The position numbers and the translations under genes are program-made. Under the pieces are notes generated by a model. That model worked only from the letters and a program-made list of their open reading frames with translations. It did not search any database and was not told where the DNA came from. From Frigoribacterium faeni (GTDB lineage Bacteria > Actinomycetota > Actinomycetes > Actinomycetales > Microbacteriaceae): a DNA stretch of 64,000 bases. Shown here piece by piece: positions 1-64,000 of the stretch. Where the stretch lies: assembly GCF_011761235.1 (NCBI RefSeq), contig NZ_JAAOYW010000002.1, positions 868,001-932,000 of the forward strand, read 5' to 3'. Each line of letters starts with the position of its first letter. Position 1 is the first letter of the stretch.

Positions 1-749
1 TCGCCGTCGCTCGTCACGCCCTGGAGGAGCGAGTAGTAGCTCGACTTGTTCTGGATGACGTAACGGGAGAGGTAGAGGATCGGCTGGCTGAGCAACCCCG
101 CGTCGACCAGGACGAGAACGTTCAGCACCCTGCCTGTCCTCCCGTTCCCGTCGGCGAACGGGTGGATCGCCTCGAATTGGTAGTGCGAGACAGCCATCCG
201 TACGAGCGGGTCCACGTCGGAGTCGTCGTTGAGGTACTGCTCCCAGTTCCTCAGCTTCTCCTCTATCACCGCTCTGCCCACGGGCGGCGTATAGACCGCC
301 TCGTGCGTGACGGGGTTGCCGATGAAAGTTCCCGGTTCATCCCGGAGGGGCATGTCGCGCAGCTTGATCAGGGAGCAGACATCGTGCGCGATCCGAACGC
401 CGACGGGCCTCGTCCGGACGAGCTCGAAACCGGTGTTCAGTGCCGTGCGGTAGCGCAGTGCCTCACGGGTAGCCGGATCGGCCGCTCCTGCGTCGTCGTG
501 GGCGTACTTGAAGAGCTCGTCCGTCGTCGTGACGATGTTCTCGATCTCCGAGCTCGCCTGTGCCTCCAGGATCGGGATGCTGTTGATGAGCACGGTGGGG
601 TTGGGGATGTTCCGCGCGGCTTGTTCGAGCGCTGCCAGGGCAGCCCGGGCCGCGATCGTGGCCTTCAGCACAGGCCGGGTCTCGAGCTCGTGCCGGGGCG
701 GCAGAAGGGGGAGTTCGTTGAACGGCCTGTCGGCACTCCAGTCGGTCAC
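1..749 (-). CDS. Fic/DOC family protein (partial, C-terminus outside window)
   Basis: This reading frame enters the window from the left and starts at a GTG at 749. The translation has an N-terminal Fic_N-like region and then the Fic core motif HPFADGNGRTGR, coded near 110-160. Fic proteins transfer AMP or other nucleotide parts to hydroxyl side chains of target proteins. Near residue 55 the protein reads SSEIEN, which fits the inhibitory helix pattern [S/T]xxxE[G/N], so it looks like a self-inhibited class II Fic protein. No antitoxin gene lies next to it on the visible side. The start is supported only by the frame, since the ribosome site is weak. About 250 residues are visible. The target protein cannot be told. 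Confidence 0.85.
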   Translation of the reverse strand, partial: MTDWSADRPFNELPLLPPRHELETRPVLKATIAARAALAALEQAARNIPNPTVLINSIPILEAQASSEIENIVTTTDELFKYAHDDAGAADPATREALRYRTALNTGFELVRTRPVGVRIAHDVCSLIKLRDMPLRDEPGTFIGNPVTHEAVYTPPVGRAVIEEKLRNWEQYLNDDSDVDPLVRMAVSHYQFEAIHPFADGNGRTGRVLNVLVLVDAGLLSQPILYLSRYVIQNKSSYYSLLQGVTSDG

Positions 750-831
750 GTCCCGAGCCTAGGGGACGTGTAAAGAAATCCGCGTTTTCTTTGCATGTCG
801 CAACGACGTGCCAAGCGGCTTTGCACTGAAC

Positions 832-979
832 GTCGCCGCAGGAGCGGCGGCGCGACAAAAGAACACCGCGAACGAAGAAGGCCCTCCGACAGGAGGGCCT
901 CTCGCCCCGTCGCGCCGCAGGGGCGGCGGCGCGACAGAAGAACACCGCGAACGAAAAAGGCCCTCCGATAGGAGGGCCT
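832..979. repeat. Two tandem copies of a ~70-bp unit with two hairpins each
   Basis: Copy 1 (832-900) and copy 2 (909-979) are about 90% identical. Each begins with a GC hairpin around an AGGAGCG or AGGGGCG loop (832-856 and 909-935), continues with a shared AACACCGCGAACGA segment, and ends with a terminator-like hairpin built on AGGCCCTCC (879-900 and 959-978). The first hairpin is related to another copy at 14761-14787. The remaining stretch 750-831 holds nothing I recognise. Confidence 0.8.
954..978 (-). terminator. Rho-independent terminator of tRNA-Leu
   Basis: On the minus strand a stem of GGCCCTCC with its partner GGAGGGCC (959-978) is followed by five T residues (954-958). It lies about 11 bp after the end of tRNA-Leu. 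A second, similar hairpin without the T run is found further on at 879-900. Confidence 0.8.
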
Positions 980-989
980 TTCGTTCGCG

Positions 990-1073
990 TGCGCGAGGGG
1001 GGACTTGAACCCCCACGCCCTTTCGAGCACTGGCACCTGAAGCCAGCGCGTCTGCCAATTCCGCCACTCGCGC
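990..1073 (-). tRNA. tRNA-Leu (anticodon CAG)
   Basis: The minus strand folds as a class II tRNA of 84 nt. The acceptor stem GCGCGAG pairs with CTCGCGC. The anticodon stem CTGGC/GCCAG encloses the loop TTCAGGT, giving anticodon CAG. The variable arm is long, as in leucine tRNAs, and the T arm carries GTTCAAGTC. The discriminator base is A and CCA is not encoded. A GATAAT-like -10 element lies a few bases upstream. Confidence 0.95.
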
Positions 1074-1182
1074 GAACTCGAGAACATTATCATGTCCGAG
1101 CGCCTCGTCCGAGCACGGACGGGGGCCGTCCACGCCGTCCGGCTAAGATCGGGCGACCAGCGACCCCCGAACCTGGAGACCC

Positions 1183-1896
1183 ATGGGACTGCTCGACAAC
1201 TTCGAACGCGGGCTGGAGCGCGCCGTGAACGGCGCCTTCGCCAAGACGTTCCGTTCGAGCGTGCAGCCTCTCGAGATCACGAGCGCGCTGCGCCGCGAGC
1301 TCGACACGAAGGCCGCCGTGGTCTCTCGCGACCGCATCCTCGTGCCGAACGAGCTGCTCGTCCGGCTGTCGCCCGTCGACCACGAGGCGATGGCCGCGGT
1401 GGGCCCGGCGCTGATCGACGAGCTGACCCAGCTGACGCAGCGCCACGCGACGGCCCAGGGCTACCAGTTCGCCGGGCCGCTCCGGGTGCGCCTCCGCGAG
1501 GACGACTCGCTCAGCGTCGGCATCCTGGCGGTCGACTCCCGCAACGTGCAGGGCGACGTGAAGTGGCGCCCGTTCGTCGACGTCGACGGCACCCGTCACG
1601 CCATCACCGGTCAGCGCACGGTCATCGGCCGGGGCAGCGACGCCGACATCACCGTGCAGGACACGGGGACGAGCCGCAAGCACGTCGAGATCCTGTGGGA
1701 CGGCCAGCGTGCCCAGGCCCGTGACCTCGGCTCGACGAACGGCTCGAAGCTGAACGGCCAGCCCCTGTCGAAGGCCCCCCTGCAGCCCGACTCGGTCATC
1801 GAGATCGGTCGTACGCGTATCGTGTTCCGCGTGCTCCCCCAGTCCGCGACGCCCGACCCCTTCGACGGGCCCGACGTCCGAGGGGGATCCTGGTGA
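1183..1896 (+). CDS. fhaA: FHA domain protein FhaA with DUF3662 N-terminus
   Basis: This 237-aa protein has a DUF3662 domain (about residues 1-110) and a C-terminal FHA domain with VIGRGSDADI near 147 and SRKH, then GSTNGS. FHA domains bind phosphothreonine. In actinobacteria FhaA is read by the kinase PknB and takes part in control of peptidoglycan precursor flipping by MurJ. It is the first gene of the wall and signalling operon and overlaps fhaB by 4 nt. A TAAGAT -10-like element is seen near 1144. Both domains are complete and the length is close to the family norm apart from a short linker. Confidence 0.95.
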   Translation: MGLLDNFERGLERAVNGAFAKTFRSSVQPLEITSALRRELDTKAAVVSRDRILVPNELLVRLSPVDHEAMAAVGPALIDELTQLTQRHATAQGYQFAGPLRVRLREDDSLSVGILAVDSRNVQGDVKWRPFVDVDGTRHAITGQRTVIGRGSDADITVQDTGTSRKHVEILWDGQRAQARDLGSTNGSKLNGQPLSKAPLQPDSVIEIGRTRIVFRVLPQSATPDPFDGPDVRGGSW

Positions 1897-2429
1897 CCAG
1901 TGAGCTGACGCTCTTCGCCCTCCGGTTCGGCTTCCTGGCCGTGCTGTGGCTCTTCGTCTTCGCCGTCGTGTTCGCGCTGCGGTCCGACCTGTTCGGGCAG
2001 CGGCCGCGCAAGATGCCGGCCGACCAGCAGCCGGGGCAGTCCTCGGCGTCGGCCGCCGCGCCTCCTGCGCCCCGGCCCGCCCCCGCGGCGGCTCCCGCGC
2101 AGCAGCAGCGCCCCCCGGCGGCGCCCGCCTCCGACGGGGCGGCGACCCGCCTCGTCATCACGAAGGGCGCCAAGGCCGGCCTCGAGATGCCCCTGGGCGG
2201 CGGTCCGCTGACCATCGGCCGGTCCCAGGACAGCGCCCTGGTCATCCGGGACGACTACACCTCGACGCACCACGCCCGACTGATGCTCTGGAACGGACGC
2301 TGGGTCGTGCAGGACCTCGACTCCACGAACGGGACCTTCCTCGACGGCGAGCGCGTCACGGTCCCCACCCCGGTGCCGTCGGGCGCCACGGTGACGATCG
2401 GGCAGACGAGCTTCGAGCTGCGTCGGTAG
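1893..2429 (+). CDS. fhaB: FHA domain membrane-anchored protein FhaB (FipA)
   Basis: This 178-aa protein starts at a GTG that overlaps the fhaA stop codon (GTGA). An N-terminal membrane segment (about 6-30) is followed by a linker rich in Pro, Ala and Gln, and an FHA domain with LTIGRSQDSA near 105, then STHHARL and DSTNGTFL. In mycobacteria the homologue binds phosphorylated FtsZ and FtsQ during division under oxidative stress. Its place between fhaA and the phosphatase gene is the conserved actinobacterial order. Confidence 0.93.
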   Translation: MTSELTLFALRFGFLAVLWLFVFAVVFALRSDLFGQRPRKMPADQQPGQSSASAAAPPAPRPAPAAAPAQQQRPPAAPASDGAATRLVITKGAKAGLEMPLGGGPLTIGRSQDSALVIRDDYTSTHHARLMLWNGRWVVQDLDSTNGTFLDGERVTVPTPVPSGATVTIGQTSFELRR

Positions 2430-2435
2430 CCGCCC

Positions 2436-3680
2436 ATGACGACGCCCAAGAGTGCCGCCCTGTCCAACGTGGGCAAGATCCGGTCCAACAACCAGGACAG
2501 CGGCTATGCCGGTCAGCAGCTGTTCGTCGTCGCGGACGGCATGGGCGGGCACGCCGGCGGCGACGTCGCCTCGGCGATCGCGATCCGTCGCATCCGCGAG
2601 ACCGACAAGCACTACACGTCGCCCGGCGACGCCGAGTTCGCCCTGCAGTCGTCGCTGATCGCGGCGAACCAGCTGCTCGCCGAGACGGTCTTCGAGCACC
2701 AGGAGCTCACGGGCATGGGCACGACCGTCAGCGCCATGCTGCGGGTCGGCGACAGCATGACGATCGCCCACATCGGCGACTCCCGCATCTACCTCTGGCG
2801 CGACGGCGAGCTGAGCCAGATCACGGCCGACCACACGTTCGTGCAGCGTCTCGTCGACAGCGGCCGGATCACCCCCGAGGAGGCGGCGGTCCACCCCCGC
2901 AGGAGCGTCCTGATGCGCGTCCTGGGCGACGTCGACGCGGCCCCCGAGATCGACACGGCGATCATCGGCACGCAGCCGGGCGACCGGTGGCTGATCTGCT
3001 CGGACGGCCTCAGCAGCTACCTCGCCGAGGACCGCATCGTGAAGGCCCTCGCGGCCGGGCTCGACGCCGAGCAGACGACCCAGCGGCTGGTCAAGGAGAC
3101 GCTCGACCACGGCGCCCCCGACAACGTGACGGTGGTGGTGGTCGACGTCGACGACAGCGGCGACAGCGGCGTCGAGCCCGCGGTGACCGTCGGCTCGGCC
3201 TCCGCGCCGCTCACCTTCGAGGGCGAGGCGGGCCGCAAGTCGCTCCGTCTGCCGACGATCCTGCTGCACCCGCTCAAGGTCGCCTCGACGCCGGAGGACA
3301 GCCACTTCGAGCCCGAGTCCGACGAGTACCTCGCCGAGCTCATCGCCGAGGATCGTCGTCGTCGTCGTCGCCGTCGGGTGACGTGGCTGGTGGCCGTCGT
3401 GGTCGCCGTCGCGGCCCTCGTCACCGGCCTGTTCCTCGCCTACCAGTGGACGCAGGACCACTACTACGTCGGCGAGCGCAGCGGCACCGTCGTCATCTAC
3501 AAGGGCGTGCAGCAGACCCTCGGGCCGATCTCGCTCAGCGAGGTGCACGAGGTGACCGACGTGCGCGTGGACGACCTGCCGAACTACACGCAGCAGACCG
3601 TCGAGGACACGATCAACGCCGACTCGCTCAGCGACGCCCGGGCCATCGTCGAGAGGCTGGCCGATGCCGTCGATCGATGA
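2436..3680 (+). CDS. pstP: PP2C-type Ser/Thr protein phosphatase PstP
   Basis: This 414-aa protein has an N-terminal PP2C catalytic domain (about 1-235) with the metal-binding motif DGMGGH near 33 and further motifs GDSRIYLW and SDGLSSY. A basic run of Arg residues comes just before a membrane segment (about 313-337), and a short outer domain follows. PstP removes phosphate from the PknA and PknB kinases and their substrates. The stop lies inside the start of rodA, so the two are translationally coupled. Confidence 0.95.
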   Translation: MTTPKSAALSNVGKIRSNNQDSGYAGQQLFVVADGMGGHAGGDVASAIAIRRIRETDKHYTSPGDAEFALQSSLIAANQLLAETVFEHQELTGMGTTVSAMLRVGDSMTIAHIGDSRIYLWRDGELSQITADHTFVQRLVDSGRITPEEAAVHPRRSVLMRVLGDVDAAPEIDTAIIGTQPGDRWLICSDGLSSYLAEDRIVKALAAGLDAEQTTQRLVKETLDHGAPDNVTVVVVDVDDSGDSGVEPAVTVGSASAPLTFEGEAGRKSLRLPTILLHPLKVASTPEDSHFEPESDEYLAELIAEDRRRRRRRRVTWLVAVVVAVAALVTGLFLAYQWTQDHYYVGERSGTVVIYKGVQQTLGPISLSEVHEVTDVRVDDLPNYTQQTVEDTINADSLSDARAIVERLADAVDR

Positions 3681-5142
3681 CCAGCGGTCCTCCGACGAGG
3701 CCTCGACCGAGCTGATCGGCCGGCCCGCAGGAGGCGCGGGCGGGTCCCGCAGACCGCCGCGCGCCTCCTCGGACTCGCCCCAGAACCTGACGCAGGCGAT
3801 CACGCTGCGCCTGCGCCAGCCGGCTCGGCTGCGCAACCTCGAGCTGCTCATGCTGTTCATCGCGGCGGGCATCTGCGCCGGCGCGATCGTGCTCGTGCAG
3901 CTCGGCGCGACGGGCGAGATCGACGCGTCGGTGCTCGTCGCCGGCTCGGCCGTGCTGGGCCTCGGGCTGATCTTCCACCTCGTGCTGCGCGTCGTCGCCC
4001 GCGAGGCCGACCCGTTCCTGCTGCCGATCGCCCTGACGCTGAACGGCATCGGCATCTCGATGATCTACCGCATCGACCTCGCCTACGGGCGCGACGGGTG
4101 GGCGGCCTTCGGCGTCAAGCAGATCGCGTGGACCGTCATGGCCATGACGATCGCGCTGGCGGCGCTGATCGTCATCCGCAACTACCGGGTGCTGTCGCGG
4201 TACCGCTACATCGCCATGTTCGTGTCGATCGCGCTGCTGCTGCTGCCGTTGATCCCCGGGCTCGGCCGCGACGGCCTCAACGCCCGCGTCTGGATCGACA
4301 TCGGCCCGTTCTCGTTCCAGCCGGGCGAGATCGCCAAGATCACGCTGGCGATCTTCTTCGCCGGGTACCTCGTCACCGCCCGCGACAACCTGTCGCTGAT
4401 GGGCCCGAAGATCCTGGGCATGCGGTTCCCGCGGGCCCGCGACCTCGGGCCGATCCTCGTCGTGTGGGTCGTGGCGATGGGCGTGCTGATCTTCCAGCGC
4501 GACCTCGGCACCTCGCTGCTCTACTTCGGCCTGTTCCTCGTGATGATCTACATCGGCACGGGGCGCGGCAGCTGGATCGTGCTCGGCCTCACGCTGTTCC
4601 TCGGCGGTGCCATCGTGGCCAGCACGTTCCTCGGCTACGTCCAGGGCCGCTTCCGCGCCTGGCTGAACCCGTTCGACCCGACCGAGTACAGCGCCGACGG
4701 CGGCTCGTACCAGCTCGTGACGGGCCTGTTCGGGTTCGCGAACGGCGGGCTCGTGGGCACCGGCCTCGGCCAGGGGCGTCCGCAGACGACGCCGCTCGCC
4801 GAGAGCGACTACATCTTCGCCTCGCTCGGCGAAGAACTCGGCCTGGCCGGCATCTTCGCCATCCTGGCGCTCTACCTGCTGCTCGTCTCGCGCGGGTTCC
4901 GCATCGGCTTCGTCGGACAGGACGACTTCGGGCGCATGCTCGGCGTCGGCGTCTCGTTCGTCATCGCCCTCCAGGTCTTCGTCGTGATGGGCGGCGTCAC
5001 GCGCGTGATCCCGCTGACGGGCCTGACGGCTCCCTTCATGGCCGCGGGCGGCTCCTCCCTCGTGGCGAACTGGATCATCGTGGCGCTCCTGCTGCGGCTG
5101 TCCGACTCCGTCCGCGACCAACCGAGGCTGGTGATCGGCTGA
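3664..5142 (+). CDS. rodA: SEDS peptidoglycan polymerase (RodA/FtsW family)
   Basis: This 492-aa protein has an Arg-rich cytoplasmic N-terminus of about 55 residues and then some ten or more membrane segments. It is a SEDS-family glycosyltransferase that polymerises glycan strands from lipid II. The motif GEELGLAG is typical of the family. It overlaps pstP by 17 nt and its stop overlaps the pbpA start by 1 nt. Pairing with a class B PBP in this operon supports the RodA (elongation) rather than the FtsW role. Confidence 0.93.
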   Translation: MPSIDDQRSSDEASTELIGRPAGGAGGSRRPPRASSDSPQNLTQAITLRLRQPARLRNLELLMLFIAAGICAGAIVLVQLGATGEIDASVLVAGSAVLGLGLIFHLVLRVVAREADPFLLPIALTLNGIGISMIYRIDLAYGRDGWAAFGVKQIAWTVMAMTIALAALIVIRNYRVLSRYRYIAMFVSIALLLLPLIPGLGRDGLNARVWIDIGPFSFQPGEIAKITLAIFFAGYLVTARDNLSLMGPKILGMRFPRARDLGPILVVWVVAMGVLIFQRDLGTSLLYFGLFLVMIYIGTGRGSWIVLGLTLFLGGAIVASTFLGYVQGRFRAWLNPFDPTEYSADGGSYQLVTGLFGFANGGLVGTGLGQGRPQTTPLAESDYIFASLGEELGLAGIFAILALYLLLVSRGFRIGFVGQDDFGRMLGVGVSFVIALQVFVVMGGVTRVIPLTGLTAPFMAAGGSSLVANWIIVALLLRLSDSVRDQPRLVIG

Positions 5143-6614
5143 TGAACAAAGAACTGAAACGCGTGAGCCTCGTCGTGCTCGCCATGTTCGTGGCGCTCTT
5201 CGTCTCGAGCTCGTACATCACGACGATCCAGGCCGACTCGCTGCGGGCCGACGGCCGGAACTACCGTTCGCTGCTCGCCAGCTACTCGGCCCAGCGCGGC
5301 CCGATCCTCGTCGGCGGCCAGCCCGTCGCCCAGTCGGTCCCGGTCGACGACGTCTACGAGTTCCAGCGCACGTACCCGCAGCCCGACCTCTACGCCCCGG
5401 TGACGGGCTACTACACGCTCGGCCAGGGCTCGCGGGGCGTCGAGGACGCCATGAACGAGTACCTCACCGGCAACGCGAACTCGCAGTTCTTCGACCAGAT
5501 CAACTCGCTGCTGACGGGGCAGGACCCGGAGGGCGCGACGGTGAACCTCACCCTCGACCCCGCCGTGCAGCAGGCCGCCTGGGACGCCCTCGGCGACAAC
5601 ACCGGCTCGGTCGTCGCGATGGACCCGGCCACGGGCCGCATCCTCGCGATGGTCTCGAAGGAGAGCTACGACCCGAACCCGCTGGCCTCGCACGACCCGG
5701 CCGCGGTCAAGAGCTCCTACGACGCCCTCGTCGCCGACCCGGGCGACCCCCTGCAGAACCGCGCCATCCAGGGCGACCTCTATGCCCCGGGCTCGACCTT
5801 CAAGCTCGTCACCGTGGCCGCGGCGCTCGAGAGCGGCGACTACACGCCCGACAGCGCGTTCCCGAACCCCGCGACCCTGCAGCTGCCCGGCTCGACGTTC
5901 AGCATCAACAACGCCGAGGGCGGCAGCTGCGGCGGCGGCGAGACGGCCACCATCGCGACCGCCCTGCGCCTGTCGTGCAACATCCCCATGGCCCAGCTCG
6001 GCCAGGCCCTCGGCGCCGACGCCCTGTCCGAGCAGGCCGAGGCCTTCGGGTTCGGCGACGACTCGATCGAGATCCCCCAGGCCGTGACGCCGAGCCGGTT
6101 CCCCACCGAGTCGGACGGCGAGCCGATCGACGACGCGACGCTCATGCTGCAGTCGTTCGGCCAGGGCTCGGACCGCGTGACGCCGCTGCAGATGGCCATG
6201 GTCTCGTCGGCCATCGCCAACGGCGGCACCCTCATGGACCCGACCCTGGTCGACAGCGTGCTCAACCCCGACCTCAGCCCTGTGGAGGACTTCTCCCCCA
6301 GCGAGTACGGGAAGCCCGTGAGCACGGCGACGGCCCAGACGATGACCGACATGATGGTCCAGGACGTCGCGGACGGCGCCGCGAGCGGTGCGAGAATCGC
6401 TGGTGTCGACGTCGCGGGCAAGACGGGGACGGCCGAGAACGGCACGGGCGATCCGTACACCCTGTGGTTCACCGGCTTCGCGCCGGCTGCGGACCCCGAG
6501 GTGGCCGTCTCGGTCGTGGTCGAGAACGGCGGCGGGCTCGGGCAGTCCGCGTTCGGGAACAGTGTCGCGTCACCAATCGCGAAGAAAGTACTAGAGGCGG
6601 TGCTGAACAAATGA
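5142..6614 (+). CDS. pbpA: Class B penicillin-binding protein PbpA (transpeptidase)
   Basis: This 490-aa protein has an N-terminal membrane anchor (about 7-25), a short dimerisation region and a penicillin-binding transpeptidase domain. Active-site motifs are STFK with Ser at about 218, SCN at about 278, and KTGT at about 427. It crosslinks peptidoglycan outside the membrane together with the SEDS protein encoded just upstream. The ATG overlaps the rodA stop, and its own stop overlaps the next start (ATGA). All three motifs are intact. Confidence 0.95.
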   Translation: MNKELKRVSLVVLAMFVALFVSSSYITTIQADSLRADGRNYRSLLASYSAQRGPILVGGQPVAQSVPVDDVYEFQRTYPQPDLYAPVTGYYTLGQGSRGVEDAMNEYLTGNANSQFFDQINSLLTGQDPEGATVNLTLDPAVQQAAWDALGDNTGSVVAMDPATGRILAMVSKESYDPNPLASHDPAAVKSSYDALVADPGDPLQNRAIQGDLYAPGSTFKLVTVAAALESGDYTPDSAFPNPATLQLPGSTFSINNAEGGSCGGGETATIATALRLSCNIPMAQLGQALGADALSEQAEAFGFGDDSIEIPQAVTPSRFPTESDGEPIDDATLMLQSFGQGSDRVTPLQMAMVSSAIANGGTLMDPTLVDSVLNPDLSPVEDFSPSEYGKPVSTATAQTMTDMMVQDVADGAASGARIAGVDVAGKTGTAENGTGDPYTLWFTGFAPAADPEVAVSVVVENGGGLGQSAFGNSVASPIAKKVLEAVLNK

Positions 6615-8410
6615 GACCTTCCGGCGGAATCACCTTCGGTGGGCGATACCAGTTGTCGACCCGTGTCGCCATCGGCGGCATGGGCGAGGTCTGGGAAGCC
6701 ACCGATCTCGTCATCGGCCGCACGGTCGCCATCAAGATCCTCAAGGACGAGTACCTGGGCGACCCCGGGTTCCTCGAGCGCTTCCGCGCCGAGGCGCGGC
6801 ACGCCGCCCTCGTCAACCACGAGGGCATCGCGAACGTCTTCGACTACGGCGAAGAAGAGGGCAGCGCCTACCTGGTGATGGAGCTCGTCCCCGGCGAGGC
6901 CATGTCGACCGTGCTCGAGCGCGACCGGGTCCTGCCCACCGACAAGGTGCTCGACATCGTCGCCCAGACCGCGTCGGCCCTCCAGGCCGCGCACGCGGCC
7001 GGCCTCGTGCACCGCGACATCAAGCCGGGCAACCTGCTCGTCACGCCCGACGGCCGCGTCAAGATCACCGACTTCGGCATCGCGCGCATCGCCGACCAGG
7101 TCCCGCTCACCGCGACCGGCCAGGTCATGGGCACCGTGCAGTACCTCTCGCCCGAGCAGGCGAGCGGGCACCCGGCGTCGCCGAGCACGGACATCTACTC
7201 GCTCGGCATCGTCGCCTACGAGGCCCTCGCGGGCCGCCGTCCGTTCACGGGCGAGTCGCAGGTCGCGATCGCGATGGCGCAGATCAACGAGCAGCCGCCG
7301 GACCTCCCCTCGACGGTCTCGGAGCCCGTGCGACGCCTCGTGCTCTCGTGCATCGCGAAGAAGCCCGCCGACCGTCCGGCCAGCGCCTCGGCGCTCGCCC
7401 AGGCGGCCCGGGCCCTCCGCCGCGGCGACGTCGCGGCCGCGACCGTGGCCGTGCCGATGATCGGCGCGGCTGGGGCCGGCGACGCCGCCACGCAGGTCTT
7501 CTCCGCACAGGACGACCGCACGCAGGTCTACGACCCCGCCGGCACCGCCCAGCAGCCCGCGGCGGGCGCCGCCTGGATCCCCGGCGCCGCCGACCCGGAC
7601 GCCCAGCGCCTCGACGACGAGGACGACGAGAAGAAGCCGCGCAGCCCGTGGTTCTGGCCCCTCATCGTCCTCGGCGTGCTCGTGCTCGTGGGCGCCGCCG
7701 CGCTGATCGCGTTCGCCGTCACCGCGGACGACCCGACGCCCGTGCCCACGACGACGTCGGCGACCCCGCCGCCTCCGTCGCCGTCGAGCACGAGCCCGGA
7801 GCCCGAGCCGACCCCGACGACGGTCGCCATCGACGAGAACGCCTACCTGGGGCTCACCGAGGACGAGGCCCGAGCGCAGCTCGTCGAGCTCGGACTCGAC
7901 GTGACCGCCGTCGACGCGTCCACGCCCCCCGCCGACCAGGCGGCCGTCGGCACGGTCGCCGGGCTCGACCGCAGCGGCAACGTGCCCATCGGGGCGTCCA
8001 TCACGATGTACATCTACCGTGCGGCGCCGACGCCCCCGCAGCCGACCGGGCCGACCGCCTCCGCCACCAGCGTGCTGGGCGACGGCCAGCAGACGGTCAA
8101 CATCTCGTGGCAGGCCTACGGCAACTGCCCCGTGGGCTACACGCTGACCGGGTACACGTACTCGATCACCGGCGGCACCGACACGGCCGGCCAGACGGCC
8201 GGCCAACTCGGCACCAACGTGACGAGCGTCGCCGTGAAGTCGGCCACCCCCGGCAACCTGACCGTGCAGTACGTCGCGGTCTGCGGCCAGCTCAGCTCGG
8301 CGCCCTCCGCCGGCGTCACGGTCACCGTCACGGAGCCCGTGGCGACGGAGACCCCCGACCCGTCGGTCCCCCCGGGCGACGGGAACGAGGGAGGCACGGG
8401 CCGCGGCTAG
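6611..8410 (+). CDS. pknA: Ser/Thr protein kinase (PknA-type) with one PASTA-like domain
   Basis: This 599-aa protein begins at an ATG overlapping the pbpA stop. The kinase domain (about 10-270) has the glycine loop, AIKIL, the catalytic HRDIKPGN with Asp near 136, DFGIAR and SPEQ. A membrane segment lies near 346-370. The outer part has a Pro/Thr-rich stretch, one PASTA-like domain and a fibronectin-like tail. In the family this kinase controls cell shape and division. The outer part is larger than in mycobacterial PknA, which lacks a PASTA domain. Confidence 0.93.
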   Translation: MRPSGGITFGGRYQLSTRVAIGGMGEVWEATDLVIGRTVAIKILKDEYLGDPGFLERFRAEARHAALVNHEGIANVFDYGEEEGSAYLVMELVPGEAMSTVLERDRVLPTDKVLDIVAQTASALQAAHAAGLVHRDIKPGNLLVTPDGRVKITDFGIARIADQVPLTATGQVMGTVQYLSPEQASGHPASPSTDIYSLGIVAYEALAGRRPFTGESQVAIAMAQINEQPPDLPSTVSEPVRRLVLSCIAKKPADRPASASALAQAARALRRGDVAAATVAVPMIGAAGAGDAATQVFSAQDDRTQVYDPAGTAQQPAAGAAWIPGAADPDAQRLDDEDDEKKPRSPWFWPLIVLGVLVLVGAAALIAFAVTADDPTPVPTTTSATPPPPSPSSTSPEPEPTPTTVAIDENAYLGLTEDEARAQLVELGLDVTAVDASTPPADQAAVGTVAGLDRSGNVPIGASITMYIYRAAPTPPQPTGPTASATSVLGDGQQTVNISWQAYGNCPVGYTLTGYTYSITGGTDTAGQTAGQLGTNVTSVAVKSATPGNLTVQYVAVCGQLSSAPSAGVTVTVTEPVATETPDPSVPPGDGNEGGTGRG

Positions 8411-8432
8411 CGAGCCGACAGCCTGAGAGCTC

Positions 8433-8472
8433 GAGAGAGGCTACGACCGTCCCCACGGTCGTGGCCTCTCTC
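8433..8472 (+). terminator. Hairpin terminator after pknA
   Basis: A long stem pairs GAGAGAGGC and ACGACCG on the left with CGGTCGT and GCCTCTCTC on the right around a TCCCCA loop. A single bulge or mismatch lies in the stem. There is no long T run. It separates the fhaA-pknA operon from pknB, which then needs its own promoter. Confidence 0.7.
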
Positions 8473-8612
8473 GTCCCCGGGCGTCACGAACCGCTGACAA
8501 TCATCCCTCGGGCGTAGGCCTGCACCCCGTCCGAGGGCCGGGGCCCGGATACACTGGGTGCGGTTCGGAAGGGTCGCGCAGCCGCGGGGTCCCAGAGGGG
8601 AGGCTGAGGCGC

Positions 8613-10322
8613 GTGGTCGAAGGTGTGAGAGAGGGAATCCACCTCCTCGCGAACCGGTACCAGATCGGCGAGCTGATCGGTCGGGGCGGCATGGCCGACG
8701 TGCACGTCGGCACCGACGCCCGGCTGGGCCGCAGGGTCGCGATCAAGCTGATGAAGCCGTCCCTCGCCACCGATCCCGCCTTCCGCACCCGCTTCCGCCA
8801 AGAGGCGCAGGCCGCCGCCCGCATGGCGCACCCCACGATCGTGCGCGTCTTCGACGCGGGCGAGGAGTCCACCCGCGACCGCAGCGGCCACGAGGTGCAG
8901 GTCCCCTTCATCGTCATGGAGTACGTCGAGGGCCGACTGCTCAAGGACATCGTCCGCGAGGGCCCGATGGACCCGGCCGAGGCCGTCCGCGTCACCGAGG
9001 GCATCCTCACCGCCCTCGAGTACTCGCACCGCGCCGGCGTCGTGCACCGCGACATCAAGCCCGGCAACGTGATGATCACGCACGCGGGCCAGGTGAAGGT
9101 GATGGACTTCGGCATCGCCCGCGCCATCTCCGACTCGTCCGCGACGGTCGCCCAGACCACGACGATCCTGGGCACGGCCCAGTACTTCAGCCCTGAGCAG
9201 GCCCGCGGCGAGACCGTCGACGCCCGGTCCGACCTCTACTCGACCGGCGTGCTCCTCTTCGAGCTGCTCACCGGCCGGGCGCCGTTCCGGGGCGACTCCC
9301 CCGTGGCGGTCGCCTACCAGCACGTCAGCGAGGCACCGGTGCCGCCGAGCACGGTGATCCCCGCCGTGTCGCCCGCCCTCGACGCGGTCGTGCTGCGAGC
9401 CCTCGCGAAAGATCGCTTCGAGCGCTTCCAGACCGCGGCCGACTTCCGGGACGACGTCCACGCGGCAGGCGAGGGGCGGGCTCCCGAACGCCGCCGGCCG
9501 CCCGTCGAGGCCGGCTCGACCCTCTTCGGCGTCGACCCGCACAGCCGGGCCGGCAGCGAGGCCGCCCTCAAAGAGCTCTCGTCCGACGACAACGACCGCC
9601 CGCAGCGCACCCAGACCCGGCCCCCCGTGGCGTGGATCTGGGCCGGCATCGTGCTGGTCGGCATCGTCATCGTCGCCGTCGTCTTCTGGGTGGCCAACCT
9701 CACGCCGCCCCAGATCGACAACGCGCAGACGTCGACCATCCCGCAGGTCGTCGGCACCACGTACGACGACGCGGCCGCCCAGCTCGGCGACCTCGACCTC
9801 ACGGTCACCCGCACCGAGGTCCCGAGCGACACGGTCGACGAGGGCGTGGTCATCTCGACCGACCCCGAGCCCGGCATCTCCGTCCCCAAGAACACGACGG
9901 TCGCCGTCACCGTCTCGTCCGGGCCCGTCACGGTGGCCATGCCCTCGGTCGACGGGCAGTCCCTCGACGCCGCGTGGGCGGCGATCACCGCGGCCGGTCT
10001 GACCCAGGGGCAGCAGACCAGCGACTACTCGCCCGACGTGCCCGAGAACACCGTGCTCGAGTCCGACCCCGCCGGCGGCACCGAGCTCGACGAGGGCGCG
10101 ACGGTCGACCTCGTCGTCAGCAACGGCAAGGTCAAGGTGCCCGACGTCACCCGTCAGACGCTCGCCCAGGCCGTCGCCGTCCTCGACGACCAGCTGGGCC
10201 TCACGGTGCAGTCGTACGTCGACCCCGGCTGCTCGGGCGGCAGCGTCTCGAACCAGTCGCTCCCGCCGGGCGACCAGCCGCAGGGCTCGACGATCGAGCT
10301 CGGCGTCTGCAGCGCGGGCTGA
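8613..10322 (+). CDS. pknB: Ser/Thr protein kinase PknB with three PASTA domains
   Basis: This 569-aa protein starts at a GTG. The kinase domain (about 15-285) carries the glycine loop GRGGMADV, AIKLM, HRDIKPGN with Asp near 147, DFGIAR and the TTTILGTAQYFSPEQ activation segment. A membrane segment lies near 340-363. Three PASTA domains follow, which in this family bind muropeptides or lipid II. PknB is the master kinase of septal and polar wall growth. A structured 200-bp gap with a hairpin separates it from pknA. Confidence 0.95.
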   Translation: MVEGVREGIHLLANRYQIGELIGRGGMADVHVGTDARLGRRVAIKLMKPSLATDPAFRTRFRQEAQAAARMAHPTIVRVFDAGEESTRDRSGHEVQVPFIVMEYVEGRLLKDIVREGPMDPAEAVRVTEGILTALEYSHRAGVVHRDIKPGNVMITHAGQVKVMDFGIARAISDSSATVAQTTTILGTAQYFSPEQARGETVDARSDLYSTGVLLFELLTGRAPFRGDSPVAVAYQHVSEAPVPPSTVIPAVSPALDAVVLRALAKDRFERFQTAADFRDDVHAAGEGRAPERRRPPVEAGSTLFGVDPHSRAGSEAALKELSSDDNDRPQRTQTRPPVAWIWAGIVLVGIVIVAVVFWVANLTPPQIDNAQTSTIPQVVGTTYDDAAAQLGDLDLTVTRTEVPSDTVDEGVVISTDPEPGISVPKNTTVAVTVSSGPVTVAMPSVDGQSLDAAWAAITAAGLTQGQQTSDYSPDVPENTVLESDPAGGTELDEGATVDLVVSNGKVKVPDVTRQTLAQAVAVLDDQLGLTVQSYVDPGCSGGSVSNQSLPPGDQPQGSTIELGVCSAG

Positions 10323-10349
10323 GCCCGCGGGGCGTCAGGCCGCGGGGCG

Positions 10350-10988
10350 TCAGGCCAGGTCGACCAACGGGCTCAGCCCACGGGCCGTGACCGCCGCCTC
10401 CGGCAGTCCGGCGACCCCCAGCCAGTTGCCGATCATCTGGTAACCGCCCTGGGTCAGCACCGACTCGGGGTGGAACTGCACGCCGTAGAGCGGCGCCGCC
10501 CGGTGCCGCAGGCCCATGATCACGCCGCCCGTGGTGCGCGACGTGACCTCGAGGTCGCCGGGGACGGTCTCGTCGACGACGGCCAGCGAGTGGTACCGCG
10601 TCGCCGTGAAGGGCTGCGGCACGTCGGCGTAGAAGGCGCTGTCATCGTGCTCGACGCGCGAGGTCTTGCCGTGCATGAGCTCGTCGGCGTGGGTGACGGT
10701 GGCGCCGAGCGCCTCGGCGATCGCCTGGTGGCCGAGGCAGACGCCGAGCAGGGGCTTGTCGACGGCCAGTGCGGCGTGCACGACGTCGACCGAGACGCCG
10801 GCGTCGGCGGGCGTGCCGGGACCGGGCGAGAGCAGCACGGCGTCGTACTCGGCGATGCGGTCGGCGATCTCGACGTGGCCGAACGCGTCGTTGCGCACGA
10901 CGTCGGTCTCGGCTCCGAGCTGCTGCAGGTACCCGTTCAGGGTGTAGACGAAGCTGTCGTAGTTGTCGACGACCAGGATGCGCGTCAT
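10350..10988 (-). CDS. Class I glutamine amidotransferase (PabA/TrpG-type)
   Basis: This 212-aa protein has VVDNYDSFVYTL at the N-terminus, the oxyanion strand SPGPGTP, the catalytic cysteine in GVCLGHQ and the His/Glu pair in FHPES. It supplies ammonia from glutamine to a chorismate-using partner for anthranilate or 4-aminobenzoate. No synthase partner subunit is encoded nearby, so pabA and trpG cannot be told apart. Its place after the small membrane protein and sortase matches the mycobacterial Rv0013 locus. It overlaps the upstream gene by 4 nt. Confidence 0.9.
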   Translation of the reverse strand: MTRILVVDNYDSFVYTLNGYLQQLGAETDVVRNDAFGHVEIADRIAEYDAVLLSPGPGTPADAGVSVDVVHAALAVDKPLLGVCLGHQAIAEALGATVTHADELMHGKTSRVEHDDSAFYADVPQPFTATRYHSLAVVDETVPGDLEVTSRTTGGVIMGLRHRAAPLYGVQFHPESVLTQGGYQMIGNWLGVAGLPEAAVTARGLSPLVDLA

Positions 10989-11146
10989 GAGTCCTCCACG
11001 GTGACGTCGGGGGCGGGGATGAGCTCGTTGACGAGAGGGAACACCCACTCGACGAGCGCGTACAGCACCGCGGCGACGAGGACGAGCAGCACGAGCAGCC
11101 GCAGCCACCACGGTCCTGGGAGGATACGCCAGAGGGCTCCGTACAC
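10985..11146 (-). CDS. Small single-pass membrane protein (53 aa)
   Basis: A GTG start at 11146 lies 2 nt after the sortase stop, and the stop overlaps the amidotransferase ATG (ATGA). The protein has a short Trp-rich N-terminus, one membrane segment of about 20 residues (LRLLVLLVLVAAVLYALVEW) and an acidic tail. The tight coupling on both sides suggests it is a real gene in a three-gene operon. Function is unknown. Confidence 0.75.
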   Translation of the reverse strand: MYGALWRILPGPWWLRLLVLLVLVAAVLYALVEWVFPLVNELIPAPDVTVEDS

Positions 11147-11148
11147 GG

Positions 11149-11925
11149 TCAGCCCCCGATCCCGGCGGCGGCCAGCGAGGCGGGCGGGCCGTCCGCGAGG
11201 GGCTGCCACGAGTCGAAGACGCCGTACGCGACGATGCGCTCGCGCGCCGAGAACATGGGGTTGCAGCTGGTGAGGGTGATGAGGCGCTCCCCGGAGGCGG
11301 CGGTCACGTCGGGCGCGTCCGGCACCGGCTGCAGCACCGAGACCTGGGTCGCCTGCACGTACTGGAGGTTGCGGAACCGGTAGGTGTACCAGCCGTCGGC
11401 GGTCTGGACGACGATCTCGTCGCCGGGCCGCAGGTCGGCCACGGCGTTGAACGGGGCGCCGTACGTCGTGCGGTGCGCGGCGATGCCGAAGTTGCCGACC
11501 TCGCCCGGCATCTGCGTCTCGTCGTAGTGCCCGATGCCGATCTTGTTGAGGGTGCGCACCGTGCTGGTGCCGCCGCCGATCGGCACGGCGTAGTCGGCCC
11601 CGAACCGGGGCACGTAGAGGTTGCCGAAGGCCTGGCCGTCGGCGGGCGCGGCCGTCACCGGCGGATCGCCGGCCGGGTCGGTCGTCGCGGGGGGCGCCTC
11701 CGCCGACTGCTGCTCGAGCTGCTGCGAGAGCTGCGACGCCTGGTCGCGGTGCTCGTCGGCGACGACGAGGTCGTTGAACCACTGCTGCCACGCGATGAAG
11801 AGCAGGACGAGCACGCCGGCCGTGATGAGCAGCTCGCCGAGCACCCCGACGACGGTCACCCGGGGGCGGCTGCGCCGACGGCGGCGGCGGGCGCCTGCCG
11901 GGGCGGGGCGCGCGTCGACGGTCAT
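11149..11925 (-). CDS. srtE: Class E sortase
   Basis: This 258-aa protein has an Arg-rich N-terminus, a membrane segment (about 25-45), a linker and a sortase domain. The catalytic triad is visible as His in IAAHRTTYG (about 149), Cys in TLTSCNP (about 221) and Arg in ARERIV (about 230). Class E sortases of high-GC actinobacteria join proteins with LAxTG signals to the wall. Two proteins with such signals are encoded here (LAFTG in the 54276-57047 protein, LAYTG in the 58338-59645 protein), so they are likely substrates. Confidence 0.93.
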   Translation of the reverse strand: MTVDARPAPAGARRRRRRSRPRVTVVGVLGELLITAGVLVLLFIAWQQWFNDLVVADEHRDQASQLSQQLEQQSAEAPPATTDPAGDPPVTAAPADGQAFGNLYVPRFGADYAVPIGGGTSTVRTLNKIGIGHYDETQMPGEVGNFGIAAHRTTYGAPFNAVADLRPGDEIVVQTADGWYTYRFRNLQYVQATQVSVLQPVPDAPDVTAASGERLITLTSCNPMFSARERIVAYGVFDSWQPLADGPPASLAAAGIGG

Positions 11926-12039
11926 GGGTCGATCCTAACGGCGGCGCCCTCGGAGCCGGGCCCCGGCCGCCGACCCGTCGTGGGCCTGCACGGACCGTCT
12001 CCCCAGGCCCGTCACGGCCGCCACGGTAGGATGTGCGCC

Positions 12040-12303
12040 ATGGCTGCTGACAAGAACCCCACCTCGAAGCCCGCCCGCGCCCGCGCGGACCGCTCCGCCG
12101 AGGCGCGCCCCGCGGCCGACGCCCCGAACCCGGTGTGGTTCAAGCCGGTCATGTTCGGCTTCATGCTGATCGGGCTCGCCTGGATCGTCGTCTTCTACGT
12201 CAGCCAGAGCGCCCTGCCCATCGGCACGCTCGGCTCCTGGAACATCTTGATCGGCTTCGGCATCATGTTCATCGGCTTCCTGATGACGACCCGCTGGCGC
12301 TGA
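12040..12303 (+). CDS. crgA: Cell division protein CrgA
   Basis: This 87-aa protein has a charged Ala/Arg/Lys N-terminus, the NPVWFKPVMFGFM entry and two membrane segments (about 34-53 and 65-82). CrgA is an actinobacterial divisome protein that contacts FtsZ, FtsQ and PBPs. The second ATG was chosen because GTAGG lies 9 nt before it; an in-frame ATG 9 nt upstream sits directly on that site. It is divergent from srtE. Confidence 0.9.
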   Translation: MAADKNPTSKPARARADRSAEARPAADAPNPVWFKPVMFGFMLIGLAWIVVFYVSQSALPIGTLGSWNILIGFGIMFIGFLMTTRWR

Positions 12304-12328
12304 CCTCGGCTCGAACGGGTGTTCGCAG

Positions 12329-12386
12329 TTACACGGGTGTAAGTATCCCCAGTGTTGATAGACCTGTGGATAACTCGGTGGACAAC
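12329..12386. promoter_or_regulatory. Small DnaA-box cluster after crgA
   Basis: A perfect box TTATCCACA is present on the minus strand at 12365-12373. A near match (TTGTCCACC on the minus strand) follows at 12378-12386, and an imperfect TGTTGATAG lies just before. An adjacent palindrome TTACAC-GG-GTGTAA lies at 12329-12342. The site is about 12 kb from oriC and between convergent genes, so it is not a promoter of either. Confidence 0.5.
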
Positions 12387-12413
12387 CTCGGTCGGTGAGC
12401 CGGCGGTCTCATG

Positions 12414-12453
12414 ACGAAGGAGGCGGCACCCAGGTGGGTGCCGCCTCCTTCGT
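12414..12453. terminator. Bidirectional terminator between crgA and rhomboid gene
   Basis: An 18-bp perfect stem starting ACGAAGGAGGCGG closes on the 4-base loop AGGT (12432-12435). It lies between convergent genes and probably serves both strands. Confidence 0.85.
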
Positions 12454-12468
12454 CGTTCCTGCCCTGCG

Positions 12469-13314
12469 TCAGGCCAGCCCGAGGTACATCGCCGAGCGTC
12501 CGAGGACGATCAGCAGGCACACGAGGCCGATGGCGACGAGCGCTCCCATCTGCACGGCCGTCTTCGAGCGGTGCCGCGTCTTCGTGTAGACGAACGACAC
12601 GAGCGCCCCGACGACGAGGCCGCCGAGGTGGGCCTGCCACGAGATGTTCGGCGAGATGAAGCCGATCGCGAGGTTGATGCCGAGCAGCACCAGCAGCTGC
12701 ACGCCGTTCGAGCCGCCGAGGCTCCGCGCGATGACGAAGAACCCGGCCATGAGGCCGAAGATGGCGCCGGACGCGCCGACCACCGGGGTCAACGGCGACA
12801 AGAGCGTGACGGCGGCTGCCCCGCCCAGCCCGCTGATGAAGTACAGGGCCGCGTAGCGGGCACGCCCCAGGGTGCGCTCGAGCTGCGCCCCGAAGATGTA
12901 CAGCGCGTACATGTTGAAGACGATGTGCCAGATGCTGCCGTGGGTGAACATCGACGTGACGATGCGCCACGGTTCGGTGAGGGCGTAGGGCGCGTAGTAC
13001 GCGAACGCCGAGCTGACGACCCCGCCGGTGAGGACCTGCGCGAGGTAGACGAGCAGACTCACGCCGATGAGGCCGTAGGTGACGACGGGGGCCCCGCCGC
13101 GCGAGGCGCTGCGCACGGCGCCGAGGACGCGAGGCTGCACCCGGGGTGCGGCGTCGCGCGCCTCGCGCACGCACTCGGGGCAGTGGACGCCCACGGGTGC
13201 GGGCGTCTGGCACTGACCGCAGATGGTGCGACCGCAGCGCTGGCAGAGCACGAAGCTCTGCCGGTCGGGGTGGCGGTAGCAGTGGTTCGCTGCGTCGGCG
13301 GGGACCTGCGTCAC
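12469..13314 (-). CDS. Rhomboid family intramembrane serine protease with zinc-binding N-terminus
   Basis: This 281-aa protein begins at a GTG directly after the cyclophilin stop. The first 50 residues contain Cys and His pairs (CYRH, CQRCGRTICGQCQ, HCPEC) that look like a B-box-type zinc finger. Six or so membrane segments follow. The catalytic Ser lies in GASGAIFG (about 182) and the catalytic His in QAHLGG (about 226). Rhomboids cut membrane proteins within the bilayer. The substrate is unknown. Confidence 0.92.
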   Translation of the reverse strand: MTQVPADAANHCYRHPDRQSFVLCQRCGRTICGQCQTPAPVGVHCPECVREARDAAPRVQPRVLGAVRSASRGGAPVVTYGLIGVSLLVYLAQVLTGGVVSSAFAYYAPYALTEPWRIVTSMFTHGSIWHIVFNMYALYIFGAQLERTLGRARYAALYFISGLGGAAAVTLLSPLTPVVGASGAIFGLMAGFFVIARSLGGSNGVQLLVLLGINLAIGFISPNISWQAHLGGLVVGALVSFVYTKTRHRSKTAVQMGALVAIGLVCLLIVLGRSAMYLGLA

Positions 13315-13854
13315 CTAGACCTCGTCGATGGTGACGCTCTGGATGACGACGTCGTCGAGGGGCTTGTCGCGCGCGTCGGTGGGGACGCCCTCGATGGCGT
13401 CGACGACCTTCTTGGACTCGTCGTCGGCGACGACGCCGAAGATGGTGTGCTTGCCCTGCAGCCACGGGGTCGGCACGGTCGTGATGAAGAACTGCGAGCC
13501 GTTCGTGCCGCGGCCGCCCTGCTTGCCGGCGTTCGCCATGGCGAGCACGTAGGGCTCGGCGAAGGTCAGCTCGGGGTGGATCTCGTCGTCGAACTGGTAG
13601 CCGGGGCCGCCGATGCCCTGGCCGAGCGGGTCGCCGCCCTGGAGCATGAAGTCCTTGATGATGCGGTGGAACACGACGCCGTCGTAGAGCGGGTCGGTGC
13701 TGACCTTGCCCGTGGACGGGTGCGTCCACTCGATGGTGCCGGTGGCGAGGCCGGTGAAGTTGGCGACGGTCTTGGGTGCGTGGTCGCCGAACAGGTTCAC
13801 GGTGATGGTGCCGTGGTTGGTCGTGATCGTGGCGACTGCGGTGTGCTTGGACAT
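13315..13854 (-). CDS. ppiA: Peptidyl-prolyl cis-trans isomerase, cyclophilin type
   Basis: This 179-aa cytoplasmic protein has the cyclophilin core: [27 protein letters not shown] and LQGKHTIFG. It catalyses proline isomerisation during folding. There is no signal peptide. It is the first gene of a two-gene unit with the rhomboid protease. The order matches the mycobacterial ppiA neighbourhood near dnaA. Confidence 0.95.
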
Positions 13855-13992
13855 GGGCCCATTCTCCCACAGGGCCCTCGGAGCGTCAGGGAGCGCCCAG
13901 CGACCGCGGTGTTACCTGCCAGGAAGCCTCGTGCCAGGATGGGAGGCCAGCAATGAACTGACCCGTTGCCTACTAGTCGTTGGAGGAACACT

Positions 13993-14538
13993 GTGGCCCT
14001 GTCACGCAAGCAGAAGAAAGAACTGAAGAAGTTCAAGAAGCACGCGTTCGACGTGTGGTCGGAGCAGCGCGAGGTCGTCAGCCACGCGGGCAAGGTGCTC
14101 AGCGACGCCCGTGACCACGGTGTCACCTACGCCCAGAAGAACGTGACGCCGCGCATCAAGCACGCCGTCGACCAGAACGTGCGCCCCGCCGTCTCGCAGG
14201 GCCTGTCGGCCGGCAGCCACGCGGCGACCGTCGCTCAGGACCGCCTGAAGCACGACATCTACCCCGCCATCTCGTCGTACCTGAGCGGTCTCGACCTCGT
14301 CGACCAGAAGCAGGTCGCTAAGGCCGTCAAGAAGGCCAAGAAGCAGGGCGGCAAGTTCGCCTCGCAGGCGTCGAAGTACGCCCCCGCCGCGAAGAAGTCG
14401 GGCCCCGGCGTCGGCGGCGTGCTGCTGATCGGCCTCGGCGTCGTCGCCCTCGGCGGCCTCGTCTTCGCCGCCGTGCAGACGCTCCGTGCCGACGACGAGC
14501 TCTGGGTCGCCGACGACGACGCCGACACCAAGGCGTAG
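13993..14538 (+). CDS. Unknown Lys-rich membrane protein (181 aa)
   Basis: The start is a GTG at 13993 with GGAGGAA 5 bases upstream. The first 130 residues are rich in Lys, Ala and Gln and look helical. A KKAKKQGGK stretch precedes a membrane segment (about 143-165), and the tail is acidic (DDDADTKA). I do not recognise the family. The gene stands alone, divergent from ppiA, and its stop is followed by the repeat array. Confidence 0.8.
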   Translation: MALSRKQKKELKKFKKHAFDVWSEQREVVSHAGKVLSDARDHGVTYAQKNVTPRIKHAVDQNVRPAVSQGLSAGSHAATVAQDRLKHDIYPAISSYLSGLDLVDQKQVAKAVKKAKKQGGKFASQASKYAPAAKKSGPGVGGVLLIGLGVVALGGLVFAAVQTLRADDELWVADDDADTKA

Positions 14539-14609
14539 CCCCCGCCACACCCCGCACCCCCACGAAGGGCCCGCCTCCCCCCGGAGCCGGGCCCTCCGTG
14601 CACCCCCCG

Positions 14610-14717
14610 CCCGCGGCAACAAGCGAAGCGACGTTGCCCGCGGCGACGAGCGAAGCGACGTTGCCCGCGGCAACGAGCGAAGCGACGTTGCCCGCGGCGA
14701 CGAGCGAAGCGATGTCG
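14610..14717. repeat. Four tandem 27-bp units, each a small hairpin
   Basis: Units lie at 14610-14636, 14637-14663, 14664-14690 and 14691-14717, in the pattern CCCGCGGCAACGAGCGAAGC plus GACGTTG. Within each unit GGCAAC or GGCGAC pairs with the opposite GTTGCC or GTCGCC. Unit 4 changes both sides of the stem together (GGCGAC with GTCGCC). Frames through the array stay open only because of the repeat, so no gene is called. Confidence 0.85.
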
Positions 14718-14760
14718 CCCCCGCGCACGACTCGCCCATCTGGGTCGGCGGAGCCGACGC

Positions 14761-14787
14761 GCTGCGCCGCAGGGGCGGCGGCGCAGC
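14761..14787. repeat. GC hairpin related to those at 832-856 and 909-935
   Basis: A 10-bp perfect stem GCTGCGCCGC/GCGGCGCAGC encloses the loop AGGGGCG. The copy at 909-935 has the same loop and inner stem, but its outer pairs read GTCGC/GCGAC. A further weak hairpin (14805-14856, ATTTCTCG arms) lies between here and tRNA-Ala and may end the tRNA transcript. Confidence 0.75.
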
Positions 14788-14855
14788 CAACGAGCACGAA
14801 CGAGAAATCCCCGCGAGCCCACGCAGTGGGCGAGCAGGGAAAGGCCTATTTCTCG

Positions 14856-14928
14856 TGGAGCCTAGGAGAATCGAACTCCTGACATCCTGCTTGCAAAGCA
14901 GGCGCTCTACCAACTGAGCTAAGGCCCC
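14856..14928 (-). tRNA. tRNA-Ala (anticodon TGC)
   Basis: The minus strand gives a 73-nt tRNA. The acceptor stem GGGGCCT pairs with AGGCTCC and includes the G3-T70 wobble that marks alanine tRNAs. The anticodon loop TTTGCAA gives TGC. The T arm has GTTCGATTC. The discriminator is A and CCA is not encoded. It lies just after tRNA-Ile. Confidence 0.96.
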
Positions 14929-14964
14929 GTGGTGGGGATGCACCCGCCGGGCGACCTACGGGAG

Positions 14965-15038
14965 TGGGGCTAACAGGACTTGAACCTGTGACCTCTTCGT
15001 TATCAGCGAAGCGCTCTAACCGCCTGAGCTATAGCCCC
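14965..15038 (-). tRNA. tRNA-Ile (anticodon GAT)
   Basis: The minus strand gives a 74-nt tRNA with acceptor stem GGGGCTA/TAGCCCC, anticodon stem CTTCG/CGAAG and loop CTGATAA (anticodon GAT). The T arm has GTTCAAGTC. The gyrB-gyrA-DUF3566-tRNA-Ile-tRNA-Ala order is usual in actinobacteria. Confidence 0.96.
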
Positions 15039-15109
15039 CGGACCGTCGTAAAGCCTACAGCACCACGACGGAGATGACGAATCGACCGTGAGGGTCGAGG
15101 CGTCCCGGA

Positions 15110-15509
15110 TCAGTTGTTGGTGAAGCCGACCAGGAGGCCGCCGGTGACGCGGACGCTCAGGTTGTAGAGCACGGCCACGACGGCGCCGAGGACGGTGCCG
15201 ACGACGACGTTGAGGACGGCGACGACCACGGAGAACAGCATGACCTGGCCGACGTTGAAGCTCTCCTGGATGGTGAAGTTCTGGTCGCCCAGGATGTCGC
15301 GCAGCACCTGGTCGAGGTCGTTGAAGATGCCGGTCTGGTTGAGGATCAGCCAGATCAGGAAGGTCGCGACGACGGTGACGATGCCGAGGGCGACGGCGAT
15401 CAGGAACGACAGCTTCACGACGGACCAGAAGTCGATGTAGACGAGCTTCAGGCGCACCTGCTTGGTGCCGGACGGTCGAGCGGTCTTGCGCTGGAGCTTC
15501 TCCGCGACG

Positions 15510-15517
<8 letters not shown>
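15110..15517 (-). CDS. DUF3566 membrane protein
   Basis: This 135-aa protein has a basic N-terminus and two membrane segments (about 35-58 and 90-115). It matches the DUF3566 family found after gyrA in actinobacteria. The start overlaps the gyrA stop by 8 nt, so the genes are co-translated. Its role is unknown. Confidence 0.9.
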
Positions 15518-18182
<2,665 letters not shown>

Positions 18183-18259
18183 GATTCTCCGTCTGTCGTG
18201 GTCTGCCCCGGTGTCCTCCGCGGGGCGCGGGCGTGCTCCGGCTCAGCCGGGGGCACGCG

Positions 18260-20356
<2,097 letters not shown>

Positions 20357-20397
20357 TCAGAGGGATTTTCCCGAGCCCGGAGGACGATTCACTCTCC

Positions 20398-21006
20398 CTA
20401 GCCGTAGGTATCGCGAGGACCACGCCCTGGGACCGATCTGGGGCCGCGTTTCCAGGACGGGGCGTTGGGTGCCAGGAAACGCACCGACTGGATGCCGGCG
20501 TCGGGGTAGCGCTGCACGATCGTCGTCGTGACGGTGCCGCGCATGAGGCGCAGCTGCGTCGCCCAGGCCGTCGAGTCGCACTGCACCGTCAGGGTGCCGT
20601 CGTCGATCGAGACCGGGTGCGAGTGCGCCGACAGCTCGTCGCCGACCATGTCGGGCCACGCCGTCATGAGGTCGGACTGGGCGAGGGGCGAGTTCCAGCC
20701 CATCTCGGACGTCACGCCGGCGAGCACGTCGGCGATGCCGCGCGGCTCGCGTCCCGTGCCGAAGGGCTGGCTCGGCGAGCCGAGCTTGATCGCCTTGCGG
20801 CGCCGCCCGTCGCGCGACCGCCCGTTCGGGTCGCCGAAGACACGTCGGAACCGCAGGTAGACCCGCTGTGCCTCGTCGTCGGGCAGGGGCTCAGGAGGCG
20901 CGGGCGCGGCCGGGGGGACCGCGGACGTCCGCGGTCCGGTCGCCTGGTCGCGCGCCTCCTCGTCCTGCGGCCGGTCGCCGTCGCCCGCGCCGACGCCGTC
21001 GCTCAC
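20398..21006 (-). CDS. DUF721 (DciA-like) protein
   Basis: This 202-aa protein starts at a GTG overlapping the recF stop (GTGA). The first 70 residues are low-complexity. The rest has the DUF721 fold, with WPDMVGDELSAHSHPVSI and CDSTAWATQLRLM. DUF721 includes DciA, the helicase operator that helps load DnaB in bacteria without DnaC. Its place between recF and gyrB is the standard actinobacterial one. The DciA role here is inferred from the family. Confidence 0.85.
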   Translation of the reverse strand: MSDGVGAGDGDRPQDEEARDQATGPRTSAVPPAAPAPPEPLPDDEAQRVYLRFRRVFGDPNGRSRDGRRRKAIKLGSPSQPFGTGREPRGIADVLAGVTSEMGWNSPLAQSDLMTAWPDMVGDELSAHSHPVSIDDGTLTVQCDSTAWATQLRLMRGTVTTTIVQRYPDAGIQSVRFLAPNAPSWKRGPRSVPGRGPRDTYG

Positions 21007-22175
21007 GCGGGCGCCGTCTCGTCGTCGACGATGGTGCCCGCCGAGATGCGGACGGTGTGGGCGGCGAGGCGCGGTGGTACGTCCTCCTCGACCGCGGCCG
21101 TGATGAGCACCTGCTCGTAGTCGGCGACCGCGTCGGCGAGACGTTCGCGGCGCGAGCCGTCGAGCTCGGCGAACACGTCGTCGAGCACGATCACCGGGTC
21201 GCCGGTGCTCGCGCCCGCCCGCACCACGGCCGCCGACGCGAGCTTGAGGGCGAGGGCGAACGACCACGACTCGCCGTGGCTCGCGTAGCCCCGGGCCGGC
21301 AGCCCGTTCAGCGAGAGGAACAGGTCGTCCCGGTGCGGGCCCACGAGGGTGAGGCCGCGCTCGAGCTCGCTCGGACGCACCCGGGCGAGCGCTCCGCGGA
21401 ACACGTCGGCCACCTCTGCCGGCTCGACCTGCTCGGTCGGAGCCTCGGGTGCCGGTGCGTCGTCGTCGACCGACGCGCCCCGGATGCTCAGCACCGTCGA
21501 GAGCCGCGCGGCGTGGTCCTCGCCCGCGACGGCGGCGTACGCCCACGCGACCTCGGGGGCGAGGTCGGCGACGAGACGCTCACGGGCGACGACGATCTCG
21601 GTGCCCAGGGCCACGAGGCGCTCGTCCCAGATGTCGAGGGTGCCGAGTTGGCCGGCCTTGACCCCGGAGGCGCGGGCCGATTTGAGGAGCGTGTTCCGCT
21701 GCCGGAGCACCCGGTCGTAGTCGGCCTGGACGCCGGCGAAGCGCGGCGCCCGGGTCACGAGCAACTCGTCGAGGAACCGCCGCCGGCCCGACGGCTCGCC
21801 CCGGACGAGCGCCAGGTCCTCGGGAGCGAAGAGGACGCTGGTGAAGTACCGCGGCAGCTCGCGCGGCTTGATGGCGCTGCGGTTGACCTGGGCGCGGTTC
21901 GCGCCCGACCGGTTTATCTGCACCTCGGCGAGCAGCTCGCGGCCGTCGGCCTCGAGGCGCGCCCGGACGATCGCCGAGTCGGTGCCCTGCCGGATCATCG
22001 CTGCGTCGGACGAGACGCGGTGCGACCCGAGGGTCGCGAGGTAGCCGAGCGACTCGACCAGGTTCGTCTTGCCCTGGCCGTTGCGCCCGACGAAGAGGTT
22101 GGGCCCGCGCGCGAGTGCGACTTCGGCGGAAGCGTAGTTCCGGAAGTCGGTCAGGCTGAGATGGAGTACTCGCAC
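21003..22175 (-). CDS. recF: DNA replication and repair protein RecF
   Basis: This 390-aa protein begins at a GTG. The Walker A motif GRNGQGKTN lies at about 30-38, and the Walker B/signature region VIVLDDVFAELD near 343. RecF binds gapped DNA and helps load RecA. It has an acidic insert around residues 230-250 (DDDAPAPEAP), which is longer than in most homologues. It lies 15 nt after gnd. Confidence 0.96.
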   Translation of the reverse strand: MRVLHLSLTDFRNYASAEVALARGPNLFVGRNGQGKTNLVESLGYLATLGSHRVSSDAAMIRQGTDSAIVRARLEADGRELLAEVQINRSGANRAQVNRSAIKPRELPRYFTSVLFAPEDLALVRGEPSGRRRFLDELLVTRAPRFAGVQADYDRVLRQRNTLLKSARASGVKAGQLGTLDIWDERLVALGTEIVVARERLVADLAPEVAWAYAAVAGEDHAARLSTVLSIRGASVDDDAPAPEAPTEQVEPAEVADVFRGALARVRPSELERGLTLVGPHRDDLFLSLNGLPARGYASHGESWSFALALKLASAAVVRAGASTGDPVIVLDDVFAELDGSRRERLADAVADYEQVLITAAVEEDVPPRLAAHTVRISAGTIVDDETAPA

Positions 22176-22190
22176 GCGGGCCGGAGGCGA

Positions 22191-23075
22191 CTAGGCCTTC
22201 TTGACCGCGTGGCCGCCGAACTGGTTGCGCAGAGCGGCGACGGCCTTCATCGTGGGCGAGCCCTCGCCCTGACGCGACACGAAGCGCGCGAAGATCGACG
22301 CGCTCAGGGCCGGCATCGGGACGGCGTGGGCGATGCCCTCCTCGAGGGTCCAGCGACCCTCGCCGCTGTCCTCGACGTAGCCCGAGAGGGCGTCGAGCTT
22401 CGGGTCGGCGTCGAGCGCCAGGACCATGAGCTCGAGCAGCCAGGAACGGACGACCGTGCCGCGCTGCCACGCCTTGAAGACCGCGGGGACGTCCTCGACG
22501 AGGCCCTTGGCCTCGAGGAGCTCGTAGCCCTCGCCGTACGCCTGCATGATCGCGTACTCGATGCCGTTGTGCACCATCTTCGCGTAGTGGCCGGCGCCGA
22601 CGGCGCCCGCGTGGCTGAAGCCCTCTTCGCGGGGGCCCTCGGGGCGCAGCGCGTCGAAGACGGGCATCGCGCGCTCGACGTCGGCCGCGTCGCCGCCGAC
22701 CATCAGGCCGTAGCCGTTCTCGAGGCCCCACACGCCGCCGGAGACGCCGGCGTCCATGTAGCGGATGCCCTTCGAGTCGAGGAGCTTCGCGTGCACCTCG
22801 TCGTCGAGCCACTTCGAGTTGCCGCCGTCGATGACGAGGTCGCCCGGCTCGAGGACCTCGCTGAGGTCGTTGATGACCGCGTCGGTGATCTGGCCGTGCG
22901 GGACCATGACCCAGACGAGGCGGGGGGACGGCAGCGCCTGGGCGAGGGCGCCCAGGTCGGCGACGTCGGAGACGGCGGGGTTGGCGTCGTAGCCGGTCAC
23001 CTCGATGCCCGCGTTGCGCAGACGAGCGCGCATGTTGTTGCCCATTTTGCCGAGACCGACGAGGCCGATGTGCAT
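22191..23075 (-). CDS. gnd: 6-phosphogluconate dehydrogenase, decarboxylating (short type)
   Basis: This 294-aa protein has the NAD(P)-binding GLVGLGKMG at the N-terminus, then DGGNSKW and GAGHYAKMVHNGIEY. It oxidises 6-phosphogluconate to ribulose 5-phosphate and CO2. At 294 residues it is the short form (about 300 aa), not the 470-aa form, and the short form often prefers NAD. Its place between dnaN and recF is conserved in actinobacteria. Confidence 0.95.
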   Translation of the reverse strand: MHIGLVGLGKMGNNMRARLRNAGIEVTGYDANPAVSDVADLGALAQALPSPRLVWVMVPHGQITDAVINDLSEVLEPGDLVIDGGNSKWLDDEVHAKLLDSKGIRYMDAGVSGGVWGLENGYGLMVGGDAADVERAMPVFDALRPEGPREEGFSHAGAVGAGHYAKMVHNGIEYAIMQAYGEGYELLEAKGLVEDVPAVFKAWQRGTVVRSWLLELMVLALDADPKLDALSGYVEDSGEGRWTLEEGIAHAVPMPALSASIFARFVSRQGEGSPTMKAVAALRNQFGGHAVKKA

Positions 23076-23131
23076 GAGGTTCCTTTGTTCTGGGGAGGCG
23101 TCGCGGGCGGCGCCTTCGTCGTGTCGCGCTG

Positions 23132-24280
23132 TCAGCGCAGGAGGAGGTTGGGCTGCAGCAGGTAGCGGTAGCTGTCAGCCCCCGCCTGGTCCTTGGACGA
23201 CTGACTGGTGATCAGCACAGGACCGGGCTTGTTCGGGTTCTCCGTCTTCGTGAAGGAGATCCGCACGAACTCGGAGTGGACGGCTCCGAGGCCGTCGAGG
23301 AGGAACTGGGGCTTCAGCGAGACCACCGTGTCCTCTCCCGTCAACAACGCGTCGATCGACTCTGATGCCTGCGCCTGCTCACTGCCGACCGCCTCGAGGG
23401 TGAGGCCGTCGATGGTGAAGGTGAACCTGAGGGCCGCCTCGCGCTCGAGCACGAGCGAGACGCGACGGACGGACTCGACGAGCTCGGCCGTGTTGATCAC
23501 GGCGTAGTTCTCGACGGTCTCGGGGAAGAGCCGCTTGACCGGGGGGAAGTTGCCCTTGATCAGCAGCGACGTGACGGTCTTGTCGCCGGCCTGGAACGCG
23601 ATGAGCTCGCGGTCGTCGCTGCCGGTGATCGACACGGAGACGGTGCTCGCGCTGCCGAAGGTCTTGCCGACCTCTTGCAGGGTGCGGGCGGGGACGAGGG
23701 CCGTGGTGGTCTCGGTGCTCGCGGCGGTGCCCGGGTCGAACTCGATGCCACGGACCGCCACGCGGTACCGGTCGGTGGCGACGAGCGACAGGGCGTTCTC
23801 GGTGACCTCGAGCTGCACGCCCGTGATGACGGGGGTCACGTCGTCGCGCGAGGCCGCGACGGCGACCTGCGAGATGGCGAGCGAGAAGGCGTCGCCGGGG
23901 ACGACGCCGGAGCGGTCGCCGACGGTGGGCAGCGTCGGGTACTCCTCGACGGGCATGCTCAGCAGCGAGAAGTTGGCCGAGCCGCAGCTGACCGCGATGC
24001 GGTTCTCGTCGGTCGAGAAGGTCACGGGCGCGTTGGGGAGGCGGTTGGCGATGTCCGCGAGGAGGCGGCCGCTCACGAGGATCGTGCCCGGCTCGTCGAC
24101 CTCGGCCGCGATGCTCGTCTGGGCCGAGACCTCGTAGTCGAACGACGACAGCGTGAGGCCGTCGGCGTCGGCCTCGATGAGCACTCCGCTGAGGATCGGC
24201 AGGGTCGTGCGCTGCGGGAGGAGCTTCACGGCGAAGGAGACGGCATCGCTGAAGACGTCGCGGTTGACCTGGAACTTCAC
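23132..24280 (-). CDS. dnaN: DNA polymerase III sliding clamp
   Basis: This 382-aa protein has the three-domain clamp fold. It begins MKFQVNRDVF and ends near YRYLLQPNLLLR, with the MPVEEYPTLP and LIKGNFPPVKRLFP motifs. It encircles DNA and tethers polymerase III. It is separated from dnaA by the oriC spacer, the common actinobacterial arrangement. Confidence 0.98.
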   Translation of the reverse strand: MKFQVNRDVFSDAVSFAVKLLPQRTTLPILSGVLIEADADGLTLSSFDYEVSAQTSIAAEVDEPGTILVSGRLLADIANRLPNAPVTFSTDENRIAVSCGSANFSLLSMPVEEYPTLPTVGDRSGVVPGDAFSLAISQVAVAASRDDVTPVITGVQLEVTENALSLVATDRYRVAVRGIEFDPGTAASTETTTALVPARTLQEVGKTFGSASTVSVSITGSDDRELIAFQAGDKTVTSLLIKGNFPPVKRLFPETVENYAVINTAELVESVRRVSLVLEREAALRFTFTIDGLTLEAVGSEQAQASESIDALLTGEDTVVSLKPQFLLDGLGAVHSEFVRISFTKTENPNKPGPVLITSQSSKDQAGADSYRYLLQPNLLLR

Positions 24281-24772
24281 GCGGGGACCCCTGTTCGACT
24301 ACTCGCTCGTGGATTGCCCGCCAATACTGCCACAGCGCAGAGGCGAGCGGTCCCGGGCCCCGGGACGCCGGCCGGCTGTCCACAAGGTTGTCTCTCGATC
24401 GATTTCTTGTAATCCAGGATTAACAGTCTTAACCGTTGTGCACAGTGTGGATAACCTGTTTAAAACCCCGAGGCGACAGGGAACTACACCTTTGTGACTT
24501 GTGCACGGTGTGTGGACGCGGCGGGGTGGTCAGCGGGTCGCCGACCAGGCCGACGAGGTCGTCGCTCACAGGCCGAGGCGATCCGTGAACAGCGGACCCC
24601 CGAGTTGTCCACCTCTTTCCACAACTTATCCACACTGTGGGGTGGATGGCCGTCCTCAGGTGCCTTCCACCGCCTCCTGCGGGCCCCCGGACGCACGAAC
24701 GGGCGCCGACACGAGGTCGACGCCCGTCGGGCGGTCACGGCGAGGAGGCGCGGGCTGGGCGCCTCGACTCGC
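24281..24772. other. oriC: Chromosomal replication origin oriC
   Basis: The 492-bp spacer between dnaA and dnaN holds many DnaA boxes. Perfect TTATCCACA is present at 24446-24454 (minus strand) and 24626-24634 (plus). Near matches are CTGTCCACA 24376-24384, TTGTGCACA 24436-24444, TTGTGCACG 24499-24507, TTGTCCACC 24605-24613 and CTTTCCACA 24615-24623. An AT-richer stretch (24398-24435) could be the unwinding element. Genes are read away from it on both sides of the dnaA locus. Confidence 0.88.
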
Positions 24773-26188
24773 CTACTTGTAGCGGGTGTCCTGCTTGATC
24801 CGGCTGGTCAGCTCGGTCACCTGGTTGTAGATCGAGCGGCGCTCCTTCATGAGCTCGCTGATCTTCTTGTTGGCGTACATCACCGTCGTGTGGTCGCGGT
24901 TGCCGAACAGCTGGCCGATCTTGGGGAGGGACAGGCTGGTGAGCTCGCGGCAGAGGTACATCGCGATCTGGCGGGACGTCGCGATGGCCTGCGACCGCGA
25001 CGACCCGTAGAGGTCGTCGACCGAGAGCTTGAAGTAGTCCGCGGTGTGCTGGATGATGTCGACCGGCGCGATGACGTTGTCCTCGTCGAGGGTGATGAGG
25101 TCCTTCAGCACCGTCTGCACGAGGGCCATGTCGACCGCCGTGCGGTTGAGGCTCGCGAACGCCGTCACCCGGATGAGCGTGCCCTCGAGCTCGCGGATGT
25201 TGCTCGACACCTTCGTGGCGATGAACTCGAGCACCTCGTCGCGCACCTGCAGCTTCTCGCTCTGCGCCTTCTTGCGCAGGATGGCGATCCGCGTCTCGAG
25301 GTCGGGCGCCTGCACGTCGGTGATGAGGCCCCACTCGAAGCGCGAGCGCATCCTGTCCTCGAAGCCGGTCAGGTGCTTCGGGGGCAGGTCGCTCGTGATC
25401 ACGAGCTGCTTGTCGTGGTCGTGCAGCGTGTTGAAGGTGTGGAAGAACGCCTCCTGGGTCGAGTCCTTGCCCTGCAGGAACTGGATGTCGTCGATCAGGA
25501 GGATGTCGATCTCGCGGTACCGCTGCTGGAACAGGTTCGAGCGGTTGTTGGCGATCGAGTTGATGAAGTCGTTCGTGAACTCCTCGCTGCTGACGTAGCG
25601 GACGCGGATGCCCGGGTACATCGTCTCGGCGTAGTGGCCGATGGCGTGGAGGAGGTGCGTCTTGCCGAGGCCGGACGAGCCGTAGATGAAGAGGGGGTTG
25701 TAGGCCTTGGCCGGGGCCTCGGCCACGGCGACCGCCGCGGCGTGGGCGAAGCGGTTCGAGGCCCCGATGACGAAGTTGTCGAAGCTGTACTTGGGGTTGA
25801 GGCGCGAGTCGTTGCGCTTGCCGGTCGAGGGCGACTCGACCGGGGCGGGGACGAACGGCGCCTCGATGTAGTGGGCCGGCTCGGACTCCTCAGGCTGCTG
25901 CGTGAGGGTGTCGGGCGTGATGTCCGGGTTGACGGTGATCGCGAAGCTCGCGACCGAGGTGTCGCCGAGGGCCGCGATGGACTCGAGCAGCGGGGTGCGG
26001 ATGCGCTGCTCGAGCATGCCGCGGGTGAGGTCGTTCGGCACCTCGAGGTAGAGGGTGCCGCCCAGGACGCCCTTCGGCTCGACCAGGCTGATGAAGCCGT
26101 GCAGCTGCGGGGTGATGCGGTCGTCCGTCGTGAGCGACGCCAGCACGGAGCGCCAGAGGTCCTGGACCGGGTCGACGGTGTTCACCAC
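24773..26188 (-). CDS. dnaA: Chromosomal replication initiator protein DnaA
   Basis: This 471-aa protein starts at a GTG. Domain I covers about 1-85 and a short domain II links to the AAA+ domain. Walker A GSSGLGKT lies at about 170-177, Walker B ILLIDDIQF at about 229-237, and the C-terminal DNA-binding domain has GNRDHTTVMYA. Domain II is short compared with Streptomyces. DnaA boxes on both flanks imply autoregulation. Confidence 0.98.
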   Translation of the reverse strand: MVNTVDPVQDLWRSVLASLTTDDRITPQLHGFISLVEPKGVLGGTLYLEVPNDLTRGMLEQRIRTPLLESIAALGDTSVASFAITVNPDITPDTLTQQPEESEPAHYIEAPFVPAPVESPSTGKRNDSRLNPKYSFDNFVIGASNRFAHAAAVAVAEAPAKAYNPLFIYGSSGLGKTHLLHAIGHYAETMYPGIRVRYVSSEEFTNDFINSIANNRSNLFQQRYREIDILLIDDIQFLQGKDSTQEAFFHTFNTLHDHDKQLVITSDLPPKHLTGFEDRMRSRFEWGLITDVQAPDLETRIAILRKKAQSEKLQVRDEVLEFIATKVSSNIRELEGTLIRVTAFASLNRTAVDMALVQTVLKDLITLDEDNVIAPVDIIQHTADYFKLSVDDLYGSSRSQAIATSRQIAMYLCRELTSLSLPKIGQLFGNRDHTTVMYANKKISELMKERRSIYNQVTELTSRIKQDTRYK

Positions 26189-26497
26189 GAGAGTCTCTTC
26201 CTACCTACTTATGCACAGCTTTCTCCACCGGCTGACGATCGTCGTCGAGGCCGGGAACACTGCTCCTTCCCCGGAACTACGCGGTTGCGGAGCGGGGGCT
26301 GCCCACTTTAGTTCGTCGGGGCACGGCTGCCACAACCGAAGTTGTCAACACTGTGGAAAACTCTCCGGAGGGGCGGCGTTTGACCACAGCACGGAACCCG
26401 CGTACTTTTAATCAGTTGAATCCCAGCCGACTCGGCTGTAGAAGACTTCTCGGATCACGGCACCAGGCCAGGTCCGCATCCCCTGGAGAGAACCCCC
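26189..26497. promoter_or_regulatory. dnaA-rpmH divergent promoter region
   Basis: For rpmH a promoter with TTGACC at 26380-26385, a 17-bp spacer and TACTTT at 26403-26408 is visible on the plus strand. Possible DnaA-type sites are TTATGCACA at 26209-26217, just before dnaA, and a TGTGGAAAA motif near 26353. The ribosome site of rpmH is GGAGAG before the ATG. Confidence 0.65.
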
Positions 26498-26635
26498 ATG
26501 AGCAAGAGAACGTTCCAGCCGAACAACCGTCGCCGCGCCAAGAAGCACGGCTTCCGTGCCCGCATGCGCACCCGTGCGGGCCGCGCCATCCTGGCCCACC
26601 GCCGCGGCAAGGGCCGCACCGAGCTCTCCGCGTAG
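26498..26635 (+). CDS. rpmH: 50S ribosomal protein L34
   Basis: This 45-aa basic protein reads [20 protein letters not shown] and continues with [19 protein letters not shown], the complete L34 signature. It is part of the large ribosomal subunit. It is the first gene of the rightward rpmH-rnpA-yidD-yidC unit. Confidence 0.98.
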
Positions 26636-26643
26636 CAGCCTCC

Positions 26644-26979
26644 GTGTTGGCCCGGGCCAACCGGATCGTCCGCGCAGACGACTACCGCAACACCGTGCGC
26701 CGTGGCCGCAAGTCGGGCACGGCGCACTCGGTCGTCTACGTGCGTCGTCGTGACGACGACGCGGTCCGGTTCGGCTTCATCGTGGCCAAGACCGTCGGCA
26801 ACGCCGTCGCGCGGAACACCGTCCGCCGTCGGCTCAAGCACGTCTGCCACGACCTGCTCCCCGGGGTGCCCCCGGGCACCGACGTCGTCATCCGCGCACT
26901 GCCAGGCAGCCTCGACGTTCCGTGGTCTACCCTGCTCAGGGACATCTCGGGGGTCGTCGACAAGGTCGTGGGTCAGTGA
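26644..26979 (+). CDS. rnpA: Ribonuclease P protein component
   Basis: This 111-aa protein starts at a GTG 8 nt after rpmH. It carries the RNase P protein signature NAVARNTVRRRLKH and the basic RNA-binding face. It helps the RNase P RNA trim tRNA 5' ends. The stop overlaps the yidD start (GTGA). Confidence 0.95.
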   Translation: MLARANRIVRADDYRNTVRRGRKSGTAHSVVYVRRRDDDAVRFGFIVAKTVGNAVARNTVRRRLKHVCHDLLPGVPPGTDVVIRALPGSLDVPWSTLLRDISGVVDKVVGQ

Positions 26980-27338
26980 ACACAGCGGTGCAGTTCGTCA
27001 CGTTGCTTCCGCGCAACGTGTGCGTCGTGCTGCTCCGCGCGTACCGCGCCGTGATCTCGCCGCTCTACGGCGAGGTCTGTCGGTACCACCCGTCGTGCTC
27101 GCGCTACGCGCTCGAGGCCATCCAGCAGCACGGCGTCGTGCGCGGGTCGGCCATGGGCGCCTGGCGCATCGCACGGTGCAACCCCTGGGCCGCCGGCGGC
27201 ATCGACGACGTGACGCCGCCCCGGCGACAGAGACACACCACCACGGCCTTCGGCTTCGTGGTCCCTCGATCCGACGTGGTCGTGCCCGCCCCGGGCGGAC
27301 CGACCCGCCTCATCGTCCAGAGCCACGGAAAGGGCTGA
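26976..27338 (+). CDS. yidD: Membrane protein insertion efficiency factor YidD
   Basis: This 120-aa protein has RAYRAVISPLYGEVCRYHPSCSRYALEAI and GVVRGSAMGAWRIARCNPW, the YidD signature with its conserved cysteines. It assists YidC-dependent membrane insertion. A Pro/Arg-rich C-terminal extension of about 40 residues is longer than in the typical 70-80 aa form. It overlaps rnpA by 4 nt. Confidence 0.93.
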   Translation: MNTAVQFVTLLPRNVCVVLLRAYRAVISPLYGEVCRYHPSCSRYALEAIQQHGVVRGSAMGAWRIARCNPWAAGGIDDVTPPRRQRHTTTAFGFVVPRSDVVVPAPGGPTRLIVQSHGKG

Positions 27339-27348
27339 CCCGAACACC

Positions 27349-28311
27349 ATGGACTTCATCGGAACAATCCTCTGGCCCCTCAGGTGGGTCGTCGAGGCGA
27401 TCCTCGTGGGCTTCCACAACGTGCTCACGGCCCTCGGCATGGACACGGCGGCGGGCAGCACCTGGGTCCTGTCGATCGTCGGCCTCGTGCTCGTGGTCCG
27501 TGCGGCGCTCATCCCCATCTTCGTGCGGCAGATCAAGAGCCAGCGCCGCATGATGGAGATCGCCCCCCGCCTGAAGAAGATCCAGGACAAGTACAAGGGC
27601 AAGCGCGACCAGTTCAGCCGCGAGGCGATGTCGCGCGAGACCATGGCCCTGTACAAGGACACGGGCACCAACCCGCTCAGCTCGTGCCTGCCGCTGCTGA
27701 TCCAGATGCCCATCTTCTTCAGCCTCTACACGGTGCTGCACAACGCCCAGCAGGACAAGGTCGGCATCGGCCTGCTCAACCAGGCGCTCTCCACCTCGTT
27801 CGGCGAGTCCGCCCTCTTCGGTGCCCCGCTGAAGGAGACCTTCCTCGGTGCCACGACGTGGGAGGTCCGGCTCATGGCCGGCATCATGGTCGTCGTCATG
27901 ACCGCGTCGCAGTTCATCACGCAGCTGCAGATCGTCTCGAAGAACATGTCGCCCGAGACCAAGGCGAGCCCCATGTTCAAGCAGCAGCGCATGCTGCTCT
28001 ACTTCCTCCCCCTCGTGTTCGTCTTCTCGGGCCTGTCGTTCCCCCTCGGCGTCATGTTCTACTGGCTGACCTCGAACATCTGGACGATGGCCCAGCAGTT
28101 CCTCGTCATCCGCAACATGCCGACCCCCGGCAGCGAGGCGGCCCTCGCCCGCGAGGAGCGCCTCGCCAAGAAGGCCCAGCGCAAGGGCCTCGGCCTCGGC
28201 GACATCACCGTCACCGAGATCGAGTCGGCCCCTGCCGTGGCCAAGCCGACCCAGCGGGTCCAGCCGGTGGGCAAGAACCGCGCCAAGAAGCAGAACGGCG
28301 CCAAGAAGTGA
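27349..28311 (+). CDS. yidC: Membrane protein insertase YidC
   Basis: This 320-aa protein has the five-segment YidC/Oxa1 core without the large periplasmic domain of Gram-negative forms. It includes RRMMEIAPRLKKIQDKYKG and NPLSSCLPLLIQMPIFFSLY. The C-terminal tail is Lys-rich (KNRAKKQNGAKK), which may touch the ribosome. It inserts membrane proteins with or without SecYEG. Confidence 0.96.
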   Translation: MDFIGTILWPLRWVVEAILVGFHNVLTALGMDTAAGSTWVLSIVGLVLVVRAALIPIFVRQIKSQRRMMEIAPRLKKIQDKYKGKRDQFSREAMSRETMALYKDTGTNPLSSCLPLLIQMPIFFSLYTVLHNAQQDKVGIGLLNQALSTSFGESALFGAPLKETFLGATTWEVRLMAGIMVVVMTASQFITQLQIVSKNMSPETKASPMFKQQRMLLYFLPLVFVFSGLSFPLGVMFYWLTSNIWTMAQQFLVIRNMPTPGSEAALAREERLAKKAQRKGLGLGDITVTEIESAPAVAKPTQRVQPVGKNRAKKQNGAKK

Positions 28312-28396
28312 CGCTCCGCTCCCCTGGCCTGCGGCCGGGGGAGCACGCTGGGCGCCCGACGCCGAGTGACCGATCTACCCGGAAGAGACGACGAGC

Positions 28397-28996
28397 ATGA
28401 ACGACATCGACAGCACCGGCAGCGACCTGCCCGACGAGGCCACGGCCACGACCGAGGAGGCGACGGTCGCGCCCGACGCGCCGCGCACCTCCTCCGAGTC
28501 CCCCGTCGGCACCGACGACGACGCTGTCGCCGGTGCGTCCGGGTCCGACCTCGACGAGGGCGACATTGCCGCCGACTACATCGAGGAGCTCCTCGACATC
28601 TGCGACTTCGACGGCGACATCGACATCGAGGTGCGCAGCGGACGCTCGTACATCTCGGTCGACGCAAACGGCGAAGGGTCGCTGCGGGTGCTGTCGAAGC
28701 CCGACACGGTCAACGCCTTGCAGGAGCTCACGCGCATCGCCGTGCAGACCAAGACCGGCGAGTTCTCGCGCCTGATCCTCGACATCGGCGGCTCGCGCCA
28801 GACCCGTGAGGCCGAGCTCGGCGCCATGGTCGACCGCGCGGTCGAGCGCCTCGAGGAGGGGGCCGAGGCGGCCTCTCTCCCGCCCATGTCGTCCTACGAG
28901 CGCAAGCTCGTCCACGACATCGTCGCCGCCCGCGGCTTCGTCTCGGAGTCCGAGGGCGAAGGCCGCGACCGGCACACGGTCATCAAGCGCGCCTGA
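28397..28996 (+). CDS. khpB: RNA-binding protein KhpB (Jag), KH and R3H domains
   Basis: This 199-aa protein has an acidic, low-complexity N-terminus of about 55 residues, a KH-type domain (about 60-130) and an R3H domain with SYERKLVHDIVAARG near 165. It binds RNA and, in Gram-positive bacteria, works with KhpA in division and wall control. It has no Jag_N domain, as is usual for actinobacterial forms. It lies between yidC and rsmG in the conserved order. Confidence 0.93.
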   Translation: MNDIDSTGSDLPDEATATTEEATVAPDAPRTSSESPVGTDDDAVAGASGSDLDEGDIAADYIEELLDICDFDGDIDIEVRSGRSYISVDANGEGSLRVLSKPDTVNALQELTRIAVQTKTGEFSRLILDIGGSRQTREAELGAMVDRAVERLEEGAEAASLPPMSSYERKLVHDIVAARGFVSESEGEGRDRHTVIKRA

Positions 28997-29004
28997 CGCC
29001 GACC

Positions 29005-29655
29005 GTGAGCACGGAACAGATCGACGCGCTCGAGGCAGAGCCCGCCGTCGCGCAGCAGATCTTCGGCGACCGGCTCGACGTCGTGCGCCAGTTCACCGCC
29101 GACCTGGCCCAGCACGGCGAGGAGCTCGGCCTGATCGGGCCCCTCGAGCTGCCCCGCCTCTGGACGCGGCACGTGGTGAACTCCGGCCTCGTGGCTCCGC
29201 TGCTCACGGCCGGCGGCCGGGTCGGCGACATCGGCTCGGGCGCCGGCCTGCCCGGGCTCGTGCTCGCGGCCGCCCGCCCGGACGTCACCCTCCTGCTCAT
29301 CGAGCCCATGGAGCGACGCACCGACTGGCTCCAGGCCGAGGCCGACCGGCTCGGCCTCACGAACGTCGAGGTCGTCCGCGCGCGCGCCGAGGACGTCGAG
29401 CTCGACGCGTGGCTCGACCAGGCGACGGCCCGCGCCGTGTCCGCCCTGTCGAAGCTGATCCCGCTCACGGCCCGCCTCGTCAAGACGGGCGGCGAGCTGA
29501 TCCTGATGAAGGGCGCGCGCGTCGACCAGGAGATCGAGGCCGCTCGCAAGGTCATCGCCCGCACGCACCTCGTCGACGTCGAGGTGCTCGAGCTCGGCGT
29601 GGGGCTCGTCGACCCGGCCGAGACGACACGGGTGTTCCGAGCCACGCTCGACTGA
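29005..29655 (+). CDS. rsmG: 16S rRNA (guanine527-N7)-methyltransferase
   Basis: This 216-aa protein starts at a GTG 8 nt after khpB. It has the AdoMet-binding motif IGSGAGLPGLVLA near 76 and LTARLVKTGGELILMKGA. It methylates G527 of 16S rRNA. It is the last gene of the rpmH unit. Confidence 0.95.
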   Translation: MSTEQIDALEAEPAVAQQIFGDRLDVVRQFTADLAQHGEELGLIGPLELPRLWTRHVVNSGLVAPLLTAGGRVGDIGSGAGLPGLVLAAARPDVTLLLIEPMERRTDWLQAEADRLGLTNVEVVRARAEDVELDAWLDQATARAVSALSKLIPLTARLVKTGGELILMKGARVDQEIEAARKVIARTHLVDVEVLELGVGLVDPAETTRVFRATLD

Positions 29656-29690
29656 ACACCGCAGGAGGCGCGATCCGGCTCCACAGGAAG

Positions 29691-29751
29691 CGATCTGAGC
29701 GCATCGCCCCGCTTCCGTCCTCGGGGCGGCGACTTCGGCGCTCTCAGATCG
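29691..29751. terminator. Structured hairpin after rsmG
   Basis: An outer stem CGATCTGAG (29691-29699) pairs with CTCAGATCG (29743-29751). An inner stem CGCCCCG (29705-29711) pairs with CGGGGCG (29722-29728). There is no T run. The rest of the 520-bp spacer to parA holds two parS sites and two TTATGCACA/CTGTGCACA sites at 29916-29944. Confidence 0.55.
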
Positions 29752-29996
29752 GCGTACAGGCAGCTCATTACGGCCAGGTGCCTCTGATCAGCACTTACTC
29801 TGCGATAGAGCCATCTGAGAGCCGTCAGTCTGACGTGGTGCCTCGTGCGCGCGTCCGATGCCGTCGAAACCGCCTGGAGGCGCCGCGGACGGTCGCCAGC
29901 GAGGTCTGAACATGGTTATGCACATGTTGGCGGGGCTGTGCACAAGGGGTCTTCGTCGCGGCTCGGGGTACGCGTGCCACGCGTGAGATGAGCATG

Positions 29997-30010
29997 GTTT
30001 CACGTGAAAC
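29997..30010. other. parS: parS site 1
   Basis: The 14-bp palindrome GTTTCACGTGAAAC is an exact match to the bacterial parS consensus bound by ParB. It lies 179 bp before parA and about 5 kb from oriC. Confidence 0.97.
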
Positions 30011-30139
30011 GGGACCCGAACCACAAGGAGGTGTGCGCCCGAGCGGGTCCCTGTGGTGGGGATGTCGGAGGGTTGAAGATAGAGTAGAGACTCGGCCTGA
30101 CGGACTCTCCCGCGGTCCACACCGGTGGAACCAGAGGCC

Positions 30140-30153
30140 GTTTCACGTGAAAC
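30140..30153. other. parS: parS site 2
   Basis: A second exact GTTTCACGTGAAAC lies 23 bp before the parA start codon and may also allow ParB to repress parAB. Confidence 0.97.
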
Positions 30154-30175
30154 ACAGCGATGCGGAGACCACCCG

Positions 30176-31078
30176 GTGAGTTCATTCACGGAGTACGACG
30201 ACAGCACTCCCCTGGCGCGTGAACTGGCGGACCTGAGACGCCGGCGCGAGGCCCTGTCGAAGGAACCGCTGCCCGCGCCTGCCAAGACGCGCATCCTCAC
30301 GGTGTCCAACCAGAAGGGGGGCGTGGGCAAGACCACCACGACCGTCAACCTGGCTGCGGCCCTGGCCCGGAGCGGCGCACGAGTGCTGGTCATCGACCTC
30401 GACCCACAGGGGAACGCGTCGACGGCCCTCGGTGTCGAGCACCGGGCCGAGACGCCGAGCGTCTACGACGTGATCGTGAACGAGGGCGACATCGCCGACG
30501 TCGTCCAGCAGAGCCCCGAGTTCCCCGACCTGTTCTGCGTGCCCGCCACCATCCACCTCGCCGGTGCGGAGATCGAGCTCGTCTCGCTCGTCGCTCGGGA
30601 GCAGCGGCTGCGGACCCAGCTCGACGCCTACCTGTCGTCGACCGAGGCCGCAGGCGAGCGGTTCGACTACGTCTTCATCGACTGCCCGCCGTCGCTGGGG
30701 CTCCTCACGATCAACGCCTTCGTCGCCGCGGGTGAGGTGCTGATCCCGATCCAGTGCGAGTACTACGCGCTCGAGGGCCTGAGCCAGTTGCTGCGCAACA
30801 TCCAGCTCATCGAGAAGCACCTCAACCCGAAGCTGCAGGTGTCCAGCATCCTGCTGACCATGTACGACGGCAGGACCAACCTCGCGCAGCAGGTCGTCGC
30901 CGACGTGAGGGAGCACTTCCCTGCGGAGGCGCTCCGGACGCTCATCCCCCGGTCGGTGCGCATCAGCGAGGCACCCGGCTACGGCCAGACCGTCATCAGC
31001 TACGACACCAACTCACCCGGCTCGATCTCGTACCTCGAGGCCGCAGCAGAACTAGCACGACGAGGAGCACCCCAGTAA
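30176..31078 (+). CDS. parA: Chromosome-partitioning ATPase ParA
   Basis: This 300-aa protein has a deviant Walker A NQKGGVGKTTTT at about 46-56, DLDPQGN and the Walker B region YVFIDCPPSLGLL. It is a DNA-binding ATPase that moves ParB-parS complexes. The GTG at 30176 is preferred because GGAG lies 8 nt upstream; an in-frame extension to 30125 would run through parS site 2 and read VSRET, a known artefact of parS. It is coupled to parB by 1 nt. Confidence 0.96.
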   Translation: MSSFTEYDDSTPLARELADLRRRREALSKEPLPAPAKTRILTVSNQKGGVGKTTTTVNLAAALARSGARVLVIDLDPQGNASTALGVEHRAETPSVYDVIVNEGDIADVVQQSPEFPDLFCVPATIHLAGAEIELVSLVAREQRLRTQLDAYLSSTEAAGERFDYVFIDCPPSLGLLTINAFVAAGEVLIPIQCEYYALEGLSQLLRNIQLIEKHLNPKLQVSSILLTMYDGRTNLAQQVVADVREHFPAEALRTLIPRSVRISEAPGYGQTVISYDTNSPGSISYLEAAAELARRGAPQ

Positions 31079-32037
31079 TGGCGACCAAGAGGACCGGCCT
31101 CGGCCGCGGCATCGGAGCGCTCATCCCCGTGGCGGAAGAAGGCCAGGACAGGCCGGTCGACGTCTTCTTCCCCACCGGTCAGCAGACCGCGGACGAGCTC
31201 GTCGCCGTACCGGGCGCGCGCCTCGCGAACCTCAACCCGCTCGACGTCGTGCCCAACGCACAGCAGCCCCGGGCGGAGTTCCGCGAGGAGGAGCTCGCCG
31301 AGCTCGTCACCAGCATCCGCGAGGTCGGTGTGCTCCAGCCGATCGTCGTACGGCCCCTCCCCCGTGCTGCCGGCACGACGGGGACAGCTGCGCCCCAGTA
31401 CGAGCTCGTCATGGGCGAGCGCCGACTGCGCGCCACGAAGCAGCTCGGGCTCGCGACGATCCCCGCGATCGTCAAGGACACGGCCGACGAGGCCATGTTG
31501 CGGGACGCACTGCTCGAGAACCTGCACCGTGCGGAGCTGAACCCGCTGGAGGAGGCGTCGGCCTACCAGCAGCTCCTCGCCGACTTCGGCATCACCCAGG
31601 ACGAGCTGGCATCGCGCATCGGTCGCAGCCGGCCCCAGATCTCGAACACCCTGCGCCTGCTCCGCCTGCCGGCCAGCGTGCAGCGTCGGGTGGCCTCCGG
31701 CGTGCTGTCCGCCGGCCACGCACGCGCCATCCTCTCTACGGGTGACTCGCTGCTCATGGAGCGGCTCGCGGACAAGATCGTCAACGAGGACCTGTCGGTG
31801 CGGGCCGCCGAGGCTGCCGCGGCGGGGACGGCCTCGAAGCCCCGCTCGACGCGTGGGGTCGTCGGCCGTCACCAGGCCCACCTCGACGAGGTGGCCGAGA
31901 ACCTGGGAGATGCACTCGAGACCAAGGTCAAGGTGAAGATGGGCGCCCGCAAGGGCTCCATCGCGATCGACTTCGCCTCGCTGCAGGACCTGAACCGCAT
32001 CCTGGCAGCGCTCGGACAGGATCCGTTCTCGCAGTAG
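31078..32037 (+). CDS. parB: Chromosome-partitioning protein ParB (CTPase)
   Basis: This 319-aa protein has the N-terminal GLGRGIGALIP, the CTP-binding motifs GERRLRAT (about 113-120) and ENLHR (about 147-151), and an HTH at about 171-192 (ITQDELASRIGRS, ISNTLRLL). The C-terminal dimer domain ends the protein. It binds parS and slides along DNA with CTP. The ATG overlaps the parA stop. Confidence 0.97.
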   Translation: MATKRTGLGRGIGALIPVAEEGQDRPVDVFFPTGQQTADELVAVPGARLANLNPLDVVPNAQQPRAEFREEELAELVTSIREVGVLQPIVVRPLPRAAGTTGTAAPQYELVMGERRLRATKQLGLATIPAIVKDTADEAMLRDALLENLHRAELNPLEEASAYQQLLADFGITQDELASRIGRSRPQISNTLRLLRLPASVQRRVASGVLSAGHARAILSTGDSLLMERLADKIVNEDLSVRAAEAAAAGTASKPRSTRGVVGRHQAHLDEVAENLGDALETKVKVKMGARKGSIAIDFASLQDLNRILAALGQDPFSQ

Positions 32038-32049
32038 GCCGTCATTGCG

Positions 32050-32085
32050 GGAGGGCAGGCGTTTCACGTGAAACGCCTGCCCTCC
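32050..32085. other. parS: parS site 3 inside a perfect 36-bp palindrome
   Basis: An exact GTTTCACGTGAAAC at 32061-32074 is flanked on both sides by the inverted arms GGAGGGCAGGC and GCCTGCCCTCC, making a perfect 18+18 palindrome. It begins 12 bp after the parB stop and so could act as both a ParB site and a transcription terminator. It is followed by a short TTCAT stretch, not a long T run. Confidence 0.93.
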
Positions 32086-32169
32086 TTCATGTCCGGGTGA
32101 CCGTGGGCGTTCCCGCTCGTAGTGCGCTGGCCCTGCATGCCGCAGCACCTGCCCGCCGCAGTGCCTGCC

Positions 32170-32247
32170 TGTCGCTGACTCGGCCTGTCGCTGACTCGGC
32201 CTGTCGCTGACTTTGCGTGTCGCTGACTTTGCGTGTCGCTGAGCCTG
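32170..32247. repeat. 16-bp tandem repeat downstream of parB
   Basis: Four full units start with TGTCGCTGACT: 32170-32185 and 32186-32201 end CGGCC, and 32202-32217 and 32218-32233 end TTGCG. A partial fifth follows. Beyond it, to about 32360, degenerate CCGCCGGCCCTGC-like repeats continue. No credible gene is in this 590-bp spacer; the open frame on the minus strand is made by the repeats. Confidence 0.8.
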
Positions 32248-32442
32248 TGGGCCGCCGCCCCTGCGTTCCGCCGACTTCTGCGTGCCGCTGGCCCTGCGCG
32301 CCGCCCTTCCGTCCCGCCGGCCCTGCCTCCCGCCGGCTCTGCACGCCGCCCCTGCGGGCTGGCCCCAGATGCAAAAACGACTCGGGGGTGCGTCGCGCTT
32401 GTCGAGACTGACAGCTGGCCAACCCCTTGTCGGAGAGGCAGG

Positions 32443-32456
32443 GTTTCACGTGAAAC
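32443..32456. other. parS: parS site 4
   Basis: Another exact GTTTCACGTGAAAC lies in the spacer between parB and ddl. Confidence 0.96.
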
Positions 32457-32608
32457 GCATGTTGCCCTGGATTGCTGACACGATCACCGGGATGCTCGCT
32501 CCTGTCGATCAGGGGCAACACCGACCTACGGTCCGCTCAATGGCTAGAGAACGTCCGGTCCTGGTCAGGACGGTTTTCACTGGCTCCAGACCACTGAAGA
32601 CATGGCCC

Positions 32609-32622
32609 GTTTCACGTGGAAC
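32609..32622. other. parS: parS-like site 5 (one mismatch)
   Basis: GTTTCACGTGGAAC differs from the consensus at one position. It ends 3 bp before the ddl stop codon. Confidence 0.85.
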
Positions 32623-32625
32623 ATC

Positions 32626-33585
32626 TCAGCGGTGGTCGCGCACGGCCTTCTCTGCGAGGGCGGCGTAGACCATGCCCAGCTCGAAGCCAGCGGCGTCGAG
32701 GGCCATGGGGACGAGCGAGGTCTCGGTGAGCCCGGGGAGCACGTTCACCTCGAGGAACCACGGGGTGCCCGCCGCGTCGACGATGAGGTCGACCCGGGAG
32801 AGGTGGCGGAGGCCGAGCGCCCGGTGGACCGTGACCGCGGTCTCGGCCACCGCCTCCTGCGCCCCTGCCCCGAGCCGGGCCGGCGTGAAGAACGTCGTCT
32901 CGCCGGCGTTGTAGCGGGCCTCGAAGCCGTAGAAGCCGCTGCGGGGCACGATCTCGACGGCAGGGAGCGCCGAGGGGCCGTCACCGGTGTCGATGACGCC
33001 GACCGCCACCTCGGTGCCGGTGATCTTCTGCTCGACGATGACGTCGTCGCAGTACGTGTACGCGTCGACCATGGCCCGGGGCAGCTGGTCGACGGACTCG
33101 ACCACGGTGACGCCCTGCGCGGAGCCGCCACGGGCCGGCTTCACGACGACGGGCACGGGGTGCTCGTCGGCGATGGCGGCGAGCACGCCGGCGGCGCCGA
33201 GCTCACGGAAGGCGTCGTGCGAGAGCGTGATGCCGCGCGGGGTGCGGACGCCGGCGCGGTGGGCCAGCTCCTTGGCCGTGGGCTTGTCCCAGGCGAGGCG
33301 GGCCGCTGCCGCGCTGCTGCCGACGAAGGGGATGTCGAGTGCCTCGAGCAGGCCCCTCAGCGCGCCGTCCTCGCCGCTGGCGCCGTGCAGGGCCGGCCAC
33401 ACCACGTCGGGGCGGGTGGCGGTGAGGTGCCCGAGAAGCGAGGCGTCCGGGTCGCGCAGGTCGACCTCGATGCCGTTGGCGACCAGGCTGTCGACCACGC
33501 GCCTCCCCGATCGGAGCGAGACGTCGCGTTCGTGCGAGATCCCGCCGGCCAGGACGGTGACCTTCTCCACGGCGCTGTCGGTCAT
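32626..33585 (-). CDS. ddl: D-alanine--D-alanine ligase
   Basis: This 319-aa ATP-grasp enzyme joins two D-alanines for peptidoglycan precursors. The N-terminus VTVLAGGISHERDVSLRSGR, the loop KPARGGSAQGVTVV and the C-terminal EVNVLPGLTETSLVP with the metal ligands are all visible. It is the last gene of a leftward run from the murJ locus. Confidence 0.95.
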   Translation of the reverse strand: MTDSAVEKVTVLAGGISHERDVSLRSGRRVVDSLVANGIEVDLRDPDASLLGHLTATRPDVVWPALHGASGEDGALRGLLEALDIPFVGSSAAAARLAWDKPTAKELAHRAGVRTPRGITLSHDAFRELGAAGVLAAIADEHPVPVVVKPARGGSAQGVTVVESVDQLPRAMVDAYTYCDDVIVEQKITGTEVAVGVIDTGDGPSALPAVEIVPRSGFYGFEARYNAGETTFFTPARLGAGAQEAVAETAVTVHRALGLRHLSRVDLIVDAAGTPWFLEVNVLPGLTETSLVPMALDAAGFELGMVYAALAEKAVRDHR

Positions 33586-33651
33586 CAGGTCTCTCTCTCG
33601 GGGCAGGGCACGACGCCGGTCGGTGTCGTGCGGAACAGGAAGAAGTGCTGG

Positions 33652-34959
33652 TCAGCTGAGGTTCGGGGGCGGCATCGACACGCCGGTGCGTACCGAGCGG
33701 GACGACCCGAGCCGTGCGCCCTGGAACGTCGACAGCAGGTCGAGCTCGCCGTTGACGACGGTGGCGAGCCGGGCGACGCCGGTGCGGATCGACTCGGACG
33801 TCGGGTAGCAGAACGAGAGGCGGATGTTCTGGCGCCCTCCCCCGTCGGCGAAGAACGCGGTGCCGGGCGTGTACGCGACGAGCTCCTTGACGGCCCGGGG
33901 CAGCATCGCCTTCGAGTCGAGCTCGTCGGGCAGGGTCACCCAGACGAAGAAGCCCCCGTCGGGGACGGTCCAGCTGAGCGAGGGCAGGTACTCGCCGAGG
34001 GCCGAGAGCATGGCGTCCCGACGCTCGCGGTAGAGGCCGCGGAACGACTCGATCTGGCCGCGCCAGTCGGCCTGGTCGAGGTACTCGGTGATGACGAACT
34101 GGCCGAACGAGTTGGGCGACAGGGTCGCCGACTCGTTGGCGAGGATGAGCTTCTCGCGGATGGCGTGCGGGGCGAGCGCCCAGCCCACGCGGAACCCGGG
34201 CGCCAGGGTCTTCGAGAACGACCCGAGGTAGATGACGCCCTCGTCGTCGACCGAGCGCATCGCCTGCGGGGCCGGCTGGTCGAAGTACAGCAGCCCGTAG
34301 GGGTTGTCCTCGAGCACGAGGATGCCCGCGTCGCGGCAGATCTCGAGGATCTCGAGGCGTCGCGCCCAGGTCAGCGTGACGCCGGCCGGGTTGTGGAAGT
34401 TCGGGATCGTGTAGAGGAACTTGATGGTGCGGCCCTGTGACCGGACCGCGGCGATCGTCTCACGCAGCGCCTCCGGCACGAGGCCCTCGCCGTCGGTCGC
34501 GACGTGCGCGACGTCAGCCTGGTAGGCCTTGAAGACGCCCAGGGCGCCCACGTAGCTGGGCGACTCGGCGAGGACGACGTCGCCGGGGTTCACGAACAGG
34601 CGCGTCACGAGGTCGAGGGCCTGCTGCGAGCCCGTGGTGACGACGACGTCGTCGGCGCTGCCGCGGATGCCCTCCATCGCCATGATCTGCATGATGTGCT
34701 CGCGGATCGCGGGCGTGCCCTGCCCCGAGCCGTACTGCAGCGCCATCGCGCCGCCGTCCTGCGACATCACGCGGTCGATGGCGCCGGTGACGAGCTCACG
34801 GGGCAGGGCGGAGACGAAGGGCATTCCGCCGGCCAGGGAGACCACCTCGGGGCGGCTGGCGACGGCGAACAGGGCTCGGACCTCGGAGGCGCTGAGGCCG
34901 GCCGTGCGGTCGGCGTACGAGTCGTACCACGGGTCGAGGTTGGTGCCCTTGTCGGTCAT
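33652..34959 (-). CDS. PLP-dependent aminotransferase (class I/II, MocR/2-aminoadipate-type fold)
   Basis: This 435-aa protein has the fold-type I signature with the PLP lysine in SFSKTLAPGFRVGW, plus VTTGSQQALDL and NPYGLLYF. It resembles the 2-aminoadipate/aromatic aminotransferase group. There is no GntR domain, so it is an enzyme and not a MocR regulator. The C-terminal 25 residues (SSRSVRTGVSMPPPNLS) are a non-conserved tail. The substrate cannot be told. Confidence 0.9.
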   Translation of the reverse strand: MTDKGTNLDPWYDSYADRTAGLSASEVRALFAVASRPEVVSLAGGMPFVSALPRELVTGAIDRVMSQDGGAMALQYGSGQGTPAIREHIMQIMAMEGIRGSADDVVVTTGSQQALDLVTRLFVNPGDVVLAESPSYVGALGVFKAYQADVAHVATDGEGLVPEALRETIAAVRSQGRTIKFLYTIPNFHNPAGVTLTWARRLEILEICRDAGILVLEDNPYGLLYFDQPAPQAMRSVDDEGVIYLGSFSKTLAPGFRVGWALAPHAIREKLILANESATLSPNSFGQFVITEYLDQADWRGQIESFRGLYRERRDAMLSALGEYLPSLSWTVPDGGFFVWVTLPDELDSKAMLPRAVKELVAYTPGTAFFADGGGRQNIRLSFCYPTSESIRTGVARLATVVNGELDLLSTFQGARLGSSRSVRTGVSMPPPNLS

Positions 34960-35082
34960 GTGCGTCCCTGTCGGTCAGAGGTGGTGCGGTTCAGGATATG
35001 CCCGGAGCCGTCCGGAGACGGCGAGAGCCCGCCCAGCGGGTGCTGGGCGGGCTCTCGGGCGGTGCGTCGACGCGGGGTCGAC

Positions 35083-35409
35083 CTACGCGAGGAACTCCGC
35101 CAGGTCGGCCTCGAGGGCCGGCTTCGGCTTGGCGCCGATGACGGTCTTGACGACCTCGCCGCCGCGGTAGACCTTCATGGCCGGGATCGACGTGATCTGG
35201 TACTTCATGGCGGTCTGGGGGTTGTCGTCGACGTTGAGCTTGACGATCTCGATCTTGTCCGAGTTCTCGGCCGCGATCTGGTCGAGGATCGGCGAGACGG
35301 CGCGGCACGGACCGCACCACTCGGCCCAGAAGTCGACCAGGATCGTCTTGTCGGACGTGAGGACGTCGGCCTCGAAGGACGCGTCGGTGACTGCCTTGGT
35401 GCTGCTCAT
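35083..35409 (-). CDS. trxA: Thioredoxin
   Basis: This 108-aa protein has the redox motif WAEWCGPCR (Cys32 and Cys35) and the cis-proline loop SIPAMKVYRGG. It reduces disulfides and is itself reduced by the TrxB encoded 71 nt upstream. Confidence 0.97.
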   Translation of the reverse strand: MSSTKAVTDASFEADVLTSDKTILVDFWAEWCGPCRAVSPILDQIAAENSDKIEIVKLNVDDNPQTAMKYQITSIPAMKVYRGGEVVKTVIGAKPKPALEADLAEFLA

Positions 35410-35480
35410 GGTGGTTCCTTTCGTCAGGGGGTTCGTGGGGCGGTGGGGCGTCCGTCGAGGTCGTCGACGGACGCCGGCGG

Positions 35481-36488
35481 CTAGGCGGAGACGGACTCGG
35501 GGGCCACCGACTCGGCGGTGTCGATGCCCTCGGCGGCGCCCTCGGTGTTCTCGGCTAGAAAGGACTGGTCGAGGCTCGCGAGGAAGTGCTCGGCGTCGAG
35601 GGCGGCGACGACGCCCGAGCCCGCGGCGGTGGCCGCCTGGCGGTAGGTGTCGTCGACGACGTCGCCGGCGGCGAACACGCCGCGCAGGTTGGTCTTCGAG
35701 CTGCGGCCCTCGACGGCGATCGTGCCGCTCGAGGTCAGGTCGACCTGGCCGTGCACGAGGTGCACGCGGGGGTCGTTGCCGATGGCGATGAAGAGGCCGT
35801 CGAGGTCGAGGTCGCGGGTGCTGCCGTCGACGGTGTCGGTGAGCTGCACGCCCGTGGCCTTCTCGTCGCCGAGGATCGCCGTCACCTGCTTGTTGAACAG
35901 GAACTCGATCTTCGGGTTGTCGAGCGCACGCTGCTGCATGATCTTCGACGCCCGCAGCGACTCGGAGCGGTGGATCACGTAGACCTTTGAGGCGAACCGC
36001 GTCAGGAACGTCGCCTCTTCCATGGCCGAGTCGCCGCCTCCGACGACCGCGATCTCCTTCTGCTTGAAGAAGAAGCCGTCGCAGGTGGCGCACCAGCTGA
36101 CGCCACGGCCGCTCAGGCGCTCCTCGTCGGGGAGGCCGAGCTTGCGGTAGGCGCTGCCCGTCGCGAAGATCACGCTGACGGCCTCCTCGACGGCGCCGCT
36201 GCCGAGGGTGACCTTCTTCACGTCGCCGGTGAGGTCGACGCTCGTGACGTCGTCGAGCAGCACCTCGGCGCCGAACTTCTCGGCCTGCTCCTGCAGCTTG
36301 AACATGAGCTCGGGGCCCTGGATGCCGTCGGGGAACCCGGGGAAGTTCTCGACCTCGGTGGTCTTCATGAGCTCGCCGCCCGCCTCGACCGAGCTCGCCA
36401 CGATGAGCGGCTCGAGACCGGCGCGCGCCGCGTAGATGCCCGCCGTGTAGCCGGCGGGGCCGGAGCCGATGATGATGATCTGGCGCAT
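35481..36488 (-). CDS. trxB: Thioredoxin reductase
   Basis: This 335-aa flavoprotein has the FAD motif IIIIGSGPAGYTAG, the redox site WCATCDGFFF (Cys133 and Cys136) and the NADPH motif VVGGGDSAMEEA. The C-terminus has a 25-residue extension. The ATG at 36488 marks the start of similarity; a longer frame upstream would add an unrelated tail. Confidence 0.97.
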   Translation of the reverse strand: MRQIIIIGSGPAGYTAGIYAARAGLEPLIVASSVEAGGELMKTTEVENFPGFPDGIQGPELMFKLQEQAEKFGAEVLLDDVTSVDLTGDVKKVTLGSGAVEEAVSVIFATGSAYRKLGLPDEERLSGRGVSWCATCDGFFFKQKEIAVVGGGDSAMEEATFLTRFASKVYVIHRSESLRASKIMQQRALDNPKIEFLFNKQVTAILGDEKATGVQLTDTVDGSTRDLDLDGLFIAIGNDPRVHLVHGQVDLTSSGTIAVEGRSSKTNLRGVFAAGDVVDDTYRQAATAAGSGVVAALDAEHFLASLDQSFLAENTEGAAEGIDTAESVAPESVSA

Positions 36489-36637
36489 GGGCACCTTCCT
36501 CAGTGACGTTCGTGGATGACGGGAGAGGACGGCAGGCTGTCTGCCCGCCTCGCCCTCGCTCGACCGTCTGGTGGAACACATCCTAGGGTCGGCGCATTCC
36601 GCCGGTCCGGGGCTCGCAGGCCCCGCTCAGCGAGGCG

Positions 36638-36734
36638 GGACGCAGGAGGCGGCAGGCAGGACGCAGGAGGCGGGCGGCCGACGGGCGGACGCGCTCAGCG
36701 ACGCAGGAGGCGGGCGGCCAGCGGGCGGACGCGC
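36638..36734. repeat. 40-bp direct repeat overlapping the end of murJ
   Basis: A segment beginning GACGCAGGAGGCGGGCGGCC occurs at 36660-36694 and again at 36700-36734, with a shorter copy (GGACGCAGGAGGCGGC) at 36638-36653. The copy nearest murJ encodes its last 13 residues. The other copies are outside the gene. Confidence 0.75.
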
Positions 36735-38368
36735 CGCAGCACCGGGGCGGTCAGCTCGGTCAGCTCGGGCAGGCGGATCAGCGCGAGCAGGCCGAAGTAC
36801 ACGACCGCCATGACGAACGCGGCCACGACGACCGTGGAGAGTCCGGCGATGCGGCCCGACTGCGCGAAGCCGTCGGGGCTGAAACCGCCCATGCCGGCGA
36901 CGACGAAGAGCCCCACGACGCCGGCCAGCACGGCGAAGAAGGCGAACTGCAGGTAGCGGCGCAGCACCCAGCGGCCGTCGATGCCGCCGAGGCGGCGCTT
37001 CACGAGCACGAGGGCGACGATCGTCTGCGCGGAGCCGGCGATCGAGGTCGTCACGGCGATGGCCACGGCGATCGACTGGTCGGCCACGACGACCGACGCG
37101 ATGAGCGTGCCGACGACGAAGATGCCCGACTGGACGATCTGCATGAAGAACGGGGTGCGCTGGTCGTGCAGCGCGAAGAACACGCGCTGCACGACGAACA
37201 GCACGCTGAAGAGGACGAGGCCGGGCATGAAGCCGAGGATGACCTGCGCCATCTGGCTCGCCCCGGTGAAGGTGCTCTCGAAGAAGCTCGCGAAGGGCCA
37301 CGCGACGACGCACATCGCGACCGCCGCGAAGACCATGAACATGCCGATGGTGCGGAGCGACTGCGACAGGTCGATGCGCACCGCCGCCAGGTCGCCGCGC
37401 GAGGCGTGCCCGCTCATGCGCGTGAAGTACGCCGTCGCGATCGACACGGCCACGATGCCGTGCGGCAGCATGAACAGCAGCCACGAGTTCGCGAGCACGG
37501 CGTTGGAGGCGCCCGTGCCGCTGCCCTGCGAGGCGACGCGGCTCTGCACCAGGCCCGCGAGCTGCGTCACGAGCACCATGCCGAACAGCCAGCCGGCGGC
37601 CTTGCCGGTGGCGCCGAGGCCCACCCCGCGCCAGCGGAAGTCGGGACGGAACGAGAGGCCGGCCCGCCGCCAGAAGAGCAGCAGGAACCCGGCCTGCGCG
37701 AGCACGCCGAGGCTGGCCGTGCCCGCGAGGATCGTGATGCGGCCCGGCGTCCAGACGTCGACCACCGAGTTCTCGGCCGATCCCCCGAAGAGGACCATGA
37801 ACGCGACGAGGCCGGCGATGGCGACGACGTTGTTGATGACCGGGGCCCAGGTGAACGGCCCGAAGACCTGCCGGGCGTTGAGCACCTCGCTGAGCAGCGA
37901 GTACATCGCGTAGAAGAAGATCTGCGGCAGGCACCAGTAGGCGAACGCCGTGGCCAGCGCGATCGAGTCCGAGGTGTAACCCCCCTGACCGGTCGCGTTC
38001 GCCTGCTGCGCGTAGAGCCGGACGAGGAGGGGCGCCAGCAGCGTGCCTGCCAGGCCGACCAGCGCGAACACCAGCGTGCCGAGCGTGACGACCTTGTTGA
38101 TGAAGCGCTGGCCGCCGTCGTCGTCCTGCGTGGCGGCGCGCACGATCTGCGGCACGAGCACCGCGCTGAGCAGGCCGCCGGCGATCAGCGCGTAGATGTT
38201 GTTCGGCAGCTGGTTGGCGAGCGCGAACGAGTCGGCGGCACGGCTGGCGGACTGGCCGATGGCCGCCGCGAGGACGGCCGTCTTCACGAAGCCGAGCACG
38301 CGCGAGACCATCGTGCCCGAGGCGAGCAGGACGCTCGCGCGGCCGAGGCCGGCGCCCGGGGCGCTCAC
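36695..38368 (-). CDS. murJ: Lipid II flippase MurJ (MviN)
   Basis: This 557-aa protein has about 14 membrane segments and the MOP-superfamily MurJ pattern, such as SRVLGFVKTAVLAAAIG and ADSFALANQLPN. It flips lipid II for wall synthesis. The cytoplasmic pseudokinase domain of the mycobacterial protein is absent. It overlaps the upstream gene by 4 nt (ATGA). Confidence 0.95.
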   Translation of the reverse strand: MSAPGAGLGRASVLLASGTMVSRVLGFVKTAVLAAAIGQSASRAADSFALANQLPNNIYALIAGGLLSAVLVPQIVRAATQDDDGGQRFINKVVTLGTLVFALVGLAGTLLAPLLVRLYAQQANATGQGGYTSDSIALATAFAYWCLPQIFFYAMYSLLSEVLNARQVFGPFTWAPVINNVVAIAGLVAFMVLFGGSAENSVVDVWTPGRITILAGTASLGVLAQAGFLLLFWRRAGLSFRPDFRWRGVGLGATGKAAGWLFGMVLVTQLAGLVQSRVASQGSGTGASNAVLANSWLLFMLPHGIVAVSIATAYFTRMSGHASRGDLAAVRIDLSQSLRTIGMFMVFAAVAMCVVAWPFASFFESTFTGASQMAQVILGFMPGLVLFSVLFVVQRVFFALHDQRTPFFMQIVQSGIFVVGTLIASVVVADQSIAVAIAVTTSIAGSAQTIVALVLVKRRLGGIDGRWVLRRYLQFAFFAVLAGVVGLFVVAGMGGFSPDGFAQSGRIAGLSTVVVAAFVMAVVYFGLLALIRLPELTELTAPVLRRVRPLAARLLRR

Positions 38369-40686
38369 GAGGCCCCCCCGCGACCGGTGTAGACACCGGT
38401 CTGGCCGGTGTCCCTGCCGGAACCGGTCTGGGGGGTGTCGTCGCCCGGCTCACCCGGCGTGAGACCATCCGCGCCGCCGTCGGTGCTGTCGTCGGTGTCG
38501 TCGCCGCCGCCCGCCCGGGCGAGGCGCCGCTTGCGGAACGTCCGGTAGATGCCGCCGCCGAAGAGCAGGAGGAACCCGATCGCGAAGACCCACGTGATCG
38601 CGGTCTCCCAGCCGGCCTGCACCGAGATCGACACGGTGCCCGGGGTCGAGATGGCGACGCCGGCGGCGCTCACGAGGCTCAGCGAGACGTCGACCGTGCC
38701 GTTGGCCACGGACTGCACGGGCACGCGGACGCGCGCCTGCGAGTCGGGCGCGACGGTGACCTCGATGCGGTTCTGCTCGACCGACAGCAGCGAGTTCGAC
38801 GGCTGCACGACGAGGTACACGGTGGCCGGCGACGAGGTCGAGTTCTGCACGTACAGCGGCAGCGAGGTGCGGTCGCCGAGGATCGACAGGTCGCTGCCCT
38901 GCACGATCGACACCAGGCCGGAGGTGGTGGTCGCGTCCGCGCCCGCGTCCGCGACCTCGGCGGCGAGGCCGTCGGGGTTGCTGCGCCAGGCGTTCGAGGC
39001 GAGGGCGAGGGTGCGCAGCCGGGCCGGGGCGGTCACCGTCTGCGGCTGCTCGAGGGCCGTGGAGAAGTCGGAGACGCGGCGGTCGGCGTCGACGAGGGCG
39101 CGCAGCTGGGTCACGCGGGCGGCGTCTTCAGGGGCGTCGACGACCGTGGCCGGCGTCGGGGTGCCGGCCACCGCCTCCTGCAGGCTGGTCGCCGTCGACC
39201 ACGGCAGGTCGGCCAGGGCGGACAGGGTCTGCGTGGCGTAGGCGGCGTCGGCCGACCAGCCGCGGCCCAGCGTGGCCAGCAGCGTGCGCGCGTCGCTCGG
39301 CCGCTCGCGGGCGATCGTCGCGACGCTGGCGGAGAGCTCGGCCATGGCCGAGGCCCAGGAGGCGTCGTCGGAGGCGCCCACGGCCTCGACGAGCAGGTCG
39401 GAGAGGACGTCGTCGGAGACGAGGCCCGCGGTGTCGCCGAGCTGCGTCGCCGCGTTCTCGGTCGAACCCGTCGACACCTCGACGTTCGAGCTCGACAGGA
39501 TCGTCGTCGTGTAGCCGGAGGCGGCGAGGACGGGCAGGTCGCCCGCGACGACCGAGTCGGCCACGGGCCAGGCGACGCCCGTGAGCGTCCAGGGCCAGCT
39601 GAGCAGGGACTCGGTGGTGGGCAGCGGGGGCGCGCTCGTCGGGTCGGAACTGCCGCCGCCCGTGCCGGGGTCTCCCCCGTCGGCCGGCGGCTGGGCCGAC
39701 GACGGGTCGGAGGTGCCGGTCGCCGAGGGCTCGGGCGTGCTGCTCGGCGTCGCCTCGGCGAACAGCGTCGGGTCGACCAGGGCGTCGAACGAGACCGGGG
39801 CGGGGACGCTCGTCGCGCCTCCTTGTCGCACGCCCGCGACGTCGGCGTCGGCGTACGCCAGGGGGAAGGTCTCGAGGCCCGACCGGGACAGCTGGTCGAG
39901 CCAGTCGAGGGCCGAGGCCGGCGCCGCGGTGCCGAGCAGGCGGATGGACGCGATGATCATGGGGTCGACGGCCACGGCGGCCCGGGTGCCCTGCACGGCC
40001 CGCAGCTGGCGCGTCAGGGTGCCGTCGATCGACGTGTAGGCGGCGAGGGCGGTGGCGTCGAGCACGCCGTTCTCGGTCTCGGGCGTCGTGATCGGCACCG
40101 CGACCGCGACGCGCGTCGCCTGGAAGCTCTCGGCCGGGAACCACGCGACGCTGCTGCGCGCCTGCGCGAGCTGGTCGCCCGCGTCGTCGACGAGCCGGGC
40201 GCCGAGGGCGCGGGCGCCCCAGCCGTAGCCGTCGAGGGCCACGGACGCGGCCGGCACGGTGACCGACCCGACGGTGCGCGACTGGCCGGAGGGCACCTCG
40301 GGCACGTCGACGCGGGTCAGCGAGGCGCCGAGGAAGTCGCGGACCGACGTCGACGCGGGCGACAGCCAGCTCGCGAGCTTGCCGCGGGTCACGAACGCGT
40401 TGCGGTCGAGGTAGACCCGGGCGATCGAGGCAGGCAGGTCGTCGTCGGTCGTGTTCGTGACGACGACGTCGAGCACGAGGTCGCGACCCGGCACGAGCAC
40501 GCCCGACTCGGCCGGCGCGAGCGTCAGCGTCACGGCGTCGTCGGCCACGGACGACGAGGCCGGGGCGGCGGAGGCCGAGGAGGCGCCCAGCAGGCCGCCC
40601 GCGTCGGGCCCGGCCACGGAGGGGACGCCCACGACCACGACGAACACCGCCGTCAGCGCGGCGAGGAGGGCGTGGAGTCGTCTCAT
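38365..40686 (-). CDS. Large secreted DUF6049-type membrane-anchored protein
   Basis: This 773-aa protein has a signal peptide (about 1-40), a long outer region with beta-rich sections, and one C-terminal membrane segment (WETAITWVFAIGFLLLFGG) followed by a Gly/Asp-rich tail. It is the gene just upstream of murJ in many actinobacteria (mycobacterial Rv3909 position). The function is unknown but the place suggests wall synthesis. The middle is Ser/Thr/Pro-rich (about 295-350). Confidence 0.85.
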   Translation of the reverse strand: MRRLHALLAALTAVFVVVVGVPSVAGPDAGGLLGASSASAAPASSSVADDAVTLTLAPAESGVLVPGRDLVLDVVVTNTTDDDLPASIARVYLDRNAFVTRGKLASWLSPASTSVRDFLGASLTRVDVPEVPSGQSRTVGSVTVPAASVALDGYGWGARALGARLVDDAGDQLAQARSSVAWFPAESFQATRVAVAVPITTPETENGVLDATALAAYTSIDGTLTRQLRAVQGTRAAVAVDPMIIASIRLLGTAAPASALDWLDQLSRSGLETFPLAYADADVAGVRQGGATSVPAPVSFDALVDPTLFAEATPSSTPEPSATGTSDPSSAQPPADGGDPGTGGGSSDPTSAPPLPTTESLLSWPWTLTGVAWPVADSVVAGDLPVLAASGYTTTILSSSNVEVSTGSTENAATQLGDTAGLVSDDVLSDLLVEAVGASDDASWASAMAELSASVATIARERPSDARTLLATLGRGWSADAAYATQTLSALADLPWSTATSLQEAVAGTPTPATVVDAPEDAARVTQLRALVDADRRVSDFSTALEQPQTVTAPARLRTLALASNAWRSNPDGLAAEVADAGADATTTSGLVSIVQGSDLSILGDRTSLPLYVQNSTSSPATVYLVVQPSNSLLSVEQNRIEVTVAPDSQARVRVPVQSVANGTVDVSLSLVSAAGVAISTPGTVSISVQAGWETAITWVFAIGFLLLFGGGIYRTFRKRRLARAGGGDDTDDSTDGGADGLTPGEPGDDTPQTGSGRDTGQTGVYTGRGGAS

Positions 40687-40859
40687 AGGCAGGGTGCGGC
40701 CGGCGCAGGACGGCCGACGGGCATGCCGAGTCTAGGCAATCGAGTCCGTCCGCTCCCTGTCGCCGCCCCGGCACGGGCCCCGTGACGGCCGACCTCAGCC
40801 CTGGGGAGGAGGCGCCGCCGTCGTCGGCCGTCGGGCGCGCTGTGGCAAAGTGGTCCGTC

Positions 40860-42290
40860 ATGGACACCGTCGCAGCAGCAGTCGAGCGACTGGGCCAGCT
40901 GGCCGCCACGCCCCGCGTCGCGAGGCTCGCGGACGCCTTCGCCGCCGCCGGCCACGAGCTCGCCCTCGTCGGCGGCCCGGTCCGCGACGCGTTCCTCGGC
41001 CGCCGGGTGAACGACCTCGACTTCACCACCGACGCCTCGCCCGACCAGATCCTCGAGATCGTCGTCCCCCTCGCCGAGGCGCACTGGGACGTCGGCCGGC
41101 AGTTCGGCACGATCGCCGCCCGCGTCGACGGCGAGGTCGTCGAGATCACGACCTACCGCAGCGACGTCTACGACGGCGAGACGCGCAAACCCGTCGTCGA
41201 GTTCGGCGACACCCTCGAGGGCGACCTGGTGCGCCGCGACTTCACCGTCAACGCGATGGCGCTGCGCCTTCCCGAGCGCGTGCTCGTCGACCCGTCGGGC
41301 GGCGTCGAAGACCTTCTCGCCGGCCGCCTCTCGACGCCGGGCAGCGCCGTCGACTCGTTCCGCGACGACCCGCTGCGCATGATGCGCGCCGCCCGCTTCG
41401 TCGCGCAGCTCGGCTTCGCCGTCTCGGACGAGGTCCGCGAGGCCGTCGCGGCCCGCGCCGCCACCCTCTCGATCGTCTCGGTCGAGCGCGTCGCCGACGA
41501 GCTCTCGAAGCTGCTGCGCACCTCCTCCCCCCGCGAGGGCGTGCGGCTGATGGTCGACACGGGCCTCGCCGACCACGTGCTGCCCGAGCTCGCCGCGATG
41601 CGCCTCGAGATCGACGAGCACCACCACCACAAGGACGTCTACGAGCACAGCCTCACCGTGCTCGACCAGGCGATCGGCTACGAGGCCGAGCGCCACCCGG
41701 GCGAGGCGCCCGACCTCGTGCTGCGCCTGGCCGCCCTGCTGCACGACTGCGGCAAGCCCGACACCCGGCGGCTCGAGCCCGGCGGGGTCGTGACGTTCCA
41801 CCACCACGACGTGGTCGGGTCGAAGCTCGCCCGCAAGCGCCTCCGGGCCCTGCGGTTCGACAACGACACGGTCAAGTCGGTGTCGCGGCTGATCGAGCTG
41901 CACCTGCGCTTCTTCGGCTACACCGAGGGCGCCTGGACCGACTCGGCCGTGCGCCGCTACGTGCGCGACGCCGGCGACGAGCTCGAGCGCCTGCACATGC
42001 TCACCCGCGCCGACGTGACGACCCGCAACCGGCGCAAGGCCGACCGCCTCGGCTTCGCCTACGACGACCTCGAGGCCCGCATCGCCGACCTGCGCGAGCG
42101 CGAGGCGCTCGACTCGCTGCGTCCCGACCTCGACGGCGACGAGATCCAGCGCGTGCTGGGCATCGGGCCGAGCCGCGAGGTGGGCGAGGCGTACCGGTTC
42201 CTGCTCGAGCTGCGCACCGAGGAGGGGCCCCTGGGCACCGAGGTCGCGACCGAGCGGTTGCTGTCCTGGTGGGCCGCGCGCGCCTCCTAG
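40860..42290 (+). CDS. pcnA: CCA tRNA nucleotidyltransferase / PcnA-type
   Basis: This 476-aa protein has the head motif LVGGPVRDAFLGRRVNDLDF with metal-binding Asp52 and Asp54, RRDFTVNAMA and an HD domain (LLHDCGKPDT) in the C-terminal half. It adds CCA to tRNA 3' ends, which fits the tRNAs here that lack encoded CCA. It is divergent from the DUF6049 gene. A longer in-frame GTG at 40782 is possible but adds an unconserved tail. Confidence 0.95.
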   Translation: MDTVAAAVERLGQLAATPRVARLADAFAAAGHELALVGGPVRDAFLGRRVNDLDFTTDASPDQILEIVVPLAEAHWDVGRQFGTIAARVDGEVVEITTYRSDVYDGETRKPVVEFGDTLEGDLVRRDFTVNAMALRLPERVLVDPSGGVEDLLAGRLSTPGSAVDSFRDDPLRMMRAARFVAQLGFAVSDEVREAVAARAATLSIVSVERVADELSKLLRTSSPREGVRLMVDTGLADHVLPELAAMRLEIDEHHHHKDVYEHSLTVLDQAIGYEAERHPGEAPDLVLRLAALLHDCGKPDTRRLEPGGVVTFHHHDVVGSKLARKRLRALRFDNDTVKSVSRLIELHLRFFGYTEGAWTDSAVRRYVRDAGDELERLHMLTRADVTTRNRRKADRLGFAYDDLEARIADLREREALDSLRPDLDGDEIQRVLGIGPSREVGEAYRFLLELRTEEGPLGTEVATERLLSWWAARAS

Positions 42291-42306
42291 GCCGTAGCCT
42301 TCGGTC

Positions 42307-43698
42307 GTGCGCTCCCGACCCAGCTCCGTCACCGTCGCCGTCGCGGTCTGCGTGGCCGTCGTCGCCGGCTCCGCCGCCGGCATCGCGGCCTACGGCGCCT
42401 CCCGCTCCCCCGAGACCGTCGCGGCCTCGCCCGGTCGGCACGGCGACGTCACGGTGACCGTGCGGCTCTGGGACGAGGCGGTGGCCGCCGGCTACGAGAA
42501 GTCGTTCGCCACCTTCGAGCGCGACAACCCGACCATCCACGTCGACGTCGAGGTGGTGCCGTACGCCGACTACGCCGCGGCCCTCGACGCCGACCTCGAC
42601 GCGGGCGACGCCCCCGATGTCTACTGGCTGAACAGCGCGAGCTACGCCGACCGTGCCGAGGCCGGCGACCTGCTCGACGTCGACCAGGTGCTCGGCGCCT
42701 CGGCCCGCCGCGCCTGGAGCGCCCCCGTCACCGAGCAGTACACGGTCGACGGCCGGCTCTGGGGCGTGCCGCAGCTCAGCGACGGCGGCATCGCGCTCTA
42801 CTACAACGCCGACCTGCTGGCCGCCGACGGCGTCGACCCCGCCGTGCTCGACGACCTGACCTGGGCGCCCGGCGGCGGCGAGGGCGACACCCTGCTGCCC
42901 GTGCTCGAGCAGCTCACCCGCGACGCCCAGGGCCGCACCGCCGCCGACCCCGCCTTCGACGGGACGCCGGTGCAGTACGGCTACAACGCCGGGCAGGACC
43001 TGCAGGCGATCTGGCTCGACTACCTGGGCTCGAACGGGGCGAGCCTCGAGGACGCGGCGGGCACCTCCTTCGAGCTGGACACGCCGGAGGCGCGCGAGGC
43101 CTTCCAGTACGTGGTCGACCTCGTGCAGCAGCACCGGGTCGCTCCCCCGGCCGCCCTGACGAACGCCGATCCCGACCACAGCCGCGAGCAGTTCACCTCG
43201 GGCCACATGGCGCTGTTCCAGTCGGGGCTGTACAGCCTGGCGCCGGTGGCCGCCGACGCCGACTTCTCGTGGGGGGTCGCGCACCTGCCCGCGGGGCCGG
43301 AGGGGCGCGTCAGCGTCTCGAACGGCATCGTGGCGTCGGGCAACGCCCACACGCCGCACCGCGACGCGACGGCCCGCGTGCTCGCCTGGCTCGGCTCGAC
43401 CGACGGCTCGGAGTACATCGGCGCCGACGGCGCGGCCGTGCCCGCCGTGCTCGGCGCCCAGGCCGCCTACTACGAGCACTGGGCCGACCAGGGCGTCGAC
43501 GTGTCGCCGTTCTTCGACGCCCTCGCGACGGGAGACACGATCCCGGCGCCGACCGGCATCTGGGGCGACGCCCAGCCCGTGGTCGACCCCGTGCTCGACG
43601 AGATGTTCCTCGGCACGGCGAGCGTCGAGGAGGCGCTGGCCCGGGCCCAGGAAGCGGCGACGGCCACCCTCGAGGACGGTCGCGGGACGCCTCGCTGA
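42307..43698 (+). CDS. Extracellular solute-binding protein, sugar ABC-type (orphan)
   Basis: This 463-aa protein has an N-terminal hydrophobic signal or anchor (about 9-32) and the family 1 solute-binding pattern: VTVRLWDEA, NPTIHVDVEVVPYADY, DVYWLNSASY, LWGVPQLSDGGIALYYN and SGHMALFQSG. It should bind oligosaccharides outside the cell. A Cys at about 16 has Val before it, so it is not a clear lipobox. No permease or ATPase genes are beside it. It starts 16 nt after pcnA. Confidence 0.88.
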   Translation: MRSRPSSVTVAVAVCVAVVAGSAAGIAAYGASRSPETVAASPGRHGDVTVTVRLWDEAVAAGYEKSFATFERDNPTIHVDVEVVPYADYAAALDADLDAGDAPDVYWLNSASYADRAEAGDLLDVDQVLGASARRAWSAPVTEQYTVDGRLWGVPQLSDGGIALYYNADLLAADGVDPAVLDDLTWAPGGGEGDTLLPVLEQLTRDAQGRTAADPAFDGTPVQYGYNAGQDLQAIWLDYLGSNGASLEDAAGTSFELDTPEAREAFQYVVDLVQQHRVAPPAALTNADPDHSREQFTSGHMALFQSGLYSLAPVAADADFSWGVAHLPAGPEGRVSVSNGIVASGNAHTPHRDATARVLAWLGSTDGSEYIGADGAAVPAVLGAQAAYYEHWADQGVDVSPFFDALATGDTIPAPTGIWGDAQPVVDPVLDEMFLGTASVEEALARAQEAATATLEDGRGTPR

Positions 43699-43743
43699 GG
43701 CGGCGCCTCCTTCGTGGTCCCTGGTCGCGACGCGACCCGGGCG

Positions 43744-43772
43744 TTGTGGTGCGAGGGGCGAGCGGCTACGCT
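43744..43772 (+). promoter_or_regulatory. Promoter of the rpsF operon
   Basis: TTGTGG at 43744-43749 and TACGCT at 43767-43772 are separated by 17 bp, about 95 bp before the rpsF start. The GGAGG of the rpsF ribosome site lies at 43856-43860. Confidence 0.55.
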
Positions 43773-43870
43773 GGGAAGGTTGCGTCTGCCCCTGGGTGGG
43801 CGCGACGTCATGAACACCCTCCTGCTGCAGAACGTCTGTAGCCGCGAAGTCCGAAGGAGGTGGGTTAGTC

Positions 43871-44314
43871 ATGCACCAGTACGAACTGATGGTCATCCTG
43901 GACCCCGAGATCGATGAGCGCACCGTCGCCCCGAGCTTGGACAAGTTCCTCAACGTCATCCGCAACGACGGCGGCACGATCGACAACATCGACATCTGGG
44001 GTCGTCGTCGTCTCGCCTACGAGATCAACAAGAAGACCGAGGGCATCTACGCCGTCGTCAACATGACCTCGAACTCGGCCGCCACGGTCGAGCTCGACCG
44101 TCAGCTGGGTCTCTCCGAGGCCGTCCTCCGCACCAAGGTGCTGCGCGCCGAGGAGGCCATCGCGATGGTCGCCGAGGCCAAGAAGCTCTCGGACGAGAAG
44201 GCTGCCCGCAAGGCCGCCAAGGCCCCCGCCGCCCCGGCTGCCGCTCCGGCCTCCGCCGGCTCCGCGACGCCGGCCTCCACCGCGACTCCCGCCGCGCCGA
44301 AGGCTGCCGAGTAG
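43871..44314 (+). CDS. rpsF: 30S ribosomal protein S6
   Basis: This 147-aa protein has the S6 signature [18 protein letters not shown] and [13 protein letters not shown]. It binds S18 in the small subunit. An Ala-rich tail (about 105-147) is longer than in most S6 proteins, which end near residue 96. The start is set by GGAGGTGG upstream. Confidence 0.97.
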
Positions 44315-44317
44315 CCG

Positions 44318-44875
44318 ATGGCCGGAGAGACCGTCATCACAGTGGTGGGCAACCTCACCAGTGACCCCGAGCTGCGCTACACGCAGAACGGGCTCGCGGT
44401 CGCGAACTTCACCATCGCGTCGACCCCCCGCACGTTGGACCGCGCGTCCAACGAGTGGAAGGACGGCGAGGCGCTGTTCCTCCGTGCCAGCGTGTGGCGC
44501 GAGTTCGCCGAGCACGTGGCGTCGTCGCTGACGAAGGGCTCGCGCGTCATCGTGCAGGGCCGTCTGAAGCAGCGCAGCTACGAGACGAAGGAGGGCGAGA
44601 AGCGCACCAGCTTCGAGCTCGACGTCGACGAGATCGGCCCTTCGCTGCGCTACGCGACCGCTCAGGTCACCCGCGCCTCCTCGTCCCGCGAAGGCGGCGG
44701 CGGCGGCGGTGGCTCCTTCGGGGGCAATCGCGGCGGCGGCCAGCAGGGCCAGGTCGGCGGCGGACAGCAGTCCGAGCCGTGGGGCCAGCCCGCGCCCGCC
44801 CAGGGCGGAAGCCAGGGCGGCGACGTCTGGAACACCCCCGGCGGCGGCACCTACAACGACGAGACGCCCTTCTAG
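44318..44875 (+). CDS. ssb: Single-stranded DNA-binding protein
   Basis: This 185-aa protein has an OB-fold (about 1-115) with [17 protein letters not shown] and [13 protein letters not shown], then a Gly/Gln-rich linker. The tail ends NDETPF in place of the usual DDDIPF, still acidic. SSB covers single strands at the fork and recruits repair proteins. It lies in the standard rpsF-ssb-rpsR order. Confidence 0.97.
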
Positions 44876-44926
44876 GCCTCGTCGCACCTCACTTCTTCTT
44901 CATCTGAACTCGAAAGCAGAAAAACA

Positions 44927-45187
44927 ATGGCTGGAAAGAGCAGCGGCGACCGCCGCAAGCCCCTCCGCGGCAAGGGCGGCAAGAACGCCGCTCCCGCGAA
45001 GGCGATCCGCGTCGGCGTCATCGACTACAAGGACGTCGCGACCCTCCGCAAGTTCATCTCGGAGCGCGGCAAGATCCGTGCCCGTCGCATCACCGGCGTC
45101 TCCGTCCAGGAGCAGCGCCTCATCGCCCGTGCCGTGAAGAACGCCCGCGAGATGGCGCTCCTCCCCTACGCCGGCTCCGGCCGCTGA
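44927..45187 (+). CDS. rpsR: 30S ribosomal protein S18
   Basis: This 86-aa protein has [18 protein letters not shown] and [24 protein letters not shown], the S18 signature. It has no cysteines, so it is the zinc-independent (C-) form. It pairs with S6. Confidence 0.97.
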
Positions 45188-45215
45188 TCAGCGGCGAACG
45201 GAAGAGAGAGCAACC

Positions 45216-45668
45216 ATGTCCAAAGTGATCCTCACGCACGAGGTCTCCGGCCTCGGCTCCGCCGGTGACGTCGTCGACGTCAAGAACGGCTACGCCCGCA
45301 ACTACCTCGTCCCCCAGGGCTTCGCCGTGGCGTGGTCGCGTGGTGGCGAGAAGCAGGTCGAGCAGATCCGCGCCGCCCGCGAGACCCGCGAGCTCAAGAC
45401 CATCGAGGAGGCGCACGACCTCAAGGCCCGCCTCGAGGCCCAGAAGATCCGCCTCACCGTCAAGACCGGTGCCGACGGCCGCCTCTTCGGCTCCGTGCGT
45501 CCCGGCGACGTCGCGGACGCCGTCAGCGCCCAGGGCGTCGCCACCATCGACAAGCGCAAGGTCGAGATCCCCTCGGCCATCAAGCTCGTCGGCGAGCACG
45601 AGGCCACCCTGCGCCTGCGCGAGGACGTCATCGCCACGATCACCCTCACGGTGGTCAGCGCGAAGTAG
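45216..45668 (+). CDS. rplI: 50S ribosomal protein L9
   Basis: This 150-aa protein starts [31 protein letters not shown], the L9 N-terminal domain, with the connecting helix and C-terminal domain also complete. It is the last gene of the rpsF operon. Confidence 0.97.
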
Positions 45669-45700
45669 TCCCTGCGCTGCGTCAGCAGCGAGCAGTGCCA

Positions 45701-45734
45701 GAGAGCGGCGGCCCCCTCGGGGGTCGCCGCTCTC
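45701..45734 (+). terminator. Terminator of the rpsF-rplI operon
   Basis: GAGAGCGGCG pairs with CGCCGCTCTC and the inside pairs CCCC with GGGG. Three more CT pairs follow (TCTCG). The hairpin begins about 32 bp after rplI. A run of GTGC repeats lies just beyond, at about 45739-45780. Confidence 0.75.
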
Positions 45735-45806
45735 TCGTGCGTGCGGGGTGCGTGCGGGGTGCGTGCGTGCGTGCGTGCGGCCGCTGTCGTCCGCTGTCGG
45801 CTCTGT

Positions 45807-45866
45807 GAACCCCGTTCCGTTCAAAGAACCACCGTGCATCGGGGTTCTTTGAACGGAACGGGGTTC
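45807..45866. repeat. 24-bp perfect inverted repeat with 12-bp spacer
   Basis: The left arm begins GAACCCCGTTCCGTTC (45807-45830) and the right arm is its exact reverse complement (45843-45866). The spacer between them is 12 bp. No T run and no coding frame belong to it. It lies in the 690-bp spacer between rplI and dnaB. Confidence 0.9.
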
Positions 45867-46000
45867 TCCGCCGTGAGGGGGCGGGCTGCGCCGCGGCGGC
45901 AGGGGCGAAGGAGGCGGCAGACAGCCCCCGAACAGGGGGTTACGTGAAGCTGAACGCGGCCTGCGCTCGTACCGGGCGCCGCGCCTCCTTGTCAACTTCT

Positions 46001-46216
46001 CTGTGCACAGCCGGATGTCAAATCGGGAGTCTCAACCCCCGGTCTAAGGAAGTTTTCACACACACGCTGCGGAAAAATAAAGCCCAGGTCAGAGTGGCCT
46101 CCAGCCCGCGAAGTATCTTTTTCTCCACAGGACGATCCACAGTTGTCAACAACTCGCCCCGGCGTTTCTCACCGGTTCTCCCCAGAGTTATCCACAGGTG
46201 CATTTGCTGTGGAGAA
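46001..46216. promoter_or_regulatory. DnaA-box cluster upstream of dnaB
   Basis: A perfect TTATCCACA lies at 46188-46196. Near matches are TTCTCCACA at 46121-46129, TTGTCAACA at 46143-46151, TTCTCCACA on the minus strand at 46208-46216, and the weaker CGATCCACA (46133-46141) and CTGTGCACA (46001-46009). An AT-rich stretch with GGAAAAATAAAG lies just before (46045-46085). It sits 143 bp before the dnaB start. Confidence 0.7.
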
Positions 46217-46358
46217 CTAGGTGTCCATAAGGTGTACCGCGCTCGCCAGACGGGTGCCGCGGGGGCCCGGCACGGGGATGTCGGCTGCTCGTTGTAGAAC
46301 CGTCCTGGGCGGCGTCCGTCGCCGTCCGGCACGTCCCGAACACCCTGCAGGAGGTCCC

Positions 46359-47753
46359 ATGTCGATCGCTCACCTCGGTCTCGCGAGCGGCACCTCCGGC
46401 GACCGCGACCAGCAGCGCGGCGAGCGTGGCGGCACCGGCATGGACAGGGTGCCCCCGCACGACCTGCTGGCCGAGCAGAGCACCATCGGCGGCATGCTGC
46501 TCAGCAAGGACGCCGTGGCCGACGTCATCGAGACGGTGCGCGGCATGGACTTCTACGTGCCGAAGCACGAGGTCATCTACGACGCGATCCTGGGGCTGTA
46601 CTCGCACGGCGAGCCCACCGACGTCATCACGGTCAGCGACGAGCTGATGAAGTCGGGCGACCTGTCGAGGGCAGGAGGCGCAGAGTACCTCCACACGCTC
46701 ACCGGCGTCGTGCCCACGGCCGCCAATGCCGGCTACTACGCGTCGATCGTCGCCGAGAAGGCGGTGCTGCGGCGCCTGGTCGAGGCCGGCACCCGCATCG
46801 TGCAGATGGGCTACGCGAGCGAGGGCGAGGTCGTCGACCTGGTCAACAACGCGCAGGCCGAGGTCTACAACGTCGCCGGCGGCGTGCAGACCGAGGACTA
46901 CGTGCCCCTGAACGAGGCCGTGACGGTCGCGATCGACGAGATCGAGGCGGCCAAGGGCCGCGACGGGCAGATGACGGGCGTGCCGACCGGCTTCGCGCAG
47001 CTCGACGCCCTGACGAACGGGTTCCACCCCGGCCAGCTGATCATCGTGGCGGCGCGACCCGCGCTCGGAAAGTCGACGCTGGCGCTCGACCTGGCGCGGG
47101 CGGCGTCGATCAAGCACGGCCAGGCATCGGTGTTCTTCTCGCTCGAGATGGGGCGCAGCGAGATCGCGATGCGCCTGATGTCGGCCGAGTCGAGCGTGCC
47201 GCTGCAGAACATGCGCAAGGGCACCGTCGACGCCCGCGACTGGACGAACATCGCGCAGGTGCGCGGCCGCATCAACGACGCGCCCCTGTTCATCGACGAC
47301 TCCCCCAACATGACGCTGGTCGAGATCCGGGCCAAGTGCCGCCGGCTCAAGCAGCAGCACAACCTCAAGCTCGTGGTCATCGACTACCTGCAGCTGATGA
47401 CCTCGGGCAAGCGCGTCGAGAGCCGTCAGCAAGAGGTCTCGGAGTTCTCGCGCGCGCTGAAGCTCATGGCGAAAGAACTGCAGGTGCCCGTGATCGCGCT
47501 GTCGCAGCTGAACCGTGGCCCGGAGCAGCGTGCCGACAAGAAGCCCGCGATCAGCGACCTGCGAGAGTCCGGCTCGCTCGAGCAGGACGCCGACATGGTC
47601 ATCCTGCTGCACCGCGAGTCCGCCTACGAGAAGGACAACCCCCGCCAGGGCGAGGCCGACTTCATCGTCGCCAAGCACCGCAACGGCCCGACGGACACCA
47701 TCACCGTGGCGTTCCACGGCATGTTCTCGCGGTTCGTGGACATGCCGAGCTAG
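46359..47753 (+). CDS. dnaB: Replicative DNA helicase DnaB
   Basis: This 464-aa protein has the N-terminal DnaB domain (PHDLLAEQSTIGGMLLSKDA) and the RecA-like motor with Walker A ARPALGKST, FFSLEMG and VIDYLQLM. No intein interrupts it, unlike some mycobacterial forms. The ATG at 46359 has GGAGG 5 bases upstream. It unwinds DNA at the fork. It stands alone after the long regulatory spacer. Confidence 0.97.
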   Translation: MSIAHLGLASGTSGDRDQQRGERGGTGMDRVPPHDLLAEQSTIGGMLLSKDAVADVIETVRGMDFYVPKHEVIYDAILGLYSHGEPTDVITVSDELMKSGDLSRAGGAEYLHTLTGVVPTAANAGYYASIVAEKAVLRRLVEAGTRIVQMGYASEGEVVDLVNNAQAEVYNVAGGVQTEDYVPLNEAVTVAIDEIEAAKGRDGQMTGVPTGFAQLDALTNGFHPGQLIIVAARPALGKSTLALDLARAASIKHGQASVFFSLEMGRSEIAMRLMSAESSVPLQNMRKGTVDARDWTNIAQVRGRINDAPLFIDDSPNMTLVEIRAKCRRLKQQHNLKLVVIDYLQLMTSGKRVESRQQEVSEFSRALKLMAKELQVPVIALSQLNRGPEQRADKKPAISDLRESGSLEQDADMVILLHRESAYEKDNPRQGEADFIVAKHRNGPTDTITVAFHGMFSRFVDMPS

Positions 47754-47778
47754 GTCGACGACACGCCCGGCGGGCGGC

Positions 47779-48102
47779 TCACACGGTCACGTGGGCGCTG
47801 CGAGGCGAGTCGGGCTCGGGGACGCACTGCAGCCCCGAGTTCGAGTTGGCAGTGAGCTCGAGGGCGTGGATCCACGCGGGGTTGACCTGCGGGGTCCGGG
47901 ATCCGTAGTACTTGAACAGCAGCAGGACGGCCGGGTGCAGCCAGATGCTCGTGCGGCACCTGCCCACGGTCTGGTCCTCCCGCCACGAGAAGTAGAACGG
48001 TTCGCGCCGTCTCAGCTTGATGCCGATGACGATCTGGAAGTGCAGCAGCAGTCGGTCGTCGAACTCGACCGAGGCCACCTGGTCGTACGTGAGCCTGCCC
48101 AT
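47779..48102 (-). CDS. Small protein of a Microbacteriaceae-type family (DUF7882-like), copy 1
   Basis: This 107-aa protein starts at an ATG with GAGGTGAG upstream. It reads MGRLTYDQVASVEFDDRLL, then HFQIVIGIKLRRREPFYFSW and IWLHPAVLLLFKY. A related protein is encoded at 57270-57623. From memory, such proteins are sometimes labelled DNA ligase, but no ligase motif is seen. Function is unknown. It is convergent with dnaB. Confidence 0.78.
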   Translation of the reverse strand: MGRLTYDQVASVEFDDRLLLHFQIVIGIKLRRREPFYFSWREDQTVGRCRTSIWLHPAVLLLFKYYGSRTPQVNPAWIHALELTANSNSGLQCVPEPDSPRSAHVTV

Positions 48103-48294
48103 CGATCTCACCTCGGGGGAACTGGGCGGCGCGAGGCCCCAGCGGCCAGGCGTCGCAGCCCGAGCCCTGCACCAGCAGAGCTGGGTTGCCCCGAAACAAT
48201 CACATCCGTCGGGATGCCACAAGGCCCTTGCACCCCGGCCGGTCCGTCTGGATCGTCGGCCGTCCGCCGGGGAGGCGCCACCGCCTCCTCGGGG

Positions 48295-48942
48295 TCAGCT
48301 CTGGGCGAGGTTCGTCACCAGGTTCAGGGTGGTGGCGATCAGCACGGTGCCGAAGAAGTACGAGAGCAGCGCGTGGGGGAGCGCCCGGCGCCGGGTCAGG
48401 GTGTCGTCGGGCTCGACGTCGGGGGCCGAGTACGACATGCCGATGGTGAAGGCCAGGTAGGCGAAGTCGCTGTACGTGGGGGGCGCCTCCTGCTTGACGT
48501 CGAAGCCGCCGCGGTCGTGGTCGACGTAGTAGACCCGGGCGTACTTGAGGGCCCAGACCGTGTTCACGAGGGCCCAGGCGACCATGGTGCCGACCACCCC
48601 GAGGACGACGGTCGCCACCGACACCGGGTCGCTGGCGTCTCGTGCCTGCACCAGGGCGAGGCCCATGGCCGCGACGCTGGCGAGGCACGCGACGACGACG
48701 GCGTCGTCGCTGAGGCGGGAGCTCGACTCCTCGCGGGCGAGGCGCTCGGTGCCCGCCGGGTCCTGCGGCCAGCAGGCCCGCCACACGTGCACCAGGGCGA
48801 CGACGCCGGCCGTGCACCAGGCCGCGAGGGGCCCCAGCGTCGGGGCGCCGGCCAGGGCGACGGCCGCCCCGACGAGGACCCCGACGACCACGTACGCGAC
48901 CGCTCGCCGGGGGGACAGGATGCGGTCGTGGATCGTGGTCAC
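48295..48942 (-). CDS. DUF1345 family membrane protein
   Basis: This 215-aa protein starts at a GTG at 48942, 24 nt after the dehydrogenase stop. It has about five membrane segments and the DUF1345 pattern, including KYARVYYVDHDRGGFDV, DFAYLAFTIGMSY and LLSYFFGTVLIATTLNLV. Function is not known. It is the last gene of a leftward dehydrogenase operon. A further 190 bp after it holds nothing recognisable. Confidence 0.88.
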   Translation of the reverse strand: MTTIHDRILSPRRAVAYVVVGVLVGAAVALAGAPTLGPLAAWCTAGVVALVHVWRACWPQDPAGTERLAREESSSRLSDDAVVVACLASVAAMGLALVQARDASDPVSVATVVLGVVGTMVAWALVNTVWALKYARVYYVDHDRGGFDVKQEAPPTYSDFAYLAFTIGMSYSAPDVEPDDTLTRRRALPHALLSYFFGTVLIATTLNLVTNLAQS

Positions 48943-48965
48943 GTCGGGGTCCTCGCCGGTCGGGG

Positions 48966-50126
48966 TCAGCGGCCGGCCGGAGCGGTGTCGGGGTGCAGGA
49001 CGACCTTGGTCCAGCCGTGGTCCCGACGGTCGAAGTGCTCGTACGCCTGGGGCGCCTCCTCGAGGGACAGCTCGTGGCTGACGATCCAGGAGGGCGTCGC
49101 CCTGCCGCTGACGATCAGGTCGCGGAGGGCCCGGTTGTACTTCTTGACCGGGCACTGCCCCGTGCCCATGGTCTGCCCGCGGAACCAGAACTGGCCGTAG
49201 TCGAACGGGACGACGCCCTGCTTCGCCAGCTCGTCCGGCCCGCCCGGGTCCTGTGGCACGTAGACGCCGACGACCCCGATGTGGCCGGTGAACCGGACGG
49301 ACCGCACGAGCCGGTTCAGGGTCAGGTTCGGCTGCTCGGTGCCGTCGGGGTCGTGCGCCTGGTAGCCGACGCACTCGCAGCCGTTGTCGGCCCCGAGCCC
49401 CATGGTGAGGTCGAGGACGGCCTCGACCGGGTCGACGGCGGAGTCGTCGATCGGCACGGCTCCGATCTCCTCGATCTTGGCGAGGCGGTCGGGGTGCCGG
49501 TCGACCACCATCACCTTGCTCGCCCCCTTGAGGATCGCCGAGTAGGCCGCCATGGCGCCGACCGGGCCGGCCCCGTAGATGACGGTCTGGTCGCCGGGGG
49601 ACACGTGGGCCATCTCGGTCGCGTGGTACCCGGTGGGGAAGATGTCGGCGAGCATCACGTAGTCGGTCTGCTTCTCCTCGGCGTCCTCGCCGAGGCGCAG
49701 GCAGTTGAAGTCGCCCCACGGCACCCGCAGCAGCTCGGCCTGCCCGCCCGGCCAGGGGCCCATGTCGGCGAAGCCGAACGCGGCGCCGGCCCACGCGAGC
49801 TCCGGCTGGGCGGTCAGGCAGTAGTTCGTCAGGCCGCGTTCGCAGTTCTTGCAGTGGCCACAGGCCACGTTGAACGGCAGCACGACCCAGTCGCCGACCT
49901 CGACCTCGTCGACGGCCGACCCGACCTCGACCACCTGGCCCAGGTTCTCGTGGCCGAACCAGCGGCCGGTCTCGAAGTCGGTCCGCCCTTCGTACATGTG
50001 CAGGTCGGAGCCGCAGATGTTGGTGCTGGTGATGCGCACCAGGACGTCGGTGGGCCGCTCGATGCGGGCGTCCGGGACGTCGGTCACGGTGACCTTCCTC
50101 GGGCCCTCGTAGACGACTGCTCTCAT
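48966..50126 (-). CDS. Zinc-dependent dehydrogenase, glutathione-independent formaldehyde dehydrogenase type
   Basis: This 386-aa medium-chain dehydrogenase has STNICGSDLHM, GHENLGQVVEVG, a four-cysteine structural zinc loop (CGHCKNCERGLTNYC) and the NAD motif GAGPVGAMAAYSA. Similarity to Pseudomonas FdhA is clear in the PFNVACG, DILPTGYH-like and GQTPVMKYNRAL-like regions. It probably oxidises formaldehyde or another small alcohol or aldehyde with NAD. It is the second dehydrogenase in a leftward unit. Confidence 0.9.
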   Translation of the reverse strand: MRAVVYEGPRKVTVTDVPDARIERPTDVLVRITSTNICGSDLHMYEGRTDFETGRWFGHENLGQVVEVGSAVDEVEVGDWVVLPFNVACGHCKNCERGLTNYCLTAQPELAWAGAAFGFADMGPWPGGQAELLRVPWGDFNCLRLGEDAEEKQTDYVMLADIFPTGYHATEMAHVSPGDQTVIYGAGPVGAMAAYSAILKGASKVMVVDRHPDRLAKIEEIGAVPIDDSAVDPVEAVLDLTMGLGADNGCECVGYQAHDPDGTEQPNLTLNRLVRSVRFTGHIGVVGVYVPQDPGGPDELAKQGVVPFDYGQFWFRGQTMGTGQCPVKKYNRALRDLIVSGRATPSWIVSHELSLEEAPQAYEHFDRRDHGWTKVVLHPDTAPAGR

Positions 50127-50160
50127 GGTGTCTTCCCTTCCTTCGTTGACGGGTGGTGGG

Positions 50161-50225
50161 GGAGGTGCGGTGCCGGATCCCGGTGGAGGTGCGGTGCCGG
50201 GACCCGGCGGAGGTGCGGTGCCGGA
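50161..50225. repeat. 24-bp tandem repeat between two dehydrogenase genes
   Basis: Units beginning GGAGGTGCGGTGCCGG lie at 50161-50184 and 50185-50208, with a partial third to 50225. They lie in the 112-bp spacer between the stop of the 50239 gene and the start at 50126. Confidence 0.7.
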
Positions 50226-50238
50226 CGGCAGGGCACCG

Positions 50239-51414
50239 TCAGGCACCGGGGCGGAAGACGGCGCGCACGCACCCGTCCTCCTTGTTCTTGAACATCTCGT
50301 AGCCCCGCGGCCCCTGGTCGAGCGGGAGCACGTGGGTGGCGAGGTGCTCGGTGCTGATCTCGCCGGCCGCGATGCGGTCGAGGATCATCGGGATGTACCG
50401 GTGGCCGTGCTGCTGGGCGCCCCGGAGGGTGAGCCCCTTGTTCATGACGGCCCCGAGCGGGAACTTGTCGACGAGCCCGGCGAAGACCCCGAGGGTGAAG
50501 ACGCTGCCGCCCTTGCGGCAGGCGTAGATCGCCTCGCGGAGCGCCGTCGGCCGGTCGGTCTGCAGTCGCAGCTGCTGCTTGACCTGGTCGTAGAGGTGCT
50601 GGGCCCCGGTGCCGTCGGCCTCCATGCCGACCGCCTCGATGCAGACGTCGGGACCCCGGCCGCCGGTGCGCTCCTTCAGCTCGGCGAGGACGTCGTCCTC
50701 CTCGTAGTCCAGGGTCTCGGCGCCGATGTGGGTCCGCACCTGGCCGAGCCGTTCGGGCAGCGCGTCGATGACGACGACCTGCTCGGCCCCGAGCAGCACG
50801 GCGGCCCGGGCGGCCATCTGGCCCACGCCCCCGGCGCCCCAGACCGCGACCGTGTCGCCGGGCGTGATCCCGGCGAGGTCGGCACCGGTCCAGCCGGTCG
50901 GGGCGGCGTCAGAAGCGAAGAGGGCGGCCTGGTCGGAGACGCCGTCGGGCACGGTGAAGGCTCCCCGGTCGGCGTAGGGCACCCGGACGTACTCGGCGTG
51001 GCTGCCGGCGAAGCCGCCCAGGGCGTGGCTGTAGGCGAAGCACCCGCCGATCGGCGAGCCCCAGAGCGTCTCGGTGATCGCCGGGTTCGGGTTGCCGTTG
51101 TCGCACAGCGACCAGAGCTCGTGGGTGCAGTACCAGCACCGGCCGCAGGCGATGAACGAGCAGACGACCACCCGGTCGCCGACGCGGTGCCGGCGCACGG
51201 CCGACCCGACCTCGACGACCTCGCCCATGAACTCGTGCCCGAGGACGTCGCCCGACCGCATGGTGGGGACGTAGCCGCCGAGCAGGTGGAGGTCGGACCC
51301 GCAGGTCGTGCTCAGGCCGACCTTGACGATGACGTCCTGGTCGTTGAGCAGGGTCGGGTCGTCGACGGTCTCGACGGAGGTCTCGTTCACTCCGGTCCAG
51401 CAGAGGGCCTTCAC
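50239..51414 (-). CDS. Zinc-dependent alcohol/formaldehyde dehydrogenase
   Basis: This 391-aa medium-chain dehydrogenase has LSTTCGSDLHLLGG, GHEFMGEVVEVG, the structural zinc loop CGRCWYCTHELWSLC and the NAD motif GAGGVGQMAARAA. It is in the formaldehyde-dehydrogenase-like group, a different branch from its neighbour at 48966. The GTG start overlaps the upstream stop (GTGA). The substrate is not certain. Confidence 0.9.
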   Translation of the reverse strand: MKALCWTGVNETSVETVDDPTLLNDQDVIVKVGLSTTCGSDLHLLGGYVPTMRSGDVLGHEFMGEVVEVGSAVRRHRVGDRVVVCSFIACGRCWYCTHELWSLCDNGNPNPAITETLWGSPIGGCFAYSHALGGFAGSHAEYVRVPYADRGAFTVPDGVSDQAALFASDAAPTGWTGADLAGITPGDTVAVWGAGGVGQMAARAAVLLGAEQVVVIDALPERLGQVRTHIGAETLDYEEDDVLAELKERTGGRGPDVCIEAVGMEADGTGAQHLYDQVKQQLRLQTDRPTALREAIYACRKGGSVFTLGVFAGLVDKFPLGAVMNKGLTLRGAQQHGHRYIPMILDRIAAGEISTEHLATHVLPLDQGPRGYEMFKNKEDGCVRAVFRPGA

Positions 51415-51887
51415 AGCAGCCCCTCCTCGTCGGCTCGGTCGGTGGCCTCGTCGACGAGGGCACCGGTGGGGGTGTCCTTGCGCTCGCCGTGGGGGGTCGG
51501 GTCGACCCGCAGCACCTCGCCGGTCTCGATGACCTGCTTGGCACGCCGCAGCGCGACCCGGATCGTCTTGGCCGCCTCCTCGGCATCGCTCCCCGACGAC
51601 GCAGGTCGGCGGAGGCGGGCGCGTAGTTCGCTGCCCTTGTCGGCGGGGGCGGGCCGCACCTCCACCTCGACGGTGTCGCGGAGCTCCTCGAAGAAGGGCG
51701 GGGTGTGGTCGGCCCCGAGGACCTCGTGCGGCTCGGCCAGGACGGTCACGGCCTGCCACCGTGAGCGGGACTCCTGCGGCGACCCGGCGCCCTCGTCGGG
51801 GCGGCGGCGGTGTCGCTGTACGACGGCGGCTGCGGTCGCCACCGCGGCCGCGCCGACCGCGCCGGCCCCGGCCAGTCGACCGGCCAT
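51411..51887 (-). CDS. Unknown protein, N-terminal membrane segment (158 aa)
   Basis: This protein starts at an ATG with GAGGAGGG upstream. It has an Ala-rich membrane segment (MAGRLAGAGAVGAAAVATAA) and a basic loop. A region resembling part of the SRPBCC/cyclase group follows (WQAVTVLAEPHEVL, VEVRPAPADKGSELRARL). The C-terminal half is helical (AAKTIRVALRRAKQVIETGE). I do not assign a function. It is coupled on both sides in the dehydrogenase operon. Confidence 0.75.
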   Translation of the reverse strand: MAGRLAGAGAVGAAAVATAAAVVQRHRRRPDEGAGSPQESRSRWQAVTVLAEPHEVLGADHTPPFFEELRDTVEVEVRPAPADKGSELRARLRRPASSGSDAEEAAKTIRVALRRAKQVIETGEVLRVDPTPHGERKDTPTGALVDEATDRADEEGLL

Positions 51888-51949
51888 CAGGCGGCCCTCC
51901 TCGGCCGCAGAGCGGGGATGACTCCCCTGTCGTTCGTGTCGTGCGTCAT
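51887..51949 (-). CDS. 20-codon leader ORF of the dehydrogenase operon
   Basis: An ATG at 51949 with GAGGAGG 6-7 bases upstream opens a 20-residue frame (MTHDTNDRGVIPALRPRRAA). Its TGA overlaps the next ATG by one base, so it is coupled to the 158-aa gene. It may be a leader peptide or a small protein. The strong ribosome site is the main support. The 340 bp upstream (51950-52287) contain no other feature I can name. Confidence 0.5.
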   Translation of the reverse strand: MTHDTNDRGVIPALRPRRAA

Positions 51950-52287
51950 CACGTCCTCCTCGTCTCGTCGATGAGCGCTTGCCGGATGTGCGAGCGGGGC
52001 CCGGGGCGTCGTGATCGCCCCTGATGGCCGCGCGTTCGCCCTCAGTGTGCGCGGCCGGCCGCCGGGCCGCGAGACATGATGTTGGCTCTTGACATCGCAC
52101 CCGGGGCCGAGAGCGAAGGAGGCGCAGGGCGGGTCGACGGGGTGGGTCGCGCGCACGAGGTGGGGTGGCGAGCGATCGCGGAGACCAGCCACTCCGCGAG
52201 GCAGCGGTGCTCAGGACGTCTCGGCAGGTCAGTGCGGAACGGATCTGTCTCGAGACCGCGCGGAGTCGCCCCCGCAGACCACGATTC

Positions 52288-52959
52288 CTACGTGTTCGAC
52301 TCTCCGCCGGGCGGGCGACGCATGATGTCGGTCAGCGCGCGGCGGTAGGCCTGGCGCTCGAGGAGGCCGGCCTGCCACCTGGACTCGAGCTGGGCGAGGT
52401 CGCGCTGCTGGTCGGGCCGGGACGTGAACGCCTCGTAGGGCGGGTCACGCTCGAGCTTCTCGGCGTACGACTCGGGGTGGTCCGGGGGGAGTTCCGGGTA
52501 CTGGGGCGGCGCCTCCTTGGGCTCGGGCAGCACCGGGTTGCTCGTCGCACCCGCCAGGATCGTGGCTCGCTGCTCCGACGTGAGGTGGCCCTCGGCGGTC
52601 GCCTGCTCGATCAGGGCGACCAGCTCGGGCGTGCCCGGCTGGTGCGCTAGCCGCCGACGGGCGTCCTCGCGCACTCCGGGGTCGTCGTCGCCGAGGCGGC
52701 TCACGATCCCGGCGACGTAGGCAGGCGTCTGGGCCAGCAGGTCGCCGATGAAGACGTCGGCACCGCCGTACCGGCCGCTCATCTGCTCGGCGAGGCGCTG
52801 GATGTGCAGCCGGCTGGGCCACGGCCCGCCCTCGTACATCATCGCCATGTTCTGCAGCAGGTCCCGGCGTCGGTCGGGCTCGAGGTCCTCGAGCAGGTCG
52901 GCACACCAGACGAGGACGTAGTCGGACAGCGACGACGGCACGCTCGGTGGGGGAGTCAT
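52288..52959 (-). CDS. Unknown protein (223 aa)
   Basis: The frame starts at an ATG at 52959. The N-terminal half is Leu- and Asp-rich with DYVLVWCADLLEDLEPDRRR, and the middle part is helical and HEAT-like (VREDARRRLAHQPG). The C-terminal half is Pro/Glu-rich, with PPGGESN at the end. There is no signal peptide. No family is recognised. It is read leftward, divergent from the dehydrogenase gene at 53099. Confidence 0.7.
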   Translation of the reverse strand: MTPPPSVPSSLSDYVLVWCADLLEDLEPDRRRDLLQNMAMMYEGGPWPSRLHIQRLAEQMSGRYGGADVFIGDLLAQTPAYVAGIVSRLGDDDPGVREDARRRLAHQPGTPELVALIEQATAEGHLTSEQRATILAGATSNPVLPEPKEAPPQYPELPPDHPESYAEKLERDPPYEAFTSRPDQQRDLAQLESRWQAGLLERQAYRRALTDIMRRPPGGESNT

Positions 52960-53098
52960 CTCGGCACAGCTCTCTCTCGCTCTGCGCCTCACTCTGCCGA
53001 CGCCGGCCCCGTCTCGCAAGCAGGCCGACTGTCGACCGAGACCCGGCGGGCGCCAGCCAGCCGGGCGACACCTGTCGCCCGGGCCTAGCCTGGACGGC

Positions 53099-54154
53099 AT
53101 GACCGACCTCCCCGCCCGCACCCGCTACGCCACCGTCGACGCCGAGCGCTCGGTCGCCCTCGCCGAGGCCGACCTCGCGGCCCCCACCGGCCAGCAGGTC
53201 GTGGTGCGCATCCGCTACACCGGCGTCTGCGCCACGGACACGCACGGGTGGGCGTCCGGCGGGCTCATCCCCGCCGCGGTGTTCGGCCACGAGTGGACCG
53301 GCACCGTCGTCGCCGCCGGCGACCAGGTGACCACCGTCGCCGTGGGCGACCGCGTCGTCGCCAGCGTCGGACCGCCCTGCGGCACCTGCGCCATGTGCCG
53401 CGCCGGACACCCCGCCCACTGCGACACCGCGTTCGCCGAGGCCAACGGCGTCTCGCCCGACGCCCCGGAGCACGGCGCCTTCGCCCAGCACGTCACCGTC
53501 CACGAGCGCCGCGTCCAGCGCGCCCTCGACGGCCTCAGCGACGAACAGCTCGGCCTCGTCGAGCCCACCGCCGTCACGTTCCACGCGGTCCGCCGCGCCG
53601 GCCAGCGCCTCGGCTCCGTCGTCGTGGTCCAGGGCGCCGGCCCCATCGGCCTGCTCACCGCCCAGCACGCCCGCCACTCCGGCGCCGGAGCCGTCGTCAT
53701 CGTCGAGCCCATGGAGGCGCGGCGCGAGACCGCGCGCCGCCTCGGCTTCACCGACGTCCACGCACCCGGAGACGCGTTCCGCGCCCGCGTCCTCGAGCTG
53801 ACGGACGGGCTGGGGGCGGACGTCCTCTACGAGTGCACCGGCGCCTCCTCGTTGTTCCAGTCCAGCGCCGAGCTGGTCCGCCGCGGCGGCACGCTCGCCC
53901 TGCTCGGGTACCCGATGACCAGCTCCGAGGTGTCGTACGGAGACTGGCAGAGCCGCGAGCTCACCGTGATCGGCAGCCTCGCCTACACGCACTCGGACTT
54001 CGTCGGGGCGATGCGCGCGCTCGCCGACGGCTCCGTCGACGCGGCCCCGCTGATCACCGGCACCGTCGGCCTCGACGACCTGCCCGCCCTGCTCGCTGAG
54101 CTCGACAGCGGCGAGACCCGGCACGCCAAGGTGCTCGTCGCGCCCAACGGCTGA
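53099..54154 (+). CDS. Zinc-dependent medium-chain dehydrogenase (polyol/threonine dehydrogenase-like)
   Basis: This 351-aa protein has YTGVCATDTHGW, FGHEWTGTVVAAG, the structural zinc loop CGTCAMCRAGHPAHC and the NAD motif GAGPIGLLTAQHA. It belongs to the polyol or threonine dehydrogenase-like branch. The exact substrate is unclear. It is a single gene ended by a strong hairpin. Confidence 0.9.
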   Translation: MTDLPARTRYATVDAERSVALAEADLAAPTGQQVVVRIRYTGVCATDTHGWASGGLIPAAVFGHEWTGTVVAAGDQVTTVAVGDRVVASVGPPCGTCAMCRAGHPAHCDTAFAEANGVSPDAPEHGAFAQHVTVHERRVQRALDGLSDEQLGLVEPTAVTFHAVRRAGQRLGSVVVVQGAGPIGLLTAQHARHSGAGAVVIVEPMEARRETARRLGFTDVHAPGDAFRARVLELTDGLGADVLYECTGASSLFQSSAELVRRGGTLALLGYPMTSSEVSYGDWQSRELTVIGSLAYTHSDFVGAMRALADGSVDAAPLITGTVGLDDLPALLAELDSGETRHAKVLVAPNG

Positions 54155-54217
54155 CGCTGGGGCGCGGGCGCCGAGCGACCGACCCGGGGCGCCCCGGGTT
54201 GGTCGAGGGTCCAGGGG

Positions 54218-54263
54218 ACGACGAGGCCCCCGCCGCTCGGGTGAGCGGCGGGGGCCTCGTCGT
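54218..54263. terminator. Bidirectional terminator between two convergent genes
   Basis: A 21-bp perfect stem starting ACGACGAGGCCCCCG (54218-54238) pairs across the loop GGGT (54239-54242) with 54243-54263. It lies between the convergent dehydrogenase and GH70-like genes. Confidence 0.9.
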
Positions 54264-54275
54264 GTTCAGCTGCTG

Positions 54276-57047
54276 CTAGAGCGCACGCCGGCGGCGGCGG
54301 CTCCAGACCAGCGCCGCGGCGCCGAGGGCGAGCAGCAGGGCCGCCGCCGCCACGAACGCGGCGGTCTGGGCACCCGTGAACGCGAGGCTGCCGGCGGGGG
54401 AGGCGGCGCTCGCCGTGCCCGCGTCGGTGCCCGAGTCGGCGAGGCCGGTCGTGCCGCCCGCCGGGGTGCTGCCGGTCGCCGGCGTGGTGCCGCCGACCGG
54501 TGTCGTGCCGTCGGCGGGGCTCGTGCCGCCGCCGACCGGGGCGGTGCCGTCGGCGGGCGCGGTGCCGCCGCCGGGCGTCGTGCCCGGGTCGCCGGGCACG
54601 GCGGCCGCGACGACGGTCAGCACGCTCGCGGGCGAGGTGCTGCCCAGGTGGCGCTCGTCGCCCGAGTACACCGCGGTGATCGAGTGCTCGCCCACGGCCA
54701 GGTCGGCCGGGGTGGTGAGCACTGCGCGGCCGTCGACCAGCTCGGCCGTGCCCAGCGACACGGCGCCGTCGAGGAACTCGACGCTGCCCGTCGCCCCGTC
54801 GGCCTGCGACGAGACCTCGGCGGCGAGCTCGGTGGTCTCGCCCTCCGTGATCGAGGAGGCGGCGGCCACGACGGCCGTGGAGGTCTCGGCCGGCTGCGCG
54901 GGGACCCACGCGGCCAGGTAGCCGTTCACCTCGACGGTCCGCGTGCCCTGCACGGGCACGGTGAGGACGCCGTCGGCGTCGGTGGTCAGGGTCTCGCCGT
55001 GGTAGCCGAGGGCGTCGACGTACTCCTGGTCGGCGTGCTCGGCCCCCATCGCGACCTCGACGGTGGTGTCGAGGTCGGGCTGGTTGCCGACGACGACGCC
55101 GACACCCGTCTCGCGGTCGCTGCCGGCGCGGACGCTCGAGATGAGGTCCTGGCCGGGCGTGCTCGAGAGGTTCGACTCGTGCAGGGTGACCGTCTGCTCG
55201 CCCGAGACGTTCTGCTCACGCATCTGCAGCAGGGCCGTGATGGCGTCGTGGTACGGCGACTCGGTCGTCATGTACGAGGCGTCGGCCTCCCACATGTCGC
55301 CGTAGAACACGGTCGGGACGGTGTCCTGGTTCGTGAGCATCAGGGCGTACGACGCGGGCACGTTGTAGGGCGCGTGCTGCTTGTCGACCGTCGCGCGGTC
55401 GGCCGTGTAGATCTCGTACTGCGCGAGCTGGAACTCCTTGGTGCCGTACGGGAACCCGCCGGCCTGCTCGGCCGTGAGGGAGATCTTCGCCATGTCGTTG
55501 TGCTCGGTGTCGTGGTTCGTCACGAACGACCAGTTCGGGATGACCGTGTCGGTCGAGCCGGTGCCCGTGCGGTCCTTGTACGAGTTCGTCACGACCGTGC
55601 TCAGGGGCTTCGACGGGTCGCCCTCGCCGAGGGCGTCGAAGTAGGCGTAGTGCAGCTCGTCGTCGTAGGCGAGCTGGCCGTTGCCGGTGCCGTTCAGGAA
55701 CGGCACCTGCTCGTCGACGTACGACTCGATGAAGTTGAGGTGGCTGAGCTGGTCGTCGCCGTAGCGCTCGGCGAACAGGTCGGCCGACTGCTCGAGGATC
55801 TCCTTGTTGTAGTGCCCGGCGGCGTCGAAGCGGAAGCCGTCGAAGCCGTACTCGTCGAGGAGGAACTCCTCCCAGTTGCGGTGCTCGGCCTGCACGGCGG
55901 CGGACGAGTTGTCGACGTCCTGGCCGAGCAGGAACTCGGACTGGATGAGGTTCTCGTTGACGCCGCTGGTGTCGTCGTCGAAGCGGAGGGCGGTGATGCC
56001 CTGCTCGGACCTCGACGAGTACCCCGGCTGGAGGCCGATGTAGTCGTTCGTCGCGTTCTGCGCCTCCGAGTCGGTGACGGCGACCAGAGCGGCACGCACC
56101 TCGTCGTCGGTGGCGTCCGGACCGCCTCCGTAGCCTCGCTCGCGCATGTAGTCGAGGTAGGTCTGCGTGATCGCGCCGGGCTGGTTCTCGGTGTAGCCGA
56201 GCAGCAGCGAGCGCCACACGGCGCCGCGGTCGTCGTGGGCGACGGCGTAGTAGCCGTCGACGGTCAGGTAGCCGTCGATGGCGTTGATCTCGCCGTAGCG
56301 CTGGGCGTCGGTGGCGGCGAGCCACTCGGGCAGGTAGTTGCGCTCGTCGTCGGCGCCGAAGTAGCGGTACGGCTCGCCCGCGGGGTCGAGCATGACCCGG
56401 TCGGTGCCGATGTCCTGCGTCGAGATGCCGTTGAGGTCGGCGCTGCTCCACTGCGGGAACGTGCCGTACTTCTGCTGGCCGGCCGCGCTGCCCTTCGTGT
56501 ACACCTCGTAGAGCTTGTTCACGACCTTCGGGTTGTCGGGCGTGCCCCACTGGTTGACGGCGGTGACGCGCACGACCTCGCGGTCCTGGTAGTTGTAGAT
56601 CTGGTTCGGCACGATGTCGGCCTGGACGCTCATCCCGGCGTCGTGCATCGCCGCGATCGCGGCCTTGAGCTCGTCGCTCGTGCCGTACTTCGTGGCCGTC
56701 GCTCCGCCGTGGCCGGCGGGGAACTCGCCGAGGTCGTAGCGGTCGGTGATCGCGTAGCCCTCTTCGTTGTAGGCGTTCAGCGCGCGGGACGCCGGGGCGG
56801 TCCACACGTCGGTGACGCCGAGGTCGGCGAGCTCCTCCGCACGCGCGGCGAGCGTCGTGTAGGTGTCGCTCTCGTAGGGCTGGTAGAAGCTGAAGTCCTG
56901 GAAGATGACTCGGCTGTCGAGGGCTTCGCCGGAGACGAAGGTGGGGCTCTCGACGCTGCCGGCAGCCTGGGCTGACGGGGCGGCGAGGGTGCCGACGAGG
57001 GCGACGAGCGCACAGGTCGACAGGGCGAACGGCAGGGGTCTGCGCAC
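54276..57047 (-). CDS. Secreted, wall-anchored GH70-like glucanotransferase with non-permuted domain order
   Basis: This 923-aa protein starts at a GTG. It has a signal peptide (about 1-29), a catalytic domain (about 45-715), an Ig-like domain (about 722-812), a Gly/Pro/Thr-rich linker and an LAFTG sorting signal at 888-892 with membrane segment and Arg tail. Motif I reads ADIVPNQ (Asp144, and Gln149 where GH13 has His), motif II FDGFRFDAAG (nucleophile Asp408), motif III FIES (Glu441) and motif IV VTNHD (Asp513). The order I-II-III-IV is GH13-like. The Gln in motif I and the region YALMLTN, VFYGDM, YLAAWVPA are GH70-like. The likely role is remodelling of alpha-glucan or sucrose outside the cell. 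The substrate is not certain. Confidence 0.8.
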   Translation of the reverse strand: MRRPLPFALSTCALVALVGTLAAPSAQAAGSVESPTFVSGEALDSRVIFQDFSFYQPYESDTYTTLAARAEELADLGVTDVWTAPASRALNAYNEEGYAITDRYDLGEFPAGHGGATATKYGTSDELKAAIAAMHDAGMSVQADIVPNQIYNYQDREVVRVTAVNQWGTPDNPKVVNKLYEVYTKGSAAGQQKYGTFPQWSSADLNGISTQDIGTDRVMLDPAGEPYRYFGADDERNYLPEWLAATDAQRYGEINAIDGYLTVDGYYAVAHDDRGAVWRSLLLGYTENQPGAITQTYLDYMRERGYGGGPDATDDEVRAALVAVTDSEAQNATNDYIGLQPGYSSRSEQGITALRFDDDTSGVNENLIQSEFLLGQDVDNSSAAVQAEHRNWEEFLLDEYGFDGFRFDAAGHYNKEILEQSADLFAERYGDDQLSHLNFIESYVDEQVPFLNGTGNGQLAYDDELHYAYFDALGEGDPSKPLSTVVTNSYKDRTGTGSTDTVIPNWSFVTNHDTEHNDMAKISLTAEQAGGFPYGTKEFQLAQYEIYTADRATVDKQHAPYNVPASYALMLTNQDTVPTVFYGDMWEADASYMTTESPYHDAITALLQMREQNVSGEQTVTLHESNLSSTPGQDLISSVRAGSDRETGVGVVVGNQPDLDTTVEVAMGAEHADQEYVDALGYHGETLTTDADGVLTVPVQGTRTVEVNGYLAAWVPAQPAETSTAVVAAASSITEGETTELAAEVSSQADGATGSVEFLDGAVSLGTAELVDGRAVLTTPADLAVGEHSITAVYSGDERHLGSTSPASVLTVVAAAVPGDPGTTPGGGTAPADGTAPVGGGTSPADGTTPVGGTTPATGSTPAGGTTGLADSGTDAGTASAASPAGSLAFTGAQTAAFVAAAALLLALGAAALVWSRRRRRAL

Positions 57048-57269
57048 GGGATCCGATCGGGGTAGGGTCCGCCGCACGCCCGGGGCCGGGCGCACGGACA
57101 ACCGGCACCACGGGGGGAGGGGTAAGCAGCTCCCGGGGTGTTCCGGCCCGGTCGACCCTAGGTGCCCGTCGGCGTGCCGGTCCCCGGAAAGGGGGACACG
57201 GGCCCAGGACCACCCCTTCTCCCACCCGTTCGGCGACACCTGCTGATCATCTCGGGTCGCGGGTGGGGC

Positions 57270-57623
57270 TCAGAGCGGGGCTGCCCCGGACAGGTCGGAC
57301 CGTCGGACGTCCGTCCGGGTCGTGTCGAGGGGCTCGGTCGTGCTGCGGAGCCCGCCGTTGGAGTTCGCCAGGGCCGACAGCTGCTCGATCCACGCGGCGT
57401 TGAGGGACGGCATCCTGTTGCCGGCGAACTTGAAGCGCAGGGTCACCGTCGGGTGCAGCCAGATCGTGCTGCGGCCGGAGCCGGTGCTCGTGGGCTCGAT
57501 CCACGAGAACGGGAAGGACTCGCCCCGCCTCAGCTTGTGCAGGATCACCATCTGGAGGTGCGCGAGGGCTCGGTCGTCGATCTCGACCGACGCGCTGTGG
57601 TCGCCGTAGTGCAGGTGTCCCAT
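57270..57623 (-). CDS. Small protein of a Microbacteriaceae-type family (DUF7882-like), copy 2
   Basis: This 117-aa protein starts at an ATG with GAGG upstream. It reads MGHLHYGDHSASVEIDDRAL, then HLQMVILHKLRRGESFPFSW and IWLHPTVTLRFKF. It is a clear paralogue of the 47779-48102 protein, sharing MGxLxY, VE[IF]DDR, KLRR, FSW and ANSN. Function is unknown. It lies between the GH70-like gene and the MarR gene. Confidence 0.75.
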   Translation of the reverse strand: MGHLHYGDHSASVEIDDRALAHLQMVILHKLRRGESFPFSWIEPTSTGSGRSTIWLHPTVTLRFKFAGNRMPSLNAAWIEQLSALANSNGGLRSTTEPLDTTRTDVRRSDLSGAAPL

Positions 57624-57740
57624 GAGGGCCTCGAGTCCCGGCGCGCCCCCAGGGGTCGGGTGCCGAGGTCGGGGGCGACCACGGGCCAAGCTAGGTGCCT
57701 TGTGCCCCTGCCGCAAGAGGCGAGGGTCAGGTCGTCAGTC

Positions 57741-58298
57741 TCAGCTCGCGGTCCCGGACTCGGACGGGGCGTCCGGGCGGGCGCCGCCCTCGAACCCGGC
57801 CGTCACCGTCGACAACAGCGTGACGACGCGCGCGCTCTCCCGGTCGGAGAGCGTCACGATCTGCCCGAGCGCGCCGAGCTCGCCGCCGCCGACCGCCTGT
57901 CGGATGCCGTCACGTGCCGCCGGGGTGAGGTGCAGCACCTGGCCGCGGCCGTCGACCGGGTCGAGGTGGCGCGTGACCGACCCGTGGGCCACGAGACGCG
58001 TCACGATCGTCGAGGCCCCGCCGCTCGTGAGCCCCAGGTGCCGGGCGATGTCGGACGGGTGGGCCGCCCCGCCGACGGTCTCGATCCGGGCGATCAGCTG
58101 CACGGCGCTGAGCTCGTTGGGACCGAGCCCCAGGACCGCCCGCAGCCGGGAGCGGAACAGGGCCTCCGCCTCCTGCAGGGCGTACACGGCGTCGAGCACC
58201 CTGCCCTGCGCGGACTCGGGGTCGTGGACGTAGGGCTCGGCGGCCGGGGGGACGGAGGAGGCGGAGGGGGAGGGGGCAGTGGGGTCGGGGACGCCCAT
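57741..58298 (-). CDS. MarR family transcriptional regulator
   Basis: This 185-aa protein has a winged-helix core with HPSDIARHLGLTSGGASTIVTRLV near 80-105 and DGRGQVLHLTPAARD. It has an N-terminal Pro/Ser-rich tail of about 25 residues. It should bind DNA as a dimer and respond to a small ligand. It lies 39 nt after the ice-binding gene and may be co-transcribed with it. Confidence 0.88.
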   Translation of the reverse strand: MGVPDPTAPSPSASSVPPAAEPYVHDPESAQGRVLDAVYALQEAEALFRSRLRAVLGLGPNELSAVQLIARIETVGGAAHPSDIARHLGLTSGGASTIVTRLVAHGSVTRHLDPVDGRGQVLHLTPAARDGIRQAVGGGELGALGQIVTLSDRESARVVTLLSTVTAGFEGGARPDAPSESGTAS

Positions 58299-58337
58299 GG
58301 GGGATCTCTCGGATCGGTGCGACCCTGCCCCGACCCC

Positions 58338-59645
58338 TCAGCTGTCGGAGCGGGCGAGACGGCGTCTGCGGACGGCGGACGCTACCACGAGGGTCGTGCC
58401 GGCCAGCAGCGCGAGGACCGCGCCCAGGGCGGGCAGCGTGTCGTCGGAGCCCGTGTAGGCGAGGTCGCCGCCGAGGCCGCGGCCCTGTCCGCCCGCGCGG
58501 TCCGCGGCGGGGACCACCGGGGTCGTCGAGCCGGGGGTCGTCGAGCCGGGGGGCACCGTGCCGCCGGGGGTCGTTCCGCCCGGTGTGGTGCCGCCGCCGT
58601 CGCCGGGCACGGGCACGACGGCTGCCGGCGTGACCGTGATCGTGTACGTCTCGCTGTCCGCCGGGGCGGTGCCGTTGTCGGCGGTGACGGTGAAGGTCGA
58701 GTCTCCCGGGGTGGTGGGCGTGCCGGAGACGACGCCCGTCTCGCCGTCGAGCACGAGGCCGGCGGGCAGCGTGCCCGCGGTCACCGAGAAGCCGATGTCG
58801 GGCGTGCCGCTCGCGGTGACGGTGAACGAGTAGCCGGTCCCCTGCGTGGCGGCGGGCGGGCTGCCCGAGGTGATGGTGGGCGCGACGGTCTCGGAGGGGG
58901 TGCCGACCGTGGGGCAGGGCGGCGGCACGGTGATCACGTTCGTGTCGAGGGTGACGGCGCCGGTGCGGGCCAGGAGGCGGCCGATGACGGTCGCGCCGGT
59001 CGTCGCCGTGACGGAGGTCTGCGCCAGGACGGTGCCGCGGAACTGTGCGCCGTCGAGGATGGTGGCCGAGCTGCCGACCTGCCAGAACACGTTGCACGCG
59101 CTGGCCCCGCCGGAGAAGGTCATCGTCGTGCCGCTGCCGATGGTGAGCGTGCTCGACGCCTGGATCACCCACACCGAGCGGTCGGACCCGGCGAAGGCCA
59201 GGTCGCCGTTCTCGGCGAGCTGGACGGCGTCGCCGCGGTAGACGCCGGGCGAGAGCGAGCGGCCGTCGAGGTCGATCACGCCCTCCTCCTGCGGGGTCAG
59301 GCTCGCGGCGACCCCGTAGGCCGTCGTGAGGTCGCCCTGAGCCAGCTGGGCCGACTCGTCGTCGACGTGCGTCTCGCCGCCGACGATGACGCCGGGACCG
59401 CCGTCGAAGCCGGTGATGTCCGTGCCCGGGCTGAGGCCGACGTCGCCGGTGACGACGCTGGTGCCGGTGTTGGTCACCGTGCTGGCGCCGAGCACGGCGT
59501 ACGACGACGCGGTGCCGAGGTCGACGGGGCCGTCGATCACGGTGTCGGCGTGGGCCGGGACGGCGGAGGCCACGGCCAGGGCGGCGCTGACGCCCAGGAC
59601 GAGGCCCGCGCGGGCGAAGAGGGCAGAGGACGTCGTGCGGGCCAT
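58338..59645 (-). CDS. Ice-binding (DUF3494) cell-surface protein with LAYTG anchor
   Basis: This 435-aa protein has a signal peptide (about 1-33), a DUF3494 ice-binding-like domain (about 40-255, TASSYAVLGASTVTNTG, TGDVGLSPG, GNVFWQVG-type segment), an Ig-like domain (PAGLVLDGETGVVSGTPT), a Gly/Pro/Thr linker and a wall anchor LAYTG at about 395-399 with membrane segment and Arg tail. DUF3494 proteins bind ice or stick to surfaces. The ATG at 59645 has AGGTG upstream. Sortase E at 11149 is the likely anchoring enzyme. Confidence 0.92.
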   Translation of the reverse strand: MARTTSSALFARAGLVLGVSAALAVASAVPAHADTVIDGPVDLGTASSYAVLGASTVTNTGTSVVTGDVGLSPGTDITGFDGGPGVIVGGETHVDDESAQLAQGDLTTAYGVAASLTPQEEGVIDLDGRSLSPGVYRGDAVQLAENGDLAFAGSDRSVWVIQASSTLTIGSGTTMTFSGGASACNVFWQVGSSATILDGAQFRGTVLAQTSVTATTGATVIGRLLARTGAVTLDTNVITVPPPCPTVGTPSETVAPTITSGSPPAATQGTGYSFTVTASGTPDIGFSVTAGTLPAGLVLDGETGVVSGTPTTPGDSTFTVTADNGTAPADSETYTITVTPAAVVPVPGDGGGTTPGGTTPGGTVPPGSTTPGSTTPVVPAADRAGGQGRGLGGDLAYTGSDDTLPALGAVLALLAGTTLVVASAVRRRRLARSDS

Positions 59646-59719
59646 GGCGGCACCTGACTGAGAAGAGGAGGCACCTGGCTGCACGTGTTCGGAACGTGCG
59701 GGTGATCCCCGTTAACTGA

Positions 59720-59748
59720 GGTATACGCGACGGGACGAGATAACTCAA
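59720..59748 (-). promoter_or_regulatory. Promoter of the ice-binding protein gene
   Basis: On the minus strand TTGAGT (59743-59748) and TATACC (59720-59725) are separated by 17 bp. This leaves a 5' leader of about 70 nt. The surrounding stretch is AT-richer than its neighbours. The rest of the 240-bp spacer shows no other feature. Confidence 0.65.
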
Positions 59749-59883
59749 CGAATGAGCTACATACTGGCAATCCGCCCGGATCCGTGCGCATCGTGGACAA
59801 GTCGGCGGGGTCGTGCTCGGCGCCTGGCCGGCGCCGCGTCGGCGTGCGCCCGGGGCCGCTGCTTGGCCGGTGCTGGGGCCGCG

Positions 59884-60417
59884 TCAGCGGTCGGTGAGGA
59901 CGCGCAGGGCGGCCTTGAGCGCGGCGTTGCCGGCGCGGAGCTCGGCGGCCTCCGCCTCGAGGGCGGCGATCTGCGGGGTGCGCGGGGTGGGGGTCTGCGG
60001 GGTGCGCGGGGCGGGTGTCGGCGCGACCGGGTGCGCGACCTCCTCGGCCGGGGCGGCGCGCGCCTCCTCGGGCTCTGCCGGCGGGGCGACTGGCTGGTCT
60101 GCGGGCGCCTCCGTGACGTCCTCGGGCTCGTCGGGCGCCGCCTCCTCGGCCTCGGGTGCGGGCGCGGCGGGCACCTCGTCGCGTTCGACGTGGGTCGTCA
60201 CGACCCTCGAGAACTTGGGGCGGGCGGTCCGGGCGGGCGCCGCGGTCTCGGGCGCCGCCTCCTCGACCCAGGCACGCAGGGTCTGCTGGGGGATGCCGAA
60301 CTCCTCGGCGACGACCGTGAACACGTGGCGGTCGCCCGGCTTCGTGGCCCGGCGCTGGAGGACCCGGGCGGTCGCCGCCTCGCGCGTCTCGTCGTCGTAC
60401 CACTGGTCGAAGGGCAT
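59884..60417 (-). CDS. HTH and coiled-coil protein resembling a transposase OrfA
   Basis: This 177-aa protein has an N-terminal helix-turn-helix region (about 5-50, VFTVVAEEFGIPQQTLRAWVEEA), a long Pro/Ala/Glu-rich linker and a C-terminal coiled coil (IAALEAEAAELRAGNAALKAAL). This is the layout of IS3-type OrfA proteins, but no OrfB or terminal repeats lie beside it. It may be a DNA-binding protein derived from one. I do not recognise a named family. Confidence 0.7.
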   Translation of the reverse strand: MPFDQWYDDETREAATARVLQRRATKPGDRHVFTVVAEEFGIPQQTLRAWVEEAAPETAAPARTARPKFSRVVTTHVERDEVPAAPAPEAEEAAPDEPEDVTEAPADQPVAPPAEPEEARAAPAEEVAHPVAPTPAPRTPQTPTPRTPQIAALEAEAAELRAGNAALKAALRVLTDR

Positions 60418-60498
60418 GCCCCGATCCTATTGAAGGCGCCGGTCGCTGCCCGCTGCCCGCCGGCCCTGCCCGCCGCGGGACGCTGCCCGCGGGACGCG

Positions 60499-60804
60499 TC
60501 AGGCGTCGATGTCGAAGACGACGATCCGCGCGGAGGAGTCGCCGAGGTAGCCCGCCACCGGCAGGTGCGCGGGGTGCGGCAGGTACGCCTCGAGGGAGGC
60601 GCGGTCGCGGAACCGCACGACGAGCATCCAGTCGAAGCCGGCCTCGAGGTGCTCGGTGCCGATGCTCGGGCCGCTCGAGACGGACAGGACGCCGTCGATC
60701 GTCGTCAGCTTCTCGTCGGAGAGCCGCGTCGCCTCGGCGGCGGCGTCGACGCCCTCGTTCCACTCGGCCAGCACCACGTGCAGCACCTCGGTCGTCTCGG
60801 CCAT
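60499..60804 (-). CDS. Dabb domain (stress-responsive alpha/beta barrel) protein
   Basis: This 101-aa protein has the Dabb pattern LHVVLAEWNEGVD, SSGPSIG, FDWMLVVRFRDRASLEAYLPHPAH. Such proteins dimerise into a ferredoxin-like barrel. The role is often unknown. The ATG at 60804 was chosen because similarity starts there; a longer frame upstream has no conserved residues. Confidence 0.88.
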   Translation of the reverse strand: MAETTEVLHVVLAEWNEGVDAAAEATRLSDEKLTTIDGVLSVSSGPSIGTEHLEAGFDWMLVVRFRDRASLEAYLPHPAHLPVAGYLGDSSARIVVFDIDA

Positions 60805-60943
60805 GTCGTGTTCCTCTCGTCGGCGACCGGGGAACGGCCGCAGGGACCAGCCTGGCCCTCGAGGAGGCGCGACGCGCGTCCGCGACGTCAGGTCACGAAC
60901 CGACATCGGAGCCTCACAGGTCTTCCCAAGAGACCCGCCATCA

Positions 60944-60958
60944 GTGAGACTGTCTCAC
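60944..60958. promoter_or_regulatory. 15-bp palindromic operator-like site
   Basis: GTGAGAC-T-GTCTCAC is a perfect palindrome with a single central base. It lies 110 bp before the start of the secreted protein gene at 61068 and may be a repressor site. Nothing else in the 263-bp spacer is recognisable. Confidence 0.5.
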
Positions 60959-61067
60959 GACCTTCTCGGTGCGACGGAGCGCTCTCGTGTGCCGCCGCCG
61001 TGATGGGGGGATCACCGTTCTGCCGCTCCTCACCGAGGGCGGCTCACTCTGAGTAGAAGGATCACCT

Positions 61068-62108
61068 GTGAAGCAGTCCCGCATCTTCTCCGTCGCCGTG
61101 GCGTCCGCCGCGGTCGTCGGTTCGGTCGTCGCCGTCTCCGGCACGGCCAGCGCCGCGTTCGACCCCGAGGGCGCCTTCCGCGTCACCACCAACGCGGACC
61201 TCAGCCAGGAGACCCCCGGCCAGGCGTACCCGACGGACAGCGAGTCCGGCTGGTTCACGGGCGCCGTGGCGGCCCCGGCCGGCACGGTCACCTTCGACGG
61301 CGCCGGGCTCAACTCGGCCGGCGGCAACGTCCAGCTGCTGAACGCCTACACCGCCGACGCCAGCACCCTCACCGACCTCGTCGTCGACGCCGCGTTCGTC
61401 TCGGACGGCGACGCCACGTTCCAGGTGCCCCTCTACGCGAACGGCACCGGCACCGACACCGAGTTCACGACGCTGCGCCCCGCCGCGACCGGCGACGCCG
61501 GCTTCACCCCGGACAGCGACTGGGTCACCTCGCAGGCCTTCGGCACCTACGCCGCCGGCGACACCGCCACGCTCGCCGAGTTCCAGGCCGAGGTCACGGC
61601 GATCGACGCCGCCGGCGACCAGACCGCCCCGGCGACCATCCTCGGCTACGGCTTCATCACCCCCTCGCCGCTGACCTCGTCGGTCCAGGCCGTCGCGTTC
61701 GGTGACGAGAGCACCTGGTTCATCCCGGCTCCCACCGGCACCTACGTGCCCGCGACGCTCACCGTGACGCAGGTCAGCACGACCGGCATCACGGTCGACG
61801 GCGCCGGCTTCTTCCCGAACGAGACGCTCTCCGTGTTCTTCACGAGCGAGAACGCCCAGAGCTCCGGCGACCAGGACACCGTCCTCACCGCCGACGCCCA
61901 GGGCCGCATCGCGGGCACGGTCGTCATCCCCGCCGAGGACGTCCAGGGCCCCGGCACCTACAACATCGTCCTCGCCGGCAACGACTCGGGCGTGACCCTG
62001 GCGGGCGTCGTGACCGTCGTCGCCGACGACGCCGTCGTGCCGGTCCCGACCGCTCCGGTCGCGCCCGTCGCCACCCCGGTGCGCGCCAACGCCGCGTTCA
62101 CGGGCTAG
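61068..62108 (+). CDS. Secreted protein of unknown function ending in AFTG
   Basis: This 346-aa protein starts at a GTG with AGAAGGA 7 bases upstream. It has a signal peptide (about 1-29), a beta-rich, Thr/Ala/Asp-rich body with no cysteines in the visible sections and an Ig-like section near 230-325. The tail ends AAFTG right at the stop codon, so the membrane segment and Arg tail of a usual LAxTG anchor are missing. Function is unknown. It stands alone with a terminator after it. Confidence 0.75.
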   Translation: MKQSRIFSVAVASAAVVGSVVAVSGTASAAFDPEGAFRVTTNADLSQETPGQAYPTDSESGWFTGAVAAPAGTVTFDGAGLNSAGGNVQLLNAYTADASTLTDLVVDAAFVSDGDATFQVPLYANGTGTDTEFTTLRPAATGDAGFTPDSDWVTSQAFGTYAAGDTATLAEFQAEVTAIDAAGDQTAPATILGYGFITPSPLTSSVQAVAFGDESTWFIPAPTGTYVPATLTVTQVSTTGITVDGAGFFPNETLSVFFTSENAQSSGDQDTVLTADAQGRIAGTVVIPAEDVQGPGTYNIVLAGNDSGVTLAGVVTVVADDAVVPVPTAPVAPVATPVRANAAFTG

Positions 62109-62138
62109 TCGCCACCAGCACCTGCACCTGCACCACGC

Positions 62139-62176
62139 GGAGGGCCGCTCGACGAGAGATCGTCGGGCGGCCCTCC
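62139..62176 (+). terminator. Hairpin terminator after the secreted protein gene
   Basis: GGAGGGCCGC pairs with GCGGCCCTCC and the inner TCGACGA with TCGTCGG-like bases around a GAGA loop. It lies 31 bp after the stop. No long T run follows. Confidence 0.75.
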
Positions 62177-62281
62177 GTCGCGTGCGGGGCCTGTGCGTGC
62201 GAGACGAGGAGGCGGGCGGAGCTCGTCGGGACCGGTCCGGGAGACGGGACCCGCACCTCTTGCGCTCGCTGCTCTGTGTCC

Positions 62282-62362
62282 GCAAATGCCGACCGCGGGG
62301 CTCGTAATACGGGGATATCCCGCTGTTGTAGAGCGCGATCGGGGCGTCCGGTCGGCATTTGC
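62282..62362. repeat. 81-bp element with 13-bp terminal inverted repeats, copy 1
   Basis: The ends are GCAAATGCCGACC (62282-62294) and its exact reverse complement GGTCGGCATTTGC (62350-62362). The middle contains CGGGGATATCCCG, itself palindromic. No coding frame is conserved. A second copy lies 44 bp beyond. Confidence 0.9.
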
Positions 62363-62406
62363 TGCGGGCTCGCGCTGCGTCTCCTGCGCTCGCCGCTTGG
62401 CCTCTC

Positions 62407-62487
62407 GCAAATGCCGACCGCGGGGCTCGCAATACGGGGATGTCCCGCTGTTGGAGGGCGCGATCGGGGCGCCAGGTCGGCATTTGC
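62407..62487. repeat. 81-bp element with 13-bp terminal inverted repeats, copy 2
   Basis: The ends are the same 13-bp sequences as copy 1 (62407-62419 and 62475-62487). The inside is about 90% identical. A shared stretch of some 23 bp (TTGCGCTCGC or CTGCGCTCGC) lies just before each copy, so the duplicated unit is about 125 bp long. Confidence 0.9.
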
Positions 62488-62500
62488 GAAGAACGCTTAC

Positions 62501-62563
62501 GCCTGCACCTGCGCCTGGCCCTGCGCCTACGCCTGCGCCTGCGTCTACGCCTGGGCCTGCGCC
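62501..62563. repeat. GCCTGC/GCCTAC hexamer array
   Basis: About ten copies of GCCTGC, GCCTAC or GCCTGG follow one after another. The last part lies in the 3' end of the ABC ATPase gene and encodes its AAQAQA tail on the minus strand. Confidence 0.75.
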
Positions 62564-63381
62564 GCCGGGCCCGGGCCCGCGGGGCGGACGTGGTGCCGCC
62601 CCAGCGGCAGCATCATCGGCGCGCCCGTCGTCGGGTCGTCGACGACCCGGCTGTCGAGGCCGAAGACGGCGCGGACGCACTCCTCGGTGAGCACCTCGCG
62701 CGGCGTCCCGGCGGCGTGGACCCGGCCGCCGGCCAGGGCGACGAGGTGGTCGGCGTAGCGCGCCGCCAGGTTGAGGTCGTGCAGCACCATCACGACGGTC
62801 GTGCCCCGGCTGCGGTTGAGGTCGGTGAGCAGGTCGAGCACCTCCACCTGGTGGCTCACGTCGAGGAACGTCGTCGGCTCGTCGAGCAGCAGCAGATCGG
62901 TCTGCTGCGCGAGCGCCATCGCGATCCACACCCGCTGGCGCTGGCCGCCCGAGAGCTCGTCGACGGGGCGGTCGGCCAGGGAGGTCGTCTCGGTCGCCTC
63001 CAGCGCCTCGGCGACGGCGAGGTCGTCGGCGTGGCTCCAGCGCGAGAGCAGGCCCTGGTGCGGGTGCCGGCCGCGGCCCACCAGGTCGGCGACCGTGATG
63101 CCCTCGGGCGCGACGGGCGACTGCGGCAGCAGGCCGAGGGTGCGGGCCAGCTGCCGGGCGGGGGTGCGGTGCACCTCGGCCCCGTCGAGCACGACCTGCC
63201 CGGCCCGCGGCTTCAGCAGGCGCGACATCGACCGCAGCAGCGTCGACTTGCCGCAGGCGTTCGCCCCCACGATCGCGGTCACCCGGCCGGGCGGCACGAC
63301 CAGGTCGAGGTCGTCGACGACGACGCGGTCGCCGTAGCCGAGGGTGAGGCGCTCGACGACGAGCGAGTGGTCGGTGGTCAC
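62545..63381 (-). CDS. ABC transporter ATP-binding protein, iron-siderophore (FecE/FepC) type
   Basis: This 278-aa protein starts at a GTG overlapping the permease stop (GTGA). It has Walker A GANACGKSTLL, the signature LSGGQRQR, Walker B LLLLDEPTTFLD and the H-loop. It energises import of iron chelates together with the FecCD permease upstream. The C-terminus ends AAQAQA within the hexamer repeats. The longer upstream frame is not used. Confidence 0.95.
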   Translation of the reverse strand: MTTDHSLVVERLTLGYGDRVVVDDLDLVVPPGRVTAIVGANACGKSTLLRSMSRLLKPRAGQVVLDGAEVHRTPARQLARTLGLLPQSPVAPEGITVADLVGRGRHPHQGLLSRWSHADDLAVAEALEATETTSLADRPVDELSGGQRQRVWIAMALAQQTDLLLLDEPTTFLDVSHQVEVLDLLTDLNRSRGTTVVMVLHDLNLAARYADHLVALAGGRVHAAGTPREVLTEECVRAVFGLDSRVVDDPTTGAPMMLPLGRHHVRPAGPGPAAQAQA

Positions 63382-64000
63382 AGTGATCCTCCGGCGCGGT
63401 TGGTGCGGACGATGAGCCAGATCAGGTACGGGGCGCCGAGCACGCCGGTGACGACCCCGACGGGGAACCGCGTGCCCAGCGCGAACTGCCCGACGACGTC
63501 GGCGACGAGCACGAGCAGCGCCCCGACGAGCGCCGACGGCACGAGCATCGACCCGTGCGGGCCCACGATGCGCGCCGCGATCGGGCCCGACAGGAACGCC
63601 ACGAACGCGATCGGCCCGCACGCCGCGGTGGCGAACGAGATCAGCCCGACCGCGGCGAGGATGACGACCAGCCTCGTGCGGTCGACCCGCACCCCGAGGG
63701 CCGCCGCGGCGTCGTCGCCGAGCTGCGTGGCCGCGAGGTCGCGCGAGCGCGACAGCAGCACGGGCGTCAGCACGACGAGCGCGACCAGCACCGGGACGAC
63801 CTGCGGCCAGCTCGTGCCGTTGAGGCTCCCCGTCAACCAGCGCAGCGCCTCCTGCAGGTCCCACTGCGCCGCGCCCGACAGCACGTACGCCGTCAGGCTG
63901 TCGAGCATCGCGGCCACCCCGATGCCGACGAGCACGAGCCGGGTGCCGGCGACGCCGCCCCGCTTCGACAGCAGGTAGACGAGCACGGCGACGGCCAGGC
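63378..64000 (-). CDS. FecCD-family ABC transporter permease (partial, N-terminus outside window)
   Basis: The visible 206 residues contain about six membrane segments, with ATQLGDDAAAALGVRVDRTR, GLISFATAACGPIAFVAF and PVGVVTGVLGAPYLIWLI, typical of the FecCD family. It forms the membrane channel for siderophore or vitamin B12 import. The N-terminal part lies beyond the right edge. It is coupled to the ATPase gene. Confidence 0.95.
   Translation of the reverse strand, partial: LAVAVLVYLLSKRGGVAGTRLVLVGIGVAAMLDSLTAYVLSGAAQWDLQEALRWLTGSLNGTSWPQVVPVLVALVVLTPVLLSRSRDLAATQLGDDAAAALGVRVDRTRLVVILAAVGLISFATAACGPIAFVAFLSGPIAARIVGPHGSMLVPSALVGALLVLVADVVGQFALGTRFPVGVVTGVLGAPYLIWLIVRTNRAGGSL

Follow-up and report, generated by a model that had tools for sequence, protein, structure and literature searches.

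A predicted wall-anchored, non-permuted GH70 enzyme with GtfD-like marks in Frigoribacterium faeni

The window, that is, the whole 64,000-nucleotide stretch of Frigoribacterium faeni DNA analysed here, carries on its minus strand a gene whose product combines a predicted signal peptide, a GH70 core, one Ig-like domain and a C-terminal sorting signal (Table 1). A script located the four catalytic motifs in the order I-II-III-IV that is usual in GH13, with Asp144, Asp408, Glu441 and Asp513 in place, and with Gln149 in motif I where GH13 enzymes have His. These features, together with the Ig-like domain (Pfam Big_3_5, E 8.8e-19) and the LAFTG tail, had been described in a first-pass annotation made from the letters of the sequence, and all of them were confirmed. 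The seven GH70-invariant residues (Asp144, Gln149, Arg406, Asp408, Glu441, His512 and Asp513; compared with PMC5388325 Table 1 and PMC4919382) are all present. The neighbouring dehydrogenase gene (53099-54154) is convergent with the GH70 gene, and the perfect inverted repeat between them is likely to be a two-way terminator, though one lacking a T run. Scans of 54100-57400 for sigma-70-like promoters and T-run terminators found none, which is uninformative at 71% GC.

Table 1. Positions of the GH70 gene, its parts and associated features in the window
Feature	Position	Strand	Detail and basis
Inverted repeat in the gap separating the GH70 gene from the convergent dehydrogenase gene	54218..54263	.	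21-bp perfect repeat, 4-nt loop; repeat search
Non-permuted GH70 enzyme gene (GtfD-like alpha-glucanotransferase, predicted)	54276..57047	-	923 aa, GTG start
Predicted signal peptide	56961..57047	-	residues ~1-29, with Arg-Arg, a hydrophobic run and AQA-A; assigned by eye
GH70 core	54888..56951	-	residues 33-720; alignment with 7zc0 over 33-718
Motif I, ADIVPNQ	56601..56621	-	residues 143-149 (Asp144, Gln149); script
Motif II, GFRFDAAGH	55812..55838	-	residues 404-412 (Arg406, nucleophile Asp408, subsite +1 His412); script, roles from PMC5388325
Motif III, FIESYV	55716..55733	-	residues 439-444 (acid/base Glu441, alpha-glucanotransferase marker Tyr443); script, roles from PMC5388325 and PMC11299179
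Motif IV, NHDTEHN	55497..55517	-	residues 511-517 (transition-state Asp513, unusual Thr514, GtfD marker His516); script, roles from PMC5388325, PMC4919382 and PMC5216370
Ig-like domain Big_3_5	54612..54869	-	residues 727-812; Pfam profile
LAFTG sorting signal	54372..54386	-	residues 888-892, then hydrophobic stretch and Arg tail to 54279; pattern
Class E sortase, LAXTG recognition expected	11149..11925	-	246.9 bits, cut-off 160

The annotation had proposed a GH70-like rather than a GH13 enzyme, and profile searches, structural matches and a tree agree on this point. The top Pfam family was GH70 (PF02324, 238.3 bits against a cut-off of 24, E 2.1e-70); this match and that of the Ig-like domain are far beyond chance. 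The Pfam alpha-amylase family PF00128, which spans the clan, also scored above its cut-off (36.9 bits, cut-off 22), and it likewise matches the GH70 relatives L018, from a Nocardioides MAG, and L072 and L074, described below. The best PDB match was Geobacillus GtfC (7zc0, 551.6 bits), in one unbroken alignment over residues 33-718, and the next two chains, which are permuted, align in two swapped pieces; a two-sequence profile again ranked 7zc0 first, at 625.4 bits against 374.5 for the next chain. Together with the motif order, the unbroken alignment bears out the non-permuted form that had been claimed. Asp144 and Asp408 lie 264 residues apart, compared with 133 and 135 in two amylases, as would be expected if domain IV were inserted in domain B; the alignment to 7zc0 runs unbroken through that region. 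A structure prediction from a two-row alignment gave a mean pLDDT of 30 and was set aside.

A maximum-likelihood tree was built from 11 rows, comprising the GH70 gene product, L018, GbGtfC, three proteins from the order of genome G473, three reordered plasmid GH70s and two GH13 amylases. The nine GH70 rows were separated from the two amylases at 100/100, and the product formed a tight pair with L018, also at 100/100. Inside GH70, where the tree does not resolve the branching order, this pair falls weakly beside the permuted enzymes (80/87) rather than beside GtfC; no named GtfD is among the rows. The notion of an ordinary GH13 alpha-amylase with a chance similarity to glucansucrases draws on NCBIfam, in which the five best matches were all alpha-amylase PRK09441 models and no GH70 model appeared among the matches of the product. 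However, all five scores lay far below their cut-offs (best 180.6 against 382), whereas the Pfam GH70 score of 238.3 bits stands against a cut-off of 24, and motif I holds Gln instead of His in both the product and L018. A GH13 best match with His in close homologues had been named in advance as grounds for abandoning the GH70 reading, but the one close homologue found, L018 (66%), has Gln. With the tree split added, we rejected a GH13 identity as practically refuted on profiles, motifs and phylogeny.

Within GH70, the residue and loop marks point to the starch-acting enzymes. Tyr443 stands two positions after the acid/base Glu441, where Tyr marks alpha-glucanotransferases as opposed to sucrases (PMC11299179), and loop A2 comprises 10 residues in our alignment, short in comparison with the 16-21 of sucrases but one fewer than the number given as constant in alpha-glucanotransferases, 11 (PMC11299179). 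Because of these two marks, the product was classed as a probable alpha-glucanotransferase, with predicted action on starch and not on sucrose, and a sucrose-active reading was set aside. Further marks are those of GtfD. His516 occupies the fingerprint position of motif IV (HDTE-HN), which in Table 1 of PMC5388325 is His in all five GtfD rows and Lys in 8 of 8 GtfC and 6 of 8 GtfB rows. The loop A1 stretch spans 19 residues against 31 in GbGtfC, 12 fewer in a MAFFT alignment, and a short loop A1 is described as a GtfD trait tied to branched substrates and products (PMC9732880). For loop B, MAFFT gives a stretch of 12 residues against 19 in GbGtfC, seven fewer, although the phmmer alignment puts only three of these gaps within it. 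Identity to GbGtfC was 45.6% of 666 aligned positions, inside the range given for the GtfD group (40.4-49.9%) and below that for GtfC (52.9-76.3%; PMC9732880). Motifs I (ADIVPNQ) and II (GFRFDAAGHYN) are identical to those of a Burkholderia GtfD-like entry (PMC5388325).

By these residue and loop marks the product is most likely a GtfD-like enzyme. We call it GtfD-type, and not a member of GtfD, because the Gln that follows the transition-state Asp is replaced by Thr514 and because the tree holds no named GtfD sequence. The first-pass annotation had suggested that the enzyme may be a distinct subgroup. In the sense of standing outside the GtfC and GtfD kinds, this was not borne out: most GtfD marks are carried, and an F. 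faeni GtfD with one bIG domain has already been catalogued (PMC11299179). A weaker form of the idea survives in the tight pairing with L018 (100/100), the motif IV Thr and loops shorter than those of GtfC.

The residue after Asp513 is Thr514 in the product, and L018 also has Thr there. Of the 21 alpha-glucanotransferases in Table 1 of PMC5388325, 20 carry Gln at this position, and the remaining one, a 4,3-alpha-glucanotransferase tabulated as a GtfB, carries Ile; the Gln is reported as conserved across GtfB, GtfC and GtfD alike and not as GtfD-defining. Thr514 corresponds to Ser1137 of Gtf180, which contacts the +2 sugar and is described as the residue that chiefly determines linkage specificity (PMC4919382); PMC5216370 likewise singles out, for linkage, the residues one and four positions after the stabiliser. 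Thr514 and the 10-residue loop A2 make the linkage pattern less predictable than that of a standard GtfD, and owing to Thr514 the exact linkage mix is the least certain step of the mechanism.

These observations bring in a GtfD-like glucanotransferase of changed linkage, in which Thr514 at the +2 subsite would lead to alpha-1,3 bonds or to a mixture unlike that of known GtfDs. The correspondence with the main linkage determinant of Gtf180 (PMC4919382), the fact that the sole tabulated alpha-glucanotransferase without Gln there is a 4,3-enzyme (PMC5388325, PMC5216370) and the Thr common to L018 all speak for such a change. However, the differences of the 4,3-enzyme extend to motif II and to other positions of motif IV (PMC5388325, PMC5216370), where the product keeps the GtfD residues His412, His516 and Asn517, and a single literature search gave no paper on substitutions of the matching Gln in L. 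reuteri GtfB (Q1126, a number worked out from PMC5388325 Table 1). We consider a changed linkage possible but rather unlikely. Somewhat more speculatively, the product and L018 may represent an actinobacterial branch with a re-tuned +2 acceptor subsite, marked by a Thr in place of the Gln that follows the stabiliser, by short A1 and B loops and by a shortened A2, that makes a linkage pattern new for starch-acting GH70 enzymes, with the form in the window doing so while covalently fixed to the wall; we put this forward as a doubtful proposal.

The C-terminus of the product (LAFTG, a hydrophobic stretch and RRRRR) follows the LAXTG-type pattern of a class E sortase substrate, and LAXTG is the motif reported for class E sortases (PMC5148588). 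The window contains a gene for such a sortase; including it, the genome has three sortase-domain matches. The curated anchor models all scored below their cut-offs (Pfam Gram_pos_anchor 12.7 against 20; NCBIfam LPXTG_anchor 15.6 against 15.9, LAVTG 20.6 against 27 and LAXTG_small 20.9 against 65), so the predicted anchor is based on the LAXTG motif, the hydrophobic stretch, the Arg tail and the class E sortase in the window. From these we infer a surface location through that class of sortase. A scan of the window for the tail pattern returned the GH70 gene product, an ice-binding-like protein nearby (58338-59684, minus strand; PF11999 at 171.9 bits, a He_PIG domain and an LAYTG tail), which is likely a second class E sortase substrate, and one plus-strand open reading frame with its stop at 57403, which was discounted because its hydrophobic stretch is absent. 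Separately, a 346-aa open reading frame at 61068-62108 (plus strand), with no Pfam match, ends in NAAFTG, like a sorting signal cut before its membrane part. A thin literature search yielded no title on a wall-anchored, non-permuted GH70 enzyme; the word 'anchor' is absent from PMC9732880, and the main text of PMC11299179 touches on LPXTG, sortases or wall anchoring in a single mention, that of the MucBP domains of lactobacilli.

Taking these data together, we consider it probable that the gene product is a non-permuted, GtfD-type alpha-glucanotransferase of GH70 that is secreted, becomes anchored in the wall and acts on starch or maltodextrins; our confidence in this reading as a whole is slightly lowered by its weakly supported position in the tree and by a loop B length that depends on the alignment. 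Such an enzyme would work by double displacement, with Asp408 as the nucleophile, Glu441 as the acid/base and Asp513 as the stabiliser: it would break alpha-1,4 linkages of starch, maltodextrins or chains resembling glycogen, and pass a glucosyl or short maltosyl unit on to a second glucan chain instead of water. The product would be a branched, mixed-linkage alpha-glucan formed at the cell surface, where a class E sortase would have fixed the enzyme through LAFTG. Branching of the products is suggested by the short loop A1, and we would expect alpha-1,6 to be the main new bond and the enzyme to have a role in exopolysaccharide. An alternative, a surface amylase of GH70 descent that chiefly hydrolyses and so trims starch for uptake, would be compatible with the shorter loops A1 and B, which should open the groove in an amylase-like manner (loop roles from PMC9732880). 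Nevertheless, the motif I-IV residues common to GH70 alpha-glucanotransferases are kept, except for Gln at 514, and the residues of the product appear to favour transglycosylation; we regard a hydrolytic role as improbable.

We also examined how widely the enzyme occurs. Full-length relatives were found in one of the 16 genomes of the genus, the window's own, and this genome was again the only one with a full-length relative among 249 genomes drawn from the family (13 others with 29-41% identity over ~80-120 residues), 396 drawn from the order (7 others partial) and 396 drawn from the phylum (5 others partial). A scan of genome contigs gave a single relative, at 66%, on the Nocardioides MAG contig, and in the order of G473 GH70 proteins were present in 3 of 391 genomes, at 39-41% identity to the product. 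In these sampled scans at most two candidates were scored per genome (order, phylum and the order of G473) or at most four (family), so that weak relatives may have been missed, full-length ones less probably. Carriage by phages was set aside after a scan of viral contigs gave no relative, and carriage by plasmids after tblastn matched 103 plasmid records, all below 60% identity; the plasmid matches listed comprised GH70s from lactic acid bacteria, followed by weaker ones annotated as amylase or unannotated.

The genomic slot itself is variable. The GH70 gene was not found around the dehydrogenase gene in nine stretches from nine other genomes of the genus, of which one (L062) ends at a contig end ~2.3 kb past the dehydrogenase and another (L070) holds only the dehydrogenase end. 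Seven of the nine have, downstream of the dehydrogenase, a small gene that matches 60499-60906; the gap between the two ranges from ~80 bases to ~7.8 kb (6.3 kb in the window), and because this gap varies we regard the slot of the GH70 gene as variable. The GC3 of the gene is 0.978, and the eight genes measured span 0.919-0.988; recent import from a low-GC donor was discounted for want of any compositional sign, and since its GC3 resembles that of other window genes, any transfer would be old or from a high-GC donor. On the far side of the GH70 gene, a small protein without an NCBIfam match is encoded at 57270-57716 (minus strand) and has relatives in all 16 genomes of the genus, with one to nine matches each.

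Collectively, the enzyme at this locus is real and rare, and has probably been catalogued already; it shows two notable features and is not a new class. GtfD enzymes convert starch into branched, slowly digested glucans. A natural Thr at the strongest linkage-setting residue of glucansucrases offers a ready test of the same position in starch-acting enzymes, and the predicted covalent binding of a starch-acting GH70 enzyme to the wall would couple glucan synthesis with the cell surface in actinobacteria.

Among known relatives, the closest in description is F. faeni entry no. 251 of PMC11299179 (NIJ05635.1), a predicted, non-permuted GtfD with a single bIG_3 domain, like the product described here; it is probably this very protein or a near twin. 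Table 1 of that paper counts one Microbacteriaceae entry, as GtfD; the paper holds no discussion that we found of the motif IV residue of NIJ05635.1, and our literature search on Frigoribacterium glucanotransferases and Microbacteriaceae GH70s returned it alone. L018 (NZ_JAURVJ010000148.1) shares 66% core identity, HDTEHND, equally short loops and Big_3_5 with the product but, unlike it, has a longer linker, two Big_3_5 stretches and no visible LAXTG tail. The non-permuted GH70s L072, L073 and L074, the three from the order of G473, belong to three genomes of one family and carry GtfC-like marks (HDQE-K and a long loop A1), with EAY or ETY instead of ESY in motif III; L072 and L074, the two of the three that were scanned with Pfam, have five LGFP repeats each. 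In spite of their GtfC-like marks, these proteins resemble Propionibacteriaceae entries of PMC11299179, a paper in which the LGFP entries of that family are classed as GtfD.

The characterised GtfDs named in PMC5388325 and PMC9732880 are those of Azotobacter and Paenibacillus. The GtfDs of Azotobacter chroococcum and Paenibacillus beijingensis and the GtfD-like protein of Burkholderia sp. NFACC38-1 share with the product the order I-IV, the motif III Tyr and the motif IV His, but read HDQE-H where it reads HDTE-H (PMC5388325). The P. beijingensis and A. chroococcum enzymes are reported there without Ig2-like domains, whereas the product has one Big_3_5, and we found no mention of a wall anchor in PMC5388325. 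The 4,6-alpha-glucanotransferase GtfC of Geobacillus 12AMOR1 (7zc0; PMC9732880) has in common with the product a non-permuted core followed by C-terminal Ig-like domains. In GtfC, however, motif IV has Gln and Lys, and loops A1 and B are longer and form a tunnel, where the product has Thr, His and shorter loops, and GtfCs mostly bear two bIG_2 domains (PMC11299179) in place of its one Big_3_5.
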